Below are positions 1-64,000 of a DNA stretch of 64,000 bases, piece after piece (position 1 is the stretch's first letter; the number at the start of each line of letters is the position of its first letter). The stretch covers positions 62,001 through 126,000 of the forward strand of contig JAKVAZ010000017.1 of NCBI GenBank assembly GCA_022447225.1, given 5' to 3'. The notes under the pieces are model-generated. The model had not been told where the DNA came from, made no database searches, and saw nothing but the letters and a program-made list of their open reading frames with translations. The translations under genes were made by a program, and so were the position numbers. This DNA comes from Fuerstiella sp. (GTDB taxonomy: Bacteria > Planctomycetota > Planctomycetia > Planctomycetales > Planctomycetaceae).

Positions 1-283
1 GACGGATCAAGGATTCCGAATCGTGCTGGGTAGCCACGTGAAGCGGCGATGACTGCCGAACAAATTACGATTTGGCAGAATCGTCCGACTGTCACGATTA
101 CTCATTTCCTTTGACAATCTGCTGACAGGGAATTCTTTGAATGCAGTTGTCGTCTCCGGTCTCTTAATGTTGGCCGGTCAGTTTACAGCGTAAGCAGGTA
201 CAGCCGTTCCTTTTGAAAAATGCCGAATAGCAGAGTAGTCGCTGCAGCACTGTTCCCGCCGGGTATTTTCGTAAACGCTGCCG
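1..283. other. Intergenic DNA at the left edge
   Basis: I see no convincing gene here. The short reading frames lack a ribosome binding site and family likeness. The stretch lies downstream of the minus-strand metallopeptidase-like gene. No T-rich hairpin that would clearly terminate that gene was recognised. Confidence 0.5.
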
Positions 284-880
284 TTAAGCTGCTTCGTCGC
301 CTGCTGCGTCCAGATCGATCAATCGTGGTACAGCCAGACGCAATCCGACAACCGTGCCGAAGCTGCGTTTCAGCCCCGCGAAATCGTGTCGCAGGTATTC
401 CGGGAAACGATCCCGCGGCAATTCTGCTAAATACTCTTTTGCGTATGCTGCCATCTGCCGGTCATAACCGGCCTGACTGCTGCTGTGTATGTAGCAGGAC
501 CCGGAAAATCGCCGAATGTCTCCGTCAAAAGCCGAGCTGATGTGATAAAGCTCATGAAAGACAGTTACGAGCTTTTCATTGAATGGCAGATTTAGGAATC
601 GAGGCAGATAAAAAGTCAGGATGTAAAGCATCTCTTCACCATCCTGGTACAGCCGCTGCGCACCCCAGCGTCGGCCGTCGCGGGTACACGTCATTGCCCC
701 GCCTTCAAATCTCATGGGAGTGAGTTTTGCCTGAATGCCCCATTCGACCGGCGATCTGGTCTGGGCATAGGTAACGGCAACGCGGGACATGTCAATGTGA
801 CGAAAAACCGGATGAACCTGGCAGATATCCTCACATAGCCGACGGAGCGCAGTGCAAATGTCAAAACACCGTCGATTCAT
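284..880 (-). CDS. Putative zincin-type metallopeptidase (HExxH)
   Basis: The 198-residue protein has a zincin-like motif HELYH at residues 109-113, preceded by a hydrophobic stretch, as in the active-site helix of zinc metallopeptidases. A His at about 132 could be a third zinc ligand, but this is inference. No signal peptide or membrane segment is visible, so a cytoplasmic location is likely. The ATG at 880 is preceded by a GGAG-like site at usable distance. It follows the ribosomal block on the same strand but is separated from rplQ by over 250 nt, so cotranscription is doubtful. I do not recognise the exact family. It resembles the uncharacterised 'putative metallopeptidase' families, and its substrate is unknown. 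Confidence 0.55.
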   Translation of the reverse strand: MNRRCFDICTALRRLCEDICQVHPVFRHIDMSRVAVTYAQTRSPVEWGIQAKLTPMRFEGGAMTCTRDGRRWGAQRLYQDGEEMLYILTFYLPRFLNLPFNEKLVTVFHELYHISSAFDGDIRRFSGSCYIHSSSQAGYDRQMAAYAKEYLAELPRDRFPEYLRHDFAGLKRSFGTVVGLRLAVPRLIDLDAAGDEAA

Positions 881-1132
881 CCTGCAGCCACTCCCTCATC
901 ACGTCAGGTCGCGGCTCCACATTAAGCTGTCAATTCCAAATCAACAAGCCGAATTCAGTTTGAGAGCCCCGGACGGAGGCCTAACAGACTGCATAATTCA
1001 GGGTGACAGACCTCAATAAGCCGAGTTTTGACGTTGGCAGCTGATTAGTCTCCAACACGTTTTCCGGCAGACGTTCTCACAATATTCCTGCCAAATGTCT
1101 TTGCTGTGAAGAAATTTGCCACAGGATCAAGA

Positions 1133-1786
1133 TTAACTCTGTTCCTCACCGCTCTCCTGTCCGCCGGAACGGTCATTGTCTGCTGAAACTTCGGTTTGAT
1201 TTGCTGTATCGGTTGTTACGTCTTCAGTGACAACCGGTGCGGTGCGACGTCGTGAGCGAACACGATCTCGTTCACCAACAAACTCTATCAGTGCCCGTTG
1301 TCCGGCATCACCCAGTCGAACCTTTGCCAGTCGGACAATACGGGTGTAACCACCAGGCCGCTCCTCAAATCTCTCGGCCAGTTCATCAAACAACACATCG
1401 ACAGCTTCGGTGTCTCGAAGAATTGAAAAAGCCCGACGACGCAAAGCAACTGCCGGAGCGATCGTGTCTGCCCACTGTTGCCACTGTTCAGACTGTCGCC
1501 ACGCTCGCCACTCGTCTGTGTTCCGACCAGCTTTTGTTTGATATTCCGCAGCAGCTTCTTCATGGGCGACGGCCCTGCGAGCAAGCGTAACAAGTTTTTC
1601 GACGAATGGTCGAAGCTCTTTCGCTTTGGCGACCGTTGTCACGATACGACCAGGTACGCGAGGACGCTGCGGGTCATCCTCGTCTACTCGAATCGACCGA
1701 ATCAGACTGGTCGCCATGTTTCTAAACATGGCTTTCCGGTGAGATGCGTTACGCCCCAGTTTTCTGCCGCGCACTCGATGTCGCAT
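1133..1786 (-). CDS. rplQ: 50S ribosomal protein L17, enlarged
   Basis: L17 is a large-subunit protein near the peptide exit tunnel. The N-terminus ([20 protein letters not shown]) and the AKAKELR and GGYTRI blocks identify it. At 217 residues it is far longer than the 116-130 usual in bacteria. Extra sequence lies at about residues 34-47, at about 75-115 (Glu/Ala/Trp-rich), and in an acidic Ser/Thr/Asp-rich tail from about 173. The start at 1786 is chosen because it gives the conserved N-terminus and has a GGAG upstream. It is the last gene of the S10/spc/alpha superoperon, 123 nt after rpoA. Confidence 0.95.
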
Positions 1787-1909
1787 GGCAATATTCTCCA
1801 GAACAGGCTGACATAGTGTTGGCCTGCTAAATAACAAGTCAATGGATTAAATTGACCAAAGGTAATCTTTTCCCCTGCCGTTTTGCCGGGACATTACCGT
1901 GCCGATCAA

Positions 1910-2923
1910 TCACGCGGTTGGTTGCTGATTCGGCAAACGCATTCCAAGTCGCAGGTCAATTTCCTCGAGTCGTTCACGAACTTCATCGAGGGTTGTTTCA
2001 CCGAAGTTGCGAACCTGCAACAGTTCATCTTCCGGCCGCTGAACCAGATCGCGTACGGTATTGATACCAACGGATTCCAAGCAGTTGGTCGCCCGAACCG
2101 ACAGATTGAGTTCGGCCAGACTTTTGTTTAGTTTTTCTTCGAGTTCCATGTCCACCGGCGAATACCCGGTCGCTTCCATCATCCCCCGCAAACCTCCTTC
2201 CGGAGCTGACTCTGGTCCTGGTTCGCGATAGGTTATGAAACAGTTTAGGTGTTTACGAAGAATTTTTGCGGCTTCAACGAGTGCCATCGATGGAGACACA
2301 GTGCCGTTTGTCCAGATCTCCAGACTCAACTTGTCATAATTCGTACGTTGGCCCACACGTGTGTCTTCAATATGATGGCGAACCCGAGTGATTGGCGAGA
2401 ATGACGCATCAAGCGGAATCACGCCGACTTCCGGATCATTCAGGTAATGTTCCGCGGCAGGGACGAATCCCCGTCCGTTTTCCACTGTCATTTCCAAATG
2501 CAACGGGACGTCATCCGTCATTGTGGCAATGACCAGATCTTTGTTGATGACTTCCACCTGGTCGTCACAGATCACGTCAGCCCCTGTCACAACTCCTCGG
2601 GTGCTTTTCTCAATTCGCAGCGTTTTTACTGAAGCACTATAGTTTTTAACAACCAGAGACTTCAGGTTCAGGCAAATGTCAGTCACATCTTCCACCACTC
2701 CGGGAAGTGTGGTGAATTCGTGCTGAACACCCTGCAAACGCACTTTGGTAACTGCTGCCCCTTCGAGACTTGACAGCAAAATCCGCCGCAGGCTGTTACC
2801 CACCGTGGCACCAAATCCTCGCTCAAACGGTTCCGCACTGAATTTTCCGTAGCATGACGTTAATGTGTCAGTGTCAGGTGCTACTCGGCTGGGCAATTCC
2901 AGACCACGCCATCGAATTCGCAT
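1910..2923 (-). CDS. rpoA: DNA-directed RNA polymerase subunit alpha
   Basis: The 337-residue protein is the alpha subunit, which dimerises to nucleate RNA polymerase assembly. Its C-terminal domain contacts UP elements and activators. The N-terminal domain has the [14 protein letters not shown] signature at about residues 42-55. The C-terminal domain, about residues 260-325, carries the [13 protein letters not shown] helix-hairpin-helix block. The ATG at 2923 follows a GGGGAG ribosome site about 8 nt away. It sits between rpsK and rplQ as in other bacteria, but rpsD is missing from the short gap between rpsK and rpoA. Confidence 0.98.
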
Positions 2924-2984
2924 AATTTTTCTCCCCTGTAAAGCTCGTCACACGCAAATCAAAACGACTGCCGGACAGTTTCGT

Positions 2985-3368
2985 TCAGACACGGCGTTTC
3001 TTCGGAGGACGGCAGCCATTGTGCGGCAGAGGTGTAATATCTTCGATTGACCGAATCGAAATACCGGATGACTGAAGACCGGTGATCGCACTTTCGCGAC
3101 CTGAACCGGGACCCTTAACACGAACTTCAATCTCTCGCATACCCATTTTTGCGGCGCGCTCTGCAACTGTTTCAGCGGCACGCTGAGCTGCAAAAGGAGT
3201 GCTTTTCCGACTTCCTTTGAAGCCGACTGTCCCCGCCGTCGCCCAGCAAACAACGTCACCGTTAGTATCGGTCATAGTGACGATCGTATTGTTAAAGGTT
3301 GCCTTGATGTAGGCGATTCCTCGCGTCACATTACGACGCGTTTTTTTTCTGGTTCTGACTTTTGCCAC
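2985..3368 (-). CDS. rpsK: 30S ribosomal protein S11
   Basis: S11 sits on the platform of the small subunit near the mRNA exit. The 127-residue sequence has the family blocks [23 protein letters not shown] and the C-terminal [13 protein letters not shown]. The start codon is GTG at 3368, giving the typical VAKVRTRKK beginning. It lies between rpsM (50 nt) and rpoA (61 nt) and is read in the same direction, consistent with the alpha operon. Confidence 0.97.
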
Positions 3369-3418
3369 GATGCAATCTCAATCTCGTGATTCGATGAAAA
3401 ACCGAAACTCCCCCCGGA

Positions 3419-3805
3419 TCAGTGTTTCAGATCCTTGACGCCCTTTTTGCCAGCAACTGTTTTCTTTCTTCCTTTGCGAGTTCTTGCATTGGTTTTGGTT
3501 CGCTGACCGCGTACCGGCAGGCCTCGACGATGTCGAAGGCCGCGATAACACTGAATTTCCCGCAGCCGACCAATGTCCTGCTGAACCTTTCGGCGCAGCG
3601 GACCTTCCACCGTGTAGTCCTTGTCAAGGTGGTTTGTGATGCGGCTTACTTCATCTTCCGACAGTGCACCGGCGCGCGTCTGCGGATCCACTCCCAGTTC
3701 ATAGCAGATTTTAACCGCCATCACGCGACCTACCCCGTAAAGATAGGTTAACGCAATCCAAGTTGGTTTATTGTTGGGGACATCGACCCCCAGCAAACGA
3801 GGCAT
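3419..3805 (-). CDS. rpsM: 30S ribosomal protein S13
   Basis: S13 is a head protein that contacts the 50S subunit and P-site tRNA. The 128-residue protein begins MPRLLGVDVPNNK and has the family block CYRGLRHRRGLPVRGQRTKTNARTRKG-like region near residues 90-115, followed by a lysine-rich tail. A GGAG lies 8 nt before the ATG at 3805. It follows rpmJ by 32 nt, the standard alpha operon order. Confidence 0.97.
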   Translation of the reverse strand: MPRLLGVDVPNNKPTWIALTYLYGVGRVMAVKICYELGVDPQTRAGALSEDEVSRITNHLDKDYTVEGPLRRKVQQDIGRLREIQCYRGLRHRRGLPVRGQRTKTNARTRKGRKKTVAGKKGVKDLKH

Positions 3806-3837
3806 ATCACGGCTCCGAAAATTCTCGACTCAGGACT

Positions 3838-3954
3838 TTAACCCTGTCGTTGTTTGTGTCGAGGATTGGCTGTACAGATGACGTACGTTCTTCCACGACG
3901 ACGGACTGTTTTGCAATGTTCACAAATTCGCTTAACGCTTGATCGTACTTTCAT
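3838..3954 (-). CDS. rpmJ: 50S ribosomal protein L36, zinc-binding form
   Basis: L36 is a 38-residue large-subunit protein. It has the zinc ribbon Cys-x2-Cys...Cys-x4-His (CEHC at residues 11-14, then Cys and His near residue 27-32), so it is the C+ form. A longer in-frame reading starts upstream, but the ATG at 3954 is preceded by AGGAG about 8 nt away and gives the family-typical MKVRSSVKR start. It lies between secY and rpsM. The 162-nt gap before it is too short for the infA gene that often precedes rpmJ. Confidence 0.95.
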
Positions 3955-4116
3955 CATCTGACTCCTGTTGATACCTGTGCGCCGGGAAGTCGGACGACAG
4001 CGTGAACAATAGTTTGTTTCCACTTGTTGTTGGTAAATCAGGCCTAAGTCTACGCTTGAATTTTCAACCTGAGACACGATTGACCGAATGCGCCTTTCAA
4101 CTGTTATCTCTGTTTG

Positions 4117-5478
4117 TCAATCGTCCGTATCCAGTAAGCCCGGGTAGTTTCGCATAATCAAATGTGAGTCAATCTTCTGTACCAGATCCAGTGCAACTGA
4201 CACGATAATCAGCAGGCCGGTCCCGCCAAAGAACTGAGCCGCTCGAAAATCACCATTTGTTAAGGTGGTTGAAATGATTGTTGGAATCACGGCGATGATC
4301 GCCAAAAACGCCGCTCCCGCATAAGTAACACGTGTCATCACCTGTTCCAAATGGGCCGCAGTCCGTGTACCAGGCCGATAGCCTAATATAAAGCTGCCCA
4401 TATCCTTCAGATTATCCGACATGTCCTTTGGATTGAAAGTAATCGCAGTCCAGAAGTAACAGAAGAAGTAGATCATGATGATATAGCTTACGTTGTACAC
4501 GAAACCCTGCCCTGGCTGGAACGCATCAGCAATCGTATTCATCACAACACTGTCGGGCCAAACCTGCGCTAACTGACCCAACACAAAAAACGGGAGCAGC
4601 AGCAGACTCGATGCAAAAATGATAGGCATGACTCCAGCCTGGTTGACTCGTAAAGGCAACCATTGCCGCTGTCCACCCATCACCTTCCGACCACGCACGT
4701 GTCGAGCGCTTTGAATTGGGATCTTACGCTGTCCCTGGGTAATGAATATCACGCAGACAATGACCCCAACAAAAACCAAACCCATTACAAGGAGTTTTTC
4801 GATTCCCTGTTCCGTGCCGATTTGAACTCCTCCAGTCCGGATTTTTTGAATCCACTCTCCGGCTACCGACGGCATCTGAGCCAGAATACCTGCCATGATC
4901 AGCAGACTAATTCCGTTTCCAATACCGTATGTATCAATTTGTTCACCGATCCACATAAGGAACACAGTCCCGCATGTCATCACGATAGCGCCCAAAAGGA
5001 ACCATGCGGTACTGTTGTATTCCTGCAGGACCATCGGCTCGCCACCAGTCAGTGTACCGCCGGCGAGCGCCTTGATAATAAAGAAACTTTGCAGCAGACA
5101 GATTACCACTGTCGCGTACCGTGTATATTCATTAATTCGACGGCGCCCCGATTCCCCTTCTTTCTGCAACTGTTCCAGTGGCGGATAAACCGTTCCCAGC
5201 AGCTGAAAAACAATCGATGCTGTGATATACGGCATGATGCCCAGACCAAACAGTGAACCGTTTGTCAGGCTTGACGCCGAAAACAAAGACATCATTTGCA
5301 GGACACCCTGAAGTCCGTCCTGACCGGCATTTTCCAGTGTTTTGCGAATCCCCTCGTGATTAATAAAGGGCAACGTAATATGGAACCCAAGCCGATAGAT
5401 TCCGAGTAGACCTATGGTCAACAGAATCTTTCGCCAAAGCTCAGGTACTCGCCAGATTGCCGCGAGCCGTGAAAACAT
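4117..5478 (-). CDS. secY: Preprotein translocase subunit SecY
   Basis: SecY forms the protein-conducting channel of the Sec translocon in the inner membrane, with SecE (encoded at 34.5 kb here). The 453-residue protein has the expected series of about ten hydrophobic segments. It carries the family blocks ITASIVFQLL, NGISLLIMAGI, IPIQSARHVRGRKVMGG and the C-terminal ALDLVQKIDSHL. It lies 28 nt after rplO and before rpmJ, the usual spc operon position, though adk and map are absent. Confidence 0.98.
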   Translation of the reverse strand: MFSRLAAIWRVPELWRKILLTIGLLGIYRLGFHITLPFINHEGIRKTLENAGQDGLQGVLQMMSLFSASSLTNGSLFGLGIMPYITASIVFQLLGTVYPPLEQLQKEGESGRRRINEYTRYATVVICLLQSFFIIKALAGGTLTGGEPMVLQEYNSTAWFLLGAIVMTCGTVFLMWIGEQIDTYGIGNGISLLIMAGILAQMPSVAGEWIQKIRTGGVQIGTEQGIEKLLVMGLVFVGVIVCVIFITQGQRKIPIQSARHVRGRKVMGGQRQWLPLRVNQAGVMPIIFASSLLLLPFFVLGQLAQVWPDSVVMNTIADAFQPGQGFVYNVSYIIMIYFFCYFWTAITFNPKDMSDNLKDMGSFILGYRPGTRTAAHLEQVMTRVTYAGAAFLAIIAVIPTIISTTLTNGDFRAAQFFGGTGLLIIVSVALDLVQKIDSHLIMRNYPGLLDTDD

Positions 5479-5506
5479 AATGGGGTGTCTCCGAAATCCC
5501 GATCCG

Positions 5507-5983
5507 TCAGTTTTCCGGGTTCAAACGTTCCGTTGCCGAAATCCGTTCAAACCTTCCTCCGGCGGCGACAATCAAAGCCTCCGCGCTTTGTGAAAAACGG
5601 TGAGCCCTCACCGTCAGTTTTTTGGTCAGCTGTCCGTCACCCAACACTTTCAGAACATCGAACTGACTCGGTATTATCCCACGCGCCACAAGCGATTCGG
5701 CAGTGACTTCTGAACCGTCTTCGAATGTCTTGTCCAGCTGTCCAACATTGACAATAACCACTCTATCAGCAAATGCGCGATTATTAAAACCACGTTTCGC
5801 CACACGACGAAACAGCGGCATCTGTCCACCTTCGAATCCACGGCGACGCCGAGACCCGGAACGGCTGAAATAACCTTTGTGACCACGACCGGACGTCTTT
5901 CCGTGTCCTGATCCGGTTCCTCGACCGATCCGCTTTCGCTTTCGGTATTTTTGAATCCCTGTATGCACATCGTTCAAAATCAT
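5507..5983 (-). CDS. rplO: 50S ribosomal protein L15
   Basis: L15 binds 23S rRNA late in large-subunit assembly. The 158-residue protein has the glycine/arginine-rich N-terminal segment [22 protein letters not shown] and the [18 protein letters not shown] block. Its ATG overlaps the stop of rpsE by four bases (ATGA), indicating translational coupling. The overlap also shows that no rpmD (L30) gene sits between them, unlike in many bacteria. Confidence 0.97.
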
Positions 5984-6465
5984 GACAGCGACACTCCGCG
6001 CAAACGAGCAACATCTTCTTTTGTTCGCAACTGACCCAAAGCGTCAAACGTCGCCTTTACCAGGTTCAACGGATTCGTTGAACCAAAACTCTTGGTCAAA
6101 ATATCAGTCACGCCGGCTGCCTCCAGAACCGCGCGAACACAGGCTCCGGCAATCACACCGGTTCCCGGTCGGGCAGGAAGCAGCAGAACACGTGATGCTC
6201 GAAAACGACCGACGACCTGATGGGGTACGGTTGTCTGTACCAGCGGAATTTTTCGTTGAGACCGATTGGACGCTTTCGTTGCTTTTTCGACAGCCAGCGG
6301 TACTTCCACCGCTTTCCCGTATCCGTAGCCGACTCGACCGTTCCGATCACCGGTAACGACGAGTGCAGCAAAGCTGAATCGACGTCCTCCCTTAACCACA
6401 CATGCACAGCGTCGAATCTGAACGACTGTCTCTGCTGATTCGTTTCGTGTTTCAACTACCGACAC
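5980..6465 (-). CDS. rpsE: 30S ribosomal protein S5
   Basis: S5 contributes to decoding accuracy and mRNA unwinding at the entry tunnel. The 161-residue protein has the double-stranded RNA-binding N-domain with [27 protein letters not shown]-type sequence at about 27-52, and the C-domain [10 protein letters not shown] block at about 111-120. The start is GTG at 6465, supported by a GAGGTG site 5 nt upstream. The gene lies between rplR (62 nt) and rplO (4-nt overlap). Confidence 0.97.
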
Positions 6466-6527
6466 TATTCACCTCTGTTTCCACTGTGAACCGACATCGC
6501 CACGGACCTGCTGAATATCGCTTGCTG

Positions 6528-6899
6528 TCAAAATTTGAGTCCGGCTTTACGCGCGGCGTCGGCCAGTGCAGCAACCCGACCGTGATACCTAAAAGGACCT
6601 CGATCCAGTACGACTTCAGAAATCCCTTTCTCCTGAGCTCGTTCAGCAATCAATTGACCCACTTTTGATGCAAAGCTCCGATCTGCCGCTACTTTCCCGG
6701 GACCGGCCACAACCGTTTCTACGGTGCTGGCCGCCACTACTGTATGACCTGTGCCGTCGTCAATCACCTGAGCATAAATATGCCGGTTGCTGCGGAATAC
6801 AGAAAGCCGCATTCGTCCATGTGCATCACGACGGACTCGATTTCGTACACGAAACCCACGCCGAACCGTACGTTTGATCAATTGTTTTTCAAACTTCAT
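6528..6899 (-). CDS. rplR: 50S ribosomal protein L18
   Basis: L18 helps bind 5S rRNA to the central protuberance. The 123-residue protein starts [20 protein letters not shown] and ends with [26 protein letters not shown]-like sequence, diagnostic for the family. The ATG at 6899 was chosen over an upstream in-frame start because it gives the normal family length. The gene is followed by rpsE after 62 nt and preceded by an unusually long 257-nt gap after rplF in which no gene was recognised. Confidence 0.96.
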
Positions 6900-7156
6900 T
6901 GTTCCACAACCAGCTGATTGTTCAGAAACGAAACTCAACGACTCTGATGCAGCCTTTATGCTGACCTGCAAGGAACGACTGACTGCACCAGTACGGCTAA
7001 GTCCACAGTCTAATGCTCCTAATGCGACACGATCGCAATCAACTTCGAGTTATCGATTCCTGGTCCATCGGGAATCCGACGGACGATTTAGGTACTCACA
7101 CAATTGGTTAAAATCGCGACGAAAAAACTCTGATTTAGATTAAAAAAACTGCACCG

Positions 7157-7705
7157 CTACTTGGAGCCAAAGGCTTTACCGGCTTTGCGGCGGACCTGTT
7201 CGTTTTCATAGCGAACTCCCTTACCCTTGTACGGCTCAGGGGGACGAACAGCCCGAACCTCTGCGGCAAACTGTCCTGCGGCCTGTTTATCACAGCTTCT
7301 GACAATAACCGACGTTTGACTTGGCACATCAACGGTGACCAGCGGAGGAACCTCCAGCACTACGGTATTCGCAAAACCAACCTGCAGTGACAGTTTCCTG
7401 CCCTGAAGGCTGGCATTGTAGCCAACACCGACCACGGTAAGTCTTCGCTCGAACAGCTGCACAACCCCCGTGACCATGTTCTGAATCAGACTTCGAGTCA
7501 GTCCATGCAGGGCACGGCTTTCGCGAGTGTCATCCGGACGTGTCACGGCGACAACTTTACCGTCGTTTTCCACGTTGATGGACATGCTGGAGTGAGCAGA
7601 CAGCGTCAGCTCACCCTTGGGACCTTTCACCGCGACATCCGATCCGGTTACTGTGACCTGCACGCCGTCCGGTACATCAATTGGTTTCTTACCGATTCGC
7701 GACAT
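7157..7705 (-). CDS. rplF: 50S ribosomal protein L6
   Basis: L6 lies near the GTPase-associated centre of the large subunit. The 182-residue protein has the MSRIGKKPIDVPDGVQV start, two L6 repeats, and the C-terminal signature PEPYKGKGVRYENEQVRRKAGK near residues 155-177. The ribosome site before the ATG at 7705 is weak. It follows rpsH by 138 nt, in normal spc operon order. Confidence 0.97.
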   Translation of the reverse strand: MSRIGKKPIDVPDGVQVTVTGSDVAVKGPKGELTLSAHSSMSINVENDGKVVAVTRPDDTRESRALHGLTRSLIQNMVTGVVQLFERRLTVVGVGYNASLQGRKLSLQVGFANTVVLEVPPLVTVDVPSQTSVIVRSCDKQAAGQFAAEVRAVRPPEPYKGKGVRYENEQVRRKAGKAFGSK

Positions 7706-7843
7706 TACATCATCAACCGTTTGAACAGACTAACGCGGCACTGCCGCAATCAAATACCAGCTGACACCCGGACAATCCGGCCAGCTGTTCCGAGTATCCC
7801 GTTTTTACGCCAACAAATTTCTGATACAGAAAACCCGAAATTC

Positions 7844-8239
7844 TTACCACAACTGACACAACAGTTCGCCGCCCACGCCCTGCTGGCGAGCTTCTCGATT
7901 ACTCAGCAGCCCTTTGGGAGTCGATAGCACTGAAATTCCGGTTCCCTGTCGGACGTCCTTCAATTCACTCACTCCGACATACACACGTCGTCCTGGCTTA
8001 CTCAATCGTTCGATATGTTCGATTAAATGTTCGCCATTTGGTCCGTATTTCAAATTGACCCGAAGTGTGGAGACCGGTTCTCCTTCCACTACTTCCGAAT
8101 CCCAAACGTAGCCTTCGCGATGCAACACTGCCGCCAGATGCATTTTCATCTTGGACAGTGGCATCTCGACGAACGGTCGTTCCACACGAACCGCATTACG
8201 GATCCTGGTAAGAAAATCAGCTATGGGATCGGTCATCAT
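7844..8239 (-). CDS. rpsH: 30S ribosomal protein S8
   Basis: S8 binds the central domain of 16S rRNA. In E. coli it also represses the spc operon translationally. The 131-residue protein has MTDPIADFLTRIRNA at the start and the family signature block GTGISVLSTPKGLLSNREARQQGVGGELL at the end. Two adjacent ATG codons (8239 and 8236) could serve as the start. The gene follows rpsZ by 41 nt. Confidence 0.97.
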   Translation of the reverse strand: MMTDPIADFLTRIRNAVRVERPFVEMPLSKMKMHLAAVLHREGYVWDSEVVEGEPVSTLRVNLKYGPNGEHLIEHIERLSKPGRRVYVGVSELKDVRQGTGISVLSTPKGLLSNREARQQGVGGELLCQLW

Positions 8240-8280
8240 TGAAGTATCACCATCTCAACAGCATGTGTCGCCATCAACGA

Positions 8281-8466
8281 CTACCAGCTGGCCTTTTTGG
8301 CACCCGGAACTAAGCCGTCCAGACACAGACTGCGAAAACAGATTCGGCAGACCTTAAATTTTCTGTAGACGGCTCGAGGCCTTCCACACATTACACACCG
8401 GCGCTCAATTCGGGATCCATACTTCGGAGTCCGCTTGGCTTTTTCAATTTTTGCCTTGCTGGCCAT
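8281..8466 (-). CDS. rpsZ: 30S ribosomal protein S14, type Z (zinc-binding)
   Basis: This is the short 61-residue form of S14, a head protein. It carries a four-cysteine zinc site: CVMC at about residues 24-27 and CRIC at about 40-43. The long zinc-free form of S14 would be near 100 residues. It sits between rplE and rpsH as in Gram-positive bacteria and many deep lineages. It is the C+ form, so the cell uses zinc for S14 and L36 but not for the L33 encoded at 35.1 kb. Confidence 0.96.
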
Positions 8467-8480
8467 AACTCAATCTTCTG

Positions 8481-9029
8481 CTAACTATCCAGACTCTTAA
8501 ACGGCATACCAAATGCCTTCAACAAAAGACGACCTTCGTCATCAGTAGGTGCCGATGTGACCATTGTAATATTCATGCCTTGCGGCTGTCCCACCGTTTC
8601 CGGATCAATTTCCGGGAACACCAACTGCTCTGATAAACCACAATTGTAGTTTCCTCGTCCATCAAACGAACGGGGGTTCAAACCACGAAAGTCGCGAACT
8701 CGAGGCAACGCCAAAGTTATCAGACGTTCAAGAAATTCATACATTCGTTTTCCGCGCAGTGTCACACGGCAACCGATTGGCATCCCTTGACGGAGGCGAA
8801 ACGCAGAGATTGACTTTTTGGCCCGACACACCTGAGCCTTTTGTCCCGACAACTGAGTTAGATGTCCCAGTGCCGAATCCAGGCGTTTCCGATCCTGAAT
8901 TGCTTCACCCACGCCCATGCTGATCACGATCTTTTCAAGTCGTGGAACGGCATGAGTATTCTTTCGGCCAAGCTCTGTCCCCAGCTCACCGACAATCCGT
9001 GTTTTATATTCTTCGAGCAGACGAGTCAT
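8481..9029 (-). CDS. rplE: 50S ribosomal protein L5
   Basis: L5 binds 5S rRNA and contacts S13 and P-site tRNA. The 182-residue protein has the blocks RLEKIVISMGVGEA, SISAFRLRQGMPIGCRVTLRG and LPRVRDFRGLNPRSFDGRGNY typical of the family. It starts only 47 nt after rplN ends. In nearly all bacteria rplX (L24) lies in this spot, and here it does not. The ribosome binding site is weak. Confidence 0.97.
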   Translation of the reverse strand: MTRLLEEYKTRIVGELGTELGRKNTHAVPRLEKIVISMGVGEAIQDRKRLDSALGHLTQLSGQKAQVCRAKKSISAFRLRQGMPIGCRVTLRGKRMYEFLERLITLALPRVRDFRGLNPRSFDGRGNYNCGLSEQLVFPEIDPETVGQPQGMNITMVTSAPTDDEGRLLLKAFGMPFKSLDS

Positions 9030-9076
9030 TGTTTACCAACTCACTACCGAACAGCTGATACCGAATCGAATTCTGG

Positions 9077-9445
9077 TCAGACGACTTCACTGGCCAGACT
9101 GATAATCTTCATATAGTTTCGTTCACGCAATTCTCGTGCAACCGCCCCAAAAATTCGAGTACCGCGTGGATTTCCGTCATTATCTACTAATACAACCGCG
9201 TTGCGATCAAAACGGACATAACTTCCGTCATCACGTCGACTTGCTTTACGACATCGCACCACCACACCGCGAACAACAGACCCGGATTTGACAGCACTCC
9301 CGGGCAGACTCTTTTGCACACTCAGTACCACAATATCACCCAAACCTGCATATCGCCGCCGGGTTCCACCCAAAACCTTGATGCAGCGTACGAGCTTTGC
9401 GCCGGAATTGTCTGCCACATCCAGTACTGTCTGCATCTGAATCAT
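9077..9445 (-). CDS. rplN: 50S ribosomal protein L14
   Basis: L14 lies at the subunit interface. The 122-residue protein starts [20 protein letters not shown], the conserved family start, and has the [13 protein letters not shown] block at about 100-112. The ATG at 9445 has an excellent GAGGTGA ribosome site, so the longer upstream in-frame extension is rejected. Normal order would place rplX next, but rplE follows directly. Confidence 0.97.
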
Positions 9446-9598
9446 GGAAATCACCTCACTGCCGAACCACCCCGGTCCTGCAGTCTCGTTCATTCAGTTG
9501 ACGCACTGAAGGACACTGTCAGTTGACCGAACCCAGCTCTGCGCCTCACCTGGGACTAATTCAAATTTCTTTTCCGGCTTAGGACAGATTGAGCTAAC

Positions 9599-9916
9599 TC
9601 AATTGTCACTACCGGAATCCTGTTGTATTTCAAGAGCCGCAGCCGCATCTACTTCGCTGGCCGCCACCGCAGCATCACTTGCCGCCTGAATAACCCTCAC
9701 CAGCTGCCAACGCTTCGTCTTTGAAACCGGTGGCGATTCCACAATTTCCACCAGATCACCGATGCGCGCCGAATTCTTGGGATCGTGGACCTGACATCCG
9801 AGTCGTGACCGCACGATTTTACCGTACTTCCTATGACGGAATCGACGCTCAATGTCGACGCGCAACGTCTTATCACGTTTGTCGCTCGTTACAGTGCCAC
9901 GCAGAACTCTTTTCAT
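9599..9916 (-). CDS. rpsQ: 30S ribosomal protein S17 with C-terminal extension
   Basis: S17 is an OB-fold primary binder of 16S rRNA. The 105-residue protein has MKRVLRGTVTSDKRDKTLRV at the start and the block IGDLVEIVESPPVSKTKRWQL. It extends about 25 residues beyond the usual end with an alanine-rich, acidic tail. The ATG at 9916 gives the family-typical beginning. It lies 35 nt after rpmC and 153 nt before rplN. Confidence 0.95.
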   Translation of the reverse strand: MKRVLRGTVTSDKRDKTLRVDIERRFRHRKYGKIVRSRLGCQVHDPKNSARIGDLVEIVESPPVSKTKRWQLVRVIQAASDAAVAASEVDAAAALEIQQDSGSDN

Positions 9917-9951
9917 CGCCAACAGGTGCTTTACAAATAAAACCAACAAAA

Positions 9952-10164
9952 CTACTGGCCAGCGACGTCGCCGGTCAGTTCACGTTCCCGCTGAATTGTC
10001 TTGATTCGGGCAACCGTCTGCCGAAGCTTACGTATGTTACTCGGTGAATCATTTCTTTCTGTTGCCGACTGAAACCGAATACGAAAAAGTGACTGCTGAG
10101 CTTCACGCAGTTCGTGCCCCATTTGCTCATCAGACATCTCTCGCAACACATTTGCCGTCGCCAT
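9952..10164 (-). CDS. rpmC: 50S ribosomal protein L29
   Basis: L29 is a small helical protein at the exit tunnel rim. The 70-residue sequence has the pattern LREAQQSLFRIRFQSATERNDSP followed by RKLRQTVARIKTIQRER, as expected for the two-helix fold. The ATG at 10164 has a strong AGGTAAGGG upstream. It sits between rplP and rpsQ in standard order. Confidence 0.95.
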   Translation of the reverse strand: MATANVLREMSDEQMGHELREAQQSLFRIRFQSATERNDSPSNIRKLRQTVARIKTIQRERELTGDVAGQ

Positions 10165-10192
10165 GTCCCTTACCTTTCAACCAGTTGACAGC

Positions 10193-10615
10193 CTACTGAA
10201 GATCCGGACGACGTCCCAACAATCGAACTTTAACGGGTAGTTTATGTGCCACCCGATTGAAACACTCCCGTGCTGCCTCACGGGAGACTCCCTTCAATTC
10301 AAACAATACCGTTCCAGGTTTCACCACAGCCACCCAACGATCGGGTTCCCCTTTTCCCTTTCCCATCCGGGTTTCCAAAGGTCGAGAGGTCACCGATTTC
10401 TGGGGAAAAATTCGAATATAAACTTTGCCGACTCCGCGCACATACTGAGTAGCAGCAATACGACAAGCTTCAATTGTCTGAGCCGTAACGTGACCCGGGT
10501 CCAGTGACTGGAGGCCAAATTCACCAAAGACAACTGTATTCCCGCGTGTTGCGTTACCTCTTATACGTCCTCTTTGGGCCTTTCGATGCTTGACCCGTTT
10601 TGGCATTAGTGCCAT
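10193..10615 (-). CDS. rplP: 50S ribosomal protein L16
   Basis: L16 contacts A-site tRNA and 23S rRNA. The 140-residue protein has the conserved N-terminus MALMPKRVKHRKAQRGR and the block RPLETRMGKGKGEPDRWVAVV. The start at 10615 is supported by AGGA 8 nt upstream. It lies 62 nt inside the coding sequence of rpsC, in another frame, which is much more overlap than usual for this gene pair. The first 20 codons are therefore read in two frames. Confidence 0.96.
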   Translation of the reverse strand: MALMPKRVKHRKAQRGRIRGNATRGNTVVFGEFGLQSLDPGHVTAQTIEACRIAATQYVRGVGKVYIRIFPQKSVTSRPLETRMGKGKGEPDRWVAVVKPGTVLFELKGVSREAARECFNRVAHKLPVKVRLLGRRPDLQ

Positions 10616-11255
10616 CTGCTGATTCCTCGTCCGAATAATCACCCAGGTCAATCCAGACCTTTACGCCAATGATTCCCTGGGAAGTTTTTGCAGCCGTAAA
10701 ACCGTAATCGATATGCCGACGAAGTGTTGACAATGGAATCGAGCCTCGACTGGCTTTTTCTTTTCGCGACATCTCAGCACCGCCCAGACGTCCCGACATT
10801 TCGATTTTTACTCCATGTACACCGGAACTCATCACCTCGTCCAGTGTTTTCTTAATTGCTCTCCGAAAACTGCCGCGTTTGGATAACTGTTGAGCAACCT
10901 TATCGGCAACCAGCTTGGCATCCCGGTTTGGATTCGAGATCTCAACGATTTTCAGATCCATGCGGCGACCTGTCAGATCCTCCAACTCACCCTTAAGTCG
11001 ATCAATTTCCTGTCCCTTGCGACCAATAATGACACCCGGACGCGCTGTGAAGAGGTGAATGACGACCTGATCACGAGTCCTTTCAATTTCAACCCGGGCA
11101 ATTTCTGCGAACTGATATTTCGTGGCAACAAAACGACGGATCTTGAGGTCTTCTGCCAGAAGGTCACCGAACTCTTTCTTTGGCGCATACCACCGACTTC
11201 GCCAGTTTTCCATCACGCCGACGCGAAATCCGGTAGGCCTGACCTTTTGTCCCAT
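10554..11255 (-). CDS. rpsC: 30S ribosomal protein S3
   Basis: S3 forms part of the mRNA entry tunnel and its helicase activity. The 233-residue protein has the MGQKVRPTGFRVGV start, a type II KH domain with GVIIGRKGQEIDRLK at about residues 74-88, and the C-terminal GIIGVKVWIDLGDY block. The last 20 codons, a charged tail ending GPKRTYKR, overlap the start of rplP in a different frame. It follows rplV by 35 nt. Confidence 0.97.
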   Translation of the reverse strand: MGQKVRPTGFRVGVMENWRSRWYAPKKEFGDLLAEDLKIRRFVATKYQFAEIARVEIERTRDQVVIHLFTARPGVIIGRKGQEIDRLKGELEDLTGRRMDLKIVEISNPNRDAKLVADKVAQQLSKRGSFRRAIKKTLDEVMSSGVHGVKIEMSGRLGGAEMSRKEKASRGSIPLSTLRRHIDYGFTAAKTSQGIIGVKVWIDLGDYSDEESADGTNAKTGQASKGPKRTYKR

Positions 11256-11290
11256 TACTCAACCTTCTTCCTGCCAACAGGTGAACTCAC

Positions 11291-11635
11291 TTAGCCAAGT
11301 TCCGGTGCATCAACACCAACATGAATATGTGCCGTTCGTCGACGAATCGTAAAAGCCATTCCGCGAGCTCGGGGGCGGATTCGTTTCATCATTGGACCAC
11401 CATCAACCCGACATTCAAGAATTTTCAATCGATCCGCACTACGAACTCCACGGTCTTCCGCGTTGGCCACAGCACTTTTGAGAACCTGTTCCAGATATCG
11501 CGCGCCACGATTTGGTACAAACCTCAGCGCCTGTAACCCCTGTTCTGCTGTCATACCACGAACCAGATCCGCAAATGGACGGACCTTGGTGGCCGAAATA
11601 CGAGCATGACGATGAATTGCTTTTACCAGAGCCAT
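11291..11635 (-). CDS. rplV: 50S ribosomal protein L22
   Basis: L22 lines the peptide exit tunnel, and its loop is a site of macrolide resistance changes. The 114-residue protein has ISATKVRPFADLVRGM near the start and the tunnel loop block IRPRARGMAFTIRRRTAHI at about residues 85-103. It begins two bases after the rpsS stop, indicating coupling. Confidence 0.96.
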   Translation of the reverse strand: MALVKAIHRHARISATKVRPFADLVRGMTAEQGLQALRFVPNRGARYLEQVLKSAVANAEDRGVRSADRLKILECRVDGGPMMKRIRPRARGMAFTIRRRTAHIHVGVDAPELG

Positions 11636-11637
11636 GA

Positions 11638-11907
11638 TTACTTTTTACCTCGGGCACCATGACCGCGAAATGTTCGTGTTGCTGAAAATTCACCCAGTTT
11701 GTGGCCGACCATATCCTCGGTTACATAAACACTCAGGTGAGCCCGTCCGTTGTGAACCAAAAAAGTATGCCCAACAAAATCCGGGGAAATCGTACAGCTT
11801 CGAGCCCACGTTTTCAGCGGTTCTTTACGACCATCTTCATTCAGCTTTTCCACCTTACGGAGAAGCTTTGCATCAATATACGGACCTTTTTTTAGTGAAC
11901 GTGCCAT
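11638..11907 (-). CDS. rpsS: 30S ribosomal protein S19
   Basis: S19 forms a complex with S13 in the head of the small subunit. The 89-residue protein begins [20 protein letters not shown] and has the [23 protein letters not shown] block, diagnostic for the family. An AAGGCGG ribosome site precedes the ATG at 11907. It is 67 nt after rplB and 2 nt before rplV. Confidence 0.97.
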
Positions 11908-11974
11908 TTTCAGCCGCCTTGTGAACCTGGCAGAATCGATGATCTGTCAGGCTTCGAGTATCCCATTAATACCG

Positions 11975-12832
11975 TCAAACCTTAACTTCCCCGTATCGAC
12001 GCGACCGCCGGCGGCGAACAATCGCTTTTGAAGAGGCTTTTCCCTTCTTACGAGTTCGCCCACCCTTAGCCGGCTTTCCGGAAGGACTGCACGGATGCCT
12101 CCCACCGGAATTGCGACCTTCACCACCACCCATTGGATGCGCAACTGGATTCATCGCTGTACCACGTACATGTGGTCTTCGACCTAGCCACCGTTTCCGA
12201 CCAGCCTTGCCAAGCACGATACTACTGTGTTCGGAATTGCCGACTTCACCAATTGTCGCCCGACAGGCGTTTGGAACGCGGCGCACTTCTCCACTTGGCA
12301 GCGTTACCTGAGCCCATCGTCCTTCGCGGGCGTTTAAGACGGCGGACGCCCCGGCACTTCGGCACATCTGACCGCCTCGACCGGGCTGCATTTCAATGTT
12401 GTGAACCACTGTTCCCAATGGTATCGACGAAAGTGGAGCACAGTTACCAACACTTGGTTCGACAGCTTCACCACTTTCAATTACTGCTCCGGCGACCAAA
12501 CCGTTCGGTGCCAGAATATAACTTTTCTCTCCGTCCTGGTATTCAATCAGTGCGATTCTGCACGTGCGATTTGGATCATACTCAATATGAGTAACCGTTC
12601 CCGGAATACCATCCTTCTTTCTCTTAAAATCAATCACGCGGTACAAACGCTTATGACCGCCACCACGGTGACGTACTGTAATCTTTCCCTGATTGTTACG
12701 ACCACCATTTTTTGTGGCCCGCTTAGTCAATGACTTCTCAGGGCGTTTTTTGCGATCCGTAATGTCCGCGAAGTCACTCACGGATGCACCGCGACGACCT
12801 GGGGTAACCGGCTTGTATTGACGAATTCCCAT
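11975..12832 (-). CDS. rplB: 50S ribosomal protein L2
   Basis: L2 is a primary 23S rRNA binder important for subunit joining and peptidyl transferase structure. The 285-residue protein has [15 protein letters not shown] at the start and the signature [15 protein letters not shown] at about residues 225-239, including the His equivalent to E. coli H229. The ATG at 12832 is preferred over an in-frame GTG one codon upstream. It lies between rplW and rpsS. Confidence 0.98.
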
Positions 12833-12907
12833 CACAACTACCCTGAGACAACTGGTGGAATATGCACGCTGAGGCCAAAAGCAACTGGGTACAAACCAAC
12901 AGAGTGA

Positions 12908-13216
12908 CTAAAAGAAGGCAATCCGATCCTCAACGTGCAGCTTGACAACTGCTTTTTTCCAGCTCCGCGTCCGTCCCACTGCCGTGCGGTGACGACGAGG
13001 TTTTCCCTTACGATTTTGAGTCCGCACTTCCCCCACGCGAACATCCCATAACTGTTCAACCGCACGCTTAATGTCGTGTTTGGTCGCGAATGGATGGACC
13101 TCGAAACTGTAAGCGTTCAGCCGCTCCGACGCATGCATTCCCTTTTCCGTCACCAGTGGCCGTTTAATAACCTGGTGAGGATCAAGTTGAAATTTTAATG
13201 GTTTTTGATCTGCCAT
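12908..13216 (-). CDS. rplW: 50S ribosomal protein L23
   Basis: L23 is the exit-tunnel docking site for trigger factor and SRP. The 102-residue protein has QVIKRPLVTEKGMHASERLNAYSF near the N-terminus and RRHRTAVGRTRSWKKAVVKL near the C-terminus, in agreement with the family. It is 16 nt after rplD and 75 nt before rplB. Confidence 0.96.
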   Translation of the reverse strand: MADQKPLKFQLDPHQVIKRPLVTEKGMHASERLNAYSFEVHPFATKHDIKRAVEQLWDVRVGEVRTQNRKGKPRRHRTAVGRTRSWKKAVVKLHVEDRIAFF

Positions 13217-13232
13217 AATTCCAGTGCCTTGG

Positions 13233-13871
13233 TCAAGCCGTTACTGAGGACGATCGACCGAGCAGCTTATCCATTGCTGCCACCGTAACAACAAGATTCC
13301 GATGGCGCAACAAATCCCAAGCGTTCAGGTCAGCCGCAGGCAACACGCGAACACCCTGAATGTTACGAGCGGAACGCCACAGGTTGGAGTCCGGGCCGTC
13401 TGTTGCCAGCAGCACCGAAGCACCCGCGACTCCCAAAGACTTCAGTGACTGTGCCACAATTTTTGTCTTTGGTTCACTACAGTCCCACTGTGACAACATG
13501 ATCGCCTGGTCATCGTGAAATTTACTCAACAATGCCATCTTTGTTGCCAGTTGCAGCGACTTACGAGGCAGCCGGTAATTGTAATTTCGCGGTTTTTTTG
13601 CGAAAGCATGACCCCCACCCCGACGGATCGGACTTCGGACACTGCCGACGCGAGCCCGTCCAGTACCCTTTTGGCGAAAGAGCTTTTTAGTGCTGCCTTT
13701 TACCATGCCCCGAGACTTAGTTCGGACTGTGCCAATACGACGATTCGCCTCGTACATCACGACCGCATCATGAAGCAACTGCCGGCTGACCCCCGCGGCT
13801 AAATTGGCAGGGTCAAATTCGTATGTGCCCGATTCAACGCCGGTCATATCTCGAATTGAAACCGAAATCAT
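13233..13871 (-). CDS. rplD: 50S ribosomal protein L4
   Basis: L4 lines the exit tunnel. In E. coli it also represses the S10 operon. The 212-residue protein has the conserved loop RQKGTGRARVGSVRSPIRRGGGHAF at about residues 63-87. The ATG at 13871 gives the normal family N-terminus, so the Cys/Trp-rich upstream extension was rejected because it lies inside rplC. It starts 14 nt after rplC. Confidence 0.96.
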   Translation of the reverse strand: MISVSIRDMTGVESGTYEFDPANLAAGVSRQLLHDAVVMYEANRRIGTVRTKSRGMVKGSTKKLFRQKGTGRARVGSVRSPIRRGGGHAFAKKPRNYNYRLPRKSLQLATKMALLSKFHDDQAIMLSQWDCSEPKTKIVAQSLKSLGVAGASVLLATDGPDSNLWRSARNIQGVRVLPAADLNAWDLLRHRNLVVTVAAMDKLLGRSSSVTA

Positions 13872-13885
13872 GTCAGTACCCACAA

Positions 13886-14584
13886 TTACCCGCGGTTCTT
13901 TGCAGAATGACGCAGCACAACAAAACCACCGGCAGGACCCGGCACAGCTCCACAAACCAAAATTACGTTGTTTTCACTATCCACACGAACGATCCTCAGG
14001 TTACGGACCGAAACACTGGAACCGCCGTATCGCCCGGCCATCCTGGTTCCTTTTATGACTCGTGCCGGATCTGCACTCTGACCAATTGACCCGGGGTGTC
14101 GATGGACTCGCTTGACACCATGAGTGGCACGCTGACCAGCGAAGTTGTGCCGTTTCATCACCCCAGCGTAGCCACGACCGCGAGAATCCGCAATCACGTT
14201 GACCCACTTCCATTCGGCCAGATCTGCGGCAGTCAGTACCTGACCTACCTCCAGACCGTGCTCTCCGGTTTCACAACGGAACTCTCGCGAAAACCGTCGA
14301 GGCTCGCAACCGGCCTTTGATACAGCCTGTTGACCCGCTGCCTGACGAGCCTGCTGACGACGACCGCCGATATCAGCCACCTGACCACGTTCCGCTCGAC
14401 TGGCAAGACGACGAGGCTTCTCACCGAAACCCAACTGAACCGCGTGATAACCATCACGGTCAATCGTGCGTACCTGAGTCACAATACACGGGCCCGCCTC
14501 AAGGACGGTAACCGGAACAATCGTTCCGTCCTCTTGATAGACCTGCGTCATTCCGATTTTTTGACCAAGCAGACCGACTGGCAT
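13886..14584 (-). CDS. rplC: 50S ribosomal protein L3 with insertion
   Basis: L3 is an early assembly protein next to the peptidyl transferase centre. The 232-residue protein begins MPVGLLGQKIGMTQVYQEDG and has the KRHNFAGQRATHGVKRVHRHPGSIG block at about 140-165. About 19 residues rich in Gln, Ala and Arg at about 72-90 have no counterpart in E. coli or B. subtilis L3. The ATG at 14584 is preceded by GGTGG. The gene is second in the S10 operon. Confidence 0.97.
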   Translation of the reverse strand: MPVGLLGQKIGMTQVYQEDGTIVPVTVLEAGPCIVTQVRTIDRDGYHAVQLGFGEKPRRLASRAERGQVADIGGRRQQARQAAGQQAVSKAGCEPRRFSREFRCETGEHGLEVGQVLTAADLAEWKWVNVIADSRGRGYAGVMKRHNFAGQRATHGVKRVHRHPGSIGQSADPARVIKGTRMAGRYGGSSVSVRNLRIVRVDSENNVILVCGAVPGPAGGFVVLRHSAKNRG

Positions 14585-14691
14585 AGCATCCACCGGCGCG
14601 ACATACGAAAAAATTGTAGAAGACACCCTCTGACTACACACTGAGCGCAGTGAAGAGAACCGAGAAGACCCTGCACCAATCCAAAACCAAT

Positions 14692-15021
14692 TTAGGCTCC
14701 GACTGTTGCCTTAATCTTAATGTCAACCCCGGCAGGCAGAGACAGCTTGTTCAAAGCGTCAATTGTCTTTCCAGTAGGTTGGCAAATATCAATTAACCGT
14801 TTGTGGGTCCTAATCTCAAACTGCTCTCGCGACTTCTTATCAATGTGCGGACTTCGTAACACCGTATACCTCTCAATACGAGTCGGTAACGGTATCGGCC
14901 CATGCACAATCGCCCCTGTTCGTTTCGCAGTATCTACGATATCTGCAGCAGACTGATCCAGGACCGAATGGTCATAGGCCTCCATCCGAATCCGAATACT
15001 TTCTCCGCCAGCACGAGCCAC
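14692..15021 (-). CDS. rpsJ: 30S ribosomal protein S10
   Basis: S10 is a head protein and, as NusE, an antitermination partner of NusB and NusG. The 109-residue protein has [20 protein letters not shown] and the block [20 protein letters not shown]. The start is GTG at 15021, with a very strong AAGGTGG site 6-8 nt upstream. It is the first gene of the S10 operon and follows the EF-G gene by 145 nt, the place where tuf often sits in other bacteria. Confidence 0.97.
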
Positions 15022-15166
15022 CGCAAACCACCTTGAGCAAAGAAGTTACGCAAATTGAAGCACCACCCAAAATCGGGGAATCGCACATGTTAGGTGCGTG
15101 GTGGAAATCTGTCAACGATTCGTGTCGGAGAATCAACCGGAATCATGAATTCCCATCAACAGGACG

Positions 15167-17239
15167 TTATCCCATGACTCCCTCAGGGGCCTCAGCGTAA
15201 CGGCAAGGCTCCATCGAAAATGATGCGCGGCCCTGGGAGAGACTGCGAACTTGGGTTGAATAGCCGAACATCCTGATCAGTGGAGCTTCGGCTTTCAGGA
15301 CACACAGATCAGCTCTTCTTTCTGAATTCACGATGAGTGCGCGTCGCGCATTCAGATCTGACTGGATATTGCCCACAAACTCTTCCGGTGTGACGACTTC
15401 GACCTGCATGATTGGTTCGAACAGAACCAGGTTGCCTTCCTGCAACAGGCGATTGAATGCCTGCCGGGCTGCTGAGCGGATCGCGGGTTCTGTTGACTCG
15501 GTTTGCCGATATTCAACCTGCGTAACCGTCATCCGCAGGCCCATAATCGGGTTCCCGTAGACACCTCCACCACGCCCCTGTTCTCTCAACTCATCCTGCA
15601 GGACGTCCAGTAACGGCTGTGGCATCACATCAGATGAGAGCCGATGAGTCACGGTTACCGATTCTTCCTGACCCTCCACATCTTCTGCAGTCAGTGAGAC
15701 ACCAAAAAACAAATTTGACGCCGGTGTTGCAGCACTGAATTCCGTAGAGACAGAAACCGCCGCCTTCAGTCGCTCCCGATAACTCACACGAGGCTTATGA
15801 ACACGCACTTTGAGGTTAAAGTCGCGTTTCAGTCGGTGCACGACGACCTCGATATGCAATTCACCCATTCCACTGATAATGGTCTGGCCGGTCTCTGGAT
15901 CCACAGAAACCCGAAATGTCGGATCCTGGCGTTCCAGACGTTCGAGTGTCTGTACCAGTTTCTTTCGATCTCCGCCGGATTCCGGTTCCACGGCCACAGA
16001 GATCACTGTTTCCGGGAACCGAATCTGTTCAAACTGGACCGGTTTTTTCGGATCAGCGAGCGTGTCTCCGGTTGCGGTCTCCCTGGGACCGACGATGCCG
16101 CATATATCTCCAGCCGATACCTGCGCTACGTCTTCGCGAGAATCCGACTGGATATGACACAGCTTTGTAACCAACTCTTTCTTTCCGGTTCGAGGATTCA
16201 ACAGTCGTGAATGTCCCTTAAGGGTGCCCGAGTATACGCGAGCAAAATAGAGGTCGCTGTGGACATCTGACTGGATTTTGAAGACAAGAACAGCTGTCGG
16301 TTCGGCTGGATCTGCCCTGCGTTCCACAAGACTGCCCTTTGACTTCTGACCTGCGTCGACACCCTGAACGGCCGGACGATCGAGCGGACACGGCAGGAGA
16401 TCGACAATGTTGTCCAGTAGCGGCTGAACGCCAATGTAATCCAGCGAGGACCCGCAAAACACAGGATGGAAGCGACCTTCGATCACCCCCTTCCGAAGTA
16501 CGCGTGTCACGAGTTCTCGTGGAGCATCTTCCGTCTCCATCCAGCATTCCATGAGTTCATCATCCGTGTCCGACAGCGTATCAAATAACTCGGAACGGCG
16601 AATTTGAGCTTCATCCTGTAAATCATCCGGGATTTCTTCCTGTCGGAATTTGGCACCGCGAGATTGCAGATCCCAGTACAATGCTTTCATCGAAAGTAAA
16701 TCGATGATTCCACGGAATCCGTCCGGATTCGTGGCAGGACCTTCTCCAACAGGTATCTGTATGGGTAACGGTGTGGCTCTCAGACGTGACTTCATGGCAT
16801 CCAGGACTGAAGTGAAACTAGCCCCAATTCGATCCATCTTATTGATGTAGCACAGACGAGGTACCGAGTAGCTGTTGGCCTGACGCCACACCGTCTCACT
16901 TTGAGCTTCAACACCTTCTACTGCACTGAAAATCACGACAGCCCCGTCCAGGACTCTCAGACTGCGTTCTACTTCAGCCGTGAAATCAACATGACCGGGA
17001 GTATCGATGATGTTGATAATCCGGTCTTTCCACTGACATGTCACTGCCGCGGAGTAAATCGTGATTCCCCGCTGAGCCTCTTCCGGATCAAAATCTGTCT
17101 GAGTTGTTCCGTCATCGACATTCCCCATACGGTGGGAGGCGCCGGTGTAGTACAGGATACGCTCAGTGGTGGTTGTTTTTCCGGCATCAATGTGGGCAAT
17201 GATGCCAATGTTTCGCAGAGATTCGATCGAGCGGACCAT
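15167..17239 (-). CDS. Elongation factor G, spdEFG2 (recycling-type) paralogue
   Basis: This 690-residue translational GTPase has the EF-G layout: G1 AHIDAGKTT at residues 15-23, switch I RGITI at 57-61, DTPGH at 79-83, NKMD at 133-136, then domains II-V. Several segments, including the VDDGTTQTDF switch I lead-in and the AVVIFSAVEGVEAQSETVWRQ block, resemble mitochondrial EF-G2 (GFM2) and the spdEFG2 group more than EF-G1. EF-G2 types work in ribosome recycling with RRF rather than translocation. That assignment is made from memory of those sequences. The true translocase would then lie elsewhere. The gene precedes rpsJ by 145 nt on the same strand. Confidence 0.9.
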   Translation of the reverse strand: MVRSIESLRNIGIIAHIDAGKTTTTERILYYTGASHRMGNVDDGTTQTDFDPEEAQRGITIYSAAVTCQWKDRIINIIDTPGHVDFTAEVERSLRVLDGAVVIFSAVEGVEAQSETVWRQANSYSVPRLCYINKMDRIGASFTSVLDAMKSRLRATPLPIQIPVGEGPATNPDGFRGIIDLLSMKALYWDLQSRGAKFRQEEIPDDLQDEAQIRRSELFDTLSDTDDELMECWMETEDAPRELVTRVLRKGVIEGRFHPVFCGSSLDYIGVQPLLDNIVDLLPCPLDRPAVQGVDAGQKSKGSLVERRADPAEPTAVLVFKIQSDVHSDLYFARVYSGTLKGHSRLLNPRTGKKELVTKLCHIQSDSREDVAQVSAGDICGIVGPRETATGDTLADPKKPVQFEQIRFPETVISVAVEPESGGDRKKLVQTLERLERQDPTFRVSVDPETGQTIISGMGELHIEVVVHRLKRDFNLKVRVHKPRVSYRERLKAAVSVSTEFSAATPASNLFFGVSLTAEDVEGQEESVTVTHRLSSDVMPQPLLDVLQDELREQGRGGGVYGNPIMGLRMTVTQVEYRQTESTEPAIRSAARQAFNRLLQEGNLVLFEPIMQVEVVTPEEFVGNIQSDLNARRALIVNSERRADLCVLKAEAPLIRMFGYSTQVRSLSQGRASFSMEPCRYAEAPEGVMG

Positions 17240-17403
17240 GGAACAGAGACCTTCAGGATTCAGAGTTCTATCACAGACGCGGGGTAACTATGACGAGAAA
17301 GATTCAACCGGATCGCGGAACTCATAAATTTGCTGTCGCTCTCTGAATGTCTGAATGATTGTCACCAGGGATTACTCGTTTGTAATTTGTGCAGGTTCAT
17401 TAT

Positions 17404-18747
17404 TCATTCCGACACCCGCGTGCGCCCGGTGAACTCTTTCATAAGAATTCGAAGTACAGCTGCGTATTCAAGCAGTTCGCTGCCGGATGTGCAGTCCTTA
17501 TCGGTAGCCGAGGCTTTTTGCGCCAACTGTGTCAGTTTGGCTGTGTCCAGTTCCCAGTTTTTGTCGGCTGCTGCCATGCTCAGCTCATCGTGAGCCTGCG
17601 TCTGTAAATCAAGGAATGCCGCACCCAGTTCCGCGGACTCCCGACGATAGGGAGAGAATTCAACAGGCTCGCGAACCCCCAGACGTGCCGGTTCTGCCGT
17701 ACGATTCACACCATTGGCTTGAGCAGTTGTCGATTTTCGAATCGACATGCTCAACTGAAAAAATCCCAGAATGAGCGCACCACAAACAAGAATAAGTCCA
17801 GGACTTTGGTGTTGATTTATTAACAGAACCAGTCCGGTAAACGCCAGTACACCAGCCAGTACAGTCACATGCCGAGATCGCTTTGTCTGGCGCTCCGTCT
17901 GTATCTGTCTGGTCATTGGAACAGCATCGTCCTCTGTTTCGGTGACCTGAACCGTATGTGATTCGACGGTTGGTGCCGTGATTGGCGGGTACTCGTCGAC
18001 GACAGCGATTACCACCGTTGTGTTATCCGAACCTCCTCGACAGTTTGCGAGATCAATCAACAGGCGTGATGCCTCACCTGCCGGTAACACATCGACGATC
18101 GCGCCAATCTCAGAATCTGTTACATGTCCGGTCAGTCCATCGGAACACAGGACAAATCGGTCGCCGGTACGGACATCAAAGGGGCCTTCAATATCAATTT
18201 CCACGTTCCTGTCAGGACCAAGACAACGAGTAATTACGTTACGCGGATGCAGTAATTCGGAACTTTCTGCGGTTGCGCGGCCCTGGCGTATCATTTCCCA
18301 CTGCAGGCTGTGATCGAATGTAAGCTGTTCGATCACAGCGTCGCGAATACGGTAAACCCGGCTGTCACCCACATGTCCGATCCAGGCTCCACTGCCGGAT
18401 AGAGACAACGTGCTGCACGTTGTCCCCATGTCAGCAAATTCAGGGTTCTCTCGAGCCTTGTCCCCAATAGCGCGCTTTGCGGCATCGAATGCTTCTTTGA
18501 GTCGTCCGGAAGGGGTTTCGGCATCCGACTTTGTGAACGCCAGCGGGAGAGTCTCAACAGTTATGCTACTGGCCAGATCTCCAACAGAATGACCGCCCAT
18601 TCCGTCAGCCACCACAAACAAATGACCCATTTCAGCCCATTCGGAATATTCCTTGCACAAGCGTACGGCCAGCGAGTCCTGATTAGCGGAACGCCGCATT
18701 CCCACATCGGTGAGCGATGCGTACTGCACCACTGGCTGGGCCGTCAT
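17404..18747 (-). CDS. Membrane-anchored PP2C-type Ser/Thr phosphatase
   Basis: The 447-residue protein has the PP2C/PPM metal-binding motifs in order: RRSANQD at 18-24, DGMGG at 48-52, GDSR at 127-130, SDGL at 202-205 and GGSDNTT at 238-244. It should be an Mn/Mg-dependent phosphoserine/threonine phosphatase. Two hydrophobic segments at about 293-311 and 316-335 form a hairpin that anchors it, leaving both the catalytic domain and a 110-residue C-terminal part in the cytoplasm. The ATG at 18747 has a GGGAT site upstream, and a longer reading has none. It lies 165 nt before the EF-G gene and may share its transcript. No partner kinase is in the window. Confidence 0.85.
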   Translation of the reverse strand: MTAQPVVQYASLTDVGMRRSANQDSLAVRLCKEYSEWAEMGHLFVVADGMGGHSVGDLASSITVETLPLAFTKSDAETPSGRLKEAFDAAKRAIGDKARENPEFADMGTTCSTLSLSGSGAWIGHVGDSRVYRIRDAVIEQLTFDHSLQWEMIRQGRATAESSELLHPRNVITRCLGPDRNVEIDIEGPFDVRTGDRFVLCSDGLTGHVTDSEIGAIVDVLPAGEASRLLIDLANCRGGSDNTTVVIAVVDEYPPITAPTVESHTVQVTETEDDAVPMTRQIQTERQTKRSRHVTVLAGVLAFTGLVLLINQHQSPGLILVCGALILGFFQLSMSIRKSTTAQANGVNRTAEPARLGVREPVEFSPYRRESAELGAAFLDLQTQAHDELSMAAADKNWELDTAKLTQLAQKASATDKDCTSGSELLEYAAVLRILMKEFTGRTRVSE

Positions 18748-19019
18748 GTCGTTGTATCCCAACATTGCGGCTGTTGCCGCAATCACACCATCGATTCGCG
18801 TGCAGCTAACGCTGCCACCACAGCAAACAGCCCTTTCCAGTCGACCTGAGGGACTGCAGGGCCAGCACATCGTCTCAACCCTCCGGCAATGGCTCCGAAG
18901 TCAGTGTAATCCAGGTCCGGTACAACGCAACCCGTTCAGTAAATCAGGACGATTATCAGGGTTAAAGAGAAAACCGCTGTTGCCGGAATCATCTTTAGCC
19001 GTTTTCAGGCGGCAACATT

Positions 19020-19418
19020 CTACAGACCGTGAGTTGCTTCGCTGCGGAGAGAATCAGCGCGTCGGACAACATCTTTTGATGAATCCCGTCTTCGTGGCTG
19101 CATACCGATTTGAACCTGACGGTGGTCCTGAATCTGTGTCCCTGCAAAGTTATCACTCAGGAATTCGAAAGGAAATCGTTGATACCAGGGTGCGTCGAAC
19201 CTGATGAGTCGGGTTTGAGTTTCGTACCCATCCTTGAGCAGTTGGATACGTCGTTCTCCGTACCATGTGTAGTCAAACGAAGTGGGTGTATATCCGATCA
19301 CTTTGCCGTCGACTTTTGCAAGGGCCCCCGGAGGATCGGAATGGATGGTCACTCGGCGATGAACGCACCCCGACAGCAGCATGAGCAACAGAACAGGAAG
19401 AAATAATCTTGGCAACAT
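19020..19418 (-). CDS. PEGA-domain lipoprotein
   Basis: The 132-residue protein starts with a lipoprotein signal peptide with lipobox LLSGC at about residues 14-18, so it is likely membrane-attached outside the cytoplasm. A PEGA domain follows (VTIHSDPPGALAKVDGKVIGYTP, residues about 23-45), a small beta fold common in bacterial cell-surface proteins. The C-terminal part is charged. No good ribosome site was seen. It is on the same strand as the downstream PP2C gene (272 nt) and divergent from the sulfatase. Its function is unknown. Confidence 0.75.
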   Translation of the reverse strand: MLPRLFLPVLLLMLLSGCVHRRVTIHSDPPGALAKVDGKVIGYTPTSFDYTWYGERRIQLLKDGYETQTRLIRFDAPWYQRFPFEFLSDNFAGTQIQDHRQVQIGMQPRRRDSSKDVVRRADSLRSEATHGL

Positions 19419-19541
19419 CGGAGGGGATCCGTGGCGACAGTATAAACATCGCGCAATACAGTTCCGGCATCATTGTGGCCTTCATTCTACCTTGGACATC
19501 CAAATCACGCCAAGGCCAGTATCATGCGCTATGTCGAACGC

Positions 19542-19575
19542 TTGACCCCGAATGAGGGTGATCTCATGATAGAAT
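19542..19575 (+). promoter_or_regulatory. Possible promoter of the sulfatase gene
   Basis: An extended -10 element (TG one base before TAGAAT at 19570-19575) lies about 38 nt before the sulfatase ATG. A TTGACC box at 19542-19547 is too far (22 nt) for an ordinary spacer, so the extended -10 would have to carry most of the recognition. Confidence 0.3.
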
Positions 19576-19612
19576 GCTCAGCGTTTTGACAGGTTTTTAG
19601 TTGGAATTTCAC

Positions 19613-21208
19613 ATGGCACTCTTTGATCGGCAATTCGTTCCAGTCCTTGTTTTCGCGGTATGTGTCTCATCAGCTCTGGCTGCCGATCGCCCAAATATCG
19701 TGTTTATCTTCACCGATGATCACGCTCCTCATGCCATTGGGGCCTACAACGGCTGGCTGAAAAAAGTGAATCCGACACCGAATATCGATCGACTGGCATC
19801 CCAGGGGATGCTGTTCCAAAACAGCTTCTGTACCAACAGTATCTGTGGTCCAAGTCGAGCCGTTATTCAGACCGGAAAGCACAGTCACCTCAATGGCTTT
19901 ATGCGGAACGGAAACAGGTTCGATGGTGACCAGCAAACATTTCCCAAACTGCTCAGAAAGGCCGGTTATCGAACAGCGATCACAGGGAAGTGGCATCTTG
20001 GAACTGATCCGCAGGGCTTCGACTACTGGAAGATCCTGCCGGGACAGGGAGCCTACTACAATCCGGTATTCCGCAGCCCGAGTGGCATAGAAACGATTGA
20101 GGGACACTGCACAGACATTGTTACCGACCTTGCACTGGCGTGGCTCGAAGAACAGGTGAACAGCGATCAGCCATTCATGCTGATGTGTCAGCACAAGGCC
20201 CCCCACAGGCCCTGGATGCCGGCACTGCGACACCTCAAGCTCTACGACGATATCGATATTCCGGAACCGGCGACGCTGTTCGACGACTATGAAGACAACG
20301 CCAGTCCCCTCCGGTATCACGAAATGGGGATCGACCGGCATCTGGATCTGATCTCAGACTGCTTCGGTCCGGAGCTTCAGAATCGGACACAAAACAACAA
20401 ATCGAAAGACCTGTCAGGAATCCAGACCCTCAGGAAAATGACGCTCGCGCAACGATCCAACTGGGATGCAGCATTCGACCCGAAAAATAATGAACTTCGG
20501 AAGCTGTCACTGTCCGGCAGGGAATTTGTTCGCTGGAAATACCATCGTTACATCCGCAATTACCTCAGATGTATCAAGGGAATTGATGAAAGCGTTGGAC
20601 GATTGATGAACTTCCTGTCCGCGAAGGGGCTGGATCAAAATACGATAGTTATTTACTCCTCTGATCAGGGATTCTTTCTGGGGGATCATGGTTTGTTCGA
20701 CAAGCGTTGGATGTATGAGGAGTCAATGAAAATGCCCATGATTGTCAAATGGCCGGGTGTGACGCAGCCAGGTGCTGTGAACACCGACCTGATTCAGAAT
20801 CTTGATTACGCAGAAACCTTTCTTGATATTGCCCAGGCCCCTGTCCCGGACGACATGCAGGGACGTTCTCTCGTTCCGCTGCTGAAGGGAACAACACCGA
20901 CTGACTGGCGCCAGTCAATTTATTATCACTACTATGAATACCCGAGTTATCACATGGTGGCCCGACATAACGGGCTTCGCACGGAAAAGTACAAACTGAT
21001 TCATTTTTATCAGTTTGACGAATGGGAGTTCTACGATCTGCGCGCAGATCCGGACGAGCTCAAAAACGAATACGCGAATCCTCGCTATGCCGACATCGTG
21101 ACTCGACTCAAGATGCGTCTTGTTGCGTTAAAAAAAGAATACCGGGACGATTCTGACACCAGTCCCCTAACACCGCAACAACGTAGAAAATTTCGGCCTG
21201 CAGGCTGA
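19613..21208 (+). CDS. Secreted arylsulfatase-type sulfatase
   Basis: The 531-residue protein has a signal peptide ending near AlaLeuAlaAla at residue 24, so it is exported. It belongs to the type I sulfatases. It has the metal-binding pair D35-D36 and the CGPSR motif at 78-82, whose Cys is converted to formylglycine by a maturase. It also has SSDQGFFLGDHG near residue 350, which contributes further metal ligands. Such enzymes remove sulfate from sulfated polysaccharides, and planctomycetes carry many. The ATG at 19613 is used because the upstream in-frame TTG has no support. It is alone on the plus strand inside a minus-strand ribosomal block. No maturase is seen in the window. Confidence 0.93.
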   Translation: MALFDRQFVPVLVFAVCVSSALAADRPNIVFIFTDDHAPHAIGAYNGWLKKVNPTPNIDRLASQGMLFQNSFCTNSICGPSRAVIQTGKHSHLNGFMRNGNRFDGDQQTFPKLLRKAGYRTAITGKWHLGTDPQGFDYWKILPGQGAYYNPVFRSPSGIETIEGHCTDIVTDLALAWLEEQVNSDQPFMLMCQHKAPHRPWMPALRHLKLYDDIDIPEPATLFDDYEDNASPLRYHEMGIDRHLDLISDCFGPELQNRTQNNKSKDLSGIQTLRKMTLAQRSNWDAAFDPKNNELRKLSLSGREFVRWKYHRYIRNYLRCIKGIDESVGRLMNFLSAKGLDQNTIVIYSSDQGFFLGDHGLFDKRWMYEESMKMPMIVKWPGVTQPGAVNTDLIQNLDYAETFLDIAQAPVPDDMQGRSLVPLLKGTTPTDWRQSIYYHYYEYPSYHMVARHNGLRTEKYKLIHFYQFDEWEFYDLRADPDELKNEYANPRYADIVTRLKMRLVALKKEYRDDSDTSPLTPQQRRKFRPAG

Positions 21209-21350
21209 GCGAATCATGTTCACTCGCGACACTCGAAGAGATCTGAAACCCAGCTTACTTCGACGTTAGCGGCCCACTTGACGTATCAAAAAATCGGACC
21301 TGAGGAAGTATTTGCGACGGGCACACCAAATACACAAAGGTATCGAAAAC

Positions 21351-21379
21351 CAGTGCCATCAACCTGGTGACCGGCACTG
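21351..21379 (-). terminator. Candidate terminator after rpsG
   Basis: A 7-bp inverted repeat (CAGTGCC and GGCACTG) with a 15-nt loop lies at the 3' end of rpsG and is followed, in the direction of transcription, by GTTTTCG. The T-run is short, so Rho-independent termination is only possible. It would separate rpsL-rpsG from the genes further along. Confidence 0.35.
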
Positions 21380-21380
21380 T

Positions 21381-21854
21381 TTACCAGGCGAAATGAGCGA
21401 ACGCTTTGTTTGCGTCTGCCATGCGGTGAATGTTTTCACGTTTCGTCATAGCCGCGCCCTCACGTCGGAAGGCGGCCATGAGTTCATCTGCCAGTGAACG
21501 ATGAACCGGCCGGCCTTTCTTACTGCGAACAGCCTCCAGCAGCCAGCGGATCGAAAGTGTCTGCTGTCGCCGAGGACTCACGGGAGTAGGAACCTGATAG
21601 GTCGCACCACCGACACGCTTGGAACGTACCTCAATCGCCGGCTTGACGTTGTCCACTGCGGTCATAAAGACTTCGAGCGGTTCCTCTTCCGGCATCTGTT
21701 TCTGGATATAATCGAGTGCGTCGTACACAACTCTTGTTGCGATACTCTTCTTGCCATCGTACATCAGACAGTTAACGAACTTGGACAACAGCACTGAATT
21801 GTAGCGGGTGTCCGGTTTTAACTGTTCAGCACTTGCAGTGAATTTCTGTACCAT
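21381..21854 (-). CDS. rpsG: 30S ribosomal protein S7
   Basis: S7 nucleates the small-subunit head and contacts E-site tRNA. The 157-residue protein starts [20 protein letters not shown], a planctomycete-like N-terminus, and has [20 protein letters not shown] and [15 protein letters not shown] blocks. The ATG at 21854 is preferred by family alignment, although the AGGTC before it is too close to be an ideal ribosome site. It follows rpsL by 119 nt. EF-G does not follow directly, unlike in the common str operon. Confidence 0.95.
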
Positions 21855-21973
21855 GACCTGATCAATACGTTCAAAAAAGGCAACGGACTCCGACAGAACA
21901 ACAAACGGTAAGTATGCCAACGTTTAATTTAACAGTAAAAATATTCGCAACGCTGACCCTTTTCGTGTTTCGC

Positions 21974-22345
21974 TTATTTTGGACGCTTGTTTCCGTAGCG
22001 ACTGCGTGCCTGACGACGGTCACTCACACCCAGTGTGTCCAAAACACCACGAACAACTTTGTACCGCACCCCGGGAAGGTCACGAACACGACCACCACGG
22101 ATCATCACAATCGAGTGTTCCTGAAGATTGTGTCCTTCACCTGGAATGTAGGCCGTTAATTCCTTCCCGTTGGAAAGTCTCACTCGAGCGACTTTGCGCA
22201 AAGCTGAGTTTGGCTTTTTCGGAGTCACTGTCTTCACCTGCAGACAGACCCCCCGTTTCTGTGGGCAACCCTCCAGCAAAGGAGTCTTGCTGCGGGCACG
22301 CTGCTGTTTTCGCGGCTTTCGTACGAGTTGATTAATAGTCGGCAT
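21974..22345 (-). CDS. rpsL: 30S ribosomal protein S12
   Basis: S12 lies at the decoding centre and controls accuracy. The 123-residue protein has [14 protein letters not shown] at the start and the [12 protein letters not shown] loop (K43 in this numbering). At residue 88, the site of E. coli K87 counted without Met, it has Arg in [12 protein letters not shown], where Lys is usual. K-to-R changes there give streptomycin resistance in other bacteria. The ATG at 22345 gives the family start. It follows rpoC and precedes rpsG. Confidence 0.97.
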
Positions 22346-22489
22346 TGCACACAGCTTTTGAAGATCGAGCCAAAAGCGACCAGTTGGCAAAAAAACGAAT
22401 CACGAAATCTACCCGTGGTTCTTCAGGGCGTCAACCGACCCTTACGGAATCCCGATGCGATTCCCGAGGCCAGGCAGATGGGCCGCATC

Positions 22490-25400
22490 TTACAGGTCAT
22501 CCGGAGTTAAATCTGCCAATGAAGGTGCTCGCGGACTGTCATCATCTTCGTGAGCCCTCCGAGCGGCTATTTCTGTATCGGTCAGCAGATTCTGACGGGC
22601 CGCCATCATCCTTGCTTTGGCTTCCTGCTGTTCACGAATGGCCTGATCATGAATTCGAACATGAGCCTCCTGATGCAGGTGGAAACCGGTCCCGGCCGGG
22701 ATCAGATGTCCGAGGATGACGTTTTCCTTCAACCCGACCAGATTATCGACCCGACCTGCCAGTGCTGCTTCGGTAAGAACCTTAGTCGTCTCCTGAAAAC
22801 TGGCCGCTGAAATGAAACTCTCGCTCTGAACGGAAGCCTTGGTAATACCCAGCAGCTGAGGACTCGCCTGTGCAGGCCGCAGCTTGGTGAATTTGGCCGG
22901 TTTGCTGACTTCGGCGTTCACTTCCTCGATTTCATTCAACTGGACCTTGTCGTCGATTTCATATTCTGTATCGCCCGGATCGGTCACACGGGCCATTGAA
23001 TTCAGTGATTCATTTACTCGTTTTAACTCAAACTTGTCAATCAGAATGCCGGGCAGCAGATCCGTGTCGCCTACATCATCAATACGAATTTTTCGAAGCA
23101 TCTGGGCGACGACAATTTCAATATGCTTATCATCGATTTCAACACGCTGAGCCCGGTAAACATTCTGAATCTCGTGCAGCAGATACTGTTGAACCTCTTC
23201 CGGCCCACTCACCCGCAGAATGTCGTGTGGTACTAAAGGACCACGGACCAGCGCGTCACCCGCTGTCACAATGTCGCCCTGGTGCACCAGCAGTTGTTTG
23301 CCGTGTGGAATGGAATGTTCAATTTCAGTTCCGTCCTGACCTCGAACCACGACAACTCGTTTGCCTCGTTTCTTTTCGGCCAGCAGTTCGATCTCACCGT
23401 CGATTTCAGCTACGACAGCCGGATCTTTCGGACTGCGGGCCTCGAAGAGTTCTGTGACGCGCGGCAAACCGCCGGTGATGTCCTGCGTTCCCGCTGATTC
23501 CCGGGGAGTCCGTGCGACTGCAGCACCGGCCGTTACCTTGTCACCGTCGATGACTTCAATCGATGCACCTTCGGGCAGGTAATAGAAGTCCAGAATTTTT
23601 CCGGCACCATCTTCCAAGATCACCTGAGGATGCAGGCCGCCGCGATGTTCGGTGATCGTTCGACGGAGATTTCCTGATGCGTCTTTTTCGGAACGGACGG
23701 TCTGTCCCTCGACACAGTCATCCAGTCGCACCTTGCCGCCAACCTGAGCAATGATGGGGATTGAGTGTGGATCCCAGTTGCAGAGAACTGCTCCTTTTTT
23801 GACTTCCTGGTTTTCGATGACCTGCAACACTGCTCCGTTCGGTACGGTTTGTTTCTCAACTTCACGTCCTTTGGCATCGACAATGGTAATCTCACCATTA
23901 CGACCCAGTACCACCTGTTTCCCGTCAGCATTGGTTACGCAGCGAATGCGGGCAAATCGAATTTGACCACCACGTTTGGCCAGTAATTCGTTCTGTTCCA
24001 TCTCGGTTTCTGCCACGCCACCGATGTGAAATGTTCGCATGGTGAGCTGAGTTCCTGGTTCGCCGATACTTTGAGCCGCTATGATGCCCACAGCCAGACC
24101 ACGTTCCACCAGATCCCCGGTTGAGAGGTCCATGCCGTAACACAGCTGACACATTCCCAGGGGAGAATCGCAGGTCATAGGACTGCGTACCTGAATTCGT
24201 TCCAGCCCCATCGCTTCGATTTTGCGAGCTTTTTCAACGGTGATCAGTTCACCTTCGCGAACAATGATTTCATCCGTAATCGCATTGACGATGTTAGTTC
24301 GGCTCACACGACCGCGGATTGCATCGGCCAAGCCAACTTCAACTTTTTCACCGCGATAGACAACACCGCGGGTGAGTCCTTTGGTCGTGCCGCAGTCATG
24401 CATTGTGACGACCATGTTCTGACAGATATCCGCCAGTTTACGCGTCAGATATCCACTGTCTGCTGTCTTCAGAGCGGTGTCTGCGAGTCCCTTTCTTGCT
24501 CCGTGTGTTGAGCTAAAGTATTCGAGAACGGAGAGCCCTTCACGGAAGTTTGACTTGATGGGGGTTTCGATGATTTCGCCACTTGGTTTTGCCATCAAAC
24601 CTCGCATCCCTGCGAGCTGCTGGATCTGGCCCACGCCGCCTCGAGCACCAGAGTGTGCCATCAGATAGATTGGGTTCACGTACCGGCCTTCGTCACGAAC
24701 GTCATGTTCGAGTTGTTCCATCATGCCTTTGGTTATTTCCTCACGAGCGTGCGTCCAGATGTCCAGTACTTTGTTGTAACGCTCCTGATCGGTGATCCGT
24801 CCCCGTTGAAAGTTTTTCATTAATGTCAAAACTTTCTTTTCTGAATCACCAATTACTTTCTCTTTGTTTGGGGCGGTCTTCAGATCGCTGGCTCCGAATG
24901 ACAGCCCGCTGCTGGTTGAAGCCTGAAAACCGCAGTTTTTCATGCGATCCAGTAATTCAATGGTTTCTGAACGTCCCAGTTCCAGATAGCAGTCCGATAT
25001 GACCGTTGCCAAATCCTTGCTGCGCATCGTCATGTTGTAGTAAGACATTCGACTCGGCAGAATGTCATTCATCATGACTCGACCTGGAGACGTCTCAACC
25101 AGTCCTCCGGCCTGATAATCTTTTGCTCCGTCTCCCTTCAATCGTTTGTCTCGGGGCATCCGCATTTTTATGGTTGCATGTCGCGAAACTTTTCCGAGCT
25201 CAAATGCCATAAAAACGTCGTCGGTTGAGGCAAAAACCATTCCTTCACCGCGCTGCCCCGATCGCATGAGCGTCAGATAGTAGCATCCCATCACAATGTC
25301 CTGTGATGCACTGATAATCGGAGCGCCGTTTGCCGGACTGAAGATGTTGTGAGTCGACATCATCAGTGACGTGGCTTCGACCTGAGCTTCGATCGAAAGT

Positions 25401-26806
25401 GGCAGATGGACAGCCATCTGGTCGCCGTCGAAATCAGCATTGAATCCTTTGCAGACCAGTGGATGCAATTTGATCGCGTTTCCTTCCACCAGAATCGGCT
25501 CAAATGCCTGAATTCCGATACGGTGGAGCGTGGGGGCCCGGTTCAGCATTACCGGATGATTGCGAATCACTTCATCCAGGATATCCCAGACATCTTCATC
25601 TCGCCGTTCCAGCATTCGCTTGGCACTTTTGATAGTGTCCGCATGGCCAAGTTCCTTCAGGCGACGAATTACGAACGGCTGAAACAATTCGAGAGCGATC
25701 TTCTTCGGCAGACCGCACTGGTGCAGGGATAGCTCGGGGCCGACGACGATCACGCTGCGTGCAGAATAGTCGACGCGTTTTCCGAGCAGGTTTTCACGGA
25801 AACGTCCCTGCTTGCCTTTGATCATGTCCGTCAGAGACTTGAGTGGCCGATTAGAGGATCCCAGGACCGGTCGTTTGCAGCGATTGTTGTCAAAGAGAGC
25901 ATCTACGGACTGCTGGAGCATTCGCTTTTCGTTGCGAACAATAACGTCAGGAGCATTAAGATCCACCAGTTTCTTCAAACGGTTATTGCGGTTGATGATT
26001 CGTCGATATAAATCGTTTAGGTCACTGGTCGCAAAATTACCCGAATCCAGCAGCACGAGCGGGCGCAGATCCGGAGGTATCACAGGAATTACGTCCAGCA
26101 CCATCCATTCCGCCCGATTATCGCTGTCACGCAGTGACTCGATGACTTTCAGACGCTTAATCAGATCTTTTGTTGTCGACTGACTCTTTGTTTTAGCCAG
26201 ATCACCGCGTAATTTTTCTGACATTTCTACTAGACGCATTTGCATTAAAAGCTTTTTGATAGCCTCTGCACCCATGCCAACTTCAAACGCGTCTTCACCA
26301 TAATCGCGACGGGCTGAGCGGGCCTCGTCTTCCGTCATCATCTGGCACAATTCCAGCGGCGTTTCGCCAGGATCAGTCACAACGAAGTCCTGGAAGTAGA
26401 TGACTTTTTCCAAGGACGTTGTCTTCATGTTAAGCAAGGCGCCCAGTCGACTCGGCATCGATTTGAAGAACCAAATATGCACGACCGGCGCAGCCAGCTC
26501 AATGTGTCCCATCCTTTTGCGACGGACTCGACTGTGTGTTACTTTCACACCACAGCGGTCGCAAATCATGCCTTTGTATTTCATTCCGCGGTATTTACCG
26601 CACGCGCATTCCCAATCCTTTTCCGGGCCAAAAATTCGTTCGCAAAAGAGTCCGTCTCGTTCCGGGCGATACGTTCGATAGTTGATTGTTTCCGGTTTTT
26701 TTACTTCGCCGAAGGACCAGCTGCGAATGTCGTGCGGGCTGGCAAGACCAATCTTTACAGAGGCAAAATCATTAACTCGATCAAACGTGGTTTCAGTGAC
26801 ACTCAC
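22490..26806 (-). CDS. rpoC: DNA-directed RNA polymerase subunit beta'
   Basis: The 1438-residue beta' subunit holds the active site NADFDGD at residues 456-462, whose three Asp bind catalytic Mg. An N-terminal zinc site uses C67, C69, C82 and C85, and a second zinc site lies in the [14 protein letters not shown] region near residue 890. The start is GTG at 26806 with AAGGAG 8 nt upstream. It follows rpoB by 101 nt as in most bacteria. The C-terminal end is acidic and shows no obvious extra domain. Confidence 0.98.
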
Positions 26807-26907
26807 GTTGAGAACTCCTTAACAGCCTGTGGTATTTCAGGGAGTACTTCTTCATTGACCGTCGTGGAACGGGTCGACGGACTGGAAGACGGAAAAGACG
26901 AATAGCA

Positions 26908-29900
26908 CTAATGCCCAGCTTTCTCCAGCTGCATATTCAGGCACAGTCCGCGAATTTCATTGTTGAGTACATCGAAACTTGCAGGGGTACCGGCTTCCAG
27001 TGTGTTTTCACCTTTGACCATTGATTCATAAATCTTTGTGCGGCCTTCCACATCGTCACTCTTAACAGTCAACAGTTCCTGAAGAATGTAAGCAGCGCCG
27101 TAGGCCTCCAATGCCCAGACTTCCATTTCACCGAACCGCTGTCCGCCGAATCGGGCTTTTCCACCAAGTGGCTGCTGAGTGATCAATGAGTAGGGGCCTG
27201 TGGCACGGGCATGAACTTTATCATCCACCAGGTGATGCAGTTTCAGCATGTAGATCTGGCCAACCGTGGTTTTTTGTTCCATCGGTATACCCGTCCGTCC
27301 GTCGAACAAACGAGCTTTTCCGTCCTCCGGTAAACCTGCTTCGACCAGTGCTTCACGAACTTCTTCTTCCGTCGCACCGTCAAACACCGGGCAGACGGCC
27401 CGATAACCAACCTTGCCGGCTGCCCATCCCAGATGGGTTTCCAGAATTTGACCGACATTCATTCGACTCGGAACGCCCAGCGGATTGAGAATGATGTCGA
27501 CCGGAGTTCCGTCTTCGAGGAATGGCATGTCCTCAATCGGCAACACCTTCGAGATGACTCCTTTGTTTCCGTGCCGGCCGGCCATTTTGTCGCCAACTGA
27601 GATTTGCCGACGTGACGCGACATAAACCTTAACCATTTGCAGCACTCCACTGGGCAATTCATCACCCCGTTTCATACTGTTAACTCGGTGATCTTCGGTA
27701 TCGATTACGTCTTCTACCGCGGGCCAGTGGTCCCTGATCAGCCGGCGTGCAGCTGTTTTTTTGTCTGCACTGCGGATCTCCAGACTGTCGAAATGATTCG
27801 GGAAGTCCCGCGCAAACTGTGCGACGGCACCGACATCTTCAAGTGTGCCCATATCCCGTCCGTCAGCATCGGTCAGGGCTCTGCCAAGGACCGATTTAAG
27901 TTCTTTTGCAAACTCCTGATATTTTTCTGCTATTCGACCGGCGGCATCGGTTTCGACCTGTTTGAGATCGTCTTCAAATCGCTTTCGTTCGATATCAGAC
28001 AGACTCATCCGACGGGAAAATCGTTCCGTGTGAATTACGATTCCACCGACCCCGCTGGGAACTTCCAGCGACTCATTCTTCACATCTTCACCGGCACGGC
28101 CGAAGATTGCATGCAGCAGCTTTTCTTCAGGTGTGAGTTCGGATTTGGCCTTCGGGGAAACTTTGCCGACAAGAATGTCTCCCGGCAAAACTCGGGTTCC
28201 GACATGCACAATTCCGTCATCGTTCAAATGGCGCAGAGCCTTCTCGCTTACATTTGGAATGTCACGAGTGAATTCTTCCCGCCCCAGTTTGGTCTCACGG
28301 ATTTCCACATCGAATTCATCGACATGAATTGACGTATAAACGTCTTCCTTCACCAGACGTTCGGACAAAATAATAGCATCTTCAAAGTTGAATCCTTCCC
28401 ACGACATAAACGCGACAAGAACATTTCGGCCCAGCGCAAGAGACCCGTTCCTGGTGGCCGCACTGTCGCATAAAAGCTGGCCTGCTTTCACCCTGTCGCC
28501 CACAGCTACGATTGGTTTTTGATTCAGACATGTTCGTTCGTTCAATCGAGTAAATTTACGCAGGGGATAACTACGATCGCCGACGTCGACTCGGTTGGCG
28601 TCCACATACGAGACAGTTCCGCTCTTGTCAGCTCGTACCAGCATTCCTGAGTGCTGGGCCACGTGATCTTCCATTCCGGTTCCCACGACCGGTCGCTCTG
28701 TTATCAGCAACGGGACTGCCTGCCGCTGCATGTTTGACCCCATCAATGCCCGGTTGGCATCGTCGTGCTCGAGAAAAGGAATCAGTCCGGCCGACACACC
28801 AACCATCTGACAGGGGGCCACATCGATGTACTGAACCATGTCTTTGGAAACCCAGACCACGTCACTGCGGAAACGAGCCAGAACCAGGTCATCGACAAGT
28901 TTGCCGTTCTCAACTGGTGTATCTGCCGGAGCTACATACACTGATGATTCCTCATCCGCACGTAACCACACGACTTCGTCCGTGATCTTCCCTTTTTTGA
29001 TCACTCGATAAGGGGAAATCAGAAATCCATAAGGGTCCACCTTGGAGAAGATGCCGAGACTGGAAATCAGTCCAATGTTCGTGCCTTCCGGTGTTTCGAT
29101 CGGACATATACGACCATAGTGAGAAATATGAACATCGCGAACTTCAAAGCCTGCTCGCTTTCGATTCAGACCGCCCGGTCCCAAAGCACTCAAGCGACGT
29201 TCGTGGGTCAACATGGACAAAGGATTGGTCTGGTCCACGACCTGCGAAAGCTCACTGCGACCATAGAAGAAATCGATGGCTGCTGACACACTCTTGGGAT
29301 TGATCAGAGTGCGAGGAGTCATGCCGTCGACTTCCTTCATGCTCATTCGTTCCTGAACCGTCCGTCGGAGCTTGAGGAACCCCTTGCGAATTTCATCGGT
29401 CCCGAGTTCATCGATGGTCCTCAGTCGCCGATTCCCCAAATTGTCAATGTCGTCGATTGATGCCGTATCGTCCTTCCTTCGAAGTCGAGTGATGTAACGA
29501 ATGGCATTGACGAAATCATCCGGTCGCAAGGTCATTTCATCGTCAGATACTTCCTGATCGAATTTCCGATTGATTCGAAAACGCCCAACACGTCCCAGAC
29601 GGTACCGGTTGACATCAAAGAATTTTTCACGGAACAGGTCAGAGGCCTTGTCCAGGTTGGGGGGGTTTCCTGGTCGCAGACGCTGGTAAATCCGAAGAAG
29701 TGCCTCTTCGTGCGAAGCTGTGCTGTCTTCGTTGAGTGTATTGATGATCAGCAGATCCGTGACGTCCTTCAACAATTCGATTGAAGTCAGACCCGAACCC
29801 AGTAACTCTTCGACCATTCCTTCTGTGATCTGGCCACCGGCATCACAGAAAATTTCCCCGGCCCGATCATGTCCTTCCGGAAAAACAACATCATCTGCAC

Positions 29901-30630
29901 AGTATCGTCCCTGAATTTTCTCCGGTGTCAGACGTGACGACACCTTCTGCTGTTCTGACTCGTAAAATAGTTTCAGCAGCGCAGAGTCCGTTGAATATGC
30001 CGGATCCATTGCACGTAACAGTGTGAGCGCTGAAAACTTACCGCTCTGATCAATCCTGACTGCTACAGCTTCCTTCTTGGTAACAATAAGTTCGATCCAG
30101 CTGCCACGTTCCGGAATAATCCGGCAGGAGTGTGTTTTTCGATCGCTGCTGGCAGTTTCTTCCGCCAGTACAAAATCGACGCCAGGTGAACGATGAAGCT
30201 GGCTGACGACTACACGTTCGGCACCATTTACAATGAATTCTCCGCCTCCGATCATGACGGGAATGTCGCCGAGATACACTTCCTCCTCAACGGGTTGTTC
30301 TTTAACCAGACGCAGCCAGACACGAAATGGTCGCCCGTATGTTAGTCGCAACTGCCGACACTCTGCAGGTGTGTAACGGGGCTTTCCGAGTTCGTAACGA
30401 ACGTATTCCAGGCGGAACTGACCATCGTAGCTTTCAATCGGGAAGACCTCCCGCAGGATCCCTTCCAGGCCTTGGTCCCGACGATCGCGCGCAGAACGTC
30501 CGAGCTGTAGAAAACGACCGTAGGATTCCGTCTGAATCCGAGTCAGATCTGTAATTTCGTAGTCCGCCGTGATTTTCCCAAAATCTCGGACCGTATCTCT
30601 GTCGATCGTACGAACTTCAGGAACGGGCAT
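26908..30630 (-). CDS. rpoB: DNA-directed RNA polymerase subunit beta
   Basis: The 1240-residue beta subunit forms most of the catalytic pincer with beta'. The rifampicin pocket (E. coli 507-533) maps to about residues 457-483. Its key contacts Q463, D466, H476 and S481 (E. coli Q513, D516, H526, S531) are kept, while neighbouring positions differ. The C-terminal block [25 protein letters not shown] is present. It is preceded by a 565-nt gap after rplL that holds a terminator-like hairpin. Confidence 0.98.
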
Positions 30631-31195
30631 GTTGGTCTTTGCCTTCCGTTTTCGGGTGACACTGAGCTAAACGCACAGCGGCCAACCGTAGATCCCGAGA
30701 CACAGAGGTCTGAACTGTCACCCGGGGCATTTTGGTTTTAACGATGCCTGAACTGTTTACGAAGGGTCAGACCACTTCCTCAATCTCAACGGGCTGATCT
30801 GCGCACGACAAAAGACACCTGCTCAGAGCAGAGCAAATGTCTTCCTGATTCACGGTTTTGCCAAACTCCTGTGTAAGCAAGCTAACCGTCGATCATCATG
30901 AGTCACTTGAGACTTAACCTGAATTCGCAGAGCATCCGCGAAACGGTGGTGGATTAAGGATCCTGCTGCAGTCAGGTCAAATAGAACTAAAGTCCGGACG
31001 CACCAAGCCAATACCACCAAAAAATTGCCGACCACACCGGTTTGGCGGGCCACACCAGCTGTCCAACCCGCCATGATCCGGACGTCAACCGCATCTTAAC
31101 AGGCAGAACCACATTTTGCCACTAACTCAAGGGCCTGAGTGGGACTAGTCCCGCTCAGGACTCTGAAAACAGCTTCATTTCAGAAAAATAGCTGA
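30631..31195. other. Long rplL-rpoB intergenic region
   Basis: This 565-nt stretch lies between two genes of the same operon. No convincing protein gene was found. A short minus-strand frame near 30850-31074 has no ribosome site or family likeness. A hairpin at 30812-30843 is listed separately. Confidence 0.6.
30812..30843 (-). terminator. Possible attenuator between rplL and rpoB
   Basis: In the transcript direction the sequence forms a 6-bp stem (AAGACA/TGTCTT), a 2x2 internal loop and a further 5-bp stem (TGCTC/GAGCA) with a six-base loop. The last stem bases and the following bases give TTTT. In E. coli a partly effective terminator between rplL and rpoB lowers polymerase subunit output relative to ribosomal proteins. 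A similar role here is inference. Confidence 0.4.
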
Positions 31196-31612
31196 TTATT
31201 TGATTTCACAGGTGCCGCCGGCACCCTCGATTTCTTCCTTCAGCTTGTTCGCATCTTCTTCTGAGAGGCCTTCTTTGACCGGTTTGGGAGCTCCTTCCAC
31301 CAGTTCCTTGGCTTCTTTGAGTCCAAGGCTCGTCGCCGCTCGTACGACTTTAATCACTGGAATCTTGTTGCCACCGTCACCAGTCAAGATCACGTCAAAC
31401 TCGGTCTTTGCTTCTGCTTCACCAGAGCCTCCGTCCGAATCACTGGCAGCAGGAGCCATCATGACGGCACCACCACCTGCCGGTTCAATCCCGTGAACTT
31501 CCTTAAGATAGTCCGCGACCTGCTTGGCTTCCAGCAAAGTGAGTCCGACGATTTTGTCACCCAGCTCCTTCGTAGCTGAGTCAAATTCCGATGTTGCTTC
31601 TGCCGTGGACAT
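31196..31612 (-). CDS. rplL: 50S ribosomal protein L7/L12
   Basis: L7/L12 forms the stalk dimers that recruit translation GTPases. The 138-residue protein has an N-terminal dimerisation part, an Ala/Gly/acidic hinge at about 47-68, and the C-terminal domain with [39 protein letters not shown] stands 8 nt before the ATG at 31612. It follows rplJ by 95 nt. Confidence 0.97.
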
Positions 31613-31707
31613 CAGCGATTACCTTTCGTTTCTCTTAGTGAAGCTGTTTGGCAAAACTATTGACCAAACCCAAGCCTGGACAACCAGAACGGGTTCGTCT
31701 CAATTTC

Positions 31708-32226
31708 CTATGACTCGCCGCCGTCGGCGATTGATTTCAGTGCACCGGACAGTTGGCCACCTGGTCCCTTAAGGGCACCTGCCAGTCGGCTTGCCGGCGA
31801 CAACATTAAACCGGCGATCTGGCCGATCAATTCCAGACGACCGGGGCTTTTACTGAGTGCATCCACGCCGGCCGCATCGAGGGTCTTTCCCTCGACCGTT
31901 GCTCCTTTGATTTTCAGCCCCTTGGCCTGTTTCGACCATTTTGAGATTTCCTTAGAAAGAGCAACGACGTCATCGCCACCCCAGATGAGTGTTGAGGGGC
32001 CGGCAAGAATTTCGTCCAGACCTTCAACACCGATCCGGGCCAGCGCATTGCGCGCTATCGAGTTCTTGACCGTGAGTGCTGAGATGTTGGCATCCGCAAT
32101 TCCGGTTCGCCACTGATTGTTAGTGATGGCATCCATCGCAGAACAATCCACCACAAGCATGTCACGTGCATCACCAATGCGACCGGTGATATCCGCAATC
32201 AACATATCTTTTATTCGACGACTCAT
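31708..32226 (-). CDS. rplJ: 50S ribosomal protein L10
   Basis: L10 anchors the L7/L12 stalk to 23S rRNA. The 172-residue protein fits the family in length and in its N-terminal RNA-binding domain (VKNSIARNALARIG) followed by a helical tail that binds L7/L12. The complex L10-(L12)4 commonly represses its own mRNA. No such leader structure was identified here. It lies 104 nt after rplA and before rplL. Confidence 0.94.
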   Translation of the reverse strand: MSRRIKDMLIADITGRIGDARDMLVVDCSAMDAITNNQWRTGIADANISALTVKNSIARNALARIGVEGLDEILAGPSTLIWGGDDVVALSKEISKWSKQAKGLKIKGATVEGKTLDAAGVDALSKSPGRLELIGQIAGLMLSPASRLAGALKGPGGQLSGALKSIADGGES

Positions 32227-32330
32227 CGCACTTTTTTCCCGCGACAGATCACAACTAACACCCTGCCAGGGTTATTTTCGATTCATCTGTCAGCTTGTTA
32301 TTACGTCAATACGTCGGCCCCGGCCTGCCG

Positions 32331-33035
32331 TCATACCGCTATGGCAATCCCCGGTGACATCGTGGCCGACAGACACGCTCCCCGAACGTAGACACCCTTC
32401 GAAGTTGCCGGTTTCATGTTCTGTATGTACCGGAGCAATGATTCGATGTTTTCTCGTAACTGTTCTTTTTCAAATGACATCCGTCCGACCACGCAGTGAA
32501 CGTTGGAACCGGAATCAACTCGAAATTCAACTTTACCTGCTTTGTACTCGTTGATAGCAGTCGTAATATCCTGTGTGACTGTTCCAGCTCTTGGTGACGG
32601 CATGAGGCCACGTGGCCCCAGCACCCGGCCAAGAGGCCCAACAGTGCCCATCATATCCGGTGTGGCGATTACCACGTCAAAATCAAGCCAGCCATCCTTG
32701 ATTCTGTCTGCCAGTTCCTTGCCGCCCACATGGTCTGCACCCGCTGATTCCGCTACGGCCAGATTGTCACCCTTGGCAAACACCAGTACGCGTTGCGATT
32801 TGCCGATTCCATGGGGCAGTACGATCGATCCTCGCACCATCTGATCCGCCTGTTTAGGGTCGACTCCTAATCGCACGGCGATTTCGACAGTCTGGTCAAA
32901 ACCACAGGGCTTTACTCCTTTCGGTAATCCTTCCTCCAGAGACTTCAGTGAATCAACAGCATCCGCAACATTCAGTACGCCTATTTCAGCCGTTTTTTTT
33001 GCTAAAAACTGAAGTCGTTTTGATTTGCCAGCCAT
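32331..33035 (-). CDS. rplA: 50S ribosomal protein L1
   Basis: L1 forms the mobile stalk that handles E-site tRNA. The 234-residue protein begins [14 protein letters not shown] and has the signature block [20 protein letters not shown] at about 126-145. The ATG at 33035 is preferred over an upstream in-frame start because it gives the family length. It follows rplK after 222 nt, and a short dyad (33059-33075) lies just upstream. Confidence 0.96.
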
Positions 33036-33257
33036 GTCTGTACCTAACACCCGACGGTCGCGAATTCGAATCGCGAGATAATTCATTGATCACACAGCCG
33101 AGACCAAGTTGTTGGTATTCACAATAAGATTATGAATTAGTTAGGGGGTCGGCTGAACTGTTTAAAAAAGTGAATTTGCTTTCCTGATGCAGGACCGACA
33201 GAGCCGATTCCGCCTGTTCGTGAAAAACGTTGTCAATGTCGACACAATCCAATAGGA

Positions 33258-33683
33258 CTAGTCGGTCACTTCAAGACCCATGCTGCGGGCAGTTCCTGCA
33301 ATCACACGAACTGCCTGGTCCATAGATGCCGTGTTGAGATCGTTGAACTTTGTTTTTGCGATCTCTTCCAGTTGAGCTCGATTAACGGATCCGACCTTGT
33401 TGGCTAACGGATTTCCTGACCCTTTTGCAATTCCTGCTGCTTTCTTTAGCAAGACAGCAGCAGGCGGACTCTTCAGAATAAAATCAAAGGAACGGTCGTT
33501 ATATACAGAGATCACGACCGGAATCGTTGTACCTCCGGATTCTTTCGTTCGGTCATTAAACTGCTGCACAAACTGGCCGATATTGACCCCGTGTGGACCA
33601 AGTGCTGTTCCGACCGGTGGCGCGGGCGTCGCCTGTCCGCCTGGAATCTGGACCTTAATTTCAGCAACAAGCTGCTTACCCAT
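33258..33683 (-). CDS. rplK: 50S ribosomal protein L11
   Basis: L11 belongs to the GTPase-associated centre and is needed for RelA activation. The 141-residue protein starts [18 protein letters not shown], with the proline-rich [16 protein letters not shown] block, and ends with the RNA-binding domain [15 protein letters not shown]. The ATG at 33683 was chosen because it fits the family exactly. The longer upstream frame runs into nusG. It lies 100 nt after nusG. Confidence 0.97.
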
Positions 33684-33783
33684 GGAAACGCCAACCTCAT
33701 ACACAAATTGCACGACCGAAAAACGGTCGGCTGATTCACTCAGGAGGTGATGAACAAAACCTCCCGCTGTTACGAAACAGTTC

Positions 33784-34344
33784 TCAAACGGACTCGACCT
33801 GCCAGTGATCAAGCTCCACCGGAGTCGACCGTCCAAATACCTCAATCAACACCGATATCTTTCCGCTGTGATCATCGATCTCTTCAATTGTTCCTTCAAA
33901 ATTTTCAAATGCTCCGTCCGTGATTTTTACCATTTCACCCTGTGAAAACGATATTTTTACTTTGGGTGCAGAGACAGCTTCCTCTTCAACTTTGCCCAGC
34001 ATGCGATCAACTTCATGCTGCTCCATTGGGATCGGCTTGCCGGCTGTACCTGCAAAATCGCCTACCCCACTGGTATCCCGAACCAGATACCAGGTCTCGT
34101 CATTCAATACCATTTGAATCATGACGTAGCCTGGAAACAGCTTTCGCTCACTTTTCCGGGCTTTGCCGCTTCGAGTGTCGACCACTTTTTCTGACGGAAT
34201 CACGATCTCGCCGAATTCGCTGTCCAGCTCCTCCAATTTTATTTTTTTCAACAGTGCATCACGAATGGTTCTCTCACGGTTCGTTTGAACCTTGAGCACA
34301 AACCAGCGCATTTCACCCGAAAATTCTGATAGCTCATCCACCAT
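33784..34344 (-). CDS. nusG: Transcription termination/antitermination protein NusG
   Basis: NusG binds RNA polymerase and links it to Rho or to the ribosome through S10. The 186-residue protein has the NGN domain ([14 protein letters not shown] start, [10 protein letters not shown] at about 68-77) and a C-terminal KOW domain ([21 protein letters not shown]). The start is uncertain: ATG at 34344 has GGGAT upstream, another ATG lies 33 nt downstream at the start of the conserved domain, and a GTG lies 30 nt upstream. It lies between secE and rplK as in E. coli. Confidence 0.95.
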
Positions 34345-34512
34345 CAACTGCGATCCCAACGCGTCTACCGTCACCTAACACGCAAGCGAGATATCCTGAT
34401 GACGCGAACGTGACATTGCAACCTGCCGGTCACAACAATCGACAGTTTGACGAACTCCCAAAACCAACAATCCCAACTCACACGAACTCACAGCCTGTGC
34501 TGAGAGCAACAA

Positions 34513-34950
34513 TTAGTAATCAATAAATCCGACGAGCTTAAACAGCCACTTCCAGACGAAGTCCGCAACAGTGAGGAATATTCCCAGTGTTACCATGACC
34601 GTAATAACCACAATCGTAGCCTGCGTGACCTGCTGAGTGCCCGGCCAGACGACTCTTTCGAGTTCAGCTTCTACAGAAATTAAAAAATCAGCGAATTTCG
34701 GCACATTAATGACGCGAAACGAAATCCAGCAAAAAACGGCCCACACTGCCAGCGGCACACCAACGCGGAAATACTGACGTTCATTCATCACTCCCTGCAG
34801 CTGGCCGTGCAGTGCAATAGCTCCAAATCCAGACAAAATGATCAGGCATATCAACGTAGAACGCCGTACCACGCGCCCCTGGCGCGATTTGTACAATGCG
34901 ATGCGAAACAGTTCAGGGAGTACTTCGATCCCAATACCCTTGCTTGACAT
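34513..34950 (-). CDS. secE: Preprotein translocase subunit SecE
   Basis: SecE clamps SecY in the Sec channel. The 145-residue protein has three predicted membrane segments (about 31-49, 63-82 and 111-130) and the conserved amphipathic motif ELERVVWPGTQQVTQAT at about 96-112 before the last segment. The three-segment form resembles that of E. coli. It starts 40 nt after tRNA-Trp and precedes nusG, the conserved order in many bacteria. Confidence 0.95.
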   Translation of the reverse strand: MSSKGIGIEVLPELFRIALYKSRQGRVVRRSTLICLIILSGFGAIALHGQLQGVMNERQYFRVGVPLAVWAVFCWISFRVINVPKFADFLISVEAELERVVWPGTQQVTQATIVVITVMVTLGIFLTVADFVWKWLFKLVGFIDY

Positions 34951-34990
34951 CAGTTCCGGCCTCTCACGATAACCCGCACAACACCCGAAA

Positions 34991-35064
<74 letters not shown>

Positions 35065-35079
35065 AACACGAACGGCTCA

Positions 35080-35232
35080 TCACTTCTTCCGCGACTCTTT
35101 GTGAAGTGTATGCCGACGAAGTTTTGGACTGTATTTCATCAGCTGCAGACGTTCCGAGCCGCGAGTCTCCTTAATGATGCGATAGTTCCGCATCCCCGTC
35201 TCGGTGCATTCCAGCCAAACATACTCTCGCAC
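35080..35232 (-). CDS. rpmG: 50S ribosomal protein L33, zinc-free form
   Basis: This short gene of 50 codons starts with GTG at 35232, preceded by an ideal GGGAGG site 6 nt away. Its product begins MREYVWLECTETGMRNYR and ends KYSPKLRRHTLHKESRKK, matching L33 with the usual YxP...RRH block. The cysteine pairs of the zinc form are absent: only one Cys, at residue 9, remains. It lies between tuf (72 nt upstream) and tRNA-Trp (16 nt), the common place for rpmG. Confidence 0.93.
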   Translation of the reverse strand: MREYVWLECTETGMRNYRIIKETRGSERLQLMKYSPKLRRHTLHKESRKK

Positions 35233-35304
35233 GATAAGCCTCCCACAATAAAAACTGCCTGCTCAGATATCGTGAACAGACAGCTTCCTGTCGATCACTC
35301 AGCA

Positions 35305-36501
35305 CTATTCAAGAATCTTTGTTACAACACCGGAGCCAACCGTGCGACCACCTTCACGAATCGCGAAACGGCTTCCCTCATCCATGGCAATCTGCTTGCC
35401 CATTTCCACTTCCAGTTTTACGTTATCTCCAGGCATGCACATCTCGGCCCCGCCCATCAGTGCTGTTGTTCCCGTCACGTCCGTGGTCCGGAAGTAGAAT
35501 TGAGGGCGATAACCGGTAAAGAACGGGGTGTGGCGACCGCCTTCCTCTTTACTTAACACGTAAACTTCGCACTCAAACTTTGTGTGAGGGTTGATGGATC
35601 CGGCAGTCGCCAAAACCTGGCCACGCTCAATCTCTTCTTTCTTGATGCCGCGAAGAAGCAGTCCGACATTATCGCCGGCGATTCCTTCATCAAGCGTTTT
35701 CTGGAACATTTCAACACCTGTGCAGGTCGTCTCGGCAGTTTCCTTTAGCCCGATGATCTCGACCTTGTCACCGACGTTGATCCGACCCTGCTCAATTCGG
35801 CCAGTTGCCACCGTGCCGCGACCTTCAATTGAAAAAACGTCTTCCACTGCCATCAGGAAAGGCTTATCCGCCTCGCGAGCCGGCTCCGGAATATTGGCAT
35901 CCAATGCGTCCATCAACTCAGTAATACACGCGCTGTAAGTTTCATCTTCCGGATTATCCAGCGCTCCCTTGGCGTTACCCTTAATCAGCGGGATGTCATC
36001 ACCAGGGAAGTCGTATTTACTCAACAACTCCCGAGCTTCCATCTCGACCAATTCCAGCAAGTCCTCATCGTCGACCAAGTCGCATTTGTTGAGGAACACG
36101 ACAAGAGCCGGAACATCGACCTGACGGGCCAACAGGATGTGTTCACGAGTCTGTGGCATTGGACCGTCCGCAGCCGAAACGACGAGAATGGCACCATCCA
36201 TCTGGGCAGCACCAGTGATCATGTTCTTAATATAGTCTGCGTGCCCCGGGCAATCGATGTGAGCATAATGACGCTGTGGCGATTCGTACTCTACGTGTGA
36301 CACTGCGATTGTCACGGTCTTGGTGTCGTCGCGAACAGTTCCTCCCTTAGCGATATCTGCATAGCTCTTAAAACTTGCCATCCCCTTCGCGCCCTGCACC
36401 GCCAAAATTGCAGCAGTCAGCGTTGTCTTTCCGTGGTCGATGTGACCAATGGTACCCACATTAACGTGAGGCTTCGTTCGCTCAAATGTCTCTTTTGCCA
36501 T
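35305..36501 (-). CDS. tuf: Elongation factor Tu
   Basis: EF-Tu delivers aminoacyl-tRNA to the ribosome. The 398-residue protein has G1 GHIDHGKT at 19-26, DCPGH at 83-87 and NKCD at about 138-141, then domains II and III ending with [14 protein letters not shown]. Switch I is unusual: residues 54-69 read [16 protein letters not shown] where most bacteria have a KARGITINTSH-like sequence, so Arg-Gly is Lys-Thr. The Mg-binding Thr is kept (T64). I recall the same pattern in other planctomycetes. The ATG at 36501 is 8 nt after GGAG. Four tRNA genes precede it, as before E. coli tufB. Confidence 0.97.
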
Positions 36502-36618
36502 CTCCTGAACTCCAGATCGATCTAAGCCAGAGCAGACATAATGCCCGGCGCAACCACCATTAAAATCGAAAAACGGTACCTCACGCGAGGCACCAAACAA
36601 TGCAAACCAATCAACAAT

Positions 36619-36691
<73 letters not shown>

Positions 36692-36708
36692 GTGAGAGAC
36701 CCCATAGG

Positions 36709-36779
36709 AGCGGGCGATGGGAATCGAACCCACACCACCAGCTTGGAAGGCTGGAGTTCTACCGTTGAACTACGCCCGC
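36709..36779 (-). tRNA. trnG: tRNA-Gly (anticodon TCC)
   Basis: The 71-nt cloverleaf has acceptor GCGGGCG/CGCCCGC, anticodon loop CTTCCAA with TCC, T-arm GGTTCGATTCC and discriminator U. No CCA is encoded. It lies 17 nt before tRNA-Thr(GGT). Confidence 0.95.
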
Positions 36780-36854
36780 TTGACTGCCGAACACAAACCC
36801 GACCAATCAGCAGAACCGATCAATCTGAATCCGCGCCAGACAGAATCTGTGAGG

Positions 36855-36936
36855 TGGGGGCGGCAGGATTCGAACCTGCGAAGGCTTCGCCACCAGATTT
36901 ACAGTCTGGCCCATTTGGCCGCTCTGGAACACCCCC
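36855..36936 (-). tRNA. trnY: tRNA-Tyr (anticodon GTA)
   Basis: The 82-nt sequence has a long variable arm as expected for bacterial tRNA-Tyr. The acceptor stem is GGGGGTG/CGCCCCC with one wobble pair, the anticodon loop is CTGTAAA with GTA, and the discriminator is A. The next bases are CCT, so no CCA is encoded. Confidence 0.94.
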
Positions 36937-37009
36937 CTCAACGCCTGCAGCTACAGCAACAAAAAAGAACGGCAAGCCGCTCCAACACACGCCTGCCGTA
37001 GTTCACGTT

Positions 37010-37082
37010 AGCTAGCGGTGGGACTCGAACCCACAACCTCCGGTTTACAAAACCGGAGCTCTGCCAATTGAGCTACGCTAGC
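37010..37082 (-). tRNA. trnT: tRNA-Thr (anticodon TGT)
   Basis: The cloverleaf has acceptor GCTAGCG/CGCTAGC, anticodon loop TTTGTAA with TGT, T-arm GGTTCGAGTCC and discriminator U. No CCA is encoded. It is the first gene of the tRNA-tuf cluster and lies about 30 nt downstream of a good -10 box. Confidence 0.95.
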
Positions 37083-37383
37083 GCAGACCGACCCCCGGTG
37101 GCGAGCCAGGAAGTATAACAATCGGCAAATCGCAGGCAAGGCCGATCCCGGAAAGCTTTGGAGTCTTCCCAGCATGGAAAAAACATGGACTTCATATTGG
37201 CACCGAACCCCAAAATTAAGTGGGGACCGTGTTCGGGAACAGGCACTTGTCGGTTCACGTGACACACTCGAGAGAACATCGATGGTGAGATCTCGATTCC
37301 ATTGGCCTGAGAGCCAGCCAAACGAATAATGAGTAGCTACACACCGCTGAAACCTGTAAGCCGCCGAATTTGGATTTTCGGCA
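37083..37383. other. Gap between tRNA cluster and sigma factor gene
   Basis: Besides the promoter listed separately, this 301-nt region holds only the end of the sigma factor transcript. No protein gene is convincing. Confidence 0.5.
37112..37139 (-). promoter_or_regulatory. Promoter of the tRNA-tuf operon
   Basis: A -35 box TTGCCT (37134-37139) and a -10 box TATACT (37112-37117) are separated by 16 nt, about 30 nt before the first tRNA gene. The bases after the -10 box are GC-rich, like the discriminators of stringently controlled stable-RNA promoters. An inverted repeat ATCGGC/GCCGAT (37121-37146) brackets the -35 box. Confidence 0.5.
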
Positions 37384-39048
37384 TCAAAACTCAGGGATTT
37401 CGACTCGTTTGTGCTTGGCGATCTTTCGCATTTTGTCCAGAGTCCTGACTTCGATCTGGCGGACACGTTCTTTGGTCACTCCCAGGCGATGACCAACCTG
37501 CTCAAGTGTTTCGGGTTCCGACCCTCTCAGCAGACCAAAACGACAGGAAATGACCTTACGTTCCCGACCATCCAGTTCCTCCAGAATTTCACTCAACGCT
37601 GTGCGCTGAGCCATATTCTTGATTTCCGCGGCGAACTGATTGGCTCTCAGGTCATCCGACTGCTGGAACAATTCTTCGTAGCCGGTACGGAACCGATCGT
37701 TGCGAGTATGTTCTGCAGGAACGGATCTTGCGAAGTTCTTCATGATGGCCCAGGACGCATACGTAGAGAATTTGTTGCCTCTCGCGTAATCGAATTTCTC
37801 GATCGCCCGAATCAGCGAGATGTTGCCATCGCTGACCAGTTCAAAGAAATTCACGCCTGGATTCAGATGTCGTCTGGCAATTGACACGACCAGCCGCAGA
37901 TTTGAGCGAATCAGGAGACTTTTGATTTTCGCAACATCTTCCATTACAGACGTCAGTTTCCGGGCTACTTTTCCAACCGGTCGACTGAGGTCCAGTTCGG
38001 CCTGAAGTTCACTCGCCTGCATTTTGAGAAAGTTCATCAGGCGAAAATAGTGCTGTTCCTGTGGTTTATTGAGCAGCGGGACTCGATACAGATCCGCCAG
38101 GTAAGCTGGCAGACCGGAAGGCGCTCGAACTGCTCCCTTCCTGTCATCATAGTCCGGTGCGTCCACACAGATAACGCGTTCGGCATCCGGCTTGTGGAAT
38201 TCAGGGCTGTCCATAAATTCGATTGGAGCTGCCTTTAAACGCTGGGCCCCTACTGATGCGAGTACTGCCTTAATGGAAGACTGAGACCGACTGAATCGTC
38301 GCGCCAGATCAGCCACCGGTACTCCGTGGTCGTGCAAATCGTACACCAGCTCCTGATGCTTATTAGACAACTGCCGTCCAGGATCCCCAAACAAAGCATT
38401 TTCCGGGTGTTTTCGATCATAGTCACGGAGGGTGTAACGAATGGTTTCCGCTGCCCGTTTGAACTGTAGCCCAAGTCGGCGGCTTACTGCAGTCAGACCG
38501 AAACCGTCCGCAGCGAGTATTCTCGCCTGAAGAATCACCTGCTGCCGTTCTGCACCGGTCATTTGCCGAAAGGTTCGTCCCCGATCGATTTCTCTTCGAT
38601 GGCTGGCAACGAATCGTTCGAGAGTATTTTGTGGAATCACGACCCTCAGACGTCCGTTTACTTTCATTCGCCTGCTGGCGAGTCCGCGGTTTCTCCAACG
38701 GTCGACTGTCTTTGTCGAGACATTAAATCGGTCACTGACCTGCTGTACGGTCAGGACCGGGATGTCTGTTTCGCGTACTTCCTGTCCCAGACTTTCGGAA
38801 ATATCCTCAATTAAGCAACGAAGATCGTGGAGCAGATCATCTGCGGGCAATTCCACGTCGGCGCAGGAATTCGGGCGATAGCCTGTGATGTGCTCGCAGA
38901 TATCGCCGTAAGTTTGAGTCTCTCTGGACTGTAGTTTCTCCAGGAGAGATTCCGTTTGCACAATCTGCCGGTGTCGCACAGGCTGCGGTGCAAACCGCTT
39001 CTGCTGAAACGCAAGTTGTGCGATCATTTGCGAATGGTAACGCGTCAT
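37384..39048 (-). CDS. Sigma-70 family factor with long HTH-containing N-terminus
   Basis: The C-terminal 240 residues of this 554-residue protein are a sigma-70 factor. Region 2 spans about 375-450 (SNLRLVVSIARRHLNPGVNFF, GNISLIRAIEKFDYARGNKFSTYASW) and region 4 about 485-545 (TLEQVGHRLGVTKERVRQIEVRTLDKMRK). Region 3 is almost missing. The first 300 residues have a MerR/excisionase-like helix-turn-helix at about 98-124 (LTVQQVSDRFNVSTKTVDRW). Two more HTH-like segments lie near 183-210 and 240-262. Region 1.1 is not recognisable. The ATG at 39048 follows a perfect AGGAGG. It is an alternative or group 2-like sigma factor, and its regulon is unknown. Confidence 0.85.
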   Translation of the reverse strand: MTRYHSQMIAQLAFQQKRFAPQPVRHRQIVQTESLLEKLQSRETQTYGDICEHITGYRPNSCADVELPADDLLHDLRCLIEDISESLGQEVRETDIPVLTVQQVSDRFNVSTKTVDRWRNRGLASRRMKVNGRLRVVIPQNTLERFVASHRREIDRGRTFRQMTGAERQQVILQARILAADGFGLTAVSRRLGLQFKRAAETIRYTLRDYDRKHPENALFGDPGRQLSNKHQELVYDLHDHGVPVADLARRFSRSQSSIKAVLASVGAQRLKAAPIEFMDSPEFHKPDAERVICVDAPDYDDRKGAVRAPSGLPAYLADLYRVPLLNKPQEQHYFRLMNFLKMQASELQAELDLSRPVGKVARKLTSVMEDVAKIKSLLIRSNLRLVVSIARRHLNPGVNFFELVSDGNISLIRAIEKFDYARGNKFSTYASWAIMKNFARSVPAEHTRNDRFRTGYEELFQQSDDLRANQFAAEIKNMAQRTALSEILEELDGRERKVISCRFGLLRGSEPETLEQVGHRLGVTKERVRQIEVRTLDKMRKIAKHKRVEIPEF

Positions 39049-39765
39049 AGTTGACCTCCTGATTCACTCGATCAAACAAATTGCCAGGTTCTGTTCCCGC
39101 TGTTGTCGAACTGAATTTGCAAAGCGTGTGCCATCAACAACACCGTGTCATGGTCAGGGCCAGTCACCGGACCATTCCTGATTGTCCTGAGTCATAGAGT
39201 TTCAGTAATTTTTGGCCTCAGACGTAAAACAAAAAAACTGTGCGAATTGCACCCGGTCAACATCTAACAGGGACTCAAAGATTGCAAAAATGTTCGTCAA
39301 AACCCCACCAGGATTACATTTCTGATGAAACTTCCTCGGTCAACAGGCCAGTACTGATCAGGTCGACCGGCAGCTTGTAAGACTCGACGTTGGCGACATC
39401 AAAACTAGGGCAAATGCGCCATCACAACGATGACACCTGTCCCAAATAAGAGATCGGAATATTTACAATCCACGACAGCAGGAGAAAACGGTTAACCGAG
39501 CATGCTGCTGCAGTAAATTGCTTCACTCTGACGAAATCCGCCTCAATTCGTGCGGCCGGACATCCGTTCGGAATCACCTTCCTCATTTCCGTAAATAGTT
39601 GCCTGGCAGTAACTAAGCCCCGGACAAATTTGAGGAACTTTGTAATCATTCATTGAGGAACATAAATTGCACAGTGCGAAGACTGTGCCGATTTAATCGC
39701 ACTGATAAAGTCGAATTTCCTGGTCAACGGCGGTATTGCGTCGGTCCTTTTATGAGTTCTCCCGC
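39049..39765. other. Intergenic region before the two-TM protein
   Basis: This stretch of about 700 nt carries the ribosome site of the sigma factor at its left end and no convincing gene. A perfect 7-bp hairpin (GCACAGT/ACTGTGC, loop of six) lies at 39669-39688. It lacks a T-run on either side. A 75-codon minus-strand frame at 39422-39649 has no ribosome site. Confidence 0.5.
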
Positions 39766-40233
39766 ATGTTCCACGAAGCAGCGACCACCTACCTTTTGTT
39801 TGGAACCCTCGTTTCCTCGGTGGGTATGGCGATGATTGTGCTCCATGTCATCCAACGCCGAAATCATCTGGATGATGAGTCTCTTTCTGATGCAGATCGC
39901 CGTTTTTTTGAGCAACAGTACCGCCGTCGGATGCAGACATCAGCCTTTGCAGTGACCCTTGGCGCACTGATTGGTCTGTTTGGTTACATCAGGGCGCTGG
40001 AGACGTCACCCATTTTTGCTACCTGCTACGTGATGGCGCTGCTGCTGCTTTCGCTCTGGCTGATTCTGCTGGCACTTAGTGACGCGGTGGCGTCACGTGT
40101 ACATTCCAGCCGGGTTGACAGACGCCAGAGAAAGTTGCGGGAGTCACTGCAGGAGGCGCTTGTGGAGTTGAAAAACGTTAATGACATCTCCATGGGAGGC
40201 ATCGACTGCGACGCATCACACGATCACAATTAA
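39766..40233 (+). CDS. Small membrane protein with hydrophobic segments
   Basis: The protein (155 residues from the ATG at 39766; an in-frame TTG 30 nt upstream is possible) has a first hydrophobic segment near residues 8-30, a charged loop rich in Asp, Arg and Gln, and two more hydrophobic stretches near 58-75 and 82-105. The C-terminal tail is charged and ends with a His/Asp-rich stretch. No domain was recognised and no strong ribosome site was seen. It is convergent with the DUF1552 gene. The function is unknown. Confidence 0.6.
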   Translation: MFHEAATTYLLFGTLVSSVGMAMIVLHVIQRRNHLDDESLSDADRRFFEQQYRRRMQTSAFAVTLGALIGLFGYIRALETSPIFATCYVMALLLLSLWLILLALSDAVASRVHSSRVDRRQRKLRESLQEALVELKNVNDISMGGIDCDASHDHN

Positions 40234-40289
40234 CCAGTAATGGTCTGTGGCGCTGGAGGGACTGCAGTCGAGATGTCATGGCCTGAGTT

Positions 40290-41627
40290 TCATACTGACG
40301 TGAAAATTGAATCAGTCAGCAATTGTGTGCTGTCGGCGAAAGATTCCTGCTGAATCCCCATCGATCTCAGGATGCTGAGATACACGTTGGACATGATTGT
40401 TTCTCCGTTTTGCCAGTACGTACCGTGCTGAAGCCCCATATTTGAGCCACCGGCAATCAGCGTGGGCAGATTCTTTGACCAGTGAGTCGTACTGGCGCCA
40501 CTTCCGTACAATACGATACTGTTGTCCAGGACACTGCCGTTCACATCTTTGTATTCCTGCATTTGCTGCAGGAACCCGGCCAGCTGCTCACTCAGAAATC
40601 GATCGTACATTGCAAACTGCAGCTGTCCTTCTCTGTCACCGGCATGAGACAAACTGTGGTGGGTGTGGGACAGGCCCAGTCTGAGCGGAAATGTGTCACT
40701 GATCCCCATACCATCCTCGCGATTCAGCATAAAGGTAATGGAACGGGTGATATCGGCATCAAACGCCAGGGCGATCAGATCAAACATGGTGCGGTAGTAT
40801 TCGGCCGGTTCTCCTTCCGACGTTGCGTCGAGGTCCAGACCTGAATAATCCTGATCTTTGATCGGGACGTCGATCCATTTTTCGGACGTGATCAGACGCG
40901 ATTCCACTTCGCTGAGTGACGTCAAATACTGATCCATGGTAGCTCGATCAGATCGTCCCAGTGTCCTGTTGAATGAACGGGTTGTTTCCAGTACCGCATC
41001 TACGAGCTTGATCCGACGACGCAGATGTTGTCGCTGATTTTCCAGTGACGAATGTTCACCTCGAAACAGACGATCAAAGATGCGCCGGGGATTATTCATC
41101 GCAGGAACCGGCTTGCCTTCAATATTGTACGAGATCGTACCGGTTCTCGACAAAAAACCGACACCGGCATCGACTGACATAACCAGCGACGGACGTCGGC
41201 AATGCTGTTTCGTATGGAGTGCCACTACCTGATCCAGCCCGACAGAGTTAAACGTTCCACGGCTCGAATCATGGAGTGGTGCGCCGGTAAGCCACATGTC
41301 GGAACAAATGTGAGGATCGGCCCGCGGTCCGTTTGGATGGTAGAGACCACCCAGGAAACTGAGCTGGTCTCGATAGGGACTCAGCGGCCTGGTGGATTCT
41401 CCGAACACGAACCCACGACCTGTTTTTTCCGGAAACCAGCTCCATTCACTGATCCCGTGATCCGCTTTGGGCAGCGACATACCGTTGGCGGTGTAGAGGG
41501 CACAGAATCTCTTCGGTATTTGCTCTGCGATCTCCTTTCCCATTGCTTCGAGCACTGGAAGAGCGAGCGTTGAACCGGCCACGCCCTTGAGTACGGAGCG
41601 ACGATCAAGCTGTTTAGCGTGAGTCAT
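40290..41627 (-). CDS. DUF1552 (HxxSHH) family protein
   Basis: The 445-residue protein begins with a Tat-like signal ([17 protein letters not shown], residues 8-24), suggesting export in folded form. The body matches DUF1552: [11 protein letters not shown] near residue 41, [12 protein letters not shown] near 90, and an HSLSHAGD sequence near residue 324 that is a variant of the family's HxxSHH motif. These proteins are widespread in planctomycetes, usually next to a DUF1592-type partner, as here 44 nt away. A phosphatase/sulfatase-like fold has been suggested for related families, but the function is unknown. Confidence 0.85.
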
Positions 41628-41671
41628 GGACTGAGTGCCCGTTCAAACTGGGAAATTGAGACGAAACGATG

Positions 41672-44638
41672 TTATTTCATCAGAAATAAGTCACTGTTAA
41701 TGACGAATCGGACCATGTCGCGCATTAGATATCCCTGAGGTTTTAATTCTAAAGCGTGTGCCCTAAGGAACTCAATCTCGTTATACGTGAGAGTTCGTCC
41801 AACTGCGTAGCCGGCAAGATTCTTTAACAGGCTGAACGCCACCTGATCAATACGGTCTTCGACCAGATAGGATTTAAGTCCTGTTGTATCACTAATGTCT
41901 GTGCCGTCAGGCAGTGTGGTATGACTGACAACTGAGTCCTCACGAGACAAGCCCCCGGCATCATATTGTTCAAACGCCAGTCCCCAGGGATCGATACGGG
42001 CGTGACATCCTGCGCATTCTTTCTGACTGCTGTGATATTTTAGCCTTTCCCGCATCGACAATCCACTTTGATCGATCGGCAGCTCCGGAACATTGGGAGG
42101 AGGATCTGCCGGTGGTTCGGCGATAATCCGACGAGCCAGCCAGGCACCACGTTTAACGGGATTCGATTCTCTGCCATCCGAAAGTCCCGCAAGAATTGCG
42201 GCCTGCGTCAGCACTCCACCCAAACCGTTTTTTCCATGCCTGACACGAACAAAATCAAAACCGGTTTCCACCTGTTCACTCAATCCGTAGTAATCGGCAA
42301 CGACTTCATTCGCCAGAACAAAATCGGAGCGGATTAGTTGATGCAGAGGCAGATTTTCGCGAATCAGATACTGCAAAAGCTCGACAGGTTCCCTGCGAAG
42401 CTGTGTGCGCACATGAGGAGTGAGTTGTGGGAATCGCTTATGGTCGACTTCGATGACATCGAAACGATTCAGGTCCAGCCACTGCGCCACAAATTGCTGC
42501 ATAGACTGTTCAAATCGGTCATGGCTGATCATTCGATCAACTTCAGTATCCAGTGATTCATGCAGTTGATCCTCTGCGGCGATCTGCAGCAGTCGTTCAT
42601 CCGGAGCCGTGTTCCACAGAAAATAAGACAGTTTTGCGGCAAGTTCCCAGGCATTCAACGGTTCCGGTTCAGGCGTCTCACTGCGTTCCACAAGAAACAG
42701 GAACTGAGGCGACGTCAGCACAACGTAAAGCGTGTTCCTGATACTGAGCCGGAAATTTCCGGTAGACTCAAAAGCCTTTCGCCAGGCGGCAAACAATGAT
42801 GTTTCTTCCACGCCGGTCAGAGGTCGCCGATAAGCATTCGTTGCAAACCTGCGAATGATCTCACGAGCCCGCTCGGGAGAATCTGCCGGCAGTTGAGTTT
42901 CAGGGAAGATGCGGCGGTGAACTGCAGGCGGCCATGATTCATAGAACGGTCCTTCAAACAGAACCGATCTGATCAGCAATCGCGGTATGTCCCGTCCGTC
43001 CGTATATTCACTCCGAACTCCGATTTCCCTGATCCCCGCCAGATAATTGACATTGTCTTTTTCCACGCTGGGTTTGGGAAAGTTGTTGATGGCTCCTTCG
43101 AAGACAAACTCTGCAGGCTTTGTGCCGTCAACGGTTTGAGCGACGCCAACAGCAGCCAGCGTACTGCCGCAATCACGGCGCAATCCCATGTGTACACCAA
43201 TTTTTGGTGAACGCTGTTCGAATGCGATAAATCGCTGAGCCAGGTCAGTGGTTTCCGAGAGGGGCGTCAGAATAATCCGATCCAGCGAAATTCCATCAGA
43301 CTGGACAGAAATATTAGTTTTTCCGGCCGGCAATCTCAGAACCAGAAATGCCGGTTGATGCAGTTGACCACTGAATGACAGTGTTCCGCAGGTAAGCGTG
43401 ATCTGAGGAACCGTTACTGCAGAAGAATCTTTCGCGTAAGCATCCACCTGATAGATTCCGGAATGCTCAATGATGATCCGGTTTCTGGTCGCGGGATTGC
43501 TGATTACCACGCTGTTTTCATTCGACTTCCGCTGACTGGCGGCTCCTGTTTCCAACAGCAGGCCATCGTCATATTTTGCTGCGGAAACGGTCACGCGAAA
43601 ATCTCCACCAGTTGGTAACTCCCGCAGAGATATCTTGAAATTCGCTTTGTGACCGTAAGTCGAGTCCACTCCGAACAGTCCTTGTCCGGGAATCGCCGGC
43701 CGAAGCAGCAGGCCCTCGGGGACTGTTTCCCACGCCATTCCCCTGGGATACCCTTCTGCCCCGCGAACACAGGCAAACACGGCATGATAGATGCTGTCGT
43801 AATCTCTCCAGCCGCGTACTGTGCTGTTTCCCTCATAGCCCTCGACAAAGCGAAAAACGGTCTGCATCTGAAGTGGATCAAAATCAAATTGTTTTTGAGG
43901 AATCGGCTGAGACACTACAAAATCCGTGTTCTCCAGCAGGGCGCTGTTCGCTCCCAGAATCAGCGCGTCCGGGTAAGGGGCTGAATTCACGTGTTTCCCA
44001 AGGTCCACCCGGAAACTCTGGATCATTGGTTTGACGGTTTCATCCACGATGCACCGGTCGAGGGCCTGTTCGGCTATTTCCAGGTAGGTCTCAACCTGCA
44101 GCGGGGTCAGTTGCATGGACTGCGTGTTATTCGTAAATCCGTCCTTTGATACAGCATCCGGAGGCAGCGACTGAGTGATGTCTTCACGCAGTCCCAGCAG
44201 ATCCTGGAGTGTGTTTCGATATTGACTGACGGTCAATCGCCGAATCGAACCGTTCCGTTTGTCAGGACGGGATCTGATTGTTCTAATCGCCTGGTCGATC
44301 CACGCTGTTAGTGCGGCACGTTCCGTGTTCGCTGGCTGTGGTTCATCTTCCGGTGGCATCTTCAGATCGATGATCTGTCTGCGGATTCCTTCCCAGAGTC
44401 GCAGTTCCCTGGGTTCCGGTGTCCCCGTGAGTTGATCGAGTCGTATGCCGGATTCCGCGGTTTCGTCATGATGGCATTTCAGGCAGTAGCTCTTCAGAAA
44501 TGGAAGTACTTCCTGATCGAATGAATCTTTGGATTCAGCAGTCGGCACTCCGGCTATGAACAAAAAGATCGCGGCAGGAATGATTTGACCTGGCCAGTCG
44601 ATGTCAAAGGGATTTCCACGATCCAGCAGGCGTCTCAC
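41672..44638 (-). CDS. Secreted DUF1587/1592/1588/1585-type protein with CxxCH motifs
   Basis: The 988-residue protein has an N-terminal export segment and a c-type heme motif CLKCH at about residues 52-56, then the planctomycete domain chain DUF1587 (RLTVSQYRNTLQDLLGL), DUF1595, DUF1592, DUF1588 (NPVKRGAWLARRIIAEPP) and DUF1585. A second CAGCH motif lies near residue 868. It is probably periplasmic. The GTG at 44638 has AGGAAG 7 nt upstream, and an adjacent TTG is an alternative. It is cotranscribed with the DUF1552 gene downstream. The function is unknown, and electron transfer is only suggested by the heme motifs. Confidence 0.85.
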   Translation of the reverse strand: MRRLLDRGNPFDIDWPGQIIPAAIFLFIAGVPTAESKDSFDQEVLPFLKSYCLKCHHDETAESGIRLDQLTGTPEPRELRLWEGIRRQIIDLKMPPEDEPQPANTERAALTAWIDQAIRTIRSRPDKRNGSIRRLTVSQYRNTLQDLLGLREDITQSLPPDAVSKDGFTNNTQSMQLTPLQVETYLEIAEQALDRCIVDETVKPMIQSFRVDLGKHVNSAPYPDALILGANSALLENTDFVVSQPIPQKQFDFDPLQMQTVFRFVEGYEGNSTVRGWRDYDSIYHAVFACVRGAEGYPRGMAWETVPEGLLLRPAIPGQGLFGVDSTYGHKANFKISLRELPTGGDFRVTVSAAKYDDGLLLETGAASQRKSNENSVVISNPATRNRIIIEHSGIYQVDAYAKDSSAVTVPQITLTCGTLSFSGQLHQPAFLVLRLPAGKTNISVQSDGISLDRIILTPLSETTDLAQRFIAFEQRSPKIGVHMGLRRDCGSTLAAVGVAQTVDGTKPAEFVFEGAINNFPKPSVEKDNVNYLAGIREIGVRSEYTDGRDIPRLLIRSVLFEGPFYESWPPAVHRRIFPETQLPADSPERAREIIRRFATNAYRRPLTGVEETSLFAAWRKAFESTGNFRLSIRNTLYVVLTSPQFLFLVERSETPEPEPLNAWELAAKLSYFLWNTAPDERLLQIAAEDQLHESLDTEVDRMISHDRFEQSMQQFVAQWLDLNRFDVIEVDHKRFPQLTPHVRTQLRREPVELLQYLIRENLPLHQLIRSDFVLANEVVADYYGLSEQVETGFDFVRVRHGKNGLGGVLTQAAILAGLSDGRESNPVKRGAWLARRIIAEPPADPPPNVPELPIDQSGLSMRERLKYHSSQKECAGCHARIDPWGLAFEQYDAGGLSREDSVVSHTTLPDGTDISDTTGLKSYLVEDRIDQVAFSLLKNLAGYAVGRTLTYNEIEFLRAHALELKPQGYLMRDMVRFVINSDLFLMK

Positions 44639-44745
44639 CAATTTACTTCCTGGAAATGACAGCCAAAATCTGGCTCACAATGAACCGGTCTGATATTGAT
44701 TTTGATCCGCCCAAACCGTTTATGCTCCGGTTCTCGTATCAGAAC

Positions 44746-45765
44746 TCATTCAGGCACCGCGATATCAACGTCAAGAAACGACAATGAAAAATCGAAATCA
44801 TCCACCGGTTTTCCGTCTTTTTCGACGTGTGGCTTCACAAAATAATTCAGGGGGGGGCCCTGCTGAGGTGGTGCGAGAATCAGATCACGACCAACGCTGA
44901 ATCCCACCCGGTCAGCGGAAAGATTTCCGAAGCAGTATTCCACCTGCTTCGGGTTTTTTTCTGCTTCGGAAATGTCAACGGGCGTCCATCCGTTTCTGTT
45001 CTCAAAAAACCAGGCCCAGCAGTGATACCCGGAAAGACTGCCTGGTTTTTTGTCACGCGGCAGAGAGTAACCGATTTCAAAACGAGCAGGAATGTTGTGA
45101 GACCTCGCCAGCGACATAAACAGGCTGTGAAAGTCGGTGCAATTTCCGAATCGACTTTCGCAGGCCCATACGGCGTCGCCGGTGCCGTAACCTGGACGGG
45201 ACTTGTCATAGGAAAGATGATCAAGCACTCGATGGTAGAACACATGTGCTCTGTCCCGGGAATTCACCGGTAACTTTGCAGCGTCTATCAGTTCCAGCGG
45301 TCGACCTCCGATTGGTACCTTTTTTGAACCGGTCATCCAGAGCGTTCGGGTCTCGTCTGACAGAACGCGTACATCCTGTTCACCGTCTGCCCGCGATTCC
45401 TGCCGGGTGACGTGCCACACGATTTCGAAATTCAGTACTTCTGCTTTGCTGATCGGGCCACGTCCATACAGCATTGAGTTACCAAAGCGTTTGTCAGTAC
45501 TGCGTCTCAACGGCAGACTCTCATGCTTCACTTCCTGTGTCACGGTCTGGATTGATGACGATTGAGGAATCGGAATCCAGATCCTGATCTGCCCACCGGA
45601 ATGACCGGGACGCACCTGCAATTCGGCTCTCAATTGAACGTGGCGCGCCGAATTCGTATCGATCCCGAGAGCACAGTTCTGACTTAGGAAAACGACGACA
45701 ACAATTGACACCAACCACTGCAGAAAACAGCGTTGATCGGTTTCCGGAATAGAGTACTGATTCAA
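44746..45765 (-). CDS. Exported transglutaminase-like protein
   Basis: The 339-residue protein has an N-terminal hydrophobic segment at about 16-34 (signal peptide or anchor) and a transglutaminase-like core with the catalytic triad C209 (RFGNCTDFHSL), H248 (GYHCWAWFF) and D264 (WTPVDISEA). Such proteins act as proteases or amide-modifying enzymes outside the cytoplasm. The start is TTG at 45765, supported by GGGAG 8 nt upstream. It lies 107 nt before the DUF1592 gene on the same strand and may be in the same operon. Confidence 0.8.
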   Translation of the reverse strand: MNQYSIPETDQRCFLQWLVSIVVVVFLSQNCALGIDTNSARHVQLRAELQVRPGHSGGQIRIWIPIPQSSSIQTVTQEVKHESLPLRRSTDKRFGNSMLYGRGPISKAEVLNFEIVWHVTRQESRADGEQDVRVLSDETRTLWMTGSKKVPIGGRPLELIDAAKLPVNSRDRAHVFYHRVLDHLSYDKSRPGYGTGDAVWACESRFGNCTDFHSLFMSLARSHNIPARFEIGYSLPRDKKPGSLSGYHCWAWFFENRNGWTPVDISEAEKNPKQVEYCFGNLSADRVGFSVGRDLILAPPQQGPPLNYFVKPHVEKDGKPVDDFDFSLSFLDVDIAVPE

Positions 45766-46305
45766 CGGGTTCTCCCGTACGGACCTATGTGGCTCTATAG
45801 TGTTGCGATGTTTGTGTGATAAGAGTCATACAATACTCTTCGAACTTCCGAAACACAGTCCGTTTTCATGTTTTGAGTGGCGACCTGTGAAATGATGGTC
45901 CCCGGTCGGGCGCAGAATCCTGTTGAGGCCACGAGCAGGCTGGATGCGGTTTGTCGAACTGCATCCAAAACGTCAGGTCGTTCGAAATGTCCGGAGACAC
46001 ATCGCGGGAGAAAACGGGGGGCCGGCACTGACAACGTCGGAAGGTCTGTCGGTGCCGGGCTGGACGGGCGTCAGATATGAAAAAAAAAACGGGATTTGCT
46101 GCGATTCATTCCGGTGTCCCGGGTGAATGTAGGCTGCAGGGGTCGCTTTTTGCCGTGCAGATGGTCCTGAAAAGACCACATGACAAAAAGGACCTTGCAG
46201 AGTATGTGGCAGCACCAGGCCCGGATCGAGCAGGTTCGGCGGTCGCAGAAGACCAGCCTGCCTTTATGTTGTCAGTTTCGCCGCAGTTGCGTGATTCGTT
46301 CCTGT
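45766..46305. other. Intergenic region without a clear gene
   Basis: This 540-nt stretch lies between the transglutaminase and SulP genes. Its short frames on both strands overlap each other and have no ribosome site or family likeness. A run of ten A residues occurs near 46080. Confidence 0.5.
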
Positions 46306-47961
46306 TTACTTATCCGAATTTGAAACGACTTCCTTTGGAGCTTCCGATGTAAACCGTCCCGCCAGTTCGTCCCAGTCAATAATCAGTTCTCCCCCGAAGT
46401 TGGCATGCTGCCGGGCCCAGTTCATCAACAGATCCAGACAGGCGTGATCGATATAGGTCAGGTTGTCGAAGTAGACACGAAGATTCGATCCGGTCGGAAC
46501 TTTTTCCAGACTCGCTGCTAGTTTCGGAAGACAGACGAAGGTTGCCGCCCCCTGGATATACATCTCCGTTGTCTGTTCGTCTTCTTTTGACGGACGGACG
46601 TCCACCTGGATATCTGAGAATCGGAGCAGCAGTTTCAGGGCTGAGAGTACAATTCCAAGGATCACTCCCTTCAGAAGGTCGGTCGCCACAATCGTGCCCA
46701 CGGTTGCAAAGTAAATCCAGGCCTCACTGTGACTCGTCTTCCAGAGCGATTTGATGTCTTCGACCTTCACGAGTTTGAAACCCGTGTACACCAGCAAAGC
46801 ACCGAGTGCAGATCGGGGGATGTACGTCAGAACAAACGGAATCGCGGCGACGAAAATAAGCAGCCACATTCCGTGCATCACAGTTGACCACCGGGTCTTT
46901 GCACCCGAGGTGACATTGGCACTACTTCGGACAATCACACCCGTCATTGGCAGGGCACCGACAACGCCACACAGGACGTTTCCTACCCCCTGAGCAGTGA
47001 GTTCCTGGTCATATTTTGTGCGTGGCCCCTGGTGCATCTGGTCGACTGCGGTCGCACACAACAACGTTTCTGCACTCGCCACCAGAGCAATCACGAACGC
47101 ACCTGTCAGAACCATTGGATTTGTGAACAATGTGCTCCATGCGATCGATGGTAATGTGACTTCCTTGAACATGTTCTCCGGAACTACGAGCTTCTGGACT
47201 TCAAGGTTTGTAGCCGTGGCGACAATCGTTGCGACCAGAATCCCAATAAGAGCCGCCGGAAGAAATTTGAGCGACTTAGGAGCAACCAGCGGCCAGCCGA
47301 CAAAGCAGGCGATGGCGACAATTCCGGTGATTGCAGCCAGATGATGGTTCTGTGATGTGTCTGAAGAGAAACACTTCAAAACGGCCTCGGGAGCCGTTGC
47401 GATTAACTGGAACGCCCCGCGAGCCTTTGCGCCGTTCCACATGGCTTCGTGGTCCAGCATCACATGGAATTGGCTGACCAAAATCAGAATCCCAATTCCG
47501 GCCAGCATTCCTTTAATCACGGCCGGAGACACGGCACGAAACCACTGTCCAAGCCGCAACCGACCCGCCACAATCTGAAGTACACCGGCCAAAAAGACGC
47601 TTGCTCCCAGCACGACCAGTGAGTACTCGATCTGAGCATTCTCAAGTTCGGTTCCGCTTAGTGAGGATGTCCCTTCAAAGGCCGTACGGCTGTTGGCAAG
47701 CAGGTCCGCAATGATGACAAACAGTCCGGCGGCCGGGCCACTGACCTGGAGCGGTGATCCTGAAAATAATCCGACGATCAGACCGCCAATGATTCCTGTG
47801 ATCAATGCTCGTGCCGGACTGACGCCGACCGCAACGGCAATTCCGATGCACAGCGGAAGTGCGACGAGAAAAACGACGAGCGAGGCCATGAAGTCAGCTT
47901 TAAACGTGGACTGACGTTCAGGAGTGATGGCTGGTTTTGCGGAAGACGTAGTTGTTGACAT
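46306..47961 (-). CDS. SulP family anion transporter with STAS domain
   Basis: The 551-residue protein has about ten to twelve hydrophobic segments in the inner membrane, beginning DFMASLVVFLVALPLCIGIAVA, and the SulP block SPLQVSGPAAGLFVIIADLL. A cytoplasmic STAS domain occupies about 470-540 (LRVYFDNLTYIDHACLDLL). SulP members carry sulfate, bicarbonate or other anions. No carbonic anhydrase or sulfate-assimilation gene lies beside it to decide the substrate, although a bicarbonate or sulfate role is plausible. No strong ribosome site was seen before the ATG at 47961. Confidence 0.9.
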   Translation of the reverse strand: MSTTTSSAKPAITPERQSTFKADFMASLVVFLVALPLCIGIAVAVGVSPARALITGIIGGLIVGLFSGSPLQVSGPAAGLFVIIADLLANSRTAFEGTSSLSGTELENAQIEYSLVVLGASVFLAGVLQIVAGRLRLGQWFRAVSPAVIKGMLAGIGILILVSQFHVMLDHEAMWNGAKARGAFQLIATAPEAVLKCFSSDTSQNHHLAAITGIVAIACFVGWPLVAPKSLKFLPAALIGILVATIVATATNLEVQKLVVPENMFKEVTLPSIAWSTLFTNPMVLTGAFVIALVASAETLLCATAVDQMHQGPRTKYDQELTAQGVGNVLCGVVGALPMTGVIVRSSANVTSGAKTRWSTVMHGMWLLIFVAAIPFVLTYIPRSALGALLVYTGFKLVKVEDIKSLWKTSHSEAWIYFATVGTIVATDLLKGVILGIVLSALKLLLRFSDIQVDVRPSKEDEQTTEMYIQGAATFVCLPKLAASLEKVPTGSNLRVYFDNLTYIDHACLDLLMNWARQHANFGGELIIDWDELAGRFTSEAPKEVVSNSDK

Positions 47962-48130
47962 TACGAATGCTTTGAGGAGTGGTTGCCAAAGAAAAAGAAA
48001 AACGGCGTTGTCGAGGGAACCGAACAGCCCTCAGGAAATGCATTGTGTACCCAATGACTGAACGCGGAACTGTGACAGACGTCGAAGAATGTTAGGCGTC
48101 ACCGCGTGCAGGCAGAAAAACGGTGACAAT

Positions 48131-48448
48131 TCAGGACGACATCGGACCACCAAAACCATTTCGTGCACGGTACTCAGCTCGTAAACGGGCTGACAATTGG
48201 ATGGATTTGGTGGGATGTGGAGAACGGTAACGGCGATCGTGGCCCCGGGAACCTGAGACACGCATTTTTTTGTTGCGAAGTCGGACTCGGCATTGGAGTT
48301 CGGTACGGACAGCTTCTACTTCTTGTTCAAACTCGAATGTTTCGGATTCTGCGACCGGCAAAGACACAGCAGTGGCAGGTACGGCAATCACAGCAAACCC
48401 CATAATACACATCAACCATGTGTTTAGGGTTTGGGATGGTTGAGACAT
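48131..48448 (-). CDS. Doubtful small exported protein
   Basis: This frame has an ATG at 48448 with AGGT upstream and a hydrophobic, signal-like segment at about residues 9-28, then an acidic stretch (ESETFEFEQEVEAV). From about residue 50 the sequence turns arginine-rich and looks like a shifted frame. Another minus-strand frame with a more natural composition continues through 48031-48260. The gene may be frameshifted, decayed or not a gene at all. Confidence 0.3.
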   Translation of the reverse strand: MSQPSQTLNTWLMCIMGFAVIAVPATAVSLPVAESETFEFEQEVEAVRTELQCRVRLRNKKMRVSGSRGHDRRYRSPHPTKSIQLSARLRAEYRARNGFGGPMSS

Positions 48449-49057
48449 GGGGATACCTGAACGATGAACAGTGCGAGATTGTCCGTGGAGTGTTCCCATC
48501 AGAATTCGGAAATGTTATCTGCGCAACGTACGTCGTCAATTGCAGATTTGGTAAATGTTGATCAATACCAATTGCTTTTGATGGTTGTTTCACTCAGCAG
48601 GCAAACATATTTTGCCTTGGCTGCTATCTGATTTTAGGGTGTTCGTCGACCCGGGAAAGCACGCTCCATTAGTCTGCCGCTTATTGTTTAAATCTTCACA
48701 AAAGGAAATTCGATCCTGTTTGACAGTCGAATGTCGGATACTCCCCTGACCCCATTCCTGATGGCCGATTTGTCGGCCATGATGCCGACTCAATCTTTGT
48801 TCAAACGATCGAGTGATCTCGATTTCAGATTCAGGCCGGAAATTTTCCTGCCGGCGGAAATTGCCGGTAAAGAGACGTCAGGTGATCGCGTGTGAATGTA
48901 CGAGGTGGCGTTGAAATCGGATCAGCCGTTTCAATCGTCTTAATCGGATGGTGATGGATTTACGTGCTTTGGCTGGAAAAAACTCGTGCTGGATGTCGTG
49001 AGTTTATGGCCGATCTCCATTGAGTACCAAATCGAACTTGGACAGGAGAATCGACTC
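48449..49057. other. Intergenic region before the beta-barrel protein
   Basis: This region of about 600 nt holds no convincing gene. A small hairpin (CCGGC/GCCGG, 7-nt loop) lies near 48851-48867. The ribosome site of the next gene is at the right end. Confidence 0.5.
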
Positions 49058-49993
49058 ATGATCGAGTCACGAGGCCTCAGGCTTGTGAGCATCGTGGTGT
49101 TCTGTTGCATGGTTGAACATCTGGCGGCGGATGATCTGTCAACTGTGGAACGGATTTTTGCGGTTGGTTCTTCGCAGCACTTCTATCGGCACCACACTGA
49201 ATGTTCCCGCGGTACCCTGCTGCAGTGGGACGATGCCGCTCCTCTCGCAGGGGGGCCGAACCTGGAGGAACCGCTGGTCACTGATCGACCGGACTTCACC
49301 GAAGCTTCATCGACTGTCGGTCTCGGAGTGACGCAGCTGGAATTCGGATATACGTACACGTACGACAATAACGCCGGCGCCAGCACCCGCAGCCAGTCAT
49401 TTGGCGAACCGCTGTTGCGGCACGGGATTGTGGATGACTGGCTGGAACTTCGAGTTGCCCTGTTTCCTGTGGAACAGCAGACAACTGTGGTTGGGGCAAC
49501 AGACTCCACATCCGGCACTGAAGATCTCTATGTCGGTTTCAAGATCGGACTCACTCCGCAGCAGGGAATCCTGCCGGAGATGGCATTGATTCCTCAGATG
49601 AATCTGCCCACTGGAAGTTCGGCGTTTACATCCGACCTGATTGAACCCGGTCTGAACTGGATCTATGGCTGGGAAATCAATGACTTCATATCAACCGCCG
49701 GTTCTACCCAGGGAAATCGTCGAGCTGATGCGACAACCGGACAGGATTATCTTGAAATGGCTCAGTCCTGGACGTTTGCCTACTCCTGCACTGAAGAACT
49801 GGGTGCTTACACGGAATGGTTCGCCCTGATTCCGAACAATGCGGATACAGATCAGACGCAGCACTATTTTAACGGTGGATTTACGTACCTGATCAGCAGT
49901 GATGTGCAGTTCGACATCCGCGCCGGAGTGGGACTCAACGATGCCGCCGACGATTATTTTTTGGGGACCGGGCTGTCAATTCGTATGCGGTAA
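49058..49993 (+). CDS. Outer-membrane beta-barrel-like protein (phenol MetA deg/transporter family)
   Basis: The 311-residue protein has a signal peptide (IVVFCCMVEHLAA, to about residue 24) and then alternating short amphipathic strands typical of a beta-barrel. The blocks EPLVTDRPDFTEASSTVGLGVTQLE and GFTYLISSDVQFDIRAGVGLNDAADDYFLGTGLSIR match the putative MetA-pathway phenol degradation / outer-membrane 'transporter' family. The ATG at 49058 is preferred because AGGAG precedes it by 9 nt. No transport substrate can be inferred. Confidence 0.7.
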   Translation: MIESRGLRLVSIVVFCCMVEHLAADDLSTVERIFAVGSSQHFYRHHTECSRGTLLQWDDAAPLAGGPNLEEPLVTDRPDFTEASSTVGLGVTQLEFGYTYTYDNNAGASTRSQSFGEPLLRHGIVDDWLELRVALFPVEQQTTVVGATDSTSGTEDLYVGFKIGLTPQQGILPEMALIPQMNLPTGSSAFTSDLIEPGLNWIYGWEINDFISTAGSTQGNRRADATTGQDYLEMAQSWTFAYSCTEELGAYTEWFALIPNNADTDQTQHYFNGGFTYLISSDVQFDIRAGVGLNDAADDYFLGTGLSIRMR

Positions 49994-50086
49994 GAGACTG
50001 GTTCCCGCTTCCGGTCTGAGTCAGACAACAGGCAGCCAAGACTGATCCACGGGCAGAATTACCGGCATTCCCGACGGGGCGTTGTC

Positions 50087-50407
50087 TCACTGACCATAGA
50101 GCACCCCCAGCCAGACAGTCGGTTCGTGGGGTGTTGTCCATTCCACCCGGTGCTTTTGATACGCGGCAATGTTGAGGAAATCACCAGGCTTCATGTGGAG
50201 CGATTCTTCATCATCCTCAAACAGCAGCCTGGCTTCTCCTTTCAGTAACACAACCCATTCATGCCTGGGTTGATCGTACCAAAAATCTGCAGGGCTGCTG
50301 TGACCGGTGGAAACGATTCGCTCAATTCGAACATCACTGTTTTCGGCAAGGACTTCCACAAGTTCTTTGGGCAGCGAATTTGGAATTTCCTCAAACAGAT
50401 TGTTCAC
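50087..50407 (-). CDS. Small cupin-domain protein
   Basis: The 106-residue protein is a single cupin fold. RHEWVVLLKGEARLLFED at about 48-65 and LHMKPGDFLNIAAYQKHRVEW at about 70-90 correspond to the two cupin motifs, with His and Glu residues that could bind a metal. The start is GTG at 50407 with GGAGG 6 nt upstream. It is convergent with the beta-barrel gene. The substrate is unknown. Confidence 0.75.
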   Translation of the reverse strand: MNNLFEEIPNSLPKELVEVLAENSDVRIERIVSTGHSSPADFWYDQPRHEWVVLLKGEARLLFEDDEESLHMKPGDFLNIAAYQKHRVEWTTPHEPTVWLGVLYGQ

Positions 50408-50756
50408 TGTGACCTCCGGTTGATGTATTTGTGAGACGGGGTTCAGTCGAGAAGCAGGCGGCAGGAAACCATTCTGTACATGATTTCATTTGTCACAAAA
50501 AGGTATCAAGTGCATACAAAGGAGACTGGGTGGCGATGTTGTTTTTTGCAGCCATTCGCATACGTTTACTCGGCTGGTTTCTCAGCCGACGATTCTCTAT
50601 GTTCGAGTCATTGTACAACGTCAGGCCGGTTTCGGGTGTTCTGACGTCGTGTTGACATATTGCCTGCAAAAAATGCATCCGGTTACAGCAGCCTGCAGAG
50701 ACGTTGCGGAAGCAGAGGCAACCGTTTGGAAAGCAGGCCGGTAAAAAGTGACGACC
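50408..50756. other. Intergenic region without a clear gene
   Basis: This 349-nt region lies between the divergent cupin gene and the DUF1643-like gene, so it probably holds promoters for both. No confident -35/-10 pair was recognised, and the small plus-strand frames in it have no support. Confidence 0.45.
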
Positions 50757-51458
50757 ATGCAGCCATTTATTCCTGCCGAAGAATTGAAGCAGAAATACGG
50801 AATCTTCGGTCACTTCTATTCGGTCAAACTTGCTTCAAAGGAGGTCGTTCACTGCCGCAGCGTACTGGAGATTGTGAGTAAAGTCCGGATTCCGGCGGAT
50901 CGCCAGGCCGTTTCAGGATTTCGTCCTGATGCTGTGTTCATCATGATGAATCCCGGTTCTTCCAAGCCGTTGGTTGAGGTTAACAGCTGCATCCGTGTCA
51001 GAGCGATCGGCAGTTTACCCATCACGCTGGTTCCCACGAAGCCTGACACGACGCAGTATCAGGTGATGCGACTGATGCAGCTCCGAGACTGGAGCCATGT
51101 GAGAGTGCTGAATCTTTCAGACCTCCGCTGCTCCAGGAGTGTCGAATTCTTTACGCTCTTTGAGCGTTTGGAAGACGAGTTAAACTTTGAATCTCACAGC
51201 GTCTTTTCTGAAGCCAGAACCAAAGAATTGTCGCTCAAGATTCCGCGAAGTCGGAAAACTTTGATTGTCCTTGCTTGGGGGCTCAGTGACAGGCTGACCC
51301 CACTGATTGATCGCTGCATGACGAGACTTCCGCAGGGGAAGAGGGTGATTGGCCTGCTGAAGTCTGGTACAAGCAACAGGTACCGCCATCCGTTGCCATC
51401 ACTCCAGAGAGACCAGCGGAAATGGCTGGAACAGATCGTTCGGCAATTCGACGAGTAG
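50757..51458 (+). CDS. DUF1643-like protein
   Basis: The 233-residue protein has the segment DAVFIMMNPGSSKPL near residues 61-75, resembling the start of DUF1643 proteins, followed by an alpha/beta stretch and VLAWGLSDRL at about 172-181. No signal peptide or membrane segment is visible. The ATG at 50757 is used, and a GTG at 50748 is an alternative. DUF1643 members are uncharacterised, some found near mobile or defence genes, which is not seen here. The assignment is tentative. Confidence 0.55.
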   Translation: MQPFIPAEELKQKYGIFGHFYSVKLASKEVVHCRSVLEIVSKVRIPADRQAVSGFRPDAVFIMMNPGSSKPLVEVNSCIRVRAIGSLPITLVPTKPDTTQYQVMRLMQLRDWSHVRVLNLSDLRCSRSVEFFTLFERLEDELNFESHSVFSEARTKELSLKIPRSRKTLIVLAWGLSDRLTPLIDRCMTRLPQGKRVIGLLKSGTSNRYRHPLPSLQRDQRKWLEQIVRQFDE

Positions 51459-51792
51459 GCTTTGAGATCGAGACGAGTCCACATGCCTTTCTCTCTGAGA
51501 AAGCTGTGTGGGTGATGCACGCGAATTCTTCGTGAAGGTTTTTCGGTTGCAGTAAGACCTGTTGTGTGTCTGCGGACCGTTGACTCCGAGGACGAACGAC
51601 TGATTGTCGGGTGATCTTTACCGGTTCTTCCTTCTTCCCGATGCGCGGATGATGTGAGGGAGTTTGATTACAACGGAACGAACCGGAAGAATCCCCTTCC
51701 CTTCAGGTGGGACCGTCATCGTTCCTGTCGTCTCTGTCGATCGATTGACCGGAAGAATCACAGGGCCGTGTGGGAGGACTCCCCTGCGCGAC
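51459..51792. other. Intergenic region, convergent genes
   Basis: The 334-nt region separates a plus-strand and a minus-strand gene that face each other. It holds no convincing gene. No strong bidirectional terminator was recognised. Confidence 0.45.
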
Positions 51793-53340
51793 TTAATTCG
51801 AGTTTCCCACGTAGACAGCGAAGAGCCGGGCGTTTTCGTTATCGGGCCCTTCCCATTCGACACGGATTCGGATGGGGTGATCGATGTCCTCCAGACTCTG
51901 CCTCCCGCGCCAGGCAACCTGCTGACGGAGTGCCGACCGGACAACGGGGATACAATCCCCTCCCGAGTAACCTGGCATCGGTTCGAATCGTTCGTTCAGG
52001 ATCTCAACTCTGAGACGGCTTGAGTCTGACAGCCCGTCGGCATTGATAAAGACCTGTCGCCCTGGCCCCTGTGTTGTGACGGGACTGGAAATGCAGTGAG
52101 CATTCCGTTCGTTGGCACCGGGGGAAAAATAACCCAGGCGGTCGCGTGGCCAGGTGGCCATTCTGATGCCATTAGGGCCATAAGGCTGTATGTGATCGGC
52201 GTCGCGGACCAGGTGCCAGGCGGGCCAGACACTGTACCAGATAAACGTTCTGTCTCCGATATTTTCAAAGCCCTGCCCCTGAAGCAGTCGAGGTTCCGCA
52301 TCGTCCGATTCTTCAGCGTATGGAATCATTTTGAAATCCGGAATCGGTTCTCTGAAATGCACGGCGTCGTGTGATACGACCAGTCCCAGGTCGACGGTGG
52401 CGAATCTGCGATCGTTGGTTCGGTTGTGATACTGGCCATAAATTCCGATGACGACGTTTCCTCGATCCCAGAGACTGGCACCGACATGGACCTGTTCGCC
52501 CTGATGGACTTCGAAATCTGTGGGCGGTCGGGGAGGAAAGTTGTCGCGGCGAAAGCTGAGGTGGGCCGCCTGTGTCCAGTGGTCAAAGTCGTAGGAAGCG
52601 TAAGTGACCATCATTCGCTTCCTGCCACCTTTGATCGGGTGAGGAATCGGGCCGGCCTGACCATTGAGATAGTAGACGCCCTGGAAACGGATTAGTCCGC
52701 TCGGTTCGAGGCCACTGCCTCTGATAATGGGATTGTTAGACGATTCCGTCCAATGCAGTCCGTCCGGACTGTAAGCTGCTTTAATCAGTCGAGGATGGAT
52801 TTCACGGATCATTTTGTATCGTCGATCCGGATTGGGATCATCAGGTTCGTAAAGGACGAGGCTGACGACGCCGGGGACTGACGTTCCGTCGATTGTCGGT
52901 AGATTGTTGTTCGTGTTGCCGTTGTATTGCACCAGGCCCAGATTTGGTTTGGTCCATTTGACACCGTCTTCAGACACGGCATAGCAGACCAGTCGTTTAC
53001 CATTCCGATCGTAACCCGTGTACCACATGCGGTACTCACCATTGATGTGCAGCACTGTTCCATAGTAGTAGAGCCGAGGATGGTCCGGAGCACCGGGATC
53101 ACCTGGAAGAAGTACGGGTTTTCCGGGATGCTCGGGATCAGATCCTCCGCCCCGATCAGCTTTTGTTTTGCGACCCGGAATCAGGTTGAGGAGCAGCCCC
53201 TTATTGAAAGGCAGTGCATAGTCATCAAATGGGAAAAGCACCGTTTCCGGTCCGGAAGTCGATTGGGCCGACACACTGGAGCCGATCAGCAAACCAACAA
53301 AAACAAGCCCACTGAAGAAAGTCAGCCGTATTCGCAACAT
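51793..53340 (-). CDS. Secreted beta-propeller glycosidase-like protein
   Basis: The 515-residue protein has a signal peptide ending near SSVSAQ at residue 26. The body repeats units such as GEYRMWYTGYD, YAVSEDGVKWTKPNLGL and AAYSPDGLHWTESSNNP, typical of five-bladed beta-propeller glycosidases (GH32/43/117-like). Acidic residues in these units may be catalytic, but I cannot assign them. AGGAAA precedes the ATG at 53340. It lies 99 nt after the TIM-barrel gene, probably in the same transcript. The substrate is unknown. Confidence 0.6.
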   Translation of the reverse strand: MLRIRLTFFSGLVFVGLLIGSSVSAQSTSGPETVLFPFDDYALPFNKGLLLNLIPGRKTKADRGGGSDPEHPGKPVLLPGDPGAPDHPRLYYYGTVLHINGEYRMWYTGYDRNGKRLVCYAVSEDGVKWTKPNLGLVQYNGNTNNNLPTIDGTSVPGVVSLVLYEPDDPNPDRRYKMIREIHPRLIKAAYSPDGLHWTESSNNPIIRGSGLEPSGLIRFQGVYYLNGQAGPIPHPIKGGRKRMMVTYASYDFDHWTQAAHLSFRRDNFPPRPPTDFEVHQGEQVHVGASLWDRGNVVIGIYGQYHNRTNDRRFATVDLGLVVSHDAVHFREPIPDFKMIPYAEESDDAEPRLLQGQGFENIGDRTFIWYSVWPAWHLVRDADHIQPYGPNGIRMATWPRDRLGYFSPGANERNAHCISSPVTTQGPGRQVFINADGLSDSSRLRVEILNERFEPMPGYSGGDCIPVVRSALRQQVAWRGRQSLEDIDHPIRIRVEWEGPDNENARLFAVYVGNSN

Positions 53341-53439
53341 GTGTTTTTCCTTCCGTCAATCATTCAAAGACAATCGCCGGACCCGTTCCGGACGGACGCA
53401 GTCGATTCGAGTGTTCGGGTTTGTGATGTCAATCTCTAC

Positions 53440-55140
53440 TTAGTCGGAAGATTTTGAACTGCCGGAAATTTCGCGCACTAAGACTTCCAGATCAGCGACG
53501 GTCACGTTCCCTTGTTCAGCGTTCGAATCCGAGACAAGACGAAATTCAATCCGGTTGCCGTGTGCGACAAACTGGTCTGCCAGCTCTCCCTGGACAGGAA
53601 CAGTAAACGTGGAAAAATTCAGATCGTTCAATCGATCGCTCGTTTGGCGCAGGATATCCCCACGCACCGGAAACTGATTCAGAGTGACAGTGAGAGAATC
53701 TGCATTATCAAGACCAATGGCCTTGAAGCGAAGTTCGACCTGTTGACCGGGAGCTCCCAGTTTCTCAGCGATCCGAAAATTAAGATGTCCCGTATTTCCC
53801 GTTTTACCTCGCTTCAGGCTCACCACGGGACTCTGGTAGGAACAGCCGCACTCATTTTTTGCCTCCGGCTGTCCGTCAGGTGTTCTTTCTGACGGCCACC
53901 ACAGGGGAAAAAAAACGTACCGGCGATCCCCTCTGGTGACGTTCTTTGGATTTCGTAACTCCTGAATCCAGCTAAGCGCATTTCGGAATTGCTCGCCCGA
54001 ATAGTTTTCCACACGAGTCCCGTAGTCTTCGGCCAGATGCTGGTAATTGTAGGTCTGGATCCCGTCGGCGCCGGCGGCGTAGTAGTTGCTGGCCGCTGCC
54101 CGATAGATGGCAAGATCTCCGGCAATGTCGAGCTTTGTGCCGCCATCCAGAAACGGCACACTCCGGAACCCAGCCGAGTGGTGGATGGCCGGATAGACTT
54201 TGCATTCCGTATTGCTGAGCAAATCAACGAATTCCTCCACCGGCACGTTCAGATCGGTACGGACGTAGTAGGAGGGGCAGACATAGTCGACCAGCTTCTG
54301 CGTGGTCCACGACTTCAGGTCGAATCCCAAAAATTGACAGTCTTCTAAGGAGGGAGGAACTCGAACGCCCAGTTGCAGATAGTGTTTGCTTCGTGTCTTC
54401 GCTGCCTGGTTCAGCAGTTCGCGTATTCGTCGAGTGAATTCCGTCAGTTTGTGTGCGTTCTCAGGCCCTGTTCCGGGTGCAAACATGTGGCAGGCCCTCA
54501 TGTAGTCCAGCTCGATTCCGTCTACGTCATAGGTGTCGAGGAATTCTTCAATCCAGTCCAGGACTTCCTGACGGACCTCATCATGCGTGTAGTCGACTCG
54601 GGTCCCGTATTTTCGTCGTTGTCTCTTTGGCGTGAGATCTCCTTTCAGATGCCACTGAGGGTTATTGACGATGAAACGCCCTTTGGGAAAACGCTCATCG
54701 TCGTGACGGTCATTCATCCGCATTCCCATTATGAACTCCATGCCTCGCTGGCGGCACCGGTCGCTCATGATCGTTATGGGGTCCATGCCTGCATCGTAGA
54801 GCGGCTTCCAGTCAGGAAAGAATCGGTAGGACTCCGGACCCACAAGGTATTCGGTGATCCGGGAGCGTCCCACACTGCGGAATCTGTCCCACAGGCAAAC
54901 TGACAAAGTATCGACGCCCGATGCAGCCAGTCTGTCGACGAATTCCTCTTCCAGCAGGTACTTCATTCGGACGGGGTCGGTCTCCCCGTAGCAGAGCATG
55001 CCGAACCAGTTACAGTCGTCATTGTTATAGAGAATGCGGCGCTCTGTTGTTTGTTCGTGACTGTCGCCGAAGACGACGACAATCGGCAGACACAGGAATG
55101 CCAGAATACACGGGCACAACCGAAGTTTATTCCAAACCAT
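53440..55140 (-). CDS. Secreted TIM-barrel glycosyl-hydrolase-like protein (GHL10 type)
   Basis: The 566-residue protein has a signal peptide (LCPCILAFLCLPIVVVFG) near residues 8-25. The body has motifs of glycosyl-hydrolase-like family 10 / alpha-amylase-related TIM barrels: DVDGIELDYMRACHMF near residue 207, VDYVCPSYY near residue 280, and an acidic C-terminal part that looks like a beta-sandwich. The ATG at 55140 has AAGG 6 nt upstream and is preferred over a longer frame. It is followed by the propeller gene, so a joint role in polysaccharide breakdown is plausible. Confidence 0.6.
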   Translation of the reverse strand: MVWNKLRLCPCILAFLCLPIVVVFGDSHEQTTERRILYNNDDCNWFGMLCYGETDPVRMKYLLEEEFVDRLAASGVDTLSVCLWDRFRSVGRSRITEYLVGPESYRFFPDWKPLYDAGMDPITIMSDRCRQRGMEFIMGMRMNDRHDDERFPKGRFIVNNPQWHLKGDLTPKRQRRKYGTRVDYTHDEVRQEVLDWIEEFLDTYDVDGIELDYMRACHMFAPGTGPENAHKLTEFTRRIRELLNQAAKTRSKHYLQLGVRVPPSLEDCQFLGFDLKSWTTQKLVDYVCPSYYVRTDLNVPVEEFVDLLSNTECKVYPAIHHSAGFRSVPFLDGGTKLDIAGDLAIYRAAASNYYAAGADGIQTYNYQHLAEDYGTRVENYSGEQFRNALSWIQELRNPKNVTRGDRRYVFFPLWWPSERTPDGQPEAKNECGCSYQSPVVSLKRGKTGNTGHLNFRIAEKLGAPGQQVELRFKAIGLDNADSLTVTLNQFPVRGDILRQTSDRLNDLNFSTFTVPVQGELADQFVAHGNRIEFRLVSDSNAEQGNVTVADLEVLVREISGSSKSSD

Positions 55141-55466
55141 TTTGAACCTTATGAATTTTTCGAGCAGCTTGTTTTCCTGCCGGGTTGTCAATGCGCGGTG
55201 CAGAGGAGAATTCTCCGGACGGCCAGGCTGATCAGCTGTGTGCCGGCAGATTAAGGGGCCGTAATGAGATCACCAGCTGATACTTATCTATCGCTCGCTC
55301 CGGTAGTGATGATAGTCGCCGGCTGTACAGACCGCGTTCCTGTGGGCAGACCATCGACCACAAAAGATCCAAAACCGTAACCGCTTTCCCGCGTGGTATC
55401 GCACTGTCTGGTACGAGTCAGGTCGGTTTGGCCAAGGCTGAGAATACCTGACTTGATTAAACTTGA
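55141..55466. other. Intergenic region without a clear gene
   Basis: This 326-nt stretch between the TIM-barrel gene and the MlrC-type gene shows no convincing frame, repeat or terminator. Confidence 0.45.
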
Positions 55467-56945
55467 TTATTTCTCGGGAAGGATATCCACCGGGAATACC
55501 TGCCGGGTGCGTTTGGTATGGGGAAGCTTTGCAAAGTCATGGGTGTGGATGCCAGCCGCGTCGACGTTGTGAATGGAACCGGCGATCGGCTCAAAAGCGG
55601 CGCGGAAATGAGCGGACGACTTGACACAAATGTACTTCATTTTCGAACAGTCGATGCCCAGAGAGCGTGCGAATGCCTGGTCAAACGGCTGTTCCCGGGT
55701 ACACACGACCACGACCGATACACCCGCAATCCGAATCCATGCGGACGTTCCCATCGTCCCTCTGAGACCCGCATACATGGGTCCGTCGTAAGCGAATGCT
55801 CCGTCTGATACCGCAATCACTTCGGCTTCTGCCTCGACAGGGGCCCCCTGAACCGGTGACGACTTGCCACCGAGAGAGACCCGAATGCAGCCGCCGGTTC
55901 CGGCTTCATGCGCCTGCTTTGCAACCTGTTCGTCCACCATGTACAGCAGCAATGCGTCTGAAAGTTTCATGTCCAGAAATGTGCGGAGCACCTCGGTGGA
56001 ATCGCCCGGAGACCCACCTCCGGTATTGTCTGTGTGGTCCGCTAAAATGATCGGGTATTGGCTGATGCGTTCTCCCTCCGCCAGTGCATCACGGACTGAC
56101 AATGGCGGTGAATACCAGAGTTGGCGATTTTTCCAGATCCATTCACCCAGTTCGTCGACCAGGTCCTGGGCGAGTTGCTGATTGTTGTCCGTAACGGCGA
56201 TCACCGAACTGCCGACTTCCGGAACGTCAGACCATGGAAATCCTGTGGCGACTGTCATGCTGACTACTCCGGGACGACGCTCCATTTCGTGCACGCGTTC
56301 GATGACTTCGGTCCACGGCGGCTGACCGGTGATTTGACGTGCGGTACCCCAAAACATTGGCAACTGATGAATTGCCATTGTCGGCTGAATTTCACCTTTT
56401 ATTGTTTGTAAGACGATTTCTGCAGCTTCCTGGCCACGATCAGACATGTCCACGTGAGGGAACGTATCGTATCCCACGATCGCATCTGCGACTTCGACTC
56501 GTCGTTTCGTATGATTGCCGTGCAGGTCCTGTGGTACACCAATCGGGACGTTTGCACCGACGACCTCCCGGACGGCTGCGATGACGTCTCCATCCCCGTC
56601 ATCAATCCCTTCGACAACCATTGCCCCGTGCAGTTCCAGCAGGACTCCGTCGACCGGTCCTGCCGCCCGAAGCCGGTCGATCAGTTCACCCCGGATTGCC
56701 TCATAATCATCGCGACGAATCAGTCCTCCAGGAAACGCCGATGCTCTCAGCAGTGGAACAAGCTCGAATCCATGCTCGTCCGCAGCTGCGATGAATCCAC
56801 CGGTCTGAACATTTGCACCCCGAAAGATTTCCAGGATTGCTGCGCCCCTTACGATGCCGCGGCCGTGTTCAAAGTGGTTCAGGGTCGTTCGCGTATCCAC
56901 GCACGTACTTGTCTCATGAACGATTCCACCGGTTGCGATTCTCAC
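55467..56945 (-). CDS. M81 family metallopeptidase (MlrC-type)
   Basis: The 492-residue protein matches the MlrC/M81 family: GGIVHETSTC at the N-terminus, LLELHGAMVVEGIDDGDGD at about 101-119, and DLHGNHT at about 140-146. A central part has DHTDNTGGGSPGDST. MlrC in Sphingomonas degrades linearised microcystin, and most relatives are uncharacterised amide- or peptide-cleaving enzymes with a zinc site using Asp and His residues. The GTG at 56945 has AAGGA 8 nt upstream. It lies 223 nt after the ThDP enzyme gene on the same strand. Confidence 0.85.
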   Translation of the reverse strand: MRIATGGIVHETSTCVDTRTTLNHFEHGRGIVRGAAILEIFRGANVQTGGFIAAADEHGFELVPLLRASAFPGGLIRRDDYEAIRGELIDRLRAAGPVDGVLLELHGAMVVEGIDDGDGDVIAAVREVVGANVPIGVPQDLHGNHTKRRVEVADAIVGYDTFPHVDMSDRGQEAAEIVLQTIKGEIQPTMAIHQLPMFWGTARQITGQPPWTEVIERVHEMERRPGVVSMTVATGFPWSDVPEVGSSVIAVTDNNQQLAQDLVDELGEWIWKNRQLWYSPPLSVRDALAEGERISQYPIILADHTDNTGGGSPGDSTEVLRTFLDMKLSDALLLYMVDEQVAKQAHEAGTGGCIRVSLGGKSSPVQGAPVEAEAEVIAVSDGAFAYDGPMYAGLRGTMGTSAWIRIAGVSVVVVCTREQPFDQAFARSLGIDCSKMKYICVKSSAHFRAAFEPIAGSIHNVDAAGIHTHDFAKLPHTKRTRQVFPVDILPEK

Positions 56946-57168
56946 TTCTGTATCCTTTCATCTCTTTATCAAACTGTACGAGAAAATTTCATGGCCTGCT
57001 CAGCCGGATTTCAAACGTTTGGCCGCCGGAAATCCCGGCCGGGTATGATGCACTCAGGATGGCTGTCCATGATCGTTCCTGGAATTTGATGGTACGGGGA
57101 AAGTTCCGTCCTGCCGATCAGCTGCGTTAGCCTGAATTTTTGTCGTCATCTGATTTCAGAATTGTCAA

Positions 57169-58845
57169 TCAACGTGATGGAAGCCAGGCCTCCGGTGCGA
57201 TGCCCTCGATGTGTGTCTTGACATCCACAACCGCCGGCCTTCCACAGGATAATGCCTGTTCAAGAGCTGCGGCAAACTCGGAAGGATGGTTCACCTGGAC
57301 ACCAAAGCAGCCCATTGACTCGGCGACCTTGTCAAAATCAATGTCGGACAACATCCAGAGCTCATCCGATCCTCGTACTCTGCTGCCGTAAGTAGCCTCT
57401 ACCCCGCCCTGTTCCTGATTGAGTGAGCTGTTGTTATTAATAACGGTGACGGTGTTAATCCCAAAGCGAAGGGCAGTGTCCAGTTCTGTCAGGTGGTAAT
57501 ACACTCCGGCGTCACCGGTAAAGCAAACGACGGGACGGTCGGGAACAGCGCATTTGGCCCCGATCGCTGCCGGGATCCCCCAGCCCAGAGATCCGGAGCA
57601 TCGGAGGAACGTCTGATCGGCGTGTTTGAGATCGACAATTGTTCCGGCCCAGATTCCCGCGTGTCCGGTATCTGACACGAGGACTGCATCGTGGGGGAGT
57701 GCGTCAGATAATTCCCGACAAAGACGCTCAGGACGCATCGGGATTTCGTCAGAGTTGACCAGCGGAGCCACTTCCCCTTTCCAGTCTTTGACAAGTTGTT
57801 GAACACGCTCCAGCCATTGGTTGCGAGGTGCCGGTGTCTCGGCGTATTGGAGAAATTTTTGCAGTGATGCCTGGACATCTCCCTGTATACCCACCTGGAC
57901 AGGATAGGAGCGGCCGATTTCGGCCGGGTTGATATCAAGTTGAATGACGGGCGTTCCAACAGGCGGAATACGCCATTCATGGGTTACCTGGCCACCGGTG
58001 TGGCTGCCAATGAAGAATACCAGATCTGCCTCGCAGACTGCTTTATTGGCGCAGCTGCGTGAATACAGCCCCGGGACACCAACGGCCAGAGGATGATTCC
58101 AGGGAATAGCCATTTTAGCATTCAGAGCTGTGGCCACGGGAATCGACAGCTTTTCCGCAAATTCAACCAATACATCTTCTGCCTGAGATGTTGTGACTCC
58201 TCCTCCGGCGACAATGATTGGGCGCTGTGCCTCAGACAGGAGCTTGAGCGCTTTGTGAATTAATGCTGATTCGGGTTCAGGGCGAAACGGCGGAATGCGA
58301 GTGAACTGTTCTTCGACAATCACTTCCAGATCGGCTTCCTCATCGGCGACAATCGTCCCGTCAAGTGCGTCAAGATCCAGATGGACAGGGCCGGGAGTGC
58401 CTGTCGTCGCCTGGCGGAAAGCCTGACGCAGAAAGAACGGAAGTTCCCCTGCACAGCTTACATGGGCATCAAACTGAGTCACTGCTGAAAAAGGTCCCTG
58501 ATGGTCGATTTCCTGGTACGCATTTCGATGCTGTTTCATTTGCTCAAGACGACCTGTCAGCGCAACGACCGGGGAACAGGCCAGGTAGGCGTCCTGCAGT
58601 CCGGCTGCCAGGTTGGCCGCTCCAACGGACTGAGACATACAGACGGCCGGTCGGCGCCTGATGCGTGCATGGGCGTCTGCCATGTAAGCCGCGCCCTTCT
58701 CACTGTGGCACATGATGCGTCGAATCCCAAGCTGCTCGCAGTCACGCAGCACAGGATTCAACACATAGGGCATTACGAACAGATGACTGATTCCGTAGCC
58801 CTGAAACGTCTCACTGATAAACTGACTTCCGGTCATGCGTGTCAT
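57169..58845 (-). CDS. ThDP-dependent enzyme, acetolactate synthase-like
   Basis: The 558-residue protein has three domains of the thiamine diphosphate-dependent family. The N-terminal PYR domain has the catalytic Glu (E49 in HSEKGA). The middle domain at about 190-335 has VAGGGVTTSQA and QLDINPAEIG. The C-terminal PP domain has GDAGVYY at 444-450 and Asn near 470-472, binding Mg-ThDP. It could act as acetolactate synthase, a decarboxylase or benzaldehyde lyase. The ATG at 58845 is 10 nt after GAGGAA. It starts 13 nt after the SDR gene, so the two form an operon. Confidence 0.85.
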   Translation of the reverse strand: MTRMTGSQFISETFQGYGISHLFVMPYVLNPVLRDCEQLGIRRIMCHSEKGAAYMADAHARIRRRPAVCMSQSVGAANLAAGLQDAYLACSPVVALTGRLEQMKQHRNAYQEIDHQGPFSAVTQFDAHVSCAGELPFFLRQAFRQATTGTPGPVHLDLDALDGTIVADEEADLEVIVEEQFTRIPPFRPEPESALIHKALKLLSEAQRPIIVAGGGVTTSQAEDVLVEFAEKLSIPVATALNAKMAIPWNHPLAVGVPGLYSRSCANKAVCEADLVFFIGSHTGGQVTHEWRIPPVGTPVIQLDINPAEIGRSYPVQVGIQGDVQASLQKFLQYAETPAPRNQWLERVQQLVKDWKGEVAPLVNSDEIPMRPERLCRELSDALPHDAVLVSDTGHAGIWAGTIVDLKHADQTFLRCSGSLGWGIPAAIGAKCAVPDRPVVCFTGDAGVYYHLTELDTALRFGINTVTVINNNSSLNQEQGGVEATYGSRVRGSDELWMLSDIDFDKVAESMGCFGVQVNHPSEFAAALEQALSCGRPAVVDVKTHIEGIAPEAWLPSR

Positions 58846-58858
58846 CTTGTCTGATTCC

Positions 58859-59746
58859 TCATTCAGCTGCTGAGTCTGCGGGATTATTGAACGGATCGAC
58901 GCCCGTAATGAAATCATGACCGAGCAGCGGCTGCGCGGCAAAGAGTCCTCCATCGACCGGCAAAATCACACCGGAGATCCAGCGCGATTCATCGCTGGCG
59001 AGAAACACAGTTGCCCATGCGACATCCCAGGGAGTTCCCTCAGTTCCCAGAGGGACGACCTGACGTCTTCGTTCCTGATGGGCCGAATCGAAATCGACAG
59101 TATACGCTGAATGAAGATGACCAGGCGCGATGCAGTTGGCACGAATTCCGTCTCGGCCATGCCATGCTGCGGTCGTTTTCGTCAACATGTGCAGCGCTCC
59201 TTTTGAGACGGAATACGGAGCACCGCAATGAATGGCTGCAGCTATTGCGTCACATGATGAGAAATTAATGATTGACCCTCCCCCGGAATCAATCATCGCC
59301 GGAATTGCATGCTTGCTGGCCAGCATAGCGCTTTTAAGGTTGAAATCGAATCCCCGGTCCCAGTCGTCGTCGTCGATCCCGGAAATACGCCGGCTGATCC
59401 CTTCATTGCTGCTTCTGCCGCCGTAACCCAGATTGTTAACCAGTACGTGCAGACCACCATATTTCTGCACTGCTGCTGCGACCATAGCCAGACAGTCTGC
59501 ACCTGTTGTTGTGTCGCCTGTGAATACTGACGCCTCGCCTCCGAATTTATCTGTGATTTCGTTAACGGTGCGCACCGCATTTTCTCTGGACACATCGGCG
59601 ACGAGAACTTTTGCCCCCTCCTGGGCCAAACAGACCGCGGTTGCTCTTCCGGTACCGACCTGCTCTTCATGGCTGCCACCACCGGTAACGATGGCAACCT
59701 TGCCGAGTAGTCGGGGTTCGCGATTCCTGTTCTGACTGGTCTGCAT
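58859..59746 (-). CDS. Short-chain dehydrogenase/reductase
   Basis: The 295-residue protein has the SDR Rossmann fold: TGGG near 21-24, a longer than usual glycine loop with GTG at 31-33, NNLG at 104-107, catalytic Ser near 163-164, and YSVSK at 178-182 (Tyr178, Lys182). It should oxidise or reduce a hydroxyl/keto substrate with NAD(P). The ATG at 59746 has AGGAA about 8 nt upstream. The gene overlaps none and is followed 13 nt later by the ThDP enzyme, suggesting linked metabolism. Confidence 0.9.
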   Translation of the reverse strand: MQTSQNRNREPRLLGKVAIVTGGGSHEEQVGTGRATAVCLAQEGAKVLVADVSRENAVRTVNEITDKFGGEASVFTGDTTTGADCLAMVAAAVQKYGGLHVLVNNLGYGGRSSNEGISRRISGIDDDDWDRGFDFNLKSAMLASKHAIPAMIDSGGGSIINFSSCDAIAAAIHCGAPYSVSKGALHMLTKTTAAWHGRDGIRANCIAPGHLHSAYTVDFDSAHQERRRQVVPLGTEGTPWDVAWATVFLASDESRWISGVILPVDGGLFAAQPLLGHDFITGVDPFNNPADSAAE

Positions 59747-60451
59747 TTCTCTGTTCCTCACGCATTGCTGAATGCTGCGTGTTCTGTTTGGACAAACCGG
59801 GGACAGCTTACGATCAGTTCAGCATATTTCTATGTGTTCAATACACCGTTACGACTATTGACTGACGCCTGCAGCGCTGATTGGGGATGGTTGTGACAAT
59901 TCAGATCACGGTGATCAGGATACGCCTGCGTGAGGCAGCGTCCGGCCGTTCAGTAACAGTTATTTGAATTTGACGGGCGAACTGTAGCGAGCCGCCCGGT
60001 GCTGCGGAAGTTGATCACGGTCGCAGCAGCAATACGGCAGGTGTTCGTCATTACCTGAACAAAAAGCAGACGACTCGCTTTGTGATTTGTATTTGAATTG
60101 CGCAGTTCGGAAGCTCTGCGGATTCGCCGGTGTCACACGAACTGACCGTAAAAAAGATGTCGAACATCACTCCGCGGGAAAACGGACCGTTTTGCGAAAC
60201 CCAAAAAATCGCAGAATATGGACCACCTCTTGCGGTGGTCGTTTCCTGTACAAACGGCGACAGGTAAACTACCGGCATCTGATGACATCCGGGTTGATAA
60301 GAATTTCTGCAAGTTTGCCGGAATCGATGCGACTTCTGTCTGCTTTGAGTTGAGAGGCATCCAAAGCGTGATCGGGTCAAAACCGGGATTCGATCGAAGA
60401 TGCCCTCTGCTGAGCCGATTCACCTTTGCCTGGACGTTAATCAGGATCATC
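59747..60451. other. Divergent control region, SDR operon and dipeptidase
   Basis: This region of about 700 nt lies between the divergent SDR and M19 dipeptidase genes and must hold promoters for both. A 13-nt perfect palindrome GATCACGGTGATC is at 59904-59916 and a half copy (GATCACGG) at 60013-60020. These are possible operator sites. No gene of its own was supported. Confidence 0.45.
59904..59916. repeat. Palindrome GATCAC-G-GTGATC
   Basis: This perfect palindrome with a single central base lies about 160 nt before the SDR ATG. The half sequence GATCACGG recurs at 60013-60020. A regulatory role is a guess. Confidence 0.35.
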
Positions 60452-61558
60452 ATGTCACAACCTTTAATCATTGATCTGCATCTTGACCTTGCGTGGGACG
60501 CCTTGTTTTGGAACCGGGACCTGACTCTGACTGCGCATGAGGTTCGGGAACAGGAGGAACAGGACATCCCCCAGGTCGCAGCTGGTTTCGATACCGGATT
60601 ATGCAGTGTGACATTTCCGGAGATGCGCCGCGGCAGTGTCGGCATCATGCTCAGCACGATCATGTCGCGGATTGAGCCACGGTATCTCAACGGTCGCCGT
60701 GACGGCATGCGCACACAGGAACAGGCCATGGCCGTTGGACGTGGTCATCTGGCGTGGTATCAGGCGATGGCACGGCGGGGCGATATCAAGCCCGTCCGAG
60801 GACTCAATGACCTCGATGAAGCTGTCAGTGCCTGGGAGAATCCTGCGGACAACACGCCCATTTACCACATTCTGTCGATGGAAAGCGCCGATCCGATTGT
60901 GGACCCTGACGACGTGGGATTCTGGTGGGATGCAGGTCTGCGCGTCGTTGGTCCTGCACATTTTGGTCACAACACGTACATACACGGCACGTTCACTGAG
61001 GGCGGTCTCAAACCGGCCGCGAAACCTCTGTACAAAGCTATGAGTGATGCGGGAATGATTCTGGACATTACTCATATGGCGGATCAGGCCGTGTGGGAGT
61101 CGTTCGACTTATGGGACGGTCCGATCATGGCCTCACACTGCACCTGCAGATCCATTGTGCCGGGACAGCGTCATTTGACCGACGACATGATTCGCGAACT
61201 CATCCGTCGTGACGGAATTATTGGCCTGGTGTTTTGTCAGTTTTTCATCGATCCTGAGGTGCAGTGGGAAAATCGCCCCTCCAGAAAAACGTGGGTCTCA
61301 AAGTATGGGATGTCAGGATTACTTCCGCATATTGAAAACATTTCGAACCTGGCAGACGGTTCACTGGCCAATATCGCGATCGGGACCGACATGGATGGCG
61401 GATTTGGAGCTGAGATTACTCCGACGGACGTTGACACAATCGCCGATTTGCAGGGCCTGGCAGGTGTGTTACGCCAGGCAGGAGTCAACGATGGTGACAT
61501 CAACGGTGTCCTGCATGCCAATGCTTTGCGCTTCTTCAGAAATGCGTGGGCGGACTGA
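60452..61558 (+). CDS. Membrane dipeptidase family protein (peptidase M19)
   Basis: The 368-residue protein has the M19 metal ligands in order: H10 and D12 (IDLHLD), E144 (SMESAD), H208 (LDITHM), H229 (ASHCTC) and D313 (GTDMDG). A binuclear zinc site is therefore intact. M19 enzymes cleave dipeptides, including D-containing ones, and some act on beta-lactams or other amides. The ATG at 60452 has AGGA 6-7 nt upstream, and a long upstream frame was rejected. No signal peptide is visible, so a cytoplasmic location is expected. It is divergent from the SDR operon. Confidence 0.9.
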   Translation: MSQPLIIDLHLDLAWDALFWNRDLTLTAHEVREQEEQDIPQVAAGFDTGLCSVTFPEMRRGSVGIMLSTIMSRIEPRYLNGRRDGMRTQEQAMAVGRGHLAWYQAMARRGDIKPVRGLNDLDEAVSAWENPADNTPIYHILSMESADPIVDPDDVGFWWDAGLRVVGPAHFGHNTYIHGTFTEGGLKPAAKPLYKAMSDAGMILDITHMADQAVWESFDLWDGPIMASHCTCRSIVPGQRHLTDDMIRELIRRDGIIGLVFCQFFIDPEVQWENRPSRKTWVSKYGMSGLLPHIENISNLADGSLANIAIGTDMDGGFGAEITPTDVDTIADLQGLAGVLRQAGVNDGDINGVLHANALRFFRNAWAD

Positions 61559-62019
61559 TGTCGTTAACTGAACTCTCCTGTGTCGAGTCGGGAGTACCGG
61601 CCACCAATGATGAGTTTGAATGGTCCAGTCCCGGTTCAGCGGCCGGAAGTGCATTCGTCTCGTGATTGTGAGGATCAGCCGGTGACAGGTGAACAACCTG
61701 CGAGTGAACAACCTGCGAGGTTTCGGATTCTGCACTGACACGGATTCCGGTTTCGGTTGCATTCCCGTCCGTCAGTTCTCAGGCTGGTTGATCAGCCTGA
61801 AAGAGAGTGTTTCGGGATTCATCGACCGGAATCGTTTGAGCGGTGTGCGACAAGGATGGTCAGCAGGCAGACCGTTTGCTGTATATTCGCCGCAATTTGT
61901 ATTTCGTCACGGTGTCTGAGCGTTCGGGAGCGTTGCCCGACTATGATTGTTTATTTCTGAATTTTACTACCAGTGCATCATTTGCAGACAATTTGTGCAC
62001 TCCAGCCGGGAAGAGTCAC
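61559..62019. other. Intergenic region with tandem repeat
   Basis: This 461-nt stretch lies between the dipeptidase and the 601-residue secreted protein genes. It carries two tandem copies of a 15-nt unit (listed separately) and no convincing gene. Confidence 0.5.
61689..61718. repeat. Tandem 2 x 15-nt repeat
   Basis: The unit GTGAACAACCTGCGA occurs twice head to tail without mismatch. It lies in non-coding DNA and could be a replication slip. No role is evident. Confidence 0.85.
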
Positions 62020-63825
62020 ATGCGAGTTGTTTTACCGCCGTTTCTCCTGATTCTGTCACTGACGGTGGCCGTGTCAGCTGCGTACGGCAGCGATACAAAG
62101 ATTCTGATTGAAACACCTATGTCGCCTCCTGCATGGGCTGTTCTCGAACGGGAACTCATCCGAGCCAATACAGCGGCCTGTGAAGAATTCTTCGCTCAGT
62201 ATTTCGATGAACGCGGCTATTTGATGTGTGTCGAACGCTGGGGCGGCAACGACGGACCGGACGATGCCATTGAAAACGTGGCCAACTGGCCGATTCTGCA
62301 TGCGCTGGGTGCTTCCGATTCGGTTCTGCATATGTACAAAAAAGCCTGGGAAGGACATTTGCGGCAGTACTCGGAAGCAAAGACAGTGGAAGTGCCGTTT
62401 GCCCGTGATGGCATGTTTTACAAAGAGTTCCATACCATGATGGACTGGATGCACATTGGAGAGGAACTGCGTGTGTTCAATCTGCAGGGACTGTCCGACC
62501 CCGATGACGTCAGCTTTGAACATCGTGTCCGGCGGTTTGCCGGTTTTTACATGAACGAGGATCCTGGTGCTCCGAACTACGATCCCAAATACCGAATCAT
62601 TCGCAGCATGTTTAACGGCAGTCGCGGTCCGCTCATGCGGAAGGCCACGGGACTTGACTGGGCGGGCGACCCGATTGAAGTGGAAAACCGATTCGACCCG
62701 GGACATGGTGAACGTAATTACGCGGAAATGGTGGCTCACTTCAAAGACTATAACGATACGGTTGGAGACCATCCGCAAAACATGGGGGCTACCACACTAG
62801 CTGCCAACGCGTACATGCTGACCGCGGAAGATAAATATAAGTCATGGCTGCTGGAATATGTCGATGCGTGGATGGAACGAATGCAGGCCAACGGCGGCAT
62901 TATTCCGACTAATATCGGACTGGACGGAGTGATCGGTGGTGAGGCCGGCGGCAGATGGTATGGCGGAGTTTATGGCTGGGGATTTTCGGTCATTGTTCCG
63001 CAGACAGGAAAGTTGGCGCACCGGCCGCGGATCGGACGAGGCCTGATTGGATTTGGAAACGCCTATCTTCTGACCGGTGACCGTCGGTATATCGACGGAT
63101 GGACAAAGATGATCGATCTGGTGAATTCGAACGCACGGGTGATTAATGGTCGGAAAATGTATCCCCGGATGCACGGCGATGACGGCTGGTATGATTTTCA
63201 GGAAACCCCGTGGGCGGTTGGAGCTCTCGACTGCTGGTTCTTTACCTGCGATACAGCGGATTACCGCCGCGTATCCGGTGACCCGTGGGTTCGGTTTCTG
63301 GCAGGTGAAAATCCCCAATATCCTGAACAGGCTTTGAGTGCTGATTTTGAAACGATCCGGGGACGAGTTGCCGGAATGCGTGCCGATACCACGACCGCCG
63401 ATACACGGCTCGCTGATGATCCCATGAAATTCAATCCGGCCAGTGTTGACACTTTGCGACAGTTAATGATGGCCGGAATCGATCCAGGACGTGGGGCTGC
63501 TCCACTGCATTGTCGACTGAGGTATTTCGATCCGGATGAGCGACGAGCGGGAATTCCTCAAGATGTCGCTGCGCTGGTTGACACGATGACGGATGATCGT
63601 GTGGCCGTCACTCTGGTCAACGTCAGCCAGACCAGGTCACGTGAAGTGATTGTGCAGTGCGGAGCGTACGCGGAGCACCAGTGCGTTTCTGTAGAAACGG
63701 GCGACCGGCGAATTAATGTGGATTCACCGGAGTTTTCGATCCATCTCGCGCCGGGTGCCGGACAACGTCTGGTGATCCGTATGCGGCGTTACGCCAATCA
63801 ACCCCGGCTGGCATTTCCATGGTAA
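62020..63825 (+). CDS. Large secreted protein of unknown function
   Basis: The 601-residue protein has a signal peptide (VVLPPFLLILSLTVAVSAAYG to about residue 23), so it is exported. The body has many aromatic and charged helical segments such as WMHIGEELRVFNL and GGRWYGGVYGWGFSVIVP, and alternates like an alpha/alpha-toroid enzyme, but I do not recognise the family. A C-terminal beta-rich domain (VAVTLVNVSQTRSREVIVQ) is likely. The ATG at 62020 places the signal peptide at the start. It follows the dipeptidase by 461 nt on the same strand. Confidence 0.65.
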   Translation: MRVVLPPFLLILSLTVAVSAAYGSDTKILIETPMSPPAWAVLERELIRANTAACEEFFAQYFDERGYLMCVERWGGNDGPDDAIENVANWPILHALGASDSVLHMYKKAWEGHLRQYSEAKTVEVPFARDGMFYKEFHTMMDWMHIGEELRVFNLQGLSDPDDVSFEHRVRRFAGFYMNEDPGAPNYDPKYRIIRSMFNGSRGPLMRKATGLDWAGDPIEVENRFDPGHGERNYAEMVAHFKDYNDTVGDHPQNMGATTLAANAYMLTAEDKYKSWLLEYVDAWMERMQANGGIIPTNIGLDGVIGGEAGGRWYGGVYGWGFSVIVPQTGKLAHRPRIGRGLIGFGNAYLLTGDRRYIDGWTKMIDLVNSNARVINGRKMYPRMHGDDGWYDFQETPWAVGALDCWFFTCDTADYRRVSGDPWVRFLAGENPQYPEQALSADFETIRGRVAGMRADTTTADTRLADDPMKFNPASVDTLRQLMMAGIDPGRGAAPLHCRLRYFDPDERRAGIPQDVAALVDTMTDDRVAVTLVNVSQTRSREVIVQCGAYAEHQCVSVETGDRRINVDSPEFSIHLAPGAGQRLVIRMRRYANQPRLAFPW

Positions 63826-64000
63826 CCCCTGCTGTGTCAGCCGTGATTTGGGTTGACGACTGGTTTGCTCAGGCACAGATGCATCGCTGATCGATCGTCC
63901 GGCCTGGGCAAAGCAGAACAGGGTTTCCTTTAAATCCGATCTGGTAGTCCGAACGGTTCTCGATACTGCTTGGTGAGCATCGCATTTGCCTTCGGGCTGT
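63826..64000. other. Right edge, no gene seen
   Basis: No complete gene or RNA was seen in the last 175 nt. Confidence 0.5.

Follow-up and report, generated by a model that had tools for sequence, protein, structure and literature searches.

What does a sigma factor do with HTH domains of its own, when sigma factors are usually steered by separate activators and anti-sigma factors? The question is raised by a gene in the stretch of 64,000 nucleotides that we analyzed (hereafter the window; Fuerstiella sp., assembly GCA_022447225.1, contig JAKVAZ010000017.1), whose product joins a long N-terminal part to the conserved regions of the sigma-70 family, and which lies beside tRNA genes and tuf. 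If the N-terminal part does bind DNA, promoter melting and DNA docking would be united in one chain, which is a different way of wiring a promoter. A literature search found no description of this protein; an earlier mention in Jogler 2012 (PMC3497475) is possible. What is new here is the decay of the sigma half with the N-terminal array kept, a composite upstream element together with a sigma-54-like site, and the tRNA-tuf order in about half of the class loci.

Domain architecture of the protein

The start of the gene is preceded by AGGAGG six bases 5' of the ATG, orthologs in most loci have their start at this ATG or a few residues from it, and class orthologs are mostly 553-559 aa long, with a median pI of 9.5 (125 orthologs). 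The 554-residue protein consists of a 270-residue N-terminus followed by sigma regions 1.2, 2 and 4 (Table 1). AlphaFold models the whole protein with a pLDDT of 85 and a pTM of 0.48, and residues 1-270 alone with 92.9 and 0.67. Our alignments leave out L001-L008 (the window's own genome), L014 and L090 (cut by contig ends), and L047 and L080 (broken frame). Selection at 72% identity left 65 of the 125 sequences; L052 and L117 were removed by hand from alignment A1, which holds the window protein and 63 others, and alignment A2 has 37 rows.

Table 1. Features of the sigma factor gene and its surroundings (positions within the window).
Feature	Residues	Position	Strand	Basis or remark
Sigma-70-family gene, 554 aa, ATG start		37384..39048	-	Coordinates exactly as in the original prediction; 106 class sequences (window included) aligned
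Helical N-terminal domain, fold unassigned	1-92	38773..39048	-	AlphaFold prediction
Predicted MerR/BldC/Xis-type winged HTH	95-152	38593..38766	-	Pfam and VIA-align
Predicted homeodomain-like HTH	160-217	38398..38571	-	VIA-align
Predicted resolvase/LuxR/sigma-4-like HTH (HTH_38)	222-270	38239..38385	-	Pfam and VIA-align
Sigma region 1.2	311-355	37984..38118	-	phmmer alignment with HrdB/SigA
Sigma region 2	379-447	37708..37914	-	Pfam and class alignment
Sigma region 4	484-546	37411..37599	-	Pfam
tRNA-Thr(TGT), Tyr, Gly, Thr(GGT) ahead of tuf		36619..37082	-	Neighbours, not parts of the protein
Conserved promoter of the tRNA-Thr(TGT)-tuf operon, CTTGCC-N17-TATACT		37112..37140	-	Sigma-70-like
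Sigma-54-like site TGGCACACGCTTTGCA (GG-N10-GC)		39118..39133	-	70-85 bases before the ATG
First half of the composite element, CGAACATTTTTGCAATC		39280..39296	-	CGTA part lost in the window

A sigma-70-family factor makes up the C-terminal 245 residues. Pfam finds Sigma70_r2 at residues 379-436 (E 7e-15, 55 bits against a cut-off of 24) and Sigma70_r4 at residues 489-542 (E 2e-20, 72.6 bits against 24.1), region 1.2 aligns with HrdB/SigA from residue 311 by phmmer, with the structural match starting at residue 310, and HrdB, SigA and RpoS come out as the best sequence matches in the PDB. Region 3 had originally been described as nearly missing, and indeed we found no Pfam match to it at E<=1 in the window protein, where regions 2 and 4 are separated by 36 residues (448-483, own boundaries) or 52 (437-488, Pfam boundaries); pLDDT is below 50 at residues 446-469. 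The protein is not a primary (group 1) RpoD, as it reaches 145 bits on the RpoD equivalog model TIGR02393 against a cut-off of 354, nor is it an ECF (group 4) factor, as it has region 1.2, even though the lack of region 3 is a trait of ECF factors too. Its own genome also encodes two RpoD-like factors (L003 and L004), a further factor (L005) and a short paralog (L002, on G000:C8), which has no HTH array and is 31% identical over residues 248-545; short copies resembling the latter are present in many planctomycete genomes.

Y430 and W433, at the positions needed for melting in sigma70, are kept in all 106 class sequences, which makes the class proteins look like working sigma factors. At positions 434, 437 and 440, those that read the -10 element in sigma70, the same 106 sequences all have A434, K437 and A440, where E. 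coli sigma70 has W434, Q437 and T440; because of this constant difference from RpoD, the class protein would be expected to recognize a different -10 element. Non-primary sigma-70 factors likewise contain regions 1.2, 2 and 4, but here a 270-residue HTH array stands in front, region 3 is missing, and A434, K437 and A440 set region 2 apart.

HTH units had been predicted ahead of regions 2 and 4, and three are supported by AlphaFold, VIA-align and Pfam, the last across 64 aligned members (window included). In the window protein itself, HTH_17 is found at residues 98-150 with 27.4 bits (cut-off 27), HTH_38 at residues 224-259 and MerR_1 stay below their cut-offs (23.3 against 27 and 14.3 against 21.6 bits, respectively), and the middle unit has no Pfam match. 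Over the 64 members, however, matches at E<=0.01 recur (HTH_17 in 61, MerR_1 in 42, HTH_38 in 41), which argues that the signal is not due to chance. In the first HTH, G122 and L123 are invariant in these 64 sequences, and R117 and R119 are also conserved.

By VIA-align, residues 95-152 of the model match BldC (6amk: Z 6.7, rmsd 2.1 over 50 residues, 30% identity), HiNmlR and RacA, all at Z 6.0-6.7, which identifies a predicted MerR-type winged HTH; phage Xis, terminase small subunits and MerR proteins are matched as well. Residues 160-217 resemble POU homeodomains (1oct: Z 6.3, rmsd 2.7 over 55), and residues 222-270 resemble Tn3/Hin resolvase, LuxR-type and sigma-4 HTHs (5cy1: Z 7.0, rmsd 2.4 over 45; 3c3w: Z 7.3, rmsd 1.1 over 42). 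With the N-terminus alone, Foldseek gave no row with E<=0.001 and VIA-align none with Z>=8, and the modest range of 6.0-7.7 can reflect just a common arrangement. The three predicted units and the wing of the first agree with the Pfam matches across orthologs. Among the 50 VIA-align rows listed for the N-terminus, none extends below residue 94; in the domain before it, T55 is invariant in all 37 rows of alignment A2. When the whole model was used in the fold searches, all titles among the 50 rows listed for each search were those of sigma factors or polymerase initiation complexes.

Residues 95-152 share their fold with BldC, MerR and Xis (28-30% identity to BldC over 50-54 residues), but unlike in these proteins two more HTHs and a sigma factor follow, and the model has no coiled coil or effector domain. 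The suggestion that the N-terminus senses a ligand is thus unsupported, as Pfam finds no effector domain and the AlphaFold model puts further HTHs in the place of the MerR-type C-terminal part. The tandem three-helix units of Reb1 and c-Myb align with residues 154-270 (Z 6.2-7.7), but at an rmsd of 7-9, so that probably the arrangement alone is shared. SigG1/ECF56 is reported to have, likewise, regions 2 and 4, a short linker and an accessory domain, which there is C-terminal and SnoaL-like, whereas the protein described here keeps region 1.2 and carries its extra part, with three HTHs, at the N-terminus (PMC7730460).

The upstream region and a candidate site for the array

In the class, a k-mer count without any prior motif, over 110 of the 127 upstream regions after removal of near-copies, found GCGAACTT in 29 of the 110, where 1.35 were expected. 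This sequence is part of a composite element whose fullest form reads GTTCGCATG-CGAAC-TTTTT-N-CGTC-N-CGTA, with CGAAC and CGTA 33-35 bases apart in 45 of 47 cases. The pattern CGAAC-N27..31-CGTA occurs in 46 of 107 class regions, never on the other strand, and once in reversed form; these regions are not independent, several genomes being present in both collections. When eight whole genomes were searched with a strict form, six of the seven matches fell at this gene, with none in the control, and the composite element appears nearly private to it.

Our best reading, which we hold at about even confidence, is that the protein is an alternative sigma factor into which a DNA-binding module is built, probably autoregulated. 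Region 2 would bind core RNA polymerase and melt DNA, and the HTH array would bring the holoenzyme to a site of its own, a single chain thus serving as sigma factor and activator. The upstream region of the gene, with GTTCGCATGCGAAC/CGAAC..CGTA, offers a candidate binding region, and the CGAAC..CGTA element would be the candidate site of the array. It is the only candidate site found, and as it sits in front of this very gene, the likeliest first target would be the gene's own expression.

Several observations weigh against this reading. The element is absent from all 20 upstream regions from other classes (de novo k-mers over 59 distant upstream regions gave nothing clear either), the pattern is unmatched in 61 of the 107 class regions, and the window and its closest relative L009 retain only the first half. 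In half of the genomes sampled from the phylum, nothing matches the array. Moreover, region 4.2 is RpoD-like, and a -35 of the TTGACA type would suit such a region better than GAACTT does.

The element is also similar to an ECF promoter, so that another sigma factor may read it. It could then be an ordinary promoter of this kind (GAACTT-N14/15-CGTC, of the ECF consensus type), with the array binding elsewhere and the gene standing in the middle of a sigma cascade, below ECF and/or sigma-54. We consider this explanation, the main rival, rather unlikely, and it is not exclusive of an autoregulated factor with its own docking module. The shape and spacing of the element speak for it, as does the enrichment of sigma-54-like sites on the coding strand: taking at least 10 of 12 positions of the consensus, such a site lies within 400 bases in 26 of the 127 regions, all 26 in the class and the window among them, against 1 of 127 on the other strand. 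A Sigma54_DBD gene is present in the window's own genome. The position of a sigma-54-like site in front of a gene of the sigma-70 family points to a sigma cascade, and RpoN may also drive the gene in window-like genomes through this site.

The loose pattern GAACTTTTN{10,13}CGTC likewise favours an ECF promoter: across 12 genomes it has 75 sites, where its reversed control has 41. As eight of these sites are at this gene and the excess extends beyond it, a small regulon is possible. However, the excess may be partly coding, many sites reading GAACTTTTC by eye, and the element in full, CGTA included, is almost confined to this gene, unlike what a shared ECF regulon would show. The palindrome GTTCGYRYRCGAAC has 14 sites against 3 in 12 genomes. 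Of these, five lie ahead of this gene, three of them in no open frame of >=120 residues and two overlapping frames of 185 and 206 residues; of the nine others, eight fall within frames of 346-694 residues and one within a frame of 197, all frames being counted from stop to stop, a weak criterion in G+C-rich DNA. Neither the palindrome nor the loose pattern brought out a regulon of the upstream element in the 12 genomes. Beyond the upstream region lies a divergent ORF of 165 aa (39736-40233, + strand) with no NCBIfam match at E<=1e-5.

Distribution of the array and decay of the sigma half

The phylum was the widest group that we searched with the array profile, the genome rows being ordered by kinship. 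The array is present in 136 of the 391 genomes sampled, nearly always in one copy, and in 60 of the 61 labelled as the window's own genome, genus, family or class. From this spread we infer that the gene is old rather than a recent fusion, yet absent from part of the phylum. In a contig search, the best 80 of 400 relatives are all planctomycete or Planctomycetota by title; plasmid records with matches number 245, none covering 80% of the query. Two f53 genomes are peculiar in that the array profile matches residues 1-82 only (L241 in G061, and G130:C154), and the sigma factor behind them has a good region 2; this may be another kind of fusion.

Outside the coordinates 37384-39048, in the orthologs of other classes, we found that the sigma half decays while the array is kept. 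We analyzed 59 loci that do not belong to the main class set (58 of other classes, and L242, a distant member of the class), and called decayed those with less than 40 bits on our own region-2 model, built from class members, on which the own-genome RpoDs score 75 bits, the short paralog 65 and L005 50. By this measure 37 of the 59 loci are decayed (12 in family f7, 11 in f67, nine in f89, three in f94 and two in f96). Pfam served as an outside check, and finds Sigma70_r2 at E<=0.01 in three of the 37 against all 22 other distant orthologs. Y430 and W433, present in 95% and 85% of 20 intact distant sequences, are mostly replaced in the 37 decayed ones. Mean pairwise identity of region 2 is 0.48 in the intact distant set (190 pairs) and 0.22 in the decayed set (600 sampled pairs); for the three HTHs it is 0.26-0.34 and 0.29-0.33, respectively. 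Within the class the values are 0.79 for region 2 and 0.44-0.61 for the HTHs.

Region 4 was not found either in f67 and three f94 sequences. Members of f7, f89 and f96 tested singly still have a diverged Sigma70_r4. Our own region-4 model misses this region in several families; Pfam scores Sigma70_r4 above its cut-off in L208, L211, L236 and L224 and not in L219. Sigma70_r4 matches 24 of the 37 decayed sequences, though some of these matches fall on an N-terminal HTH, as seen for L131; L221 stops at a contig edge, so that a missing region 4 there is not evidence. In L231, our own models find region 2 weakened and almost no region 4. Several decayed genomes (e.g. G002, G303 and G352) also have a match to the sigma part at another place, in a short paralog.

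On a quick tree of the array, from which L241 was left out as it was from the decay counts, the decayed state needs three changes, at least two of them forced by well-supported branches, which indicates that decay of region 2 arose more than once, unless the region was regained. The decayed genes are unlikely to be pseudogenes, because across whole families their frames remain long and uninterrupted. The immediate upstream neighbour in other classes is often a gene of the menaquinone family PF02621: its cluster covers 30 of the 59 loci, the family was confirmed in all four cluster members tested, and the cluster spans intact f60 loci as well as decayed f67, f7, f89 and f96 loci. This common neighbour supports the orthology of the intact and decayed forms.

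These data lead us to propose, at slightly less than even confidence, that a sigma factor gained a site-specific array early in the phylum and that several lineages then lost sigma function, the array living on as a regulator, with graded forms still alive. Such graded forms are proteins with regions 2 and 4 intact, L231, proteins that lost region 2 and kept a region-4-like HTH, and proteins in which both are gone or nearly so. As the array outlives region 2 in at least two lineages, we regard it as the part on which selection has acted lastingly, with the sigma half as an effector that can be removed. This suggests that a transcription factor can be made from a sigma factor, and the decay series makes the passage from sigma factor to ordinary regulator directly testable, in a gene that is near-universal in the sampled class.

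The decayed proteins also bear on a further explanation, namely that the N-terminal HTHs hold proteins (an anti-sigma factor, core, or a dimer partner) or inhibit the sigma domains rather than bind DNA. HTH folds serve in protein contacts too, residues 1-92 have an unassigned fold, and the target site is only a candidate. However, R117 and R119 are kept in 97% and 95% of the decayed set, where the presumed partner sigma domains are degraded, and residues 1-265 are basic (pI 9.9); we regard protein contacts as an improbable role. The original proposal, that this sigma factor carries an operator-binding domain, is plausible, given the nearly private conserved element upstream and the survival of the array after loss of the sigma domains.

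The tRNA-tuf neighbourhood and remaining alternatives

As originally noted, the gene lies beside a tRNA-tuf cluster: four tRNAs and tuf follow downstream on the same strand, with a gap of about 300 bp between the stop codon and the first tRNA, and the run behind the gene in the window includes tuf, rpoC, rpsG, fusA, L3, S3, secY and rpoA. Among 71 named class contigs with enough sequence, 34 have tRNA-Thr(TGT) downstream on the same strand within 2 kb, 28 of these in the order Thr-Tyr-Gly-Thr, and among class genome loci 15 of 29 have it within 1.5 kb. Such linkage could mean that the sigma factor is dedicated to the downstream tRNA-tuf-ribosomal cluster, matching translation capacity to growth, which we strongly doubt. 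The gene stays where this order is missing, namely at roughly half the class loci and at all 20 loci from other classes, none of which has tRNA-Thr(TGT) downstream.

A lead on such a dedication comes from Rhodopirellula baltica, where RB12251 (567 aa, pI 9.4, annotated as 'RNA polymerase specialized sigma factor' and also called rfaY) is a possible ortholog, a guess by size and pI alone. RB12251 is reported among the genes repressed by heat, cold and salt, along with ribosomal protein genes, which would fit a dedicated factor, and it is named together with rpoN as down under salt (PMC2754498).

The promoters themselves speak against a dedicated factor, and a role at the tRNA-tuf promoter, one of the functions first envisaged, is not borne out. 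The operon promoter is sigma-70-like, with TTGC in place of TTGAC, and the other tRNA genes of the same genome have both TTGA and TTGC -35 boxes by eye (30 of 41 tRNA loci). A search of the loci for TTGAC or TTGC with TATAHT gave 42 matches, of which the 30 before tRNA-Thr(TGT) all have TTGC and nine of the 12 others TTGAC. Genome-wide, the pattern CTTGCN{17,19}TATAYT is not consistently enriched over its reversed control (own genome 1 against 5, G307 5 against 9, G024 2 against 9, G291 0 against 1, G121 10 against 7, G357 8 against 0). With both -35 types at tRNA genes and no consistent enrichment of the TTGC type, a dedicated tRNA/tuf promoter was dropped as a candidate. The original interpretation thus proved half right, the HTH fusion and the place beside tRNA-tuf standing, ligand sensing and the promoter role not.

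In close relatives, the tRNA-Thr-tuf promoter (37112-37160, - strand) contains a conserved GATCNGCCTTGCCTG block. As the block exceeds a -35 box, a further operator may overlap this promoter.

Two minor observations concern translation genes and their surroundings. A PP2C-type Ser/Thr phosphatase gene, with a score below the model cut-off, lies within the ribosomal cluster between fusA and rpsG (17404-18870, - strand). Seven to eight of the nine f89 loci (L232-L240) have similar genes on the opposite strand downstream. One of each was tested, giving rpsI (L239) and rplM (L237), that is, translation genes again.

Finally, the N-terminus has next to no chance of being an ordinary sigma region 1.1 or the product of a wrongly called start, as region 1.2 begins at about residue 310 and ortholog starts agree, and this candidate is refuted by the phylum profile search, by the predicted HTH folds, and by the window's own genome, where a search with the N-terminus returned only itself and one match at E 0.13 and the other sigma factors, RpoD-like ones included, reach at most 6 bits on the array profile.
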